Below, in pieces: positions 1 to 34,309 of a stretch of 34,309 nucleotides of DNA. Under the pieces are notes generated by a model. It did no database searches, was not told the origin of the DNA, and worked only from the letters and a program-made list of their open reading frames with translations. The first letter of the stretch is position 1. Each line of letters opens with the position of its first letter. Origin of the DNA: an uncultured Porphyromonadaceae bacterium (GTDB taxonomy: Bacteria; Bacteroidota; Bacteroidia; Bacteroidales; Muribaculaceae); assembly GCA_947176295.1 (NCBI GenBank), contig CAMWQB010000017.1, positions 1 to 34,309 on the forward strand, given 5' to 3'. A program made the position numbers and the translations under genes.

Positions 1-60
1 CCGCCCCCCCCCGAGCTCCACCCCCCCCCGGCGCCCCCCCCGCGGTCGAGGGGGGTGGGG
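1..60. other. C/G homopolymer-rich window edge
   Basis: Runs of C (up to nine or ten) alternate with runs of G. The dipeptidyl-peptidase reading frame on the minus strand turns into a Gly-rich nonsense tail here (Arg-Gly-Gly-Gly-Ala-Gly-Gly and so on). This looks like a low-quality contig end rather than biology. Confidence 0.6.
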
Positions 61-1274
61 GCTGCGGCCTGGAAGTATCGCGTGCCGTTGGCGTCCTTGC
101 CGTAGAAGGCCGTTGCGTCGGCGCCGGGGATGGCGGTCTCGGCAAGTGGCGTGCCCTGGTAGCTGATGGTGCGGTAGCTGAAGAATCCGGAGGCGAGGGT
201 GCCGACGGTGAATCCGTCGGCATCGCAGGTCATGGCGGCGTATGCTTCTTCGGGAATCCATGCGCGGGCCTCGTCGACGTAGAGGCTTTTGACGACAGCT
301 GACTTGGGATTGGCGCGGAAGATTTCGAGGCGGGTCTGGTCGCGGTTGAGGGATGCGACGACGAGGGTTTCGGCGTCGGGGCCGTATGCTATGCGGGGGA
401 TGTATTCGACTGACGAGGCAGGGAGGGCTATGTCCTTTATCTTGCGCGTCTCGATGTCGTATGAGTGGAGGGAGACGCGGGAGTTGGGCTTCCCTGCGAC
501 GGGGTATTTGTATGTGAATTCGCCGGGATAGAGGGCATACTGCGGGCGGGGATTGCATGCTCCTTCGTAGAGGGCGAGGGAGTAGGCGGGGACGTCGCGC
601 TCGTCGTAGCGGAGGTAGGCGAGTGTGAGGTTGTCCGGGGCCCAGGCCATGGAGCATGTGGTGGCGAATTCCTCCTCGTATGTCCAGTCGGGGACGCCGT
701 TGATTATTTCGTTGAGTGCGCCATCGGTGGTAACGGCTACTTCGGAGCCGTAGTCGAGTTTGGCGACGCGGATATTGTTTGTGGCGGGGTCGACGAAGGC
801 CACCATCCGGGAGTTGGGGGAAAAGATGGGTTCGCGCTGACGCGCCGTTTCCTTGGAGAGGGGTCGGAGGATGCGCGAGCGGACTTCGTAGACGTAATAT
901 ACGGCCGTGGAAGAGCGGCGGTATATGGGCTTGGCGTCGGTCCAGACGAGGATTCTGCTTGCGTCGGGGCTAAGACGGAAGCCTTCGATTGATGCAATCT
1001 GAGCCTCGCGTGTGTTTGCGACGTCGAAAAGAATTCCTGTGTCCTTGCCGTCGGCAATGGAGGAAAGGGTGATTTTGCGGCAGTCGGGAGAGAGAGAGGC
1101 GATGTTGGCGCCATCGGGCATGTATGTGAATTCGGCGGGGGTATCGGGGCGCGAAGCCGGGGCCACAAACTTCTCGAGCTCGCCGGCGAGGCGAGGCGAG
1201 GGAGTTGCGGCGGATGCTCCGGTAGCGGATAGGAGCAGAAGAGTAAGGGATATGCTTGCGTGGCGTAACGTCAT
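1..1274 (-). CDS. Dipeptidyl-peptidase IV (S9 family), N-terminal part only
   Basis: This is a leftward gene running off the left edge; about 424 codons are visible. It starts with a typical signal peptide (residues 1-24, Leu-rich core then ATGASA), so the protein is exported. The visible part is the DPPIV N-terminal beta-propeller. The family hallmark GVPDWTYEEEF at residues 194-204 carries the Glu pair that binds the substrate amino terminus, and a YPVAGKPNS-type motif follows. The catalytic Ser/Asp/His alpha/beta-hydrolase domain would lie outside the window. The family removes X-Pro dipeptides from peptide N-termini, usually in the periplasm of Bacteroidales. The last ~20 codons are unreliable (homopolymer edge). 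The gene starts 56 bp after the stop of the coiled-coil gene and probably shares its transcript. Confidence 0.9.
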   Translation of the reverse strand, partial: MTLRHASISLTLLLLSATGASAATPSPRLAGELEKFVAPASRPDTPAEFTYMPDGANIASLSPDCRKITLSSIADGKDTGILFDVANTREAQIASIEGFRLSPDASRILVWTDAKPIYRRSSTAVYYVYEVRSRILRPLSKETARQREPIFSPNSRMVAFVDPATNNIRVAKLDYGSEVAVTTDGALNEIINGVPDWTYEEEFATTCSMAWAPDNLTLAYLRYDERDVPAYSLALYEGACNPRPQYALYPGEFTYKYPVAGKPNSRVSLHSYDIETRKIKDIALPASSVEYIPRIAYGPDAETLVVASLNRDQTRLEIFRANPKSAVVKSLYVDEARAWIPEEAYAAMTCDADGFTVGTLASGFFSYRTISYQGTPLAETAIPGADATAFYGKDANGTRYFQAAAPTPLDRGGGAGGGWSSGGG

Positions 1275-1330
1275 GGTAATATCTATAACAATCGTGGGCT
1301 AAAATAGGTCGCCTTGCGAGGGACTAATGT

Positions 1331-2701
1331 TCAGAAAAGCGAGAGCTGGGAGTCGTGGTCCTTAGGCTTAGGTTTTCTCGGGGGCTCCTGGTATCCGAAT
1401 TCTTCGTCGGTGAGCTCGGAGCGGACGATGGTGCCTTTCGGTGGCGTGCCGGTGAGCCAGTCCACTTCGCGGAATCCGTCGTCGAGGTCTTCAGGGCGGA
1501 TTGGGCTTGTGGCAATCATGTTGTCGGAGTTGTAGTCTTCGTGCGGGTCGGCAAGGCCGGAATCTCCGAAGGGTAGGGAGGGGGTGAGGGCTCCGGATAG
1601 GCGCTTCTCGGCTTTGTCGAGGCGCGAGCGGAGGTCGCGGTTTTTCTGTTGGAGGGCCTTTATCCGCTCGTCGCGCTTGGTAATGGCTGTCTCGACCTGT
1701 AGCATCTGAGCGTTCAGCTGCTCCATCCCTTTGAGGAGGCGGGCGGCTTCGTCGAGCTGGGCGTCTTTTTCTTCGAGTTCTTTGCGGAGATTGCGGATGC
1801 CGGCGTTTGCGGCATCGAGGTCGGCCGCTATTCCGGCCGAAGCGTCGGCGGCTTTGCGGCGCTCTTCGACGAGCTCGTGCTGGAGAGAATTATACATCTC
1901 CGTGGCCGTGCGGGGTGCTTCTTCGCGGGCGGCGAGGTCTTTTTCGAGGGCTGCGATCTTTTCGTTGGCGGATTCGAGGGCAGCTTCGGCTGCGGGATCG
2001 GGAGCCGGGGTTGCAGCGGCATCTCCGGGCGCGCTCCCTGCGGCCGCGAGCTGAGCGCGGAGGCGCTCGACTTCGGCGGAGAGCTCTTCGACCACGGCGG
2101 GCTGGATTTCGGAGAGTTTGATTTTGTTGAGGAGGCTCTTGTTTTCGAGCTCGAACTGCTCGCGATCGGCTTCGAGGGCAGCGAGCTGCTGCTCGAGGTC
2201 CTGGACGCGGTCGGCCATGGCGCGGCGGCGGCGGTCGGCGCTGAGTTGCTGCTCTTTTATGGATGAGCGCTGGTGCTCGAGACTTTCTTTTTCCTGGCGC
2301 AGGCGTGCGAGCTCGGCGAGGGTCTCGTGGTTTTCGTGTCGGACAGCTCCTTCGGCATATACCCGGGCGTCTTGAACAAGGCGCGTGAGGTAGTCTTTGA
2401 GGGATTGGTCGAGGGTTTTATAAAGGAATTCTTCTTGAGCTTTTGTGTCGATGGATGCGCTGACGAATTGCGGGAGCGATTCGTTGAACACGCTGACGAC
2501 GGATGTGAAAATCCCTCGGACGGCCCGGGGGTCGAGCACGGGCGCCTCGGGAGCGGGCTCCGGTTCGGCGTTAGCGGCTTCAACAGCTCCGGGGACTGCT
2601 TTTGCGGAGAAGCTGTCGTCGGCAAGGAGCTTGTCTTCGTCGTCGACCGTCGGGTCGGGGCCGAAGCCGAAAGCGCTTTTGAGTGATTTGAGGAAGCTCA
2701 T
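1331..2701 (-). CDS. Coiled-coil protein of unknown function
   Basis: 456 aa with no recognised enzyme domain. Residues ~1-35 are acidic and start with a short hydrophobic/basic stretch (MSFLKSLKSAFGFGP). Residues ~60-120 look helical. Residues ~125-350 form a long heptad-rich coiled coil full of Glu, Arg, Ala, Leu and Gln (for example LEQQLAALEADREQFELEN). The C-terminal ~100 residues are acidic and Pro-rich. There is no signal peptide, so it is likely cytoplasmic. It lies between the PPDK-like gene (46 bp upstream) and the DPPIV gene, all leftward, which suggests an operon. It could be a scaffold or cell-organisation protein; the sequence does not say which. Confidence 0.75.
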   Translation of the reverse strand: MSFLKSLKSAFGFGPDPTVDDEDKLLADDSFSAKAVPGAVEAANAEPEPAPEAPVLDPRAVRGIFTSVVSVFNESLPQFVSASIDTKAQEEFLYKTLDQSLKDYLTRLVQDARVYAEGAVRHENHETLAELARLRQEKESLEHQRSSIKEQQLSADRRRRAMADRVQDLEQQLAALEADREQFELENKSLLNKIKLSEIQPAVVEELSAEVERLRAQLAAAGSAPGDAAATPAPDPAAEAALESANEKIAALEKDLAAREEAPRTATEMYNSLQHELVEERRKAADASAGIAADLDAANAGIRNLRKELEEKDAQLDEAARLLKGMEQLNAQMLQVETAITKRDERIKALQQKNRDLRSRLDKAEKRLSGALTPSLPFGDSGLADPHEDYNSDNMIATSPIRPEDLDDGFREVDWLTGTPPKGTIVRSELTDEEFGYQEPPRKPKPKDHDSQLSLF

Positions 2702-2747
2702 GGGATTGGGTTGGGGGGAGGAGGTTTTATGTTAGGTAGATTGACAA

Positions 2748-5726
2748 TCAGGCGAAGCCGGGCTTGAGAATTTGTCCGCGTCCTTGGCGGCCGTTAATTG
2801 CAATGGAGAGCGGAGCGGGGAAGCGGACTATGCGAATGAAGTTGTCCTCGTATTCCGCGGGCATGCTGTCGAGGAAGGGGAGGTCGATGTATCCCATGCC
2901 ACCGGAGGGGTCGACGGTGAAGTATCCGACGCCGAAGCTCGTGAGGTTCTGGAAGAAGTGAGTCCCCTGGCTGGGCTCGATGCGATAGCCCGGAAGGGAG
3001 GTCTCGACGATGAGACGTGCACCGGAAATCTCGGGCCACTTTACGGGGATTCCGAGGGAGGGGTCGGATGAGCCCCAGCGGCCCATGCCGATGAGGACAT
3101 ATCCTTCGTTGCGGGAAGTGAATTCGCGGTTTATGCGGTCGAGCAGCGGAGGAATCTCGCGGTTGCGGAGGGGATTGAAGTTCTCCGGGCGGATGTATAC
3201 GATTGTGGACACGCCTTCGACCATTCCGTGGCCGAGTGCTGTGGAGCTGCGGACGATGAGCTCGGAGTCGGGATGGTCGAAGACCTTATCGGCGACGAGC
3301 TGTTTTTTGTCGATGATGGGTCGAATCTGGAGCCAGTATAGGTTGCCTTTTATGCCCTCGGATGTTTCTTTGGGGAGGACGTTGCCGGCGAATTCAATTT
3401 CGATGGGCCTCTGCATGGCGGCCTGCCCCTGTGAGAGCATGAAGTGTATGGCCGGGGCCAGGGGCAGGGCTTTGTCGCGGAGGATGTTGGCGAAGGTGAC
3501 GATGCGTCGTCCGCGCCCGTAGTCGCAGTCGTTGATGTAGCCGTCCTGGGCGTTGTATGTGCTGACGGTCCATTTCAGGGCGTCGGTGCCGGCAAATTGC
3601 TGAATGCTGAGGCGGGCGAGGTTGTAGCCGTCGTCGACGGTGGGGGTGTTGGTGTCGGGGCTTGCCTGGCGGCGGAGTGCGAGGAGGGAGGTCTGGGTGT
3701 CGCGGAGTGCGGCATCGAGCGTGGAGGTCTGGAGGACGTGCTCGGGGTGGAGGGGCGAGAAGCGCAGCCCTCTGCCGCCGTCGACGATGTATTTTCCGAG
3801 GCCCACGGCGACTTCGGCCACGCCGTCTTCGGGCTCTTCATCGCCGAGGGGATAGTAGTTGAGGGAGCGTCCTACGCCGGAGAAGGAGGGGAAGTAGTAT
3901 TCGCCGTGGTCGGCGCCGATAACTTCCTGAATAATGACGGCCATCTTTTCCTGGTCGATGACGTTGCTTGTGGCCGACATGTAGGCCTTGGAGTCGCGGT
4001 AGAAGACGGATGCGTACACGCCTTTGATAGCCTGCTCAAGGAGGGAGAGGCGGAGCTCGCGGTCAGAGGTGAAGGGCACCATGTAGGTGCTGTATATTCC
4101 TGCGAAGGGCTGGTAGTGGGAGTCTTCGAGCAGGCTCGAGGAGCGGACGGCCATGGGGCGGTCGAGGACCTCGAAGAGGGCCATGAGGTCTTCGCGGAGG
4201 CGCTCGGGGAGCGTGCCGCGAAGGAATGCGGCGAGGATTTCGTCGTCGGAAACGTCGGTGCTCAGAGCCAGGGGGTAGAGGCCGTTGGTGGCCATGAATT
4301 CATCGAAGAGATCGGTGCAGAGGACGACCGTGCGGGGAATGGATATTGTGAGGCCCTGGAAGTTGTCGCAAATTGGGTTCTTCTTGATGATTGAGTCGAT
4401 GAAGGCGAGGCCGCGGCCTTTGCCTCCGAGGCTGCCCTGACCTATGCGGGCGAAGTTGGAGTAATGGTCGAATCGGTCTTTCTGGAAAATGGCGACGACG
4501 CCTCGGTTTTTCATCTTCCTGTATTTGACGATGAGGTCGAAGAAGAGCTGCCTTGCGGCGGGGACTTCTTCGAGGGAGCCGAAGCGGTGTCGGCGGATAA
4601 CGTCGGCTATAGGGAAGAGTGCGCGGGAGTATAGCCAGCGGGAGATGTCGTTGGTTGAGGCATGGAACAGGAGCGATTCGGCGGGGATGTCCCACACACG
4701 CTTCTGCATGTCCTTGAGGTTTGTGATGCGCATGATCTCGCGGCCGGTGTGGGGGTCGCGGATTACGAAGTCGCCGAAGCCGAAATTGCCCATAATGGCG
4801 TCTTCGAGGTCGACGGAGAGCTTTTTTGAGTTCTTGTCGACGAAAACGGCCCCGAGCTCTTCGGCGGGCTCGCGGTTCACTTCTTCGCTGGACTCGATGA
4901 TGATCGGGAGGGAGGGGTCGGATTCCCGGAGGCGTCGGGCGAGGCGGAGGCCGGCTTTGGCGTCTTTGACTCCGTTGCGCATGAATGAGACGTCGCTGAT
5001 TACGCCGAGCATGTTTTTGCCGTAGCGGTTGTAGAGGTCGATGGCTTCCTCGTATGTGCGGGCGAGCATTACTTTCGGGCGCCCGCGCATGCGGAGCATC
5101 TGCTCGTGCTGGTTGAGTGCTTCGGTGGAGAAGTTGCGGCTCTGCTTGAGGAGAAATTTATAGACGTGGGGAAGGATCGAGGAGTAGAAGCGGACGGAGT
5201 CTTCGACGAGCATAATCATCTGGACGCCGACGTCGGTGATGTCCTGCTGATTGAGGCGGTCTTCGAGGAGCTTGATGATGGCCAGGAGGAGATCCATGTT
5301 TCCGAGCCATGAGAAGACGTAGTCGACCCCTGAGAGGTCCTCGTGTCCGATTCTACGGGAAACTTCCTTCGAGAAGGGAGTGAGCAGGACGGTGGGGACG
5401 TCGGGATGGGCCTGCTTGATTAGGCGGCAACCCTCGGCTGAGAGGGATATGTCTCCTGCGGGCATGACGAGGACGAGGTCGAAGTTCTTTTCGGCCATAG
5501 CCTTGATAGCCTCGTCGAAGTTTGAGACGCGCGACACGCGGGGCGGGGAGCTGAGGTTGAGGGAGACGTATTCGTTGTAGAGCTGCTCTTCGACGCGGCC
5601 GTCCTCTTCCATAATGAAGGCATCGTAGGGCGACGCGATGAGAAGGACATTGAAAATGCGCCGCTGCATAAGGTGGCGGAACGCTGTGTCCTTAAGATAC
5701 ATCCTGCTTAGAGCTTCCTCGTTCAT
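2748..5726 (-). CDS. Receiver-domain / PEP-pyruvate-dikinase-like (PPDK N-terminal) fusion
   Basis: 992 aa. Residues ~25-150 form a degenerate receiver-like fold. Residues ~170-310 form a second receiver domain with the acidic pocket VED (174-176), a phosphoacceptor candidate Asp245 (VISDVSF) and the conserved Lys298 (VDKNSKK). From ~430 onward there is a PPDK/PEP-synthase ATP-grasp region, with GSLGGKGRG near 433 and the VRSSSLLEDS motif near 528, and a nucleotide-binding end (WLQIRPI). I see no swivelling phosphohistidine domain and no PEP-binding TIM barrel, so it is not a complete PPDK or PEP synthase. Known relatives in Bacteroidetes are annotated only as PEP/pyruvate-binding proteins. 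A phospho-relay-controlled ATP-dependent phosphotransferase is an inference. It is probably the first gene of the leftward operon with the coiled-coil and DPPIV genes. Confidence 0.85.
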   Translation of the reverse strand: MNEEALSRMYLKDTAFRHLMQRRIFNVLLIASPYDAFIMEEDGRVEEQLYNEYVSLNLSSPPRVSRVSNFDEAIKAMAEKNFDLVLVMPAGDISLSAEGCRLIKQAHPDVPTVLLTPFSKEVSRRIGHEDLSGVDYVFSWLGNMDLLLAIIKLLEDRLNQQDITDVGVQMIMLVEDSVRFYSSILPHVYKFLLKQSRNFSTEALNQHEQMLRMRGRPKVMLARTYEEAIDLYNRYGKNMLGVISDVSFMRNGVKDAKAGLRLARRLRESDPSLPIIIESSEEVNREPAEELGAVFVDKNSKKLSVDLEDAIMGNFGFGDFVIRDPHTGREIMRITNLKDMQKRVWDIPAESLLFHASTNDISRWLYSRALFPIADVIRRHRFGSLEEVPAARQLFFDLIVKYRKMKNRGVVAIFQKDRFDHYSNFARIGQGSLGGKGRGLAFIDSIIKKNPICDNFQGLTISIPRTVVLCTDLFDEFMATNGLYPLALSTDVSDDEILAAFLRGTLPERLREDLMALFEVLDRPMAVRSSSLLEDSHYQPFAGIYSTYMVPFTSDRELRLSLLEQAIKGVYASVFYRDSKAYMSATSNVIDQEKMAVIIQEVIGADHGEYYFPSFSGVGRSLNYYPLGDEEPEDGVAEVAVGLGKYIVDGGRGLRFSPLHPEHVLQTSTLDAALRDTQTSLLALRRQASPDTNTPTVDDGYNLARLSIQQFAGTDALKWTVSTYNAQDGYINDCDYGRGRRIVTFANILRDKALPLAPAIHFMLSQGQAAMQRPIEIEFAGNVLPKETSEGIKGNLYWLQIRPIIDKKQLVADKVFDHPDSELIVRSSTALGHGMVEGVSTIVYIRPENFNPLRNREIPPLLDRINREFTSRNEGYVLIGMGRWGSSDPSLGIPVKWPEISGARLIVETSLPGYRIEPSQGTHFFQNLTSFGVGYFTVDPSGGMGYIDLPFLDSMPAEYEDNFIRIVRFPAPLSIAINGRQGRGQILKPGFA

Positions 5727-5779
5727 GAGCGTTTAGGGAATTTTCTACAAAAGTACATAAAAAATTGCATCCTGAGGGC

Positions 5780-5808
5780 TTTGCGGTGAATATTTTTTCG
5801 TAACTTTG
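5780..5808 (+). promoter_or_regulatory. Bacteroidetes-type promoter of efp
   Basis: The -33 element TTTG (5780-5783) is followed after 17 bp by the -7 element TAACTTTG (5801-5808), a good match to the TTTG / TAnnTTTG consensus of the Bacteroidetes primary sigma factor. It lies ~80 bp upstream of the efp start. Confidence 0.75.
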
Positions 5809-5888
5809 TGGCCTAAACGGCGTGAAGCCGCCCAAAGTCTGAATAATTCATATCACAAAAATAAAAAAAGCAAACCACCATTTCATTT

Positions 5889-6455
5889 ATGGCAACGACT
5901 GCTGATTTCAAAAACGGTATGTGCCTCGATATCGACGGGCAGTACTACTTTATCGTAGAATTCCTGCATGTTAAGCCCGGCAAGGGTCCGGCTTTCGTGC
6001 GCACGAAACTTAAGAATGTCCGCACGGGCCGCATCCTCGACAAGACGTGGAACTCGGGCGTGAAGGTGAACGAAGTACGAATCGAACGCCGTCCCTATCA
6101 GTTCTCCTACAAGGACGATATGGGCTATCATTTCCTGCACACAGAGACGTGGGAAGAAATCATCCTCCCCGGAGAGAGCATCGCCGGAGTTGAATTCCTG
6201 AAGGAAGGCGACGTCTGCGAGGCAAACGTTGAGGCAGCTTCGGAGACGGTGCTGACCTGCGAGATGCCCACGTCGGTGGTTCTCGAAATCACTTATACGG
6301 AGCCCGGCATCAAGGGCGATACGGCCACGAACACGCTGAAGCCGGCTACGGTGGAGACGGGTGCTGAAGTGCGCGTGCCCCTGTTCTGCAACACGGGCGA
6401 CAAGGTGCGCATCGATACCCGCGACGGCTCGTACGTGGAACGTGTGAAGGCTTGA
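5889..6455 (+). CDS. efp: Translation elongation factor P
   Basis: 188 aa, the usual EF-P length. It binds ribosomes stalled at polyproline stretches and promotes peptide-bond formation. The three beta-barrel domains are recognisable: an N-terminal KOW-like domain with the loop KPGKGPAF, where Lys32 is the position modified in many EF-Ps (Lys34 in E. coli); a middle OB domain; and the C-terminal OB domain ending [19 protein letters not shown], which is the EF-P signature. The gene is monocistronic, with its own promoter upstream and a terminator hairpin 24 bp after the stop. The ATG start is certain because the family begins [10 protein letters not shown]. Confidence 0.97.
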
Positions 6456-6479
6456 GCCACTGCGCGATAGGAAATTTTC

Positions 6480-6513
6480 AGCGCCCTCCGGACTTTGAGA
6501 TCCGGGGGGCGCT
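6480..6513. terminator. Terminator hairpin between convergent efp and patatin genes
   Basis: A 13-bp inverted repeat, 6480-6492 (AGCGCCCTCCGGA) with 6501-6513 (TCCGGGGGGCGCT), has one G-T wobble and an 8-nt loop. It lies between the two convergent genes and could serve both. There is no long T run on the plus side. Confidence 0.7.
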
Positions 6514-6536
6514 GTGTTGATGGAGGTGGCTATGAT

Positions 6537-8903
6537 TTAATCGAGGAAGCGGGGCGCGGGCAGATAGATGCCGAAGGATATACCGACGTTCACTTTCTGG
6601 CCCTGAGCGGCGGTGTAGTTGGCGTATGCGCCTACGGAAGCGAAGGGGAGGCGATACATGGCGTCGAGCTCGACGAAGGGCGTGAAGTGGCCGAACCATT
6701 TGCCGTAGCGGGCTGTGTGGAAGCCGTCGTAGCTGTCGAGGATGCGACGCAGGGGGGCGAAGAGATGGCCGGTGAGGCGGATGGAGAAGCTGTCGTTGAG
6801 CTTGTAGACGGGTGTGAGGCCTACGGCGACGTAGCTGTTGGCGCGCAGGGCGGCGTTGAAGGCGTTGTCGCTCGATGGGGTAGGGCTGTAGACTGGCGCG
6901 GAGCTCAAGGCGGCGTAGTAGTTAGAGAGGAGTTTGCGGGTGGAGAGAAGCGCTTCGGCGCGCAGGCCCAGGGCCCAGTGGGGATGTAGGTCGAAGAACT
7001 GGCGGTATTTGCCGTAGAATTGTCCCCAGGCCTGATGCGTGCTTGTCTTGTTGTCTAATCCGTCGGGGAGGAGGGAGTTGGTGAAATGGGAGCGACCGAG
7101 AAATCCGCTTACGCCGAGGTGGCATTGGTAGCCGGAGGTGGGGAAGTTCAGGTCGTCGAGCGTGTATGCGTCGTAGGCGGCATAGGCTTTGCCGAGGTCG
7201 AGGGCCACGTGGTCGCGTCCGGCGGCGAAGCTCTGTGCGTCGGTGCTCTGATAGAAACTGTTGTACAGACGTCCTCCGCCGGCGCCGATTTCGAGTGTGC
7301 CCATGCGTCCGGCCGAGGTGCTCCAATACAGCTTGCCGAAGTATTCGTGGTTGATGGAAAAGGATGGCTCGTTGACGAAGAAGAGGCGGTCGTTGACGAG
7401 ATAGCGGCGGCGCATGGCCACGGCGTCGAAACCGAAGGCGGAGGGCACGCGGCGCCCGTTGATGTTGTATCGTGCGCGGAACATTCCGGCCATGTAGCTC
7501 TGGCCAATCCAGCCTGACAGGCTGGTGCTGATGCTCTTGTAGCTCAGGGTGCTGTATCCGAGGGAGAGGTAGAGATAACTGTTGGCGGCCGAGGTAACGT
7601 ATCCGCCGAGGGATGCCTTGAGCGGGGCCTTCACGGCGGCCTTGAGGTCGAGGGTGAAGAGGTCGGTGGTGTCGTTGAAGGAGGATTTGACGCGGAAGTC
7701 CTGAATCTGGCCTGTGCTGACGGCACTGTAGTAGGCCCTGCGCACGCGGTCGGCGCCGATGGTGTCGCGGTGGTGGGCGGGATAGAAGAGGGAGGAGATG
7801 AATTTATTCTGCGAGGGTGTGGCTCCGGAGACGTTCACGCGGTCGTAGACCACGGCGGGGGTTTTGGCCTTGAATAGCTCGCGGCGCATGCGCCGGGCGC
7901 GTGCGGGCATGCGCGTGGGTATGCGGCCTTTTATCGAGTCCATCATCTCCATGGCTTTGTCGTAGCCGCGCTTGTAGATTGCGCGGGCTTTCTGGAAGTC
8001 GAGCAGCCCGAAGTCGTCGACATCGACGCGGATGCGTATGCCGTTTTCGGTGGGGACTTCGGTGGATTGCGGGCGCGTAACGAGGTAGCTCACCTGGGAA
8101 ATGATGGAGGCGGGGATGGAGTCGTCGGGGGAGGCGACATCGACGCCGAGGATGAAGGACGGGGCAAAGTCTTCGTTCATGACATCGACGGGGAAGTTGT
8201 CGTAAATTCCACCATCGTACATGAGATTTCCGTCGACTACAATAGGCTGGAACACAAGCGGGAAGCTCATGGAGGAGCGGACGGCATCGGCGAGGCTTCC
8301 CCGGCGGAACACGTGCTTGCTGTTGTGAGCGAGGTCGGAGGCCACGCAGCGGAAAGGCACCATCAGGCGGTTGAAGTCGCGACCGCACTGGGCGGAATAG
8401 GCTTCGAATAGCTCGACGAAAGCGAGGCTCATGGGAATTGGGTTGATGAGCGATTGGGGGGGCTCCTGGACGGTGTCGGCTTTCTGTTTTCCGAGCTTGA
8501 CGGGTACGGTGAGGAGCGAGGGCGAAGCCGCTTCGGAGGAGAAGAAATAGGTGAGCGCGGGATTAATTTTTCCGGTGCTCCAGTATGCGAATTCCTTGGA
8601 TTCGAGGATTTCCATCATTTCCTCGGGCGAGTGGCCCGTAACGTAGAGTGCGCCCATGATGGCGCCCATGGATGTGCCCGTAACGTAGTCGATCGGGATG
8701 TCGTTTTCTTCCAGAGCCTGGATTACGCCTGCGTGGGCAATGCCTTTCGCGCCACCGCCGCTGAGGACGAGGCCTACAGACTGATGGGCCTCCTGCCGGG
8801 TCTCGGCGGAGCCCGGCAGGAAGATCATGAGTGAGATGGCGAAGAGGAGATAGCGCAGGTGTTGAAGCGAGGCACATCCCGGTTGCATTCGCGATGTCAT
8901 CAT
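6537..8903 (-). CDS. Patatin-like phospholipase fused to an Omp85-type beta-barrel
   Basis: About 788 aa from the chosen start. A signal-peptide-like stretch (hydrophobic LLFAISLMIFLPGSA) is followed by a patatin lipase domain: oxyanion-hole GGGAKG at ~49-54, nucleophile Ser78 in GTSMG, and the catalytic Asp in a DGG motif (YDGGIYDN). The C-terminal half alternates aromatic and polar residues and ends in a beta-strand with terminal F/L/D, as in BamA/Omp85-type outer-membrane barrels. The architecture resembles PlpD-type surface phospholipases (established family knowledge). The frame is open up to 9014, but a -7 promoter box at 8957-8964 and a tRNA terminator at 8986-9019 lie inside that extension. 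The start at 8903 (or 8900) is therefore preferred. Confidence 0.9.
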   Translation of the reverse strand: MMTSRMQPGCASLQHLRYLLFAISLMIFLPGSAETRQEAHQSVGLVLSGGGAKGIAHAGVIQALEENDIPIDYVTGTSMGAIMGALYVTGHSPEEMMEILESKEFAYWSTGKINPALTYFFSSEAASPSLLTVPVKLGKQKADTVQEPPQSLINPIPMSLAFVELFEAYSAQCGRDFNRLMVPFRCVASDLAHNSKHVFRRGSLADAVRSSMSFPLVFQPIVVDGNLMYDGGIYDNFPVDVMNEDFAPSFILGVDVASPDDSIPASIISQVSYLVTRPQSTEVPTENGIRIRVDVDDFGLLDFQKARAIYKRGYDKAMEMMDSIKGRIPTRMPARARRMRRELFKAKTPAVVYDRVNVSGATPSQNKFISSLFYPAHHRDTIGADRVRRAYYSAVSTGQIQDFRVKSSFNDTTDLFTLDLKAAVKAPLKASLGGYVTSAANSYLYLSLGYSTLSYKSISTSLSGWIGQSYMAGMFRARYNINGRRVPSAFGFDAVAMRRRYLVNDRLFFVNEPSFSINHEYFGKLYWSTSAGRMGTLEIGAGGGRLYNSFYQSTDAQSFAAGRDHVALDLGKAYAAYDAYTLDDLNFPTSGYQCHLGVSGFLGRSHFTNSLLPDGLDNKTSTHQAWGQFYGKYRQFFDLHPHWALGLRAEALLSTRKLLSNYYAALSSAPVYSPTPSSDNAFNAALRANSYVAVGLTPVYKLNDSFSIRLTGHLFAPLRRILDSYDGFHTARYGKWFGHFTPFVELDAMYRLPFASVGAYANYTAAQGQKVNVGISFGIYLPAPRFLD

Positions 8904-8956
8904 AAAGTAAATTAGTTGAAGCGTGTGATGAACTTGTTTGTAAAATATGAACGCAG

Positions 8957-8964
8957 CAAAGGTA
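8957..8964 (-). promoter_or_regulatory. -7 promoter element of the patatin gene
   Basis: Minus-strand TACCTTTG matches TAnnTTTG. It lies ~54 bp upstream of the chosen ATG and just downstream of the tRNA terminator. The -33 region (TTTC near 8981-8984) is a weak match. Confidence 0.5.
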
Positions 8965-8985
8965 ATAAAAGTTCGGCGTGAAACG

Positions 8986-9019
8986 AAAAAAAGAGGAATG
9001 CGTTTTTGACGCATTCCTC
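8986..9019 (-). terminator. Rho-independent terminator of the leftward tRNA gene
   Basis: A perfect 11-bp stem (9009-9019 with 8993-9003, GAGGAATGCGT on the plus strand) with a 5-nt loop is followed on the minus strand by seven T (8986-8992). It sits 25 bp beyond the 3' end of the tRNA fragment, so it is the original terminator of that host tRNA gene. Confidence 0.85.
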
Positions 9020-9043
9020 AGAAAGCGCTCCTTCCGGAGCCTG

Positions 9044-9089
9044 AGCCGCGAGTGGGACTCGAACCCACGACCTTTTCGTTACGAATGAA
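9044..9089 (-). other. 3' fragment of a tRNA gene (probable tRNA-Thr, CGT) = prophage attachment site
   Basis: On the minus strand this reads as the last ~46 nt of a tRNA: anticodon loop TTCGTAA (anticodon CGT), variable loop AGGTC, T arm GTGGG-TTCGAGT-CCCAC, 3' acceptor strand TCGCGGC and discriminator T. No CCA is encoded. The 5' half (GCCGCGA acceptor, D arm) is absent: upstream of the anticodon stem the sequence becomes unrelated. The tRNA terminator follows in the proper place. This arrangement is expected at one end of an element integrated in a tRNA 3' end; the restored tRNA should lie at the other end, to the right of the window. The exact core length cannot be fixed without that copy. 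Isotype call is tentative. Confidence 0.75.
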
Positions 9090-9090
9090 A

Positions 9091-9104
9091 ACATTGCGCA
9101 ATGT
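9091..9104. repeat. Perfect 14-bp palindrome next to the attachment site
   Basis: ACATTGCGCAATGT is a perfect palindrome lying one base beyond the tRNA fragment, on the element side. It is framed by a 6-bp inverted repeat CGTTAC (9078-9083) / GTAACG (9103-9108). It could be a binding site for integrase or an excision factor; this is inference. Confidence 0.5.
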
Positions 9105-9295
9105 AACGTTCTGTGAATTAGTGATATATGAGAGGGTCGAATTCTTTGAGTACATTTTTGGGCTATCAGGTAAATTTAAGGTTGTATTTTGGGGTTTCGG
9201 TGGGGGTAATTGATGGCGATGCGGAGATGTGTACAAACGCGCTATCGCTTGCAGAAGTGGCTTAAATTTCGCGATTGGGATGAGGTGTGAGGGTT

Positions 9296-9700
9296 TTATT
9301 GTTTTTGATTTTTCGAGGCTTTAAATCTCTTTATTTCGCGTCGGGCATCGGCGAGCATGTCGTAGAGCTCGACGGAGGCATCGGTGGCGAAGTAGTCGGC
9401 CCACTGCATGAAGGTGTGGCATTCGCCGGTGTCAGGGTCTTCGTAGTCGTTGCTGTCCCATAGGTCGGCAAGGGCCGGATATACTTCGAAGGGGTTGTTC
9501 CCGAGAGCATCGACTACTTCGGCGGGATATTGGTCCAGGAGGGTTTGTTGCCATTCGTTGAACTCTATGCCAGGATTTTCGTGCAAGACGTTCCATGCTG
9601 CCTCTTTGAGCTCGGCATATAAATCCGGTTCTTCTTCCTTGACAGCCTTTATGGCATTGAGCAGGATGCTCAGCTTGTTGAGTTCTATATCTTCTTTCAT
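9296..9700 (-). CDS. Small acidic cytoplasmic protein, unknown function
   Basis: 134 aa, strongly acidic in the middle (NDYEDPDTGE) with a basic, Lys-rich tail (KRFKASKNQKQ). There is no signal peptide or membrane segment. I do not recognise the family. It is the last gene of the leftward lysogeny operon. Its start overlaps the stop of the upstream 64-aa membrane gene by 4 nt, implying translational coupling. The 206 bp between it and the tRNA fragment hold no convincing gene; in particular no integrase remnant is visible. A lysogen-expressed accessory role is inferred from position only. Confidence 0.65.
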   Translation of the reverse strand: MKEDIELNKLSILLNAIKAVKEEEPDLYAELKEAAWNVLHENPGIEFNEWQQTLLDQYPAEVVDALGNNPFEVYPALADLWDSNDYEDPDTGECHTFMQWADYFATDASVELYDMLADARREIKRFKASKNQKQ

Positions 9701-9891
9701 TGTTTCCTTTTATTAAAAACTGCCTTTTCGGCATAATAAAGAAATGACATTCCGCTGAGCCATACTACCAAGACAATGATATACAGTACACCTGTTAGCC
9801 ATCTCGGCAGCTGCATGGAGTCTACCCATTGAAGCATTGGCGAGATTGACCATAATGTCATTAGCGTAATAAAGATAAAGCCAAGAATCAT
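9697..9891 (-). CDS. Small two-helix membrane protein, lysogeny operon
   Basis: 64 aa with two hydrophobic segments, about residues 2-19 (ILGFIFITLMTLWSISPML) and 33-53 (WLTGVLYIIVLVVWLSGMSF), and a basic end (FNKRKQ), so it is an inner-membrane protein with both ends probably on the same side. The family is unknown. It sits between the exported Cys protein (42 bp upstream) and the acidic cytoplasmic protein, with which it overlaps by 4 nt. Small membrane proteins next to prophage repressors are often superinfection-exclusion factors; that role here is inference. Confidence 0.6.
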   Translation of the reverse strand: MILGFIFITLMTLWSISPMLQWVDSMQLPRWLTGVLYIIVLVVWLSGMSFLYYAEKAVFNKRKQ

Positions 9892-9933
9892 CTCTCTCTT
9901 TCATATTTTCTTAATCATTCCCAATCCGTAGAA

Positions 9934-10182
9934 TTACTCTGCGCATATTTTGCAGGCGGGGCGGTTGATTGAACTCAGCGGGACTTTCTTGACGGATGCA
10001 GAACATTTTTTGAGCCCTTTGCAGTTGCGTTCACGATGGTAAACTTTTGAGTGTGGCCCGGTGCAGATATATACTTGAGGCTCTTGAGCTGCCTCGGCCG
10101 TGGTGCATGAGCTCGTGCCAAGCGTGAGCGACGCGGCCAGTACCATCAGTAGTGATAGCGTGATTCTCTTAGTTTTGAGCAT
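9934..10182 (-). CDS. Exported small protein with His/Cys metal-site-like pattern
   Basis: 82 aa. Residues 1-25 form a signal peptide or lipoprotein signal (KTKRITLSLLMVLAAS...GTSSC), after which the mature part is only ~55 residues. That part contains YH-x4-C-x5-C, then a long spacer and a terminal CxxC (ACKIC): an Ada-like or small zinc-ribbon arrangement seen in other Bacteroidetes exported proteins. The lipobox (TSSC) is relaxed, as is common in this phylum. Its start overlaps the end of the 138-aa membrane gene by 14 nt. A second protein in the same operon (10627-10986) has the same His/Cys pattern. Function unknown; envelope-located lysogenic conversion is plausible. Confidence 0.65.
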   Translation of the reverse strand: MLKTKRITLSLLMVLAASLTLGTSSCTTAEAAQEPQVYICTGPHSKVYHRERNCKGLKKCSASVKKVPLSSINRPACKICAE

Positions 10183-10585
10183 GGTAGGAAATGTTGCTTT
10201 TTAATAATTCGTCTGCTTGCCATCGGCAAAATCTTAGCCAATCCATCGCGTCAGTTACTTCTGGAGGTATGCCTGAGGTGTCAATGCCTTGTTCTTCCTT
10301 CTCCACCATGTTTTCAAATAAAGAGAAGTATAGTGGGAGATTTTCTATCCGTACACCATATCTTGCAGCCATACGGTGGTTGTAATCCATCAAAGAAATT
10401 AAACTAATTCCAATCCAAATTAAAACAAAAGAACATATTACGCAAGCTGGAATCTTAAGCCATAACGACCAATCGCATACTTTTATAAATGCAGCGGCGA
10501 GAATGAGTATGATTATAATCCAACATGTTTGTATTCGAAATATCCACCTGTTTGAGTATATTGTTTTGTTGCTCATGCTTACCAT
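10169..10585 (-). CDS. Two-helix membrane protein with cytoplasmic tail, lysogeny operon
   Basis: 138 aa. Two hydrophobic helices (about residues 20-38, CWIIIILILAAAFIKV; and 47-65, CVICSFVLIWIGISLISL) are followed by a ~70-residue soluble tail containing an acidic stretch (MVEKEEQGIDTSG) and a Trp-rich helix (MDWLRFCRWQADELL). An internal ATG at 10576 is an alternative start. It is AT-richer than the early genes. No family is recognised. It lies in the operon downstream of the repressor. Confidence 0.6.
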   Translation of the reverse strand: MVSMSNKTIYSNRWIFRIQTCWIIIILILAAAFIKVCDWSLWLKIPACVICSFVLIWIGISLISLMDYNHRMAARYGVRIENLPLYFSLFENMVEKEEQGIDTSGIPPEVTDAMDWLRFCRWQADELLKSNISYHAQN

Positions 10586-10626
10586 CCTTTGTTGATTAAC
10601 ACGTTGATTACTTTTCAGATTCTTAA

Positions 10627-10986
10627 TTATTTATCATACTTATCAAAAATCTGTTCTTGAATAGTACTCATTATTAATTCATAATCCTTATCACTGATAC
10701 AATTAGGACAAATATTGTTAATAATCGTGTTGTCAGATTCCTCTCTCCAATCTACAATATGAGAAATCTCAATTCTTTCGCATTTTGACCCTCTGCGGTT
10801 TAATATTTTACACTTTCTATCTATATGAATAGTTTGCCTTATAGGATCATAGTAAACATATTCTCCTAATCTGGCATCTCGTGAAGCATGAGCTTTAGCA
10901 GCCTCGGGGTATTTCCAAATGAAGGCAACCGCAATCACTGTCAATGATGCAGCAGTTAAAACCCATTTAAATCTTTTGTCTGTCAT
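10627..10986 (-). CDS. Membrane-anchored small protein with His/Cys metal-site-like pattern
   Basis: 119 aa. It has a short basic N-terminus (TDKRFK), one transmembrane helix at ~8-24 (WVLTAASLTVIAVAFIW) and an outward-facing domain with IHIDRKC, a second Cys after eight residues (RRGSKC) and a C-terminal CPNC. The His-x3-C ... C ... CxxC order parallels the exported 82-aa protein of the same operon. The gene is strikingly AT-rich compared with the flanking early region, suggesting separate acquisition. It starts 9 bp after the repressor stop, so it is almost certainly cotranscribed and expressed in the lysogen. Function unknown. Confidence 0.65.
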   Translation of the reverse strand: MTDKRFKWVLTAASLTVIAVAFIWKYPEAAKAHASRDARLGEYVYYDPIRQTIHIDRKCKILNRRGSKCERIEISHIVDWREESDNTIINNICPNCISDKDYELIMSTIQEQIFDKYDK

Positions 10987-10995
10987 AGCTCTTAA

Positions 10996-11712
10996 CTATG
11001 GCTTTATCAGTCGGTATTCACCGGACTGGTTGACGATGTAGCCAAGAATGCTGAAGATGCGTCGGATGTCCTGAAATGACACTTCGAAGGGTTCATATAT
11101 AAGACGTCCGTCGGGATAGGTTTCCTGGTTAGTGGAGTATAGGGCGATGGTATCAGAAGTGCGGCCTAACTGCACTCGCTTGGTTACTCGATACTCCGAG
11201 GTTTCTATAACGTAATTGCGTCCGGGCACAAGTAGGCGACGCTCCGTTACTTCACGCACTGCGAGGACACATCCATTCGGATATTCTATCATAGAATCTC
11301 CTACATGACGGATGGCTGCAGTTTCATGTCCATCAAACCATCCCCCGGGCTGTATATAGCCAACAATCTCTCCCGGGACATTTGACGATGAAACCTGACT
11401 GTTATATCCACCTGTTGTCTCAACATCATAGAATGGAATGGCACGGCGCGGTTTTTCCGCATCTTGATCGATCAACGAAGATGATGATTCATTCATGAAA
11501 GAATCTTTCAACATTTCTCCTTCTCCAGTTAAGAGCCACTCAATGTTCAGATCGCTTTGTAATTCGAGCTTGCCTAAAGTTTGTTGAGATGTACCTGAAC
11601 CTATACGAGATAGAATACTTTTGTCTATCCCGCATTTTTCAGCAAACCTACTCAAACTTAGTCGTTTGCTTTTAAGATACAAGCTAAATCTTTTCTTTAC
11701 GTCTTCGCTCAT
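10996..11712 (-). CDS. Phage repressor: HTH plus S24 (LexA-like) self-cleavage domain
   Basis: 238 aa. An N-terminal helix-turn-helix of XRE type (about residues 5-65, KSKRLSLSRFAEKCGIDKS) should bind operators in the adjoining switch. The C-terminal S24 peptidase domain has Ser140 in VGDSM and Lys178 in RVTKR, the Ser/Lys dyad used for RecA-stimulated autocleavage in LexA and CI-type repressors. I see no canonical Ala-Gly cleavage site in the linker; a Gly-Gly near 101-102 is the nearest candidate. It is divergent from the Cro-like gene, from which it is separated by a palindromic promoter region, and heads the leftward lysogeny operon. SOS-inducible lysogeny is the natural reading. Confidence 0.88.
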   Translation of the reverse strand: MSEDVKKRFSLYLKSKRLSLSRFAEKCGIDKSILSRIGSGTSQQTLGKLELQSDLNIEWLLTGEGEMLKDSFMNESSSSLIDQDAEKPRRAIPFYDVETTGGYNSQVSSSNVPGEIVGYIQPGGWFDGHETAAIRHVGDSMIEYPNGCVLAVREVTERRLLVPGRNYVIETSEYRVTKRVQLGRTSDTIALYSTNQETYPDGRLIYEPFEVSFQDIRRIFSILGYIVNQSGEYRLIKP

Positions 11713-11742
11713 TGATGTTAAAATGGGTTAAATTCGTTGTGA

Positions 11743-11833
11743 TTTGTTGCATATCGTTGCATTATGTCTTATCTTTGCATCACGATAGCGAAACACTATC
11801 GCAAAGATAGAAAAATATCAATAACAATACAAA
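11743..11833. promoter_or_regulatory. Lysogeny switch: two face-to-face promoters in nested palindromes
   Basis: Plus strand: -7 box TATCTTTG at 11770-11777 with a TTG at 11747-11749 (20-bp spacing). Minus strand: an identical TATCTTTG at 11809-11802 with TTTG at 11833-11830 (20-bp spacing). The two boxes are the arms of a 9-bp inverted repeat (11770-11778 / 11801-11809). Within it lies a second, 6-bp inverted repeat CGATAG (11783-11788) / CTATCG (11796-11801), a likely operator. GTTGCAT is directly repeated at 11746 and 11756, exactly 10 bp apart. The promoters point at each other, so the transcripts start within ~11 bp of overlap. Confidence 0.7.
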
Positions 11834-11838
11834 TTAAT

Positions 11839-12054
11839 ATGACACTTCTGGAACTTTACCAACAGGCAAAACAGCAGACGCGTCCCGTGGCCCCCGCCAC
11901 AGCATTCGTCCGCGAAGTGTGCGAAGTAACAAAGAAAAGCGAGATTGCCGTACGCCGTTGGCTTTCAGGCGACAGCGAGCCCGATGCACTTACGCAGAGC
12001 GTCCTCGCCGAGCATTTCGACACCACCCCCGAAGAATTATTCCCCAAAAGCTGA
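11839..12054 (+). CDS. Cro-like small DNA-binding protein, first early gene
   Basis: 71 aa from ATG 11839. The frame is open back to 11764, but that stretch is the promoter. The body has a helix-turn-helix feel: AFVREVCEVTKKSEIAVRRW with a following SGDSEPDALTQSVLAEHF, ending DTTPEELFP as XRE-like proteins often do. It is divergent from the S24 repressor and 55 nt downstream of the predicted plus transcript start, i.e. in the Cro position. Role as early-switch regulator is inferred. Confidence 0.7.
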   Translation: MTLLELYQQAKQQTRPVAPATAFVREVCEVTKKSEIAVRRWLSGDSEPDALTQSVLAEHFDTTPEELFPKS

Positions 12055-12059
12055 CCATC

Positions 12060-12290
12060 ATGACAATGCGACACACCATCATCAAAGCCCTCCTCGTGGC
12101 CCAGCTCCTTCTGGCCGCAGCCGTGATTCTCACCGGCGCCGCCTTCAGCCTCCGCTGCCTCGAGGCCGGAAATCCCTTCGCAGCCCTCTGCTTCGCCCTC
12201 ATGGCTTATATCGCCGGCTATCGCCTCCTGCTTACGGCCTCCCTCCGAGAGTGGCATACATTCAACACCTCAAAAAGGACCGCACAATGA
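12060..12290 (+). CDS. Small membrane protein, early region
   Basis: 76 aa. Two hydrophobic stretches, residues ~8-32 (IIKALLVAQLLLAAAVILTGA) and ~42-60 (ALCFALMAYIAGYRLLL), predict a two-helix inner-membrane protein. It starts 5 bp after the Cro-like stop, and its stop overlaps the next gene's ATG (ATGA), so the three genes form a coupled operon. The family is not recognised. Confidence 0.6.
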   Translation: MTMRHTIIKALLVAQLLLAAAVILTGAAFSLRCLEAGNPFAALCFALMAYIAGYRLLLTASLREWHTFNTSKRTAQ

Positions 12291-12460
12291 ACGACAACGA
12301 CCGCCGCCTCGTCGACATAGCCGAGCACCTCGCCCCCGCCGACGTCGACCGCATAGACAGCCTCATCGAGCAAGCCGCCTCCGAAGAAGCGCGCCAACGC
12401 ATGCAGAACGTCAAGATCCGCTTCCATCATCTCGAAGAATACTACTGCGACATGCTCTGA
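12287..12460 (+). CDS. Small acidic helical protein, unknown function
   Basis: 57 aa, highly charged (DNDRRLVDIAEHL, IDSLIEQAASEEARQRM), probably helical, no membrane segment. It overlaps the preceding gene by 4 nt (ATGA). Family unknown. The coding case rests on coupling and GC-rich codon use matching its neighbours. Confidence 0.5.
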   Translation: MNDNDRRLVDIAEHLAPADVDRIDSLIEQAASEEARQRMQNVKIRFHHLEEYYCDML

Positions 12461-12499
12461 CCCCTCACCTCCATCCCCCGTCACTACCCATCGCCGACA

Positions 12500-12778
12500 A
12501 TGCACACCGCCTCAACCACCCAATCCTCCGACTTCACTCCGGACATCATACCCCTTGCCCTGAAGAAGCACAAGGTGTACTTCAGCAAGTCCGTAGCCGC
12601 AAAGCTCGTCGGAGGCCGTGCACGGCTCCTCAAGCTCATATCCCTTGGCAAGATAGCCGTCGAGAAGCCCACGGTGAAGCAGAACGGCAAATGGTATTGC
12701 TCGGCCGGAGACGTCATCAGATACATATCCCTCTGCCCGCCCCCCGCGGCCACATCAGGCCGAAAAGGCATAAAATAA
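12500..12778 (+). CDS. Small basic protein, possible DNA-binding
   Basis: 92 aa. Residues ~20-65 are basic and look like a winged-helix or excisionase-type fold (KKHKVYFSKSVAAKLVGGRA ... KWYCSAGDVIRYI), where the final part resembles the placement of a recognition strand. The Pro/Ala-rich C-terminus is disordered. It is an early gene between the switch and the tRNA-like cluster. Excisionase or early regulator are both possible; neither is proven. Confidence 0.5.
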   Translation: MHTASTTQSSDFTPDIIPLALKKHKVYFSKSVAAKLVGGRARLLKLISLGKIAVEKPTVKQNGKWYCSAGDVIRYISLCPPPAATSGRKGIK

Positions 12779-12807
12779 AAAGCAATCCGAAAAAATACAG
12801 CACCACC

Positions 12808-13107
12808 ATGGAAGAAAGAACAAAATCCTGCGCCACCGACGGTATGAATTCCGACGCCCTGCAGAATGTCTTGGAATCAAGAGAATTCAAGCAATTCGAC
12901 ACCGAGCTCAGAGCCAAAATCGACGACCTCGTCGAATACGTCGACCGCCACCGCCAGGCATTCAACTGCGCCATAATCATAGCAGGGGTAAGTCTCAAAG
13001 GCTCCGGCTGCGGAGCCGCCGCCACGGCAATGGCAGGGCGCAAAGACGCCCTGGAGCAATGCTTCCGCGAAGCCACAAGCTTCAGCTTCATCTCACAGAT
13101 GATATAA
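12808..13107 (+). CDS. Small early protein of unknown function
   Basis: 99 aa from ATG 12808. The frame opens at 12691 but the upstream part overlaps the previous gene. It has a charged N-terminal half (ESREFKQFDTELRAKIDDLVEYVDRHRQ) followed by a small-residue stretch (AIIIAGVSLKGSGCGAAATAMAG). The latter could be a weak membrane-associated helix. It ends 13 nt before the first tRNA-like gene. No family recognised. Confidence 0.5.
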   Translation: MEERTKSCATDGMNSDALQNVLESREFKQFDTELRAKIDDLVEYVDRHRQAFNCAIIIAGVSLKGSGCGAAATAMAGRKDALEQCFREATSFSFISQMI

Positions 13108-13120
13108 GCTCCCCCCCTCC

Positions 13121-13201
13121 GGACGGATAGATAAACTCTCACATGGAGAGAGGCCGGCAATCGACAGCCGGTGGCCGCAGGTTCGAATCCTGTTCCGTCC
13201 T
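13121..13201 (+). tRNA. tRNA-like gene 1, isotype uncertain, 8-nt anticodon loop and odd D arm
   Basis: Acceptor stem GGACGGA (13121-13127) / TCCGTCC (13194-13200) is perfect. The T arm is GCAGG-TTCGAAT-CCTGT (13177-13193). The anticodon stem CCGGC / GCCGG (13154-13158 / 13167-13171) is perfect but closes an 8-nt loop, AATCGACA. If T at 13161 is position 33, the anticodon is CGA (Ser codon UCG), followed by C rather than a purine. The D region (13130-13153, 24 nt) lacks the usual AGCTC...GAGC; it holds a CTCTC/GAGAG hairpin instead. This is a real cloverleaf-like RNA gene, but its decoding ability is doubtful. Confidence 0.55.
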
Positions 13202-13425
13202 CAAAAAAACAATAAAAGCGCTCGTAGCGCGGACCCCGAGCTCGCAAGGCACCCACAACCTCAACCAATACATAGCGAGAAGGGACGACAATCTGCGGGA
13301 TGAACTCCGTGATTCGGCTGTGTACCCAACCACAGTATTCCGGGTGCAAACGTTACGGGCGCAAGTAGCAAGTATGACTTTTAATGCAGCGTTCAGTCGC
13401 TGCCCTACATATTGTCCCCCCCCCC

Positions 13426-13502
13426 GACAGCAGTAGCTCAGATGGTAGAGCAAGCCCCCTCGCCCGGGGCCGCGCGCCGGTTCAAGTCCGGCCTGCTGTC
13501 CA
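13426..13502 (+). tRNA. tRNA-like gene 2, anticodon CGC (Ala-type), with His-like extra G-1:C73 pair
   Basis: The acceptor stem ACAGCAG / CTGCTGT is extended by an eighth pair, G13426-C13500, resembling the G-1:C73 pair of tRNA-His. T8-A9 and the D arm GCTC-AGATGGTA-GAGC are canonical. Two nucleotides (AA) instead of one separate it from the anticodon stem GCCCC/GGGGC. The 7-nt loop is CTCGCCC, with T33 and anticodon CGC (codon GCG, Ala), followed by a pyrimidine at 37. The T arm is GCCGG-TTCAAGT-CCGGC. The final CCA is incomplete (C CA). This is the most normal of the three. Confidence 0.65.
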
Positions 13503-13556
13503 GCTCCAAACAGGTACAATGACATGAGTGTGTTTTATGACAATGACACGATTGAC

Positions 13557-13587
13557 CCGTCGCCGCTGTGAAGCGTCGGCGGTTTTT
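13557..13587 (+). terminator. Terminator-like hairpin between tRNA-like genes 2 and 3
   Basis: CCGTCGCCGC (13557-13566) pairs with GCGTCGGCGG (13573-13582), with one wobble and one mismatch, over loop TGTGAA and followed by five T (13583-13587). It lies immediately before tRNA-like gene 3. Confidence 0.5.
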
Positions 13588-13590
13588 ACC

Positions 13591-13680
13591 GGAAGAATGG
13601 CGGAATCGGTAGACGCACACGGCAACACAACCCGTGGCCGCAGATGGCGGCGTAAGAGTTCAACTCTCTTTTCTTCCACA
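13591..13680 (+). tRNA. tRNA-like gene 3, class II (Leu-like) with an abnormal anticodon loop
   Basis: Acceptor GGAAGAA / TTCTTCC, discriminator A. The D arm GCG-GAATCGGTAGA-CGC matches tRNA-Leu closely. A long variable arm GCCGC-AGATG-GCGGC identifies class II. The T arm is AAGAG-TTCAACT-CTCTT. The anticodon stem CACGG/CCGTG closes a 9-nt loop CAACACAAC, or a 7-nt loop if a C-C mismatch is allowed. No T is present at any possible position 33, so no normal anticodon can be read. The body is tRNA-Leu-like but the decoding loop is not. Confidence 0.6.
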
Positions 13681-13709
13681 AAGAAGGGTTTCCCAATCCC
13701 CCTCCCTGA

Positions 13710-13733
13710 AGCTCCGGCCCTCCCGTCGGAGCT
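13710..13733. repeat. 7-bp hairpin upstream of recT
   Basis: AGCTCCG (13710-13716) and CGGAGCT (13727-13733) form a hairpin with a 10-nt loop in the 100-bp gap between tRNA-like gene 3 and recT. No T run follows, so a regulatory or RNA-processing role is as likely as termination. Confidence 0.35.
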
Positions 13734-13784
13734 CTGCGCATGTTTAGGTATGCCCCATTCAATAACCCCAAAATAATTCAAGAC

Positions 13785-14741
13785 ATGAGCAAAGTAACAG
13801 TATCAGCGCAGCACATCGCCGATCTCAAACCCCTGAGCATCGTCAAGGACGAGCTCGTGCGCCAGCGATTCATCGACCTCTACGGTGCCCTATGGAGCGA
13901 AGACCGGGCCGAAGCCGTCTACGAGCGCGAGGCAATCCACTTCAACCGCCTCATCTCCGAAAATCAGAGCCTGCGCAACTGCACCTCCACCTCCATCTTC
14001 GTCGCCTTCATCGACCTTGCCGTCTGCGGCCTCTCCGTCGAGCCCGGCACGCGCGCCCTCGCCTATCTGCAGCCTCGCGGCTACAAGACCGGCGCAAAAG
14101 ACGAGCGAGGCAAAGACATCTACGAACAGCGATGCACCCTCACAATCTCCGGCTACGGCGAACTTATCCAGCGCACGCGCGCCGGCCAGATCCGCCACGC
14201 CGACAATCCCGTCATCGTCTACGAGGGCGACGGCTTCAGCTTCACCGACAAAGGCGGAGTGAAATCTGTAGAATATACCCTCAACCTCAACCACGACACC
14301 CGCAAGCCCATCGCTTGCTTCATGCGCATAACCCGTGCCGACGGCTCCATCGACTACGCCATTATGCTCGAAGAAGACTGGCGGCGCCTTGCAGGCTACT
14401 CCGGCAAAGCAAACAAAAAGTGGGATGAGAACGCACGCACCTATGTCGAAACACCCAACGCCCTCTACACCTCCGGCGAAGGCAACCGCATCGACAGCGG
14501 CTTCCTCATGGCGAAATGTATCAAACATGCATTCAAGACCTACCCGAAGCTCCGCATCGGTCGAGGCACAACCTACGAGTCCGACGAAGCTCCCGTCCGC
14601 GACGACGACTTCTACGGTATCGACCCCAACGACAACCCCGACCCTCAGGCCGCCGAAGAAAGCTTCGCACCCGCCCCCGACACCTCGGCCGGTGTAACCG
14701 TCGACCCCGCAGAGAACCAAACCGTCGACGACGTATTTTAA
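13785..14741 (+). CDS. recT: RecT-family single-strand DNA annealing protein
   Basis: 318 aa from ATG 13785; the frame is open to 13740. RecT anneals complementary single strands in phage recombination. Recognisable RecT features are the Asn/Cys-rich NQSLRNCTSTSIFVAFIDLA near residues 60-80, the GLSVEPGTRALAYLQPRG block, the region TISGYGELIQRTRAGQI, and the central VYEGDGFSF. The C-terminus is acidic and disordered (DDDFYGIDPNDNPDPQ ... VDDVF), as is usual for annealing proteins that contact partner proteins. A PD-(D/E)XK nuclease gene follows two genes downstream, making a RecE/RecT-type pair. The stop is immediately followed by the seven-copy repeat array. Confidence 0.88.
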   Translation: MSKVTVSAQHIADLKPLSIVKDELVRQRFIDLYGALWSEDRAEAVYEREAIHFNRLISENQSLRNCTSTSIFVAFIDLAVCGLSVEPGTRALAYLQPRGYKTGAKDERGKDIYEQRCTLTISGYGELIQRTRAGQIRHADNPVIVYEGDGFSFTDKGGVKSVEYTLNLNHDTRKPIACFMRITRADGSIDYAIMLEEDWRRLAGYSGKANKKWDENARTYVETPNALYTSGEGNRIDSGFLMAKCIKHAFKTYPKLRIGRGTTYESDEAPVRDDDFYGIDPNDNPDPQAAEESFAPAPDTSAGVTVDPAENQTVDDVF

Positions 14742-14847
14742 CTCTATCACAAACCGAGCTCTATCACAACCGAGCCCTATCACAAACAAGCTTTATCACA
14801 GAGCTTTATCATAGAGCTCTATCACAAACGAGCTTTATCACAAACAA
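14742..14847 (+). repeat. Seven-copy tandem array of a 13-17 bp unit
   Basis: Seven head-to-tail units start at 14742, 14759, 14775, 14791, 14804, 14817 and 14833. The consensus is CTYTATCACAaacnAG; the fourth and fifth units are shortened to 13 bp. The array starts one base after the recT stop and ends just before the next gene's ATG. The core TTATCACA resembles a DnaA box (TTATCCACA) lacking one C. It could be origin iterons or a protein-binding array. Confidence 0.9.
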
Positions 14848-14853
14848 AATAGC

Positions 14854-16056
14854 ATGAGCAACGAAATAATCCCCGCATCCCGGGCCATAATCGCCCGCGA
14901 AGAAAATACAGCCACGATTGTCAAGTCCGGCCCGCAGTCCTACTCGGCCAACCATCTCTCGTGCCAGCGATGCACCGAGGCCGGCAATCAGCTCCTCGAG
15001 GAATGTCAGCACGGCATGTCCGATGAACTCGACCAACGCATAGCCTCCTATATCGAGAAGACCCGCAAGACCATGGCGACGATGAACGAGCGCCGCTCCC
15101 CCATCACCAAGCTCTTCGACCGCGTACGCTCCGAGTTCACCTCTCTCGAAAACGCCATAGACCCCACCCGTGCCGATTCCATTCCTTATAAGCTCCAGCA
15201 GCTGCGCAACCAGTATGCCGCTCACAAACGCAAGGAAGAAGAAGAGCGCCGCGCCGCCGAGCTCGCCGCCCGCGAGCTCCGGCATGCAAAGGAATCATTT
15301 CGCGTGGCCGTGGAAGAAGACTACCGCCGGGCCTTCAACAATTGTGTCACAGAGGCAATCGTCAAGCTCGCCGACCTCAGCACCACCGTAACGCTCGAAT
15401 CATACGACACCACCCTCGATGCCCTCAAAAATTACGACACCGCCCTTCCCGACGCCTGGAGCCCCCTATCAGGCGTCCCCAAGCCATACAACCTGTCCGA
15501 AGACGAAGCCAACAAAATCCGCAGCGAAGAGTTCCTCAAGCTCCTCCCCGACTTCGAAGAGCAATACCCGAAGCGCGTAGGAGAATGCCGCGACGACATC
15601 CTCGACAAGCTCCCCTCAAAGAAGGAAGAACTGACGCGCATGGCCAGCGCTTCCGAAGCCGAGGCCGCCCGCATCAAGGTCGAAATGGCCATGCGCGAAG
15701 CTTCCGACGCCGCCCAAAGAGAGCGCCTGCGCCTTCAGGCCGAAGAAGAAGCCCGCCGCAAGGCCGAAGCCGACAAGGCCAACGCCGAAATGGCAGGCCT
15801 GTTCGATATGGCCAAGGCCGAAGCGGCATACACACCCAAGACCAAGGTAAGCAAAAAAATCGAAATCACCGACCCTCAGGCATTCCTCCCTCTCCTCTCC
15901 ATGTGGTGGCAGCGCCAGGGAGGCACCATGTCCGTCGAGGAGCTCACAAAGATGTTCAAGAAGCAAATCACATTCTGCGAGAAACTCGCCGACAAAGAAA
16001 ACATCTTTGTCCAATCCCCCGGCCTCCGGTATGTCGACGAAGTAAAAGCAAAGTAA
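14854..16056 (+). CDS. Coiled-coil protein of the recombination cluster
   Basis: 400 aa. Residues ~115-160 and ~245-320 are strongly helical and Glu/Arg/Ala-rich (KRKEEEERRAAELAARELR; EAEAARIKVEMAMREASDA). The last ~70 residues are a distinct globular part (EITDPQAFLPLLSMWWQRQGGTMSVEEL), ending at a Val/Lys tail. No enzyme motif is visible. The gene lies between recT and the RecE-like nuclease, and the nuclease starts 3 bp after its stop, so the three are one transcript. Bacteroidetes phages often carry such a protein beside recT; a role as recombination accessory is inferred from position. Confidence 0.75.
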   Translation: MSNEIIPASRAIIAREENTATIVKSGPQSYSANHLSCQRCTEAGNQLLEECQHGMSDELDQRIASYIEKTRKTMATMNERRSPITKLFDRVRSEFTSLENAIDPTRADSIPYKLQQLRNQYAAHKRKEEEERRAAELAARELRHAKESFRVAVEEDYRRAFNNCVTEAIVKLADLSTTVTLESYDTTLDALKNYDTALPDAWSPLSGVPKPYNLSEDEANKIRSEEFLKLLPDFEEQYPKRVGECRDDILDKLPSKKEELTRMASASEAEAARIKVEMAMREASDAAQRERLRLQAEEEARRKAEADKANAEMAGLFDMAKAEAAYTPKTKVSKKIEITDPQAFLPLLSMWWQRQGGTMSVEELTKMFKKQITFCEKLADKENIFVQSPGLRYVDEVKAK

Positions 16057-16059
16057 GTC

Positions 16060-16722
16060 ATGACCCACAACCCCGATGCGTATTACCGGCGCGCCGAGGT
16101 CAGCAATTCCGACCTTACCGAACTGAAAAACATTCTCCACCCCCGAGCGCAATTCGGCGACAAAGAGGCTGCTTTCCGGTTCGGTAATCTCGTCGATGCC
16201 ATCATCACTGAGCCCGAGCTCGTAAACTACTACCGCCTCACCGTCGACGATGTCGCGTACACCGAGGACGAATTTTTCCAGGCCCGCGAGATGCACAAAG
16301 CCCTGCGCATGGAGGCCCGCCGCGACCCCTTCCTCGCAAAGGTGTTAGCCCTGGCCGAAACACAGTGCTGCATGGTCAATCACGGCCAGGAGTTCGAGTA
16401 CGGCGGCTTCCCTTTCCGGCTCGACACCCGATGCAAGTGGGATTGGTGGCTAAGAGCATATCATTTCGGTGGCGACCTCAAAACCACCTTCGCAAGTTCT
16501 CAGGCCGAGTTCCTCGACGCCGTCGACTTCTTCGACTGGGATCGGTCCCGCGCGTGGTACATGGATATAGCAAAGTCCAATAAGGACTTCATCTATGCCA
16601 TCAGCAAAAAGAACTTCCACATCTTCAAACTATTCATCAATCGAGGCGATGCCCTATACACTCGCGGTCGCGAGAAGTACGAGGAACTTGCATTTCAGTA
16701 TTGGTGCTTTAATCTCTATTAG
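16060..16722 (+). CDS. PD-(D/E)XK exonuclease, RecE/ExoVIII-like
   Basis: 220 aa. The catalytic region has FEYGGFPFRLDTRCKW followed by GDLKTT near residues 148-153, giving the D...(D/E)xK core (Asp and Lys of DLK) of the ExoVIII-type family; upstream Glu and His residues (HGQEFE) fit the rest of the site. N-terminal VSNSDLTELKN resembles the usual start of these nucleases. It would resect double-stranded ends to give 3' tails for RecT. It starts 3 bp after the coiled-coil gene and ends 2 bp before the SNF2 gene. Single-copy catalytic residues look intact. Confidence 0.82.
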   Translation: MTHNPDAYYRRAEVSNSDLTELKNILHPRAQFGDKEAAFRFGNLVDAIITEPELVNYYRLTVDDVAYTEDEFFQAREMHKALRMEARRDPFLAKVLALAETQCCMVNHGQEFEYGGFPFRLDTRCKWDWWLRAYHFGGDLKTTFASSQAEFLDAVDFFDWDRSRAWYMDIAKSNKDFIYAISKKNFHIFKLFINRGDALYTRGREKYEELAFQYWCFNLY

Positions 16723-16724
16723 TT

Positions 16725-18152
16725 ATGATTGTCGGACTTGAAGCATTCAAAAAGAACTTTGAGCACAACCTGAAACTAAGCCCATTCCCTTATCAATGGG
16801 AAGGAATATACTTCGGGGTACAGCGCAAGCGTATTCTCATCGGTGATGAACCTGGACTCGGAAAGACGTTACAGAGCATTGGCATTATCAACATCGCCGA
16901 CGCATACCCCTGTTTGGTTATCTGTCCGGCATCCCTGAAGATAAACTGGCAGCGGGAATTTGAAAAGTTTACCGACAAAAAAGCCCTCGTGCTCGACAAC
17001 GCCACCCGCACCACATGGCCCTATCTCCTGCAAATGGGCATGTATCAGGTAGCCATCGTCAACTACGAAAGCCTCCGGAAGTATTTCGTGTGGGACATCA
17101 GGACCAACGGCCCATTCCGCCTCAAAGACGTGGTCTTCTGCCCCGAAATAAAACGATTCCGTTCCGTCATCATCGACGAGAGCCACCGCGTAAAAGACCC
17201 CTCCGCACAGCAATCAATATTCACCAAAGGCATCACGGAAGGAAAATCACATGTAATCATGCTCTCAGGCACACCTGTGGTGAATAAGCCTCACGACCTG
17301 GTGGCACAGCTCTCCATAATGGGACGCCTCCATGAGTTCGGCGGTCGCTCCAAATTTCTCGCTGCCTATGGCGAGAAGGACAGCGACCTCTCCGAATTAT
17401 CCCGGCTCCTCTACAGCAAGTGCATGATCCGGCGAGAAAAAAAATCCGTATTGACCGACCTCCCCGAAAAGACCCGCGTCGACCTCTATGTCGATATATC
17501 CAATCGCGAAGAATACACCTTAGCCGAGAACGATCTCCGCCGATACCTCGAAGAATATACCGCATGTTCCGACGCGGAAATCCGACGCAAACTCCGCATG
17601 AAAGCATTGGTGCAGTTCATGACCCTGCGCTCCCTCTCCGCCAAGGGTAAGATCAAGCAGGCCACCGACTTCATCCGCACCCACCTCGCCAACGACAAGC
17701 CCCTGATAGTATTCTGCTCCTATCACGAAATTGTAGATACCCTGAAGAAGCACTTCCCTCGCGCCGTTACAATCACAGGCCGTGAAAGCATCATCGAAAA
17801 ACAGAGCGCCGTAGATTCCTTTCAGGAAGGCCGCGCTAAACTCGCAATCTGCTCCATCAAGGCTGCTGGCGTCGGCCTCACCCTCACTGCCTCGTCTTCC
17901 GTGGCCTTCATCGAATTCCCGTGGACATACGCCGACTGTCAGCAATGCGAGGACCGTGCCCACCGTATCGGTCAGAAAGAAAACGTAACATGCTACTACC
18001 TCCTCGGCGAAAAGACTATCGACCACAAGCTCTACCGAATTATCCACGAAAAGAAATCGATCGCCAATCAGATAATGGGCGCCGACGACGATATACCAAC
18101 CGACCAACTCTACTTCGACGAGTTGGCTAATCTCTTCATGGCCGATGATTGA
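16725..18152 (+). CDS. SNF2-family DEAD-like helicase/ATPase (phage SMARCAL1-type)
   Basis: 475 aa. Two RecA-like lobes: Walker A GDEPGLGKT at ~40-48, motif II DESH at 151-154, motif III LSGTP near 178. The second lobe carries LTASSSVAFIEFPWTYADCQQCEDRAHRIGQ, where the QxxxRxxRxGQ motif VI is the SNF2 hallmark. N-terminal PYQWEGI is the Q-like motif. Such phage ATPases are thought to remodel or anneal replication or recombination intermediates; no DNA-binding extension beyond the core is present. It is coupled with the upstream nuclease (2 bp) and overlaps the following 56-aa gene by 8 bp. Confidence 0.9.
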   Translation: MIVGLEAFKKNFEHNLKLSPFPYQWEGIYFGVQRKRILIGDEPGLGKTLQSIGIINIADAYPCLVICPASLKINWQREFEKFTDKKALVLDNATRTTWPYLLQMGMYQVAIVNYESLRKYFVWDIRTNGPFRLKDVVFCPEIKRFRSVIIDESHRVKDPSAQQSIFTKGITEGKSHVIMLSGTPVVNKPHDLVAQLSIMGRLHEFGGRSKFLAAYGEKDSDLSELSRLLYSKCMIRREKKSVLTDLPEKTRVDLYVDISNREEYTLAENDLRRYLEEYTACSDAEIRRKLRMKALVQFMTLRSLSAKGKIKQATDFIRTHLANDKPLIVFCSYHEIVDTLKKHFPRAVTITGRESIIEKQSAVDSFQEGRAKLAICSIKAAGVGLTLTASSSVAFIEFPWTYADCQQCEDRAHRIGQKENVTCYYLLGEKTIDHKLYRIIHEKKSIANQIMGADDDIPTDQLYFDELANLFMADD

Positions 18153-18315
18153 AATAAGCAACGCCGACACCTGCCGCATCCTCTCCTGCCTCGATATTGC
18201 CGCCGAACATTACAAGGCAAAAAAAGGACTCCGAAATAGCAATCATGCATGGGCGATTGCTCTGCTCAAGGACAAGATAAATAGAAAATTGAAGAAACAA
18301 CAATCAACAAATTAA
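18145..18315 (+). CDS. Small basic protein overlapping the SNF2 gene
   Basis: 56 aa beginning at ATG 18145 inside the end of the SNF2 gene. Basic helical C-terminus (LKDKINRKLKKQQ), N-terminal Cys pair (TCRILSC). Likely translated by coupling with the SNF2 gene. No family recognised; its small size makes this a tentative call. Confidence 0.5.
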   Translation: MIEISNADTCRILSCLDIAAEHYKAKKGLRNSNHAWAIALLKDKINRKLKKQQSTN

Positions 18316-18338
18316 ATCAACTATATAAACAAACGACA

Positions 18339-19013
18339 ATGACAACATGGATTGAAGTCAGAGCGCGCTATGACAAAATGATGGAGAACGGCGTGGTTAA
18401 GAAAATCGTTGAACCCTACCTCGTGGATGCGCTCTCCTGCACCGAGGCAGAGGCAAGGGTAACCGAGGAACTAACGCCGTTCATCAGCGGAGACTTCCGC
18501 ATTTCTTCAGTAGTAACTACCAAAATCGCTGAAATCTTTTGGGATGAGACTGGCGATAAGTTCTACAAGGTCAAGGTTAATTTCATTACGCTCGATGAAA
18601 AGACCGCTACCGAAAAGAGAAACGCTACCTATATTCTCGTGCAGGCTTCCAGTTTCAAAGATGCCTATGACAATTTCGTGGCAGGCATGAAAGGTACTAT
18701 GGCCGACTATGAGATTGAGCAGATTTGCGAGACAAAGATTGTGGATGTTTACAAGGCTGACCTAACACCCGAGCAGCAGGCAGAGCGAACCCTGCGCGAC
18801 CCCGAAGTAAAAAAGCACGTCAAGAAGTTCGTTGATGCCTGCGCCGAGGACGGTGTTGAAAGTGTGACAATGACGGCTTCGGACGGCAAGACGGTCCAGT
18901 CAACGACAATCGAAATTCCTCAAAAGCCTAAACCGAACCACCCATCGTCGCAAGGCGACGCTTTGCCCCTTAATAATCAAAAAATCGCAAAGAATGGCCA
19001 AGAGGAAGCCTGA
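18339..19013 (+). CDS. DUF4494 protein
   Basis: 224 aa. Residues ~1-150 match the DUF4494 pattern: an ExRYDKMMENG start, EPYLVDALSCTEAEARVTEE, FISGDF, then KVNFITLDEKTATEKRNA, and MADYEIEQICETKIVDVY at the end of the domain. The family occurs widely in Bacteroidetes chromosomes, plasmids and phages and has no known biochemistry. The remaining ~70 residues are a variable, charged and Pro-rich tail. Its last 20 bases overlap the start of the DUF1064-like gene, so the two are coupled. It belongs to the rightward early operon. Confidence 0.82.
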   Translation: MTTWIEVRARYDKMMENGVVKKIVEPYLVDALSCTEAEARVTEELTPFISGDFRISSVVTTKIAEIFWDETGDKFYKVKVNFITLDEKTATEKRNATYILVQASSFKDAYDNFVAGMKGTMADYEIEQICETKIVDVYKADLTPEQQAERTLRDPEVKKHVKKFVDACAEDGVESVTMTASDGKTVQSTTIEIPQKPKPNHPSSQGDALPLNNQKIAKNGQEEA

Positions 19014-19397
19014 TAGAATTGCTTTCCTTGCTCAACTCGGATATGAGGTTAACAAGAGTGCTGACGCGCCTCGTAGGCGAATAAGTACGGCGCGAAGCGT
19101 GTCGGTACTCATGCCTCACAAAAGGAGCACGACCGCGCAAACACTCTCAAGATGTGGCAGCGCGCCGGCGCAATCTCCAACCTCCGCGAGCAAGTCCCCT
19201 ACGAACTTATCCCTGCCCATCGCTTCGAGGATGGCACACTCGAACGCGCCTGCAAGTACATCGCCGACTTCGTTTACACCGACAACGAAACCGGCGAAAC
19301 TATCGTCGAGGACACCAAAGGCGTCCGCACTAAAGAATACATCATCAAGCGCAAACTAATGCTTTTCCGGCATGGCATCCGAATAAAGGAAGTCTGA
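18994..19397 (+). pseudogene. DUF1064-type protein interrupted by a one-base frameshift
   Basis: Frame 1 from ATG 18994 gives MAKRKPDRIAFLAQLGYEV...APRRR and then nonsense. The DUF1064-type body (NKYGAKRVGTHASQKEHD, then KMWQRAGAISNLREQ, ELIPAHRFEDGT, YIADFVYTDNETGETIVEDTKG, KLMLFRHG) continues in the frame ending at 19397. The switch is at about 19078-19083 (CGAATAAG): one additional A would restore a single ~134-aa protein. No alternative start exists between the frame-2 stop at 19074 and ATG 19152, so it is either a pseudogene, a sequencing error in a short A run, or a ribosomal frameshift. DUF1064 is a phage-associated, nuclease-like family (VEDTKG / KxKLxLF resembles a Holliday-junction resolvase or PD-(D/E)XK core). 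Confidence 0.75.
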
Positions 19398-19473
19398 CTG
19401 AAAGCGCTTGGTATCTTAAAAATTTATTATTCACAAAGAACTCTCACACCCCCGCAGCCGTCTGTCTTGTGGG

Positions 19474-19503
19474 TTGCCCCTCCCGGTAGGAGAGGCAGGG
19501 CAA
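19474..19503 (+). repeat. Hairpin in the 135-bp gap before the DUF6291 gene
   Basis: TTGCCC (19474-19479) and GGGCAA (19498-19503) enclose a further CTCC/GGAG pairing around loop CGGTA. The 19398-19532 gap holds no ORF I can support; the hairpin could be part of a leader or a terminator for the preceding operon. Confidence 0.45.
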
Positions 19504-19532
19504 GGCAGAGATGCACTTATTCAGGTTAAGTT

Positions 19533-20150
19533 ATGGATAGAGACTCTTTCATCTTCTACAAAAGTTTTTACGAGGCAATTGCCGACCTCCCGAAAGACAT
19601 CAAGCTCGAGGTCTTGACAGCCATAATCGAGTATGCGCTGTATGGTAGATCTCCCGAAAACCTCAAGCCTTTCGCAAAAGGCATGTTCACCCTCATTAAG
19701 CCTAACATCGACGTGAACACCGCCCGATTCGAGAATGGCAAGAGAGGTGGTCGAAAAGGCTCCCCCTCCCCCGAAAAATCAACACCACTATCCGCCAGCT
19801 CCAGCCGGGACAACAACCCTCCCCGAAAAGATGACCTTCCATCATTCGAGAAGGAAGTCGACCTCTTGAAGGCCGACAAAGACTGGCGCACCACCATCTG
19901 CCAGGATTTCAACATATCCACGCGTGAATACAACAAGCGCCTAAGCCGTTTCCTCGAGCATTGCAACAGCGAGAAGCTGCGCAAAGGAAAAGATCAACAC
20001 GACAGCCTCGACGACGCCAGAAGCCACTTCCGCTACTGGATGACAAAAGCTTTTCCCACCCGCCTGCCCCTCTCTTGCTCCCCGGACGAAGCCTCCTCCG
20101 ATTCCCCCGACTACGACTTCAAGGGAGGATTCGGCGGCATCGACACCTAA
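19533..20150 (+). CDS. DUF6291 (plus DUF7833-like C-terminal) protein, putative replication accessory
   Basis: 205 aa. N-terminal residues ~1-65 match DUF6291 (SFIFYKSFYEAIADLPKD, YALYGRSPENLKPFAKGMFT, IKPNIDVN). A basic, Ser/Pro-rich linker (RGGRKGSPSPEKSTPLSASSSR) leads to a C-terminal helical domain (STREYNKRLSRFLEHCNSEK, SHFRYWMTKAF) that resembles DUF7833. Proteins of this layout sit directly upstream of DnaC-like loaders in Bacteroidetes phages, as here (19-bp gap). A role in replication initiation is inferred from that synteny. Confidence 0.75.
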   Translation: MDRDSFIFYKSFYEAIADLPKDIKLEVLTAIIEYALYGRSPENLKPFAKGMFTLIKPNIDVNTARFENGKRGGRKGSPSPEKSTPLSASSSRDNNPPRKDDLPSFEKEVDLLKADKDWRTTICQDFNISTREYNKRLSRFLEHCNSEKLRKGKDQHDSLDDARSHFRYWMTKAFPTRLPLSCSPDEASSDSPDYDFKGGFGGIDT

Positions 20151-20169
20151 TCACTCCATTATCCCCCCC

Positions 20170-21036
20170 ATGAACATCTCCGACTACCCCGATCCACTCG
20201 TCGAAGCCCTAGCCGAATTCGGCCAGAAGCCTACCGGCAATCTCGACTGGGACAAAGCCCTCCTCGACACCCTCAAGCGGCGAAACTCCGCCGACGCCGT
20301 CTATGAAGCACTCGAAATCGGAAACGTCCTTCGTCGTGCCGAAGACGATCGCCGAAAAGCCGCCCAAGCATTTCCCGACATGGCCGACCCCGCAATATAC
20401 CAAATGCATGCCCGGCTTTTTCTTTATGTCGCCAACAGCATAGTCCTCGCCCCTCAGAACCGTCCCTTCGTCGTCGACGACGACAACCGCTCCGTCATCC
20501 GATTCCTTCTCCTGTATTTCAACAAAAGCCGGCTCGCCGAAGACATCTTCCCCGACCGACGTTATAAACTCCACAAGAACATCATGCTCCAGGGGCCCCC
20601 CGGAGTGGGAAAGACATTGCTCATGCAGTGCTTCTCCGAATATCTCCGGCGCACCAGCTCTCCACGCTTCTTCCACAATCTCTCCGTTACGCAGATGGTA
20701 AACTACTACACCATCCACAACAACCTCGACCGATACACCTTCAACGAAGAAGATAGCAAAGGATTCTGCCCCAAGCCCGAGAACGTGTGCCTGAACGATG
20801 TCGGCCTCAACGACGACAAAGTATTCTACGGCATGAACACCGCAGTCCTCACCGACGATTTCCTCCTGGCCCGCAACGACATCTGGGCAACATACGGTAA
20901 GTTCGCCCACATCACCACAAATCTCACCGACGCCGCTCTCACCGTCCGATTCTCCAAAGGCGATAAATATCAGCGAATCATCGATCGCTTCAAAACCTAC
21001 AACGTAATCCCCCTCACGGGCACAAGCCGAAGATAA
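20170..21036 (+). CDS. DnaC-like AAA+ helicase loader
   Basis: 288 aa. An N-terminal ~135-residue helical region is followed by an AAA+ domain with Walker A QGPPGVGKTL (142-149), a Walker-B-like NVCLNDVG (the usual DD is replaced by ND), sensor region HITTNLTD (sensor-1 Asn) and an arginine-finger region FSKGDKYQRIIDRF at the C-terminus. Loaders of this type place the replicative helicase on DNA. It follows the DUF6291 gene. The replaced acidic residue in Walker B makes full ATPase activity uncertain, but phage loaders tolerate this. Confidence 0.82.
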   Translation: MNISDYPDPLVEALAEFGQKPTGNLDWDKALLDTLKRRNSADAVYEALEIGNVLRRAEDDRRKAAQAFPDMADPAIYQMHARLFLYVANSIVLAPQNRPFVVDDDNRSVIRFLLLYFNKSRLAEDIFPDRRYKLHKNIMLQGPPGVGKTLLMQCFSEYLRRTSSPRFFHNLSVTQMVNYYTIHNNLDRYTFNEEDSKGFCPKPENVCLNDVGLNDDKVFYGMNTAVLTDDFLLARNDIWATYGKFAHITTNLTDAALTVRFSKGDKYQRIIDRFKTYNVIPLTGTSRR

Positions 21037-21043
21037 AAGCATT

Positions 21044-21148
21044 ATGAGTAAAGGAATGTCAGAAGAATACAAGTCGCTCAGCAAACTGATAAACTCAACG
21101 AGGAATGAAAACAACCCTCACAATAGAACAATCCGCCAAGCTAATTGA
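21044..21148 (+). CDS. Short ORF after the helicase loader
   Basis: 34 aa (MSKGMSEEYKSLSKLINSTR...), charged and polar, overlapping the next short ORF. It could be the truncated start of a longer gene. Coding status is weakly supported. Confidence 0.3.
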   Translation: MSKGMSEEYKSLSKLINSTRNENNPHNRTIRQAN

Positions 21149-21200
21149 ACTTGGCGTTGACCCGAAGCTGGCGAGCGGATGTTCGCCGAGGAATTCCTGA
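21105..21200 (+). pseudogene. Truncated small conserved phage protein
   Basis: 31 aa (MKTTLTIEQSAKLIELGV, then DPKLASG). The N-terminus resembles a small Bacteroidetes phage protein that is normally ~80-100 aa (TIEQSAKLIELGVDPKLAS then a longer acidic body). A stop after 31 codons and an unrelated tail (CSPRNS) suggest a broken gene; a third frame (ATG 21179, MFAEEFLKQIMY) continues for another 20 codons and could be part of the missing body. Confidence 0.45.
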
Positions 21201-21243
21201 AACAAATTATGTACGAAACCCAAAACACACAACCCAATTAAAT

Positions 21244-21765
21244 ATGGCACTGACGAAAGCACAAATATACGAATTGCAAGGGCATTTCAATGAACGTGGC
21301 AGGTGGCATGACATCGCTGCTACAATCAGATGCAATCTCAAGGAATCATCCTTCTTCTTCGCATATAAAGACAGCTTGGGCAATAGGAAATATCTTAATT
21401 TGCCAATAGCTCATGAAGACATTTTAGCAATAATCAATAATCAGATTGAGAATAAGGAAAAGGACATTATAGAGCTTACTACTACCTCGGAAGACTTCGA
21501 GGTAATCATAATGAACGGAGAAACACTTGAAGACTCCGTAGCTGACTACAAGTCACGATATCCCGACACATACACAAGCCTCGTAAAGATTCGAGAAATA
21601 TTGAGAAAATCCTTCATGTACAGATTGGAAGACGGGCAGAGGATAACGGATGACTACCACATTGAAGTATGCTCGGATTGGCAAGACAAAATGTACGTTT
21701 TTAAATTCCTTAACAAGACAGAAGAGTACCTACAATTCGAATTCAAAGAAATATTCAAATTATGA
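21244..21765 (+). CDS. Unknown phage protein in AT-rich cargo stretch
   Basis: 173 aa from ATG 21244; the frame is open to 21145 but that stretch covers the broken ORFs. It starts with a short helical part (TKAQIYELQGHFNERG), then alternates beta/helix (RKYLNLPIAHEDILAII, DFEVIIMNGETLED). Codon use is clearly more AT-rich than in the flanking genes. No family recognised. The stop overlaps the next gene by 4 nt (ATGA), so the two are coupled. Confidence 0.6.
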   Translation: MALTKAQIYELQGHFNERGRWHDIAATIRCNLKESSFFFAYKDSLGNRKYLNLPIAHEDILAIINNQIENKEKDIIELTTTSEDFEVIIMNGETLEDSVADYKSRYPDTYTSLVKIREILRKSFMYRLEDGQRITDDYHIEVCSDWQDKMYVFKFLNKTEEYLQFEFKEIFKL

Positions 21766-22352
21766 AACATCCCGAAGATGAAAACATCAGAGCTGCTTAT
21801 GAAGTAGCCGACGAAAACGGTAAGCGGATGCTTCGCGCTCTCTATCCCGACCTGTTCACTAAACCTGCGGAAGCCGATAACCGCCCGGTAACGGAATGTA
21901 TCAAGACATTTGAAGATGCTTGTAATGCTCTTGGCGGAGGTCATCCGCTCGTAAGTCAATACACGTTCAATTTCTCCGAAACGAGCGGATGGAATGGAGA
22001 AAAGTCAGCCGACCTTGAAGCATACCTCAAACTGCGTATCGTTGCCGCAGCTCTCAACGAGGGGTGGACTCCCGACTGGAACGACAAACAACAGTGCAAG
22101 TGGTATCCGTGGTTCTATATCTATTCAGAGGAAGAGTATAACGCCCTCTCCGAAGAAGATAAGTGCCGTGTGGTTGGCCGTGCCTCGTACAACGCGCATG
22201 CGAATGGCGGTCTCGTTTACTCGGTCTCGTCCTACGTTTCCACGTTCTCGAACACGAGCAACGGCTCTCGGCTCGCCTTCAAATCAAAGGAACTTGCCAA
22301 ATACTGCGGTGAGCAGTTTGGCGAATTGTGGGCGATGTTCCACCTCGGCTGA
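21762..22352 (+). CDS. Conserved Bacteroidetes phage protein, function unknown
   Basis: 196 aa. N-terminal acidic helix (EDENIRAAYEVADENGKRML), then TECIKTFEDACNALG, YTFNFSETSG, and an aromatic-rich centre (DKQQCKWYPWFYIYSEEEYNAL) before a C-terminal GSRLAFKSKELAKYCGEQFGELW. Homologous-looking small proteins occur repeatedly in Bacteroidetes phages and conjugative elements as hypothetical. Coupled (4-nt overlap) with the upstream gene. Trp/Tyr-rich centre suggests a binding protein; function not known. Confidence 0.65.
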   Translation: MKHPEDENIRAAYEVADENGKRMLRALYPDLFTKPAEADNRPVTECIKTFEDACNALGGGHPLVSQYTFNFSETSGWNGEKSADLEAYLKLRIVAAALNEGWTPDWNDKQQCKWYPWFYIYSEEEYNALSEEDKCRVVGRASYNAHANGGLVYSVSSYVSTFSNTSNGSRLAFKSKELAKYCGEQFGELWAMFHLG

Positions 22353-22469
22353 AAATCCTGCGTCTATGTTGGCCGCCGGTCCCGTCCGGTGGCCGATACT
22401 TAAAACTCAAAATCGACTATGGCAAAGTCATCGTCCGCATGGACGCTTTGCACCAATAACGAGTAAAAT

Positions 22470-22712
22470 ATGGCAAAGAAATGTAAATATATCCGCGAGA
22501 ATAACCTCTGCGCCCGGCGCAGTTTCCGCATTGAGGGCATTTCGCCCCTCGCAATAAAGACAATCTCTGGGGGTGTCACTCGTACCCATAAGATTGACCC
22601 CCATTTCCAGTGCAAAGGAGATTTGTACTTCTATGTAACGTGTCACTCACCGCAGACACTTGACTGCCCGGAATATGAGCCGGAGAAAGGAGATAGCAGT
22701 GAAGAAGTATAA
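22470..22712 (+). CDS. Small Cys-containing phage protein
   Basis: 80 aa with four Cys (KKCKYI, NNLCARR, HFQCKG, TCHSP, DCPEY), which could form a small metal site. Acidic C-terminus (EKGDSSEEV). Its last bases overlap the next gene's start. The 117 bp upstream (22353-22469) contains no convincing ORF. Family not recognised. Confidence 0.55.
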   Translation: MAKKCKYIRENNLCARRSFRIEGISPLAIKTISGGVTRTHKIDPHFQCKGDLYFYVTCHSPQTLDCPEYEPEKGDSSEEV

Positions 22713-23256
22713 TATAACGTCTGATAATATTAAGGATTATATGAACAATTACGAGTTCGATTTTCCTTTGGTGATTGATGATAAGGCAGGATTGGACTAC
22801 ATGGATGAAGAAACGAAGGCGATACCTCATAACTCCTGCCTCTATAAGAAAAAGAGCAAGACAAGGTGTGTCAAGTTAGAGATAACCTCGTTTCGTGGCG
22901 TAAGTTGGGGTGCTATGCACTACTACGGCAAACTGATTGCCGATGGAATAGACTTTCAGTGTCTCGATAATCCCAGTACAATAACATCTAATTGGGAAGC
23001 GGAAAAGAAAAATCCGCTCTACCAGTGGCATTATGACTTTGAACTGAGAAGACCTGCAACAAGTGAAGAGATAGAGCGAGATCCGGATAGGTGGTATGGC
23101 TATGGCCCCGGCCAGTTCACGGCAAGTTTCGACACGAAGGAGGAGATCATTGCTCTTGCAAAAGAGTGTTTCAAAATGAGGTTCAAAGGAGAATGGGAAC
23201 TTTGGGTAGAAGATTGCACTATGGCAAAGACAACAATATATCAAATAGAGTTATGA
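22675..23256 (+). CDS. Unknown phage protein, mixed alpha/beta
   Basis: 193 aa from ATG 22675. The frame extends 15 nt up to a TTG, which is less likely. Features: basic N-terminus (SRRKEIAVKKYN), a His/Tyr/Trp-rich middle (SWGAMHYYGKL, PLYQWHYDFELRRPATSEE, DRWYGYGPGQFTASF) and a charged end (MAKTTIYQIEL). No family recognised. Its start overlaps the previous gene by 38 nt. A 14-codon ORF overlapping its stop (23253-23297) is probably a fragment. Confidence 0.55.
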   Translation: MSRRKEIAVKKYNITSDNIKDYMNNYEFDFPLVIDDKAGLDYMDEETKAIPHNSCLYKKKSKTRCVKLEITSFRGVSWGAMHYYGKLIADGIDFQCLDNPSTITSNWEAEKKNPLYQWHYDFELRRPATSEEIERDPDRWYGYGPGQFTASFDTKEEIIALAKECFKMRFKGEWELWVEDCTMAKTTIYQIEL

Positions 23257-23300
23257 ATGCCCTACTCATCGGCGTTAGCCGCTTTACAACCTATTGAATT

Positions 23301-23499
23301 ATGAATAGTAAAGTATTCTTTGACCGAGTGGCGCAACTTCGCAAATTCCAAAAAGGAATATTTTGCGACACGCAGTAAGGAAAGCCTGCGCCAGTCTATT
23401 GCACTGGAGAAAGAGATTGACGCAGAAATAGAGCGCGTGCAGGCTCTTCTCGCCCATAAACCGAATGTTCAACAACCAAATCTTTTCAGCAATGAATGA
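23301..23499 (+). pseudogene. Small helical protein gene broken by a one-base frameshift
   Basis: From ATG 23301 the frame reads MNSKVFFDRVAQLRKFQ and then stops. Shifting one base at the A run (CCAAAAAGG, about 23350) continues in a well-formed helical frame, KEYFATRSKESLRQSIALEK and LAHKPNVQQPNLFSNE, ending at 23499. With one A fewer, the whole would be a ~65-aa protein. The reconstructed stop overlaps the methyltransferase start by 8 nt, which is normal spacing for a real gene pair, so the break is recent or a sequencing error. Confidence 0.65.
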
Positions 23500-23986
23500 T
23501 GTTCTTGAGAAACCTGTTTTAGACGCTTGTTGTGGTGGTAAGATGTTCTACTTTGACAAGCATGACACAAGGGTGTTGTTCCAAGATATTAGGGAGATTG
23601 AAACAACTCTTTGCGATGGTCGTTCTTTTGTCGTAGAACCTGATATTATCGGCGATTTTACAAGTATGACTTACCCCGACAATACTTTCAGAATGGTTGT
23701 CTTTGACCCTCCACATCTCAAGTATTCGGGAAGCAAGAAAGAACTGAGCGGTTGGCAGATGACCAAATATGGTGCGCTTCTCCCCGGATGGAAGTCAATA
23801 TTGACTAAGGGATTTTCAGAATGTTTTAGAGTGCTGCGTCCCGGTGGCTTTCTTATATTCAAATGGAATGAAACCGATATCAAGGTATCTGAAATTCTAA
23901 AATTAACTCCCGAAAAGCCAATTTTCGGACACATATCCGGCAAACGCGCTAATACGCACTGGATTTGTTTTATGAAAGGAGAATAG
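23492..23986 (+). CDS. Class I SAM-dependent methyltransferase (phage type)
   Basis: 164 aa from ATG 23492. The alternative start at 23465 lies inside the upstream gene's coding end. Motif I is DACCGGKMF at ~11-19 (SAM-binding loop), the acidic turn FQDIRE follows, and the catalytic-type DPPH lies at ~72-75, with a later LRPGGFLIFKW. DPPH/DPPY loops are used by amino-methyltransferases acting on adenine or cytosine. Target specificity cannot be read from the sequence. It is one of three methyltransferase genes within 2.9 kb with no restriction enzyme, so a protective (anti-restriction) or modification role is plausible. It overlaps the frameshifted gene by 8 nt. Confidence 0.8.
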   Translation: MNDVLEKPVLDACCGGKMFYFDKHDTRVLFQDIREIETTLCDGRSFVVEPDIIGDFTSMTYPDNTFRMVVFDPPHLKYSGSKKELSGWQMTKYGALLPGWKSILTKGFSECFRVLRPGGFLIFKWNETDIKVSEILKLTPEKPIFGHISGKRANTHWICFMKGE

Positions 23987-23988
23987 TT

Positions 23989-24201
23989 ATGACAATCGCT
24001 AAACAACTCGCGCTCGTTCTTGTCAAGGAGATAATCGCCGACAAGAAGCAGAAACACATCGCGCCCGACTACGCCCTGCGTAACGAAGTCAGTATGAGGC
24101 TCGCCCAGGCCCTTGATGACTTGGTCGCTGACGGCTCACTGGTTGAGCGCAGTGCATCGGTCAATCGCCATATAGCTTACGAAATTCCTGGCCGGCATTA
24201 G
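23989..24201 (+). CDS. Small helical protein, possible winged helix
   Basis: 70 aa from ATG 23989 (3 bp after the methyltransferase stop). Helical N-terminal part (AKQLALVLVKEIIADKKQKH) followed by a basic winged-helix-like block (NEVSMRLAQALDDLVADGSLVERSAS) and a short strand (RHIAYEIPGRH). The pattern resembles small DNA-binding regulators, but no specific family is recognised. Confidence 0.5.
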   Translation: MTIAKQLALVLVKEIIADKKQKHIAPDYALRNEVSMRLAQALDDLVADGSLVERSASVNRHIAYEIPGRH

Positions 24202-24225
24202 CGTTGATTCAAGATCTCAGTACAG

Positions 24226-24732
24226 ATGAACACAACATTCCAAAGGACAGCAGCTTCTGATGAGTGGTTCACGCCCAAAGAGATTATTGAAGCATTAGGA
24301 GTTTTTGACCTTGACCCATGCGCGGCCCACGGATGGCTAACAGCCTCATCACACCTATACAAAGAAGATGACGGCCTTGCTCATAAATGGTGGGGCAGAG
24401 TCTGGCTCAATCCGCCCTATTCTCGCCGGTTAATCTCCCCATTTATCCACAAGATGGCCGAGCATGGAGATGGAATTGCTCTAATATTTAATCGGATGGA
24501 TATTACTTTATGGCATGATGTGATATTCCCGACAGCCACAGCAATGCTTGTAATGAGAGACCGCTTGAAATTTTATCGTCCGGATGGGACGCAGGGAGAA
24601 TCCGCAGGATGCGGTTCGGTGCTTGTGGCTTGGGGTGAATACAATGCAGAAGCATTGATAAATAGCAACATCCATGGGAAATTCTTTAGAATAAATCCAG
24701 ACAATACAAAAATACAACCCCACCAATCATGA
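24226..24732 (+). CDS. DNA N6-adenine methyltransferase (phage Dam-type)
   Basis: 168 aa, right for the short phage Dam family. DEWFTP (12-17), DLDPCA (28-33), and the catalytic NPPY at 62-65 (motif IV of N6-adenine methyltransferases) are all present. A GESAGCGSVLVAWG segment near 124-137 is the conserved C-terminal part. The enzyme methylates adenine in DNA using S-adenosylmethionine; the sequence target is not predictable. It starts 25 nt after the small protein and overlaps the C5 methyltransferase gene by 4 nt. Confidence 0.9.
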   Translation: MNTTFQRTAASDEWFTPKEIIEALGVFDLDPCAAHGWLTASSHLYKEDDGLAHKWWGRVWLNPPYSRRLISPFIHKMAEHGDGIALIFNRMDITLWHDVIFPTATAMLVMRDRLKFYRPDGTQGESAGCGSVLVAWGEYNAEALINSNIHGKFFRINPDNTKIQPHQS

Positions 24733-26354
24733 AACTACTTTATATCGACCTTTTCTGCGGAGCCGGAGGAACATCCACCGGCGTCAATTCAGCACGCCTT
24801 GACGGCGAACAGTGCGCCGAAGTCATTGCTTGCGTCAACCATGATGCAAATGCCATCACCTCTCACGCCGCCAACCACCCCCGGGCGCTCCACTTTACGG
24901 AAGATATACGCACGCTCGAGCTCGCTCCTCTGGTAAGCCATGTAGAACGATGCAAAGAAATGCATCCCGACGCTCTCGTTGCGTTATGGGCCTCGCTCGA
25001 ATGTACCAATTTTTCCAAGGCAAAAGGCGGAAAACCCCGTGATGCCGACAGCCGTACTCTGGCCGAGCATCTTTTTAGATACATCGAAGCATTAAATCCC
25101 GATTACATTCAGATTGAGAACGTGGAAGAATTCATGGCCTGGGGAGAAATTGACAAGAACGGCAAGCCGATTTCGAAGGATCGCGGCTCATCCTATCTGA
25201 AATGGGTGAAACATGTGGAAAAATATGGTTATCATTTCGAAAAGCGGATAATGAATGCGGCAGACTATGGGGCATATACCTCCCGCAAACGATTCTTCGG
25301 TATCTTCGCTAAGCACGGTCTCCCAATCTCATTCCCGGAACAGACACACTGCCGTAAGGGAAGCTCCGGGCTTTTCGAAGCCATGCCTAAATGGCGCCCG
25401 GTGCGGGATGTCCTCGACCTACAGGATGAAGGCCCTTCTATATTTAATCGAAAGAAACCTCTTTCAGAAAAGACCCTGGAACGCATATATGCCGGACTTA
25501 TAAAGTTCGTGGCTGGAGGCAGAAAGAATTTTCTTGTCAAATACAACTCAATGAGTCAACAAGGAAAGTATGTACCCCCATCTGTTGATGAACCCTGTCC
25601 TGTCGTGGCTACACAAGGACGCCTTGCATTGGCGTCTGTCTCTTTTTTGTCTAAACAATATAGCGGAGCTCCTTTCGACAAAAACATCTCTCTTGACGAG
25701 CCCGCAGGAACAATCACCACTATAGACCACCATGCCTTTATTTCGGTCCATTATGGTAATGGATTCAATCTTTCGATTGAAGATCCATCACCAACCCTGA
25801 CGACAAAAGATAAGCTCTCACTGGTTTCAACGCGATTCATTGACAATCAATACGGCAATGGACGTCCCACGTCCGTAGATTCTGTTTCAGGATGTATTAC
25901 AACAAATCCAAAACAGAAACTGGTTACGGTAAGACGTTCAATGAATCGATTTTTATTGAATCCTCAGTTTTCATCTGCAGGGAGTAGCATCGATAATCCG
26001 TGTTTTACTCAGATTGCACGTATGGATAAAAGGCCGCCTTTTATAGTTACGACCAAAACTGGGGAGACGATAATTGAAGTTTATGATACGGATTCTCCAA
26101 TGACCTTAAAGATAAAAGAATTTATGGCAGCCTACAACATTGAAGACATAATGATGCGTATGCTCAAGATCCTCGAACTCATACTCATTATGGGATTCCC
26201 TAAAGACTATGTCCTTGTCGGTACACAAGCCGACCAGAAGAAGTTTATCGGCAATGCCGTAGAAGTTACGATCGCTCGTGCCTGGTGCGAAGCTCTCTGC
26301 CGGGCGATAAGAACTCCGGCTCCGTCTTCGACTTCTCATAAAATCACATCATAA
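24729..26354 (+). CDS. DNA C5-cytosine methyltransferase with repeated central region
   Basis: 541 aa. Motif I FCGAGGTSTG (9-18); motif IV has ECTNFS with catalytic Cys92 (the usual Pro before the Cys is replaced by Glu, as in a known atypical group); motif VI IENV (129-132). The C-terminal motifs, with GFPKDYVLVG and KKFIGNAVEVTIARAW, are present, so the enzyme looks complete. Between them, residues ~290-445 contain four imperfect ~33-residue repeats with the pattern (K/N)Q(Y/F)..G....S(I/V)(D/E).P...(I/L)TT, occupying the target-recognition position. It is the last gene before the putative virion genes, overlaps the Dam gene by 4 nt, and no matching restriction gene is present. Confidence 0.88.
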   Translation: MKLLYIDLFCGAGGTSTGVNSARLDGEQCAEVIACVNHDANAITSHAANHPRALHFTEDIRTLELAPLVSHVERCKEMHPDALVALWASLECTNFSKAKGGKPRDADSRTLAEHLFRYIEALNPDYIQIENVEEFMAWGEIDKNGKPISKDRGSSYLKWVKHVEKYGYHFEKRIMNAADYGAYTSRKRFFGIFAKHGLPISFPEQTHCRKGSSGLFEAMPKWRPVRDVLDLQDEGPSIFNRKKPLSEKTLERIYAGLIKFVAGGRKNFLVKYNSMSQQGKYVPPSVDEPCPVVATQGRLALASVSFLSKQYSGAPFDKNISLDEPAGTITTIDHHAFISVHYGNGFNLSIEDPSPTLTTKDKLSLVSTRFIDNQYGNGRPTSVDSVSGCITTNPKQKLVTVRRSMNRFLLNPQFSSAGSSIDNPCFTQIARMDKRPPFIVTTKTGETIIEVYDTDSPMTLKIKEFMAAYNIEDIMMRMLKILELILIMGFPKDYVLVGTQADQKKFIGNAVEVTIARAWCEALCRAIRTPAPSSTSHKITS

Positions 26355-26451
26355 GAAGAATCCGATGCCCTGAATTCGACAAGGAGGTGGGAGCCCTGAG
26401 GCCCCCCTGCTGAAAGTCAAAACTTAAATACACCCGCCCGCTACAATCCCT

Positions 26452-26459
26452 TAATTTTG
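26452..26459 (+). promoter_or_regulatory. Candidate promoter of the virion-gene block
   Basis: TAATTTTG matches the -7 element TAnnTTTG and lies 25 bp upstream of ATG 26485, in the 130-bp gap after the methyltransferase genes. The -33 match is poor, so a phage factor may assist; inference. Confidence 0.4.
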
Positions 26460-26484
26460 AATCATAATTTTTAACCTTAATGAT

Positions 26485-26745
26485 ATGACAGCAATTGAAT
26501 TCTCTCAATCCGGCAACGTAGAATCCGCAACTTTCACCTGCGGTGGCAGCCTCATCCTTCAGGTAGATCGTGAACGTCAAGCCGCTCTCCTCGTCTTCGC
26601 CGGTCTCGAGGGCTTGTCCAAGAAACTCGTCTACACTCACAACGCACTCGATGCAAAGAATGTCCTCGTCGAAATCGATATGCCCGGTGCCGAAATCCGC
26701 GTCGACAGCTATTCTCATGTCCTCTCCGCAGCCATTACACAATGA
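26485..26745 (+). CDS. Small protein upstream of the LamG gene
   Basis: 86 aa, mostly beta-strand by pattern (ESATFTCGGSLILQVDRERQ, KNVLVEIDMPGAEIRVDSY). There are no membrane segments. Its stop overlaps the LamG gene by 4 nt (ATGA), so they are coupled. Similar small proteins sit beside LamG tail proteins in Bacteroidetes phages; a virion or chaperone role is inferred. Confidence 0.6.
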   Translation: MTAIEFSQSGNVESATFTCGGSLILQVDRERQAALLVFAGLEGLSKKLVYTHNALDAKNVLVEIDMPGAEIRVDSYSHVLSAAITQ

Positions 26746-27503
26746 AAATCCCACACGTCGAAATCCCGCGGGTTGCCCTCCCGCGTATCTCCCCTCCCTT
26801 GATAGGCAGCCATCAGGCTGCTCTGCGCCTTCCCGCTTGGTTCAAAGAATCTATCGTTTGTTGGTACGACCCCCGCAGGCAAGGCTGCACAAACGAGAAC
26901 ATGGCCCTCAATCCTATCCTTAAGGATCTCTCCGGAAACGACCTTGATATGCAGTGTAATGGCTTTGCTTGGACTGATGAAAGCGGTATAAGTGAAGATG
27001 GCGGTATAAAATTTGATGGAGTCGATGACTATTGTTTACAATCTGGAACTCGTCCCCAACTTCAAGATTTTACTGTAATTTTTAAAAATAAGGTAGAAGA
27101 AAATTATCGTTTGGAGGGTTATTTATGTGCAGATAATAACACGAGTGCAAAGGATGCTTTGTTCTCCTATGGAATAGGGAGCTCTACTAACGGTTTTTCT
27201 AACGATTCGACAGTTGTTTCACTTGGTTATTATAGAACAGGGTATCCGACTAATTCTTTTGGGACTCATGTTACTTGTTTAACTTCTAATAAAATATTTT
27301 ATGATGACGGTAGAACAAAAAATATTTCAAAAGGGTCGTATAATGATAGTAAAGTTTATCCTATAATTATAGGTAGGTCAAGAACCCATCCCGAGCATAT
27401 AGCTCCTTATTCAGAATTTAATTTTTACTCATTCTTACTTTTCAACCGCACCCTCACCGAAGATGAAATTAATTGGGTTAAAACTAATCTTATAAGACAA
27501 TGA
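26742..27503 (+). CDS. LamG / concanavalin-A-like protein, putative receptor-binding tail protein
   Basis: 253 aa. The N-terminal ~55 residues are a conserved attachment-type region (LPAWFKESIVCWYDPRRQG, with NPILKDLSGNDLDMQCNGFAW). A LamG/jelly-roll domain follows: GGIKFDGVDDYC, DFTVIFKNKVEENYRLEG, YPIIIGRSRTH, and a terminal FNFYSFLLFNRTLTEDEIN with the typical LamG last strand. Such proteins usually bind surface glycans. The codons of residues ~70-240 are much more AT-rich than the flanks, as if the binding domain had been swapped in. Coupled to the small upstream protein. Confidence 0.75.
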   Translation: MKIPHVEIPRVALPRISPPLIGSHQAALRLPAWFKESIVCWYDPRRQGCTNENMALNPILKDLSGNDLDMQCNGFAWTDESGISEDGGIKFDGVDDYCLQSGTRPQLQDFTVIFKNKVEENYRLEGYLCADNNTSAKDALFSYGIGSSTNGFSNDSTVVSLGYYRTGYPTNSFGTHVTCLTSNKIFYDDGRTKNISKGSYNDSKVYPIIIGRSRTHPEHIAPYSEFNFYSFLLFNRTLTEDEINWVKTNLIRQ

Positions 27504-27504
27504 T

Positions 27505-27774
27505 ATGCAATACATCATCCTTCCGGCAGAAGTCTTCGAGCAGGCCGACATAGCCCGCGCCCGTGCCCTCGGTCTCGACAAGCCCCGCCGCAGCGTGGAC
27601 GGCACCGAAGTAATTATGCACGTCGAAAGCTATGAGCGCCTCTTCCCCTCGTCCTCTGCAGGCACACGCAAAACCCGACGCTCCGCCTCTTATCCCATCT
27701 ACGACAGCGACACATCCGAATTTGCCGAACTCCTCGCCTCCGATGCCTGGGCCTCCGAAGAGGAGATTCCCTAA
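27505..27774 (+). CDS. Small acidic phage protein
   Basis: 89 aa, Ser-rich in the middle (LFPSSSAGTRKTRRSASYP) with an acidic tail (AELLASDAWASEEEIP). It starts 1 bp after the LamG stop. No family recognised; possibly an assembly or fibre-associated factor by position. Confidence 0.55.
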   Translation: MQYIILPAEVFEQADIARARALGLDKPRRSVDGTEVIMHVESYERLFPSSSAGTRKTRRSASYPIYDSDTSEFAELLASDAWASEEEIP

Positions 27775-27787
27775 AAACAGACACGCC

Positions 27788-28156
27788 ATGAAGCCAATAC
27801 TCCAACACTCTCGCCACCCCGACATCACATTCAACCGCAACGGAATGATACGCATCACAACCCGCGTTGCACGTATCCTCCAATTGCGCCCCGGCGATTC
27901 AATCAACATTTCAGTCTCCGACGGCGAGTTCTTCCTTTTCGCCGTCAGACACTCCCGGCTCGAAGGCCGTTTCCACGCCAAATGCCATCTCACCAATCGC
28001 GGATATCATAACTTCTGTTGCTATTCCGCCCAACTTAGCCGCGCTGTCATCGACGCCGTTTCCCCCGCTAAGGCCAGGGTGGCCCTCCTCGTCGGAGAAG
28101 AATTCGTCCGGAATGGAATCCTCCTTCTCCCGATCATCACCAGATGTCCCCTCTAA
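27788..28156 (+). CDS. Small protein with AbrB-like strand pattern
   Basis: 122 aa from ATG 27788; the frame is open to 27632 but overlaps the previous gene. Residues ~10-50 (DITFNRNGMIRITTRVARIL, RPGDSINIS) match the rhythm of swapped-hairpin AbrB-type domains (strand, basic turn, PGD, strand). The rest (FHAKCHLTNRGYHNFCCYSA) is unassigned. It lies in the virion block, 13 bp after the acidic protein. The AbrB resemblance is weak and may be only structural. Confidence 0.5.
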   Translation: MKPILQHSRHPDITFNRNGMIRITTRVARILQLRPGDSINISVSDGEFFLFAVRHSRLEGRFHAKCHLTNRGYHNFCCYSAQLSRAVIDAVSPAKARVALLVGEEFVRNGILLLPIITRCPL

Positions 28157-28174
28157 GTCATCCCTTTCCCTCAA

Positions 28175-31000
28175 ATGAACAGAGATATTAAATACACCGG
28201 CCTCTACACAGCCACCTCCGAATACAATTGCCCCGACGGCGAACTCGCATTTGCCCTCAATGTAGTAAACGAAGACGACGCCCTGCATCCAATCCGGCCA
28301 CCCGTCAGGCTCTTCTCCATAGGCCCGCACGAGAAGGTGCTCTACGTCCATAAAGTCGACGGCATTCCCCACTTCATAATATCTCACACTACATCCGAAG
28401 GCACTTTAGAGCTGCGATGGTGCGAAGCCGGCGGCCCGCCGCAGGGCCTCCCCGAATCCCCAATCATTTGCACATGCTCCGCCGTCCGCGATATCACATC
28501 CGTCGGAAATACCATTGCCATCTCCACCGACGAAGGCCTCGTCTTCGCCCTCTGGCGCGATGACACATACATCTTTCTCGGCTCAAAACCCGTGCTTCCG
28601 GCATTCTCATTCGGCCTCGATTTGGCCGGGGAATTCAAGGGCTTCACTTCCGACATCCCCTGCGATCCCGATACTTACCACGCCGTCCGGGACGCTCTCC
28701 CCGACGAAAACCGTGCCTCCGCCGGTGCATCCAGACCCCACGGCTCTCCCGCTGACGCTCAAAACCTGGCCGACGACTTCTTCCAATCTGTCTCTGACGC
28801 AATATACGGACACATCTTCGACCAGTATACACGCCTCACCGACGACAATGGCATGCTCTTCTATCAGCCTTTCTTTGTCCGTTACGCTTTCCGATTGTTC
28901 GACGGCTCATATTCCTGGCATTCAGCTCCCGTTCTGATGCTCCCCACAACCATCCCCCCGCAGGTTACCTCCGGAACCGGTACATATGCCGACAACACTT
29001 ATCATTTCGCGGCCCAGGTCAATCTCAATTATTTCCGCCTCCTCTTCTCCACAATCCGGCCCGGCAACCTTAGCCTGTGGAAAGATGTCATCACTCATGT
29101 CGACGTATTCATTTCCGCTCCGCTCTACACCTTCGACCAAAGCAAGTCGGTCCTAGGTTACGGCAAAGACGGATATATCAAGACTAAGCAGATCGTGCTC
29201 CCCGGCGAAAGAAACGATCGCGGCAGAGACCATAACACCTCCACAACCATCGCAACAACACGCCGCCTGCTCGGAATATACCGCGACGGCGGTAGTCCCG
29301 GCAATTTCCAACGCCACTTCCTCGAATCCGAAGCCCCTCACTGGCTCATCCCCACACGCGAATCCGAACTCCTCGAAGATGTCCGCTCCACACATCTCTT
29401 CTATCGCATAGCACGCATCGCTCCAGCCGACATCCCCGCCCCCGCCTCCGGCTTCACTCCTCTGCCCGTGGAAGACGGCGTCTCTCCCAAAGTCCTCCTC
29501 GCCAGGCCAACACTACCCGACGAATTCGGCTCCCACCATACACTATTCCCAGATGTCCTCCACTCCTACAACAGTCGTCTCCATATAGCCGATATTGATG
29601 TCGCCCTCGCAGCCCCTCAGCCTCTCGAGGCCCTGGTCTGCGCCGATGCCCCGCGCCCTGCCTCCGACCCCGGCTTCACGCCCGCAATTACATACCGCAA
29701 GAACGGCTCTTCCGTCGAATCCGTGCGCTCTTCCTACGGTCCCGCCGGCGATTCAATCCCCGCCCCCGACCACACTCCTCCCGTCTTCATTTACGTCCAC
29801 GACGCTGACGCTTCATTCCTCACGCTCTATACCGAGGAAGCACCCGACGAAGCACGCGGAATCGATATTCCACTCACCCCGCACGACTTTCTAAATGGCG
29901 CGTATTGGTTCTCAGGCTTCGACTTCCCCGCCGACACCGAGGCCACTCCCCTCTTCTCCGACATCAATAGCGGAACCCCCGTGCCCCCCCCGCATCAATA
30001 CCAACTCCGCAAGCGATCCCCCATATACATCACCGAAGTAAACAACCCGCTCGTCTTTCCCGCAACCTTGGCCCTCGCTGTCGGCGATGGACGGGTCTGT
30101 GCCCTCGCCTCCGCCGCCAAAGCCCTCTCCCAAGGCCAATTCGGTCAATACCCCCTATATGCGTTCACAGATGCCGGCATCTGGGCCTTGGAGCTTTCTG
30201 CCAAGGGCTCTTACTCCGCACGCCAACCCATTTCCCGCGATGTCATCCTCGACGGATCACATCCCCTCCAGATAGATAGCGCAGTCCTTTTTGCATCCCG
30301 CAGAGGCATTATGATCATCGCCGGATCGCAGCTCCAATGCATTTCGGATTCTATTTCCTCCGATACGCCATTCTCCCTCGAGCCCCTCCCCCGCATAGAC
30401 AAAATCCATGAAATGCTCGGCCATGGCGCCGATGGCTGCATCCCGCTCGAGCCTTTCTTATCCTTCATCAAGAGCGCCCGGATGCTATACGATTATGTCC
30501 GCCAGCGTATCATTGTATTTTCCCCCCAAAGTCCATGCGCATATGTGTTTTCCTTGAAGTCGCGGCTCTGGAGTATGATGCACTCCGCCCTGCAATACAC
30601 CCTCAACGCCTATCCCGAAGCCATGGCCGTCGAAGCCGATGGCTCGGTCGTCATTTTCTCTCAGAAGCAAACGGACGTTCCGCAACCTCCTGCACCTACT
30701 CCGGCCCTCATCGTCTCTCGTCCCCTCGCGCTCGGTGCACCCGATATCCTCAAGACCGTCGACACCTTTATCCAGCGCGGACACTTCCGCCGCGGACACG
30801 TGCAGTCTGTCCTTTACGCCTCTCGCGACCTCTTCAACTGGCATCTTGTTTGGTCCAGCATAGACCATTACCTCCGCGGCTTCCGCGGCTCCCCCTACAA
30901 ATACTTCCGGATTGCCCTCCTCTGCAACCTCCTGCCCGACGAAAGCATCTCCGGCGCTTCAGTGCAATTCTCTACCCGCCTCACAAATCAGCCCAGATAG
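28175..31000 (+). CDS. Large putative phage virion (tail-associated) protein
   Basis: 941 aa, the largest phage gene in the window. No signal peptide or membrane segment. The sequence is beta-rich with repeated Asp/Pro/Ser turns and short blade-like units (SVGNTIAISTDEGLVFALWR, YAFTDAGIWALELS, VLFASRRGIMIIAGSQLQC), suggesting a beta-propeller-like or carbohydrate-contacting fold. Its position after the LamG gene and before the convergent lysis-type genes fits a tail or baseplate component. No catalytic motif recognised. A terminator hairpin follows 37 bp after the stop. Family identification is by position and pattern only. Confidence 0.6.
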   Translation: MNRDIKYTGLYTATSEYNCPDGELAFALNVVNEDDALHPIRPPVRLFSIGPHEKVLYVHKVDGIPHFIISHTTSEGTLELRWCEAGGPPQGLPESPIICTCSAVRDITSVGNTIAISTDEGLVFALWRDDTYIFLGSKPVLPAFSFGLDLAGEFKGFTSDIPCDPDTYHAVRDALPDENRASAGASRPHGSPADAQNLADDFFQSVSDAIYGHIFDQYTRLTDDNGMLFYQPFFVRYAFRLFDGSYSWHSAPVLMLPTTIPPQVTSGTGTYADNTYHFAAQVNLNYFRLLFSTIRPGNLSLWKDVITHVDVFISAPLYTFDQSKSVLGYGKDGYIKTKQIVLPGERNDRGRDHNTSTTIATTRRLLGIYRDGGSPGNFQRHFLESEAPHWLIPTRESELLEDVRSTHLFYRIARIAPADIPAPASGFTPLPVEDGVSPKVLLARPTLPDEFGSHHTLFPDVLHSYNSRLHIADIDVALAAPQPLEALVCADAPRPASDPGFTPAITYRKNGSSVESVRSSYGPAGDSIPAPDHTPPVFIYVHDADASFLTLYTEEAPDEARGIDIPLTPHDFLNGAYWFSGFDFPADTEATPLFSDINSGTPVPPPHQYQLRKRSPIYITEVNNPLVFPATLALAVGDGRVCALASAAKALSQGQFGQYPLYAFTDAGIWALELSAKGSYSARQPISRDVILDGSHPLQIDSAVLFASRRGIMIIAGSQLQCISDSISSDTPFSLEPLPRIDKIHEMLGHGADGCIPLEPFLSFIKSARMLYDYVRQRIIVFSPQSPCAYVFSLKSRLWSMMHSALQYTLNAYPEAMAVEADGSVVIFSQKQTDVPQPPAPTPALIVSRPLALGAPDILKTVDTFIQRGHFRRGHVQSVLYASRDLFNWHLVWSSIDHYLRGFRGSPYKYFRIALLCNLLPDESISGASVQFSTRLTNQPR

Positions 31001-31036
31001 AAATCCCCACCACCGCATCCTCGTGCATAATATGTA

Positions 31037-31069
31037 GAGAACCGGGAAGCACGTTGCCTCCCGGTTCTC
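31037..31069 (+). terminator. Terminator hairpin after the virion block
   Basis: A perfect 11-bp stem, GAGAACCGGGA (31037-31047) / TCCCGGTTCTC (31059-31069), has an 11-nt loop and lies 37 bp after the 941-aa gene. It is not followed by a long T run. Confidence 0.65.
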
Positions 31070-31082
31070 GTCGATTGCCTTA

Positions 31083-31278
31083 GACCCCGTTCCCCAATAT
31101 TTGTTAACGCTGAGGACGCATATCGCCGAGAGATTTTTGCCTTGTGATGAATGAGCGTAGCTGTAGCTACGTAACTGAAGAACAAGGTAAAAAGCGCCGG
31201 TGAGATGCGGTGGTAAGGTTACCATTGCCACGGCCAATCGTAATGCCTCAGCGCTAACAAATATTGGGGAACGGGGTC
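31083..31278. mobile_element. MITE-like 196-bp element with 33-bp terminal inverted repeats and TTA target duplication
   Basis: The ends GACCCCGTTCCCC... (31083-31115) and the inverse at 31246-31278 match at 32 of 33 positions. TTA flanks it at 31080-31082 and 31279-31281. Internal arms (31117-31145 with 31182-31209) and a central CGTAGC-TGTA-GCTACG (31156-31171) make most of the element one long quasi-palindrome. It has no ORF. It could be a non-autonomous insertion-sequence relic, or a structured terminator; the terminal repeats favour the former. With the terminator it fills the whole 278-bp gap. Confidence 0.8.
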
Positions 31279-31824
31279 TTAGAAGGGATGCGATGGACGA
31301 CGCAGCCTCTTTGTCCGCGTGTGCTTTATCCCCTTGATTTCCTCTGCCGCTTCGTTCGCCTTCCCAAGCCAGTTGCCCGCCGCATCCGGATGTGTGATGC
31401 TCAGCCAGTCGTAGATAGCCCGTGCAACCATAAACTCATGGATAAGACGGTTCAGCAGCTCAAGTGTGGTGCGCGACATCGTCGCCGGAACGCTCAGCTC
31501 GATTGTGTAGTCATCCGGAAAGTTCAGCCTGTTGCAGATCTCCTCGTCATCCCCTACAGCCTCCTTCGTGTAGGGATACAGCATTTCTATGGCCTTGGCG
31601 TGGACCAGACTTAACGTCCGACCCACGCGGTCCACATTCCCTTCCTCGCATATCTCGACGAGAGTGTGTTGCGCGTGTTGATTCTCCTCGCCCCACACGT
31701 GCCCCTCGATGTACGCGCAGTTTTTTATATCGTACAGCAGTTGCTCGCGATTGAACACAAGGCGCGCTTTCTTGCTCCCGGCATCCACGCCGCTGCAACC
31801 TCCCGCACATCCCATATGATACAT
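31279..31824 (-). CDS. Related small phage protein 3 of 3 (paralogue array), stop codon on the TTA of the MITE
   Basis: 181 aa. Shares the layout of the two upstream proteins: central LPS/FPDDYTIELSVPATMS strand, a helix with LLNRLIHEFMVARAIYDW, then a tail with HPDAAGNWLGKANEAAEEIK and a basic Pro-containing end (RLRRPSHPF), corresponding to RPTRPTY in the paralogues. The N-terminus (MYHMGCAGGCSGVDAGSKK) is Gly/Cys-rich and may be a later start or a modified end. Its TAA is the TTA target duplication of the MITE. It starts 3 bp after the previous gene, so all three are one leftward operon. Function not known; phage structural role inferred. Confidence 0.65.
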   Translation of the reverse strand: MYHMGCAGGCSGVDAGSKKARLVFNREQLLYDIKNCAYIEGHVWGEENQHAQHTLVEICEEGNVDRVGRTLSLVHAKAIEMLYPYTKEAVGDDEEICNRLNFPDDYTIELSVPATMSRTTLELLNRLIHEFMVARAIYDWLSITHPDAAGNWLGKANEAAEEIKGIKHTRTKRLRRPSHPF

Positions 31825-31827
31825 CCC

Positions 31828-32340
31828 TTAGTCTTTATAGGTGGGACGGGTAGGGCGCTCCCGCTTGTAGAGCGCCTGCTTTGCCCGGTCAAGGGCATCA
31901 GAAGCCAGGTTCGCATAGTTCTGCGCATCCTCCTTGTCCGTTATCACAAACCACTCCGAGAGAGTCCGGTCCACAATATATTCATGGAGCATGCCCCCCA
32001 GGCTGTCGCACGCCGAGTTGTTGAAGTTCGACGGCAGGCGGAACGTCAGCGTCAGTTGATCGCCGTCTTCCACGGCCTTGTTGATGCGGTTGTTCGAGGT
32101 CGATCCATCCTCGTGCAGATACTCTCCCAGCTCAACCTTAAGATGCGAGAACGCATTGCTGATCGACCGAAGTATCTGATAGGAGTGCTCATCGTCTTCG
32201 CTTGCCTGCATGTAGGCCGTCGAGCGGTAGTCCTTACCCTCCGCATTCCGAGCTTGTCCCGTCAGGTGCGACTTGTTCATCACGTCAAACTTGATTTCCT
32301 TCGACTCAAGTGTTACGGTTATGCTTTTCTTCTGTTCCAT
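31828..32340 (-). CDS. Related small phage protein 2 of 3 (RPTRPTY tail)
   Basis: 170 aa. Begins ITVTLESKEIKFDVMNKSHL, a beta-rich part; then SISNAFSHLKVELGEYL, a strand region LTLTFRLPSNFN, a helix around LGGMLHEYIVDRTLSEWFVI, and a C-terminal helix ending RERPTRPTYKD. The tail motif RPTRPTY is shared with the next upstream protein, and helices correspond, so they are paralogues. Adjacent genes are 3 bp and 24 bp away. No family recognised. Leftward lysis/late region; a virion role is plausible. Confidence 0.65.
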   Translation of the reverse strand: MEQKKSITVTLESKEIKFDVMNKSHLTGQARNAEGKDYRSTAYMQASEDDEHSYQILRSISNAFSHLKVELGEYLHEDGSTSNNRINKAVEDGDQLTLTFRLPSNFNNSACDSLGGMLHEYIVDRTLSEWFVITDKEDAQNYANLASDALDRAKQALYKRERPTRPTYKD

Positions 32341-32364
32341 ATTTTTTGCTTCTTCCTTGTGTGT

Positions 32365-32841
32365 TTAGTCATTATAGGTCGGGCGCGTCGGCCGCTTCTT
32401 GTACACTGCCTTCCGGTGGATGTCTTCCAGAAGTGTCGACGCCTTGTCGGCGTACTCCCCGGCCTCGCCTTTGTTGGTGTAGACATACCATTTCGCCGCG
32501 ATGTTGTGTACGAAGAAACTGAACAGGCTCTGGCGCATGCTCGGCAGAAGGGCCTCGTCAAACGATTTCGACACCTCAAGACGCACCTCGTAGTCCGCCT
32601 GAGGCACTGGACCCTCCGCCCTTGAACTCCCGCCTTCGTATGCCACCAGACCGATCAGCTCCTGGCTTAGATCCGCACGGCTCTCCTCCCAGAATCTTTC
32701 CAGATGGCTTTCATCCTCGTCCACCGTCGATATCCTTTGATAGGCCTTCGCGTCGCTGTCCATCTTCCCCCCTGTGTACGCCGTGGTTATTCCTACCTCG
32801 CGCATCACTGCTCCCTTGCTGATTGTTAGTGTTATCTCCAT
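32365..32841 (-). CDS. Related small phage protein 1 of 3 (RPTRPTY tail)
   Basis: 158 aa. Same layout as the other two: an N-terminal beta part (EITLTISKGAVMREVGITTAY), a charged region with DEDESHLERFWEESRADL, a strand YEVRLEVSKSF, a helix SMRQSLFSFFVHNIAAKWYVY and a tail with KRPTRPTYND. The duplication of about 150-residue units suggests gene amplification of one ancestral protein. It starts 1 bp downstream of the DUF6808 stop, so it is part of the same leftward operon. Function unknown. Confidence 0.65.
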   Translation of the reverse strand: MEITLTISKGAVMREVGITTAYTGGKMDSDAKAYQRISTVDEDESHLERFWEESRADLSQELIGLVAYEGGSSRAEGPVPQADYEVRLEVSKSFDEALLPSMRQSLFSFFVHNIAAKWYVYTNKGEAGEYADKASTLLEDIHRKAVYKKRPTRPTYND

Positions 32842-32842
32842 C

Positions 32843-33361
32843 TCAAAAACTGATTATTGAATACGTTATGCTTATTCCCACATACGGCTGCAGTCCCTGA
32901 GGCGTGTACCCGTACCCTATCGTCGGCCCTATATGCCACCGCTTGGGTGGCTTCCTTTCCTTCTGTATCACAATCGTCGTGGGTGCATACACCCGGAGGC
33001 TGTCCAGCCGGGGATCTATCGGGCCGCTTACCCATGCCTCGTAGGTGCTGTCCCCGTAGTGCCGTTGCACCACCGGCAAGAGGACGTCGGCGCTGTCCCT
33101 GCTACATCGTGGCTCTCCTCCGGCACTCGAGCCTGCCTCGGGGGCTTGGGCAACGGTGGCTCGTTCGTAGCGGACAACTATGCTGTCCCGTGCCACGGGC
33201 ACATAGTAGGGGATAGTGTCGTAGTAGGTCGCACGCGTTTCCGAGACCGAGGCCGCGTCCACGCCTGGCGGCATGGCATCCCGGCGCCCATACAGCATCC
33301 CGCCGGCAAAACATGCTGCCATAATCGCAAAAATCATCAATATCGGTAGTGTCTTTTTCAT
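32843..33361 (-). CDS. DUF6808-like membrane-anchored protein, possible spanin-like
   Basis: 172 aa. One N-terminal transmembrane helix (ILMIFAIMAACFAGGMLYG) places the rest in the periplasm; it then has a Pro/Tyr-rich low-complexity segment and a conserved C-terminal beta region (RWHIGPTIGYGYTPQGLQPYVGISITYSI), typical of DUF6808 in Bacteroidetes phages. It lies between DUF5675 and the paralogue array and overlaps DUF5675 by 4 nt. Membrane anchoring next to a holin and DUF5675 suggests a spanin-like or lysis-associated role; no experiment supports this. Confidence 0.75.
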   Translation of the reverse strand: MKKTLPILMIFAIMAACFAGGMLYGRRDAMPPGVDAASVSETRATYYDTIPYYVPVARDSIVVRYERATVAQAPEAGSSAGGEPRCSRDSADVLLPVVQRHYGDSTYEAWVSGPIDPRLDSLRVYAPTTIVIQKERKPPKRWHIGPTIGYGYTPQGLQPYVGISITYSIISF

Positions 33362-33771
33362 ACGCTTCGAACTGTTATGAAGTTATCCTCCCCGCGCTGC
33401 TGAGCTTCCAGAAGCCGTTCCGTCAGCTCCTTCTCATACCGCGTCGAGTTCACCACACGGCCTATCACCCTGTTCTCTCCGGGCAGGATGCATCCCGCTG
33501 TGTCTGCCGACGTGTTCCCCCGGTGGATCAGAACCCCCTCGAAGTGGGGCACCCTCAGCAGGCGAGGCAGCAGACGCTTGAATTTCGGTGAGATGTTCAC
33601 AACTATCTCATACCTCCCTTCAGGTATAGCCGTAGCTCCGGGTACCTTCGCCTCCTTGCTCAGGTCGCGAACCGGGTCTTCCAGCGTATCGCAATACTTT
33701 ACCCCGTCCACAAACATCCGGCCTATAGTATAATTCGCACGCTTGGCATAGCGCTCTAATATCAATTCCAT
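33358..33771 (-). CDS. DUF5675 protein (phage lysis-region)
   Basis: 137 aa with the DUF5675 pattern: LERYAKRANYTIGRMFVDG, then CDTLEDPVRDL, AIPEGRYEIVV, and HFEGVLIHRGNTSADTAGCIL, where the His-Arg-Gly-Asn and Cys motif resembles the L,D-transpeptidase-like HxGx...C arrangement. DUF5675 genes are common in Bacteroidetes phage lysis regions. The His/Cys pattern suggests peptidoglycan-related activity, but this is inference. It overlaps DUF6808 by 4 nt and is 1 bp from the holin-like gene: one leftward operon. Confidence 0.82.
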   Translation of the reverse strand: MELILERYAKRANYTIGRMFVDGVKYCDTLEDPVRDLSKEAKVPGATAIPEGRYEIVVNISPKFKRLLPRLLRVPHFEGVLIHRGNTSADTAGCILPGENRVIGRVVNSTRYEKELTERLLEAQQRGEDNFITVRSV

Positions 33772-33772
33772 C

Positions 33773-34210
33773 TCAGATCCTTTCTCCTTTCAATTGTGCT
33801 ATTATCTTCCGTGCGTCCTTCTCGTGTGCACAGTCCATTATGCTCTTTATTATGTCCGGAAGTTCCGAGCTGTGGCTCTGACGGCGTCGCGCATGTTCAA
33901 ACATCGACTTCGCTTCCACAACTATCAGCCCCACCCCGAAAAGTATCGCCACGAAAGGCATCAGGTAGAAGCTGAAAAAATACCCAAGACAATCCACCAG
34001 AAACCCTATCACCACAAAGCGGAAATATTCGCTCATCTTCGCTATCGTCGCCCTCAGCTTGTGAGAATGCACCCGCTCGTGGGTCTTTCTCGCTGTGTGA
34101 ACTCCGTCCCACAGATCAAGCATTATTGCCACGATTACAAACAGACACACCGCCAGGAAAACGCCCAGAAACAGCTTGAATTTTTCTATAGATATGATTG
34201 ATTCCATCAT
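33773..34210 (-). CDS. Holin-like phage membrane protein
   Basis: 145 aa. Three or so hydrophobic segments: residues ~13-30 (LFLGVFLAVCLFVIVAIML), ~66-85 (FRFVVIGFLVDCLGYFFSF) and ~86-102 (LMPFVAILFGVGLIVV), with LDLWDGVHTARKTHERVH between the first two, typical of the phage holin-4-like family. The C-terminal tail is charged (HARRRQSHSSELPD). It is first in the visible leftward lysis operon, upstream of DUF5675. Confidence 0.78.
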   Translation of the reverse strand: MMESIISIEKFKLFLGVFLAVCLFVIVAIMLDLWDGVHTARKTHERVHSHKLRATIAKMSEYFRFVVIGFLVDCLGYFFSFYLMPFVAILFGVGLIVVEAKSMFEHARRRQSHSSELPDIIKSIMDCAHEKDARKIIAQLKGERI

Positions 34211-34247
34211 GTAAGGTATTCCTTCATTTTCTTAATACGTGTACTTT

Positions 34248-34309
34248 TTATTCAGCGCCCCGGGCCTCGAGATTCGCCACGGCGCGGGCCTTGCAGGCCT
34301 CGACGTAGG
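34248..34309 (-). CDS. Partial leftward phage gene, C-terminal end only
   Basis: The last 19 codons of a leftward gene run in from the right edge, ending with YVEACKARAVANLEARGAE and a TAA at 34250-34248. Too short to identify; Ala/Glu/Arg-rich helical end. The gap to the holin-like gene is 37 bp. Confidence 0.5.
   Translation of the reverse strand, partial: YVEACKARAVANLEARGAE

Follow-up and report, generated by a model that had tools for sequence, protein, structure and literature searches.

Convergent, overlapping promoters occur in phage Mu, whose early and repressor promoters, Pe and PcM, are arranged like the promoter-like pair described here, with a repressor unrelated to the one at this locus. 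Lytic and lysogenic promoters also lie face to face in P2-like phages, 40–60 bp apart; in P2 and 186, repressor operators are found over the lytic promoter, with Apl or Cox bound between the start sites or over the lysogenic promoter, as described in the accessible sections of PMC7498355. The same sections place lambdoid promoters back to back, with CI and Cro using common operators. The host order of the present locus, Bacteroidales, comprises major gut bacteria, and how their temperate phages choose dormancy or lysis has received little description in the open-access papers searched; a likeness is found in RepCHP of Hankyphage, a CI-like repressor that keeps lysogeny in a Bacteroides phage (available part of PMC12135933, which gives no promoter geometry).

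The locus lies in a 34,309-nucleotide stretch of a Bacteroidales contig (the window; uncultured Porphyromonadaceae bacterium, GenBank assembly GCA_947176295.1, contig CAMWQB010000017.1). As in the lambda type, an S24-domain CI-like repressor (P0001) and a small Cro-like, putative HTH protein (P0002) are encoded by divergent genes; the promoter-like pair between them faces inward, however, and the two regulators appear, from comparison of related loci, to use separate sites. At sequence level the pair thus differs from the back-to-back promoters of the lambda type. One strict back-to-back pair was found among 82 loci with P0002 relatives, namely in the window, and is taken as spurious because its leftward box falls inside the repressor gene. 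Inward promoters are shared, at sequence level, with the P2/186 switch (pR/pL of coliphage 186), although this locus has promoters of the Bacteroidetes kind and an S24-type repressor, and, whereas Apl and Cox bind direct repeats and double as excisionases, P0002 models as a predicted XRE/Cro-type HTH protein; Cox and Apl are not among the matches listed for P0002, an absence that excludes nothing. The predicted starts in the window are ~17 bp apart, versus the 40–60 bp given for P2-like phages, a distance whose end points are unspecified in the accessible sections.

Promoter-like elements in the window

P0001 and P0002 are separated by 126 bp of intergenic DNA. The repressor gene P0001 (10996–11712, minus strand, 238 aa) matches Pfam Peptidase_S24 at 1.5e-5, with 25.1 bits against a curated cut-off of 23.3, and phrog_4, ‘transcriptional repressor’, at 5e-16; phage regulator families match its N-terminus (phrog_8 over residues 3–74, phrog_4 over residues 5–217), no Pfam HTH model matches there, and a search for PDB sequence relatives at E 0.01 returned none. 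P0002 (11839–12054, plus strand, 71 aa, ATG at 11839) is the first rightward gene. Rightward of it are genes like RecT (13740–14741, plus strand, by family matches), exonuclease VIII (16060–16722), a replisome organizer, a DnaC-like loader and methyltransferases, and this side therefore resembles a phage or prophage early lytic module, which the rightward promoter would serve.

The Bacteroidetes sigma-ABfr promoter features TAnnTTTG at −7, with the box centred at that position, and TTTG near −33 (available part of PMC7366714); both elements were found in the window on both strands at a spacing of 20. The rightward, presumed lytic promoter P+ consists of a −33 element TTG (11747–11749, plus strand) and a −7 box TATCTTTG (11770–11777, plus strand), while the leftward, presumed lysogenic promoter P− has the same box, TATCTTTG, at 11802–11809 and TTTG at 11830–11833, both on the minus strand. 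The two boxes sit in a 9-bp inverted repeat (11770–11778/11801–11809), and between the two predicted start sites, ~11781 for P+ and ~11798 for P− as judged from boxes centred at −7, lies a central palindrome, CGATAG-N7-CTATCG (11783–11801; CGATAG at 11783–11788, CTATCG at 11796–11801), that is kept in close loci having different repressors. A preliminary description of this DNA had reported an inward-facing promoter-like pair whose identical −7 boxes, on opposite strands, form the arms of a 9-bp inverted repeat and enclose the CGATAG/CTATCG palindrome; the coordinates agree, the pair lies between the CI-like and Cro-like genes and is conserved in relatives, and the two repeats are not concentric (centres 11789.5 and 11792). 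The 20-bp spacing then given for TTG/TTTG −33 elements applies to the TTG of P+ and the TTTG of P−, but the TTTG of P+ (11743–11746) stands at 23.

The window contains a single strict face-to-face pair, defined by TTG at 19–21 on both strands and boxes 30–70 bp apart; none of 1000 shuffles has one. The pattern TTTG-N19-23-TAnnTTTG gives two matches in the 34 kb, both at this site (0.28 expected; 3 of 100 shuffles reach two); two copies of TATCTTTG alone are not rare, 15 of 100 shuffles reaching that number. In the 2.23-Mb assembly a looser pattern, at short spacing only, yields ten matches, two of them here, and none of the others at that spacing carries TTG at 19–21 on both strands (contexts read by eye). 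Several other candidates were set aside: the 9-bp inverted repeat as evidence by itself, with 13 such repeats with 10–30 spacer in the window and 1–5 in each of ten shuffles; E. coli-type sigma-70 promoters near the site (one promoter-like sequence at 11500–12100, 1.2 expected); terminators in the same interval (0 versus 0.5 expected); and a known RNA family at the promoter site, Rfam at gathering scores having given two tRNAs, both elsewhere.

Conservation and spacing of the pair among relatives

Sequence comparison shows the two promoter-like elements, their inward geometry, its conservation and its spacing classes. Of 397 family genomes, 70 carry a relative of P0002 (single-protein query, E 1e-3), as do 9 of 393 drawn from the order (alignment query, E 1e-6) and, with an alignment query at a stricter E 1e-7, 1 of 395 drawn across the phylum, this being its own genome; plasmids gave none, and two phage records did, one of them Bacteroides phage Versailles, which appears among induced prophages (available part of PMC10197239). 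With the five weakest places from the family-genome search left out, 95 loci with a P0002-family match were reduced to 82 by collapsing identical upstream 250 bases, and these were scanned up to 1.5 kb upstream of the P0002 relative. An inward TAnnTTTG pair 30–70 bp apart is present in 69 of the 82 (100 shuffle rounds: mean 1.38, maximum 5), and a pair with TTG at 19–21 on both strands in 29, against 0.02 in shuffles; the paired boxes, whose loss from homologous phages that keep the proteins would have spoken against the preliminary description, are kept at most homologous loci.

At 68 of the 82 loci the pair falls into distance windows fixed after the first pair scan: class I at 37–40 bp (29 loci), class II at 58–67 bp (38 loci) and a single locus at 77 bp, counts that lean towards the hypothesis because pairs with C after the box and TTG upstream were preferred at ambiguous loci. 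The gap between the classes would amount to about two helical turns. No pair is found at class distances in the other 14 loci, seven of which have a one-mismatch pair there, five of these within 125 nt of a Cro-like gene. When the Cro proteins are clustered at 50% identity, the pair is present in at least one member of 21 of the 24 clusters; the Versailles locus has it at 40 bp, with a TTG element on one side only, and the exact class Ia core pattern has 0 matches in viral_contigs. TTG as −33 element peaks at spacing 20 on both strands, standing at 19–21 upstream of P+ in 44 of 68 loci and of P− in 37 of the 50 with enough sequence. Both boxes have the same variable nn at 15 of 68 loci, where 13.2 would be expected; the boxes thus vary independently and therefore look like a promoter consensus rather than the arms of one operator. 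An opposing ORF of 106–240 aa starts 9–114 nt left of P+ in 67 of the 68; ten diverse examples were scanned, eight of which match a Pfam HTH family at 0.01, and those of L048 and L049 are not HTH-like by eye.

The geometry tracks the Cro-like gene: among 58 distinct S24-repressor loci, a strict inward pair is found within 300 nt in 16 of 18 with P0002 and 1 of 40 without it (Fisher 3e-11, kinship ignored). Strict back-to-back pairs number 0 of 18 with P0002 and 2 of the 40 without, 19 of which show only the leftward promoter; with loose boxes 30–80 bp apart, inward pairs are present in 17 of 18 versus 3 of 40 and back-to-back pairs in 2 of 18 versus 8 of 40. The arrangement is not exclusive to P0002, since inward pairs also occur at L072 (38 bp) and L092 (99 bp), both lacking a P0002 relative. 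The spacing of L092 and that of the 77-bp locus, L046, are wider than the rest, perhaps because these loci form another spacing class or have DNA inserted between the boxes.

Proposed switch and candidate sites of its regulators

The locus is read, with a probability of roughly two in three, as the lysogeny switch of a Bacteroidales prophage, in which overlapping inward promoters would be governed by a repressor over P+ and, most likely, by the Cro-like protein between the starts. In this scheme, where the transcription starts, the protein bound at each site and the way regulation runs are inferred, P+ (−7 box at 11770) would be the lytic promoter, transcribing the Cro-like gene and the replication genes to its right, and P− (−7 box at 11802) the lysogenic one, reading leftward and reaching the repressor gene ~86 nt on. 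With predicted starts ~17 bp apart, two polymerases could not sit there together, and each would exclude the other mostly by occluding its start site. The repressor would occupy an operator specific to the phage, located over P+ between the −33 and −7 region of that promoter. From there it would shut P+, leave P− open for polymerase binding and, as an obstacle to its own transcript, hold down its own expression. Between the starts, a conserved second regulator that these phages share would bind and block P−, tipping the switch to the lytic side; the likeliest candidate is the Cro-like protein, here probably P0002.

A candidate repressor operator over P+, read by eye, is the 20-mer at 11748–11767 common to the window and L038; in L038 its distance from the −7 box is 10 bp greater, and the repressor N-terminus is 44% identical to that of P0001. 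It is no clean palindrome, the window being outside the 21 loci with a significant inverted repeat at this place. The −7 box region of P+, TATCTTTGCAT (11770–11780), is a near copy of TATCGTTGCAT (11752–11762), 18 bp upstream, and TTGCAT at 11747 occurs again at 11757 (10-bp spacing); both recurrences are possibly part of the repressor operator.

Eleven hand-picked locus pairs were compared for mosaic structure. In L041/L044 the Cro proteins agree at 97% and the boxes with the centre at 98% (shuffled 52), against 19% for the repressor N-termini and 56% for the left DNA (shuffled 55); by its sequences this is a natural immunity swap, with the change at the P+ −7 box. In L038/L103, where the change also falls at that box, the corresponding values are 88% and 82% (shuffled 50), against 22% and 57% (shuffled 50). 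In some pairs the repressor and left DNA are exchanged against a constant centre, P− and Cro. A contrary pair is L001/L036, with left DNA at 63% (shuffled 52) though the repressor N-termini agree at 19%. Among 14 close loci, hand-picked for close Cro proteins (L047, which has no pair, L048, L049 and L051–L054 being left out), the left 45 bp follow the repressor HTH (partial r 0.70, 0/10000) and not Cro (0.13, 1300/10000), while the centre follows the HTH weakly (0.18, 483/10000) and does not follow Cro (0.09, 2654/10000).

The same tests were applied to each class after near-duplicates were dropped (class I 27 to 25 loci, class II 37 to 27) and with L048 and L049 (neighbour not HTH-like), L046 (spacing 77) and L153 (no neighbour ORF) excluded. 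In class II, the left DNA follows the repressor HTH (0.26, 8/5000) and the centre follows Cro (0.32, 0/5000); the 30 bp beyond P− follow both the HTH (0.42, 0/5000) and Cro (0.27, 0/5000), a signal that has no explanation in the proposed model. Class I as a whole runs the other way, with left DNA closer to Cro (0.17, 37/5000) than to the repressor HTH (0.10, 398/5000) and the centre closer to the HTH (0.26, 6/5000) than to Cro (0.15, 205/5000); similarity of the repressors and similarity of the Cro proteins are themselves correlated in this class (0.44). Linkage to the adjacent gene confounds all of these associations and could account for part of them, because the left DNA adjoins the repressor gene and the centre adjoins cro. 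Inverted repeats exceed shuffles in two places, over P+ (21 of 63 loci, against 3.2 expected) and between the boxes (13 of 64, against 3.2 expected), with no excess upstream of P− (4 of 61 loci, 3.1 expected). A repressor operator over the lytic promoter is supported in class Ia and class II, and not in class I overall.

The preliminary description had instead placed the repressor on the central CGATAG/CTATCG palindrome, where it would cover both starts and shut both promoters. In favour of this placement, there is a genuine palindrome between the predicted starts, and the centre correlates with the repressor HTH across class I; but L041/L044 and L038/L103 keep the centre despite their different repressor HTHs, and in the 14 close loci it is the DNA over P+ that follows the HTH, a test that goes the other way across class I as a whole. 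Shutting both promoters would, moreover, silence the repressor's own gene. On these comparisons the centre is probably not where the repressor binds, and a central repressor site is regarded as unlikely. Greater doubt attaches to the idea of a single promoter, with the other box an arm of a palindromic operator that resembles one by coincidence: identical arms of one inverted repeat are indeed what the window boxes form, but across the 68 loci the nn are unmatched, and each box shows an upstream enrichment of TTG at spacing 20.

Common descent of a linked cro/P−/centre block, rather than selection of the geometry, might also account for the conservation, given that all 82 loci were chosen by a P0002-family model and that the centre, P− and cro move together in the mosaic pairs; yet the box positions and −33 spacing persist where the intervening DNA looks unrelated, and the Cro proteins of loci keeping the pair span 21 clusters at 50% identity, so this account, too, is judged quite improbable. 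Less credible still is an action of the central inverted repeat in RNA, with the same small 5′ hairpin on each transcript and complementary 5′ ends pairing as antisense: the predicted starts would make the RNAs overlap by ~18 nt over the palindrome, and inverted repeats between the boxes exceed shuffles, but the stems are of 5–8 bp and 51 of 64 loci have none above shuffles. The reading preferred remains that of inward promoters with separate sites for the two regulators.

Relation to described switches and neighbouring features

The preliminary description had named no Bacteroidetes phage switch with this geometry, and no description from a Bacteroidetes phage was found in the open-access literature searched; both geometry and logic are already known from P2-like phages (accessible sections of PMC7498355). 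For the proteins that carry it here, the order of its hosts, the pair of spacing classes and the mosaic junction, no description was found in that literature, outside which most subscription papers fall. The balance tips modestly towards an undescribed class of lysogeny switch across Bacteroidales, with inward overlapping promoters at 37–40 and 58–67 bp; a core that stays constant, made up of the Cro-like gene, the lysogenic promoter and the centre; an exchangeable immunity cassette of repressor and operator joined at the lytic −7 box; and the P2/186 logic reached independently with XRE-type proteins. Such a class would be a second case, with other proteins, of inward promoters combined with separate operators for two regulators. 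The layout gives base-level predictions for any lysogen carrying a P0002 relative, and from the mosaic pairs it is predicted that the DNA over the lytic promoter would indicate the immunity group.

In the Versailles record (L098, 3258–3764), the gene after the Cro-like one is annotated as an RNA polymerase sigma factor. Within the early phage region of the window are tRNA-like genes at 13121–13201, 13427–13501 and 13591–13679, called by ARAGORN as tRNA-Ala(cgc) at 13427 and tRNA-Val(cac) at 13591, and by Rfam as tRNAs at 13121 and 13427. Further into the phage region, at 23465–26354, there are three neighbouring DNA methyltransferase-like genes (phrog_954, phrog_111 and a C5 methylase).
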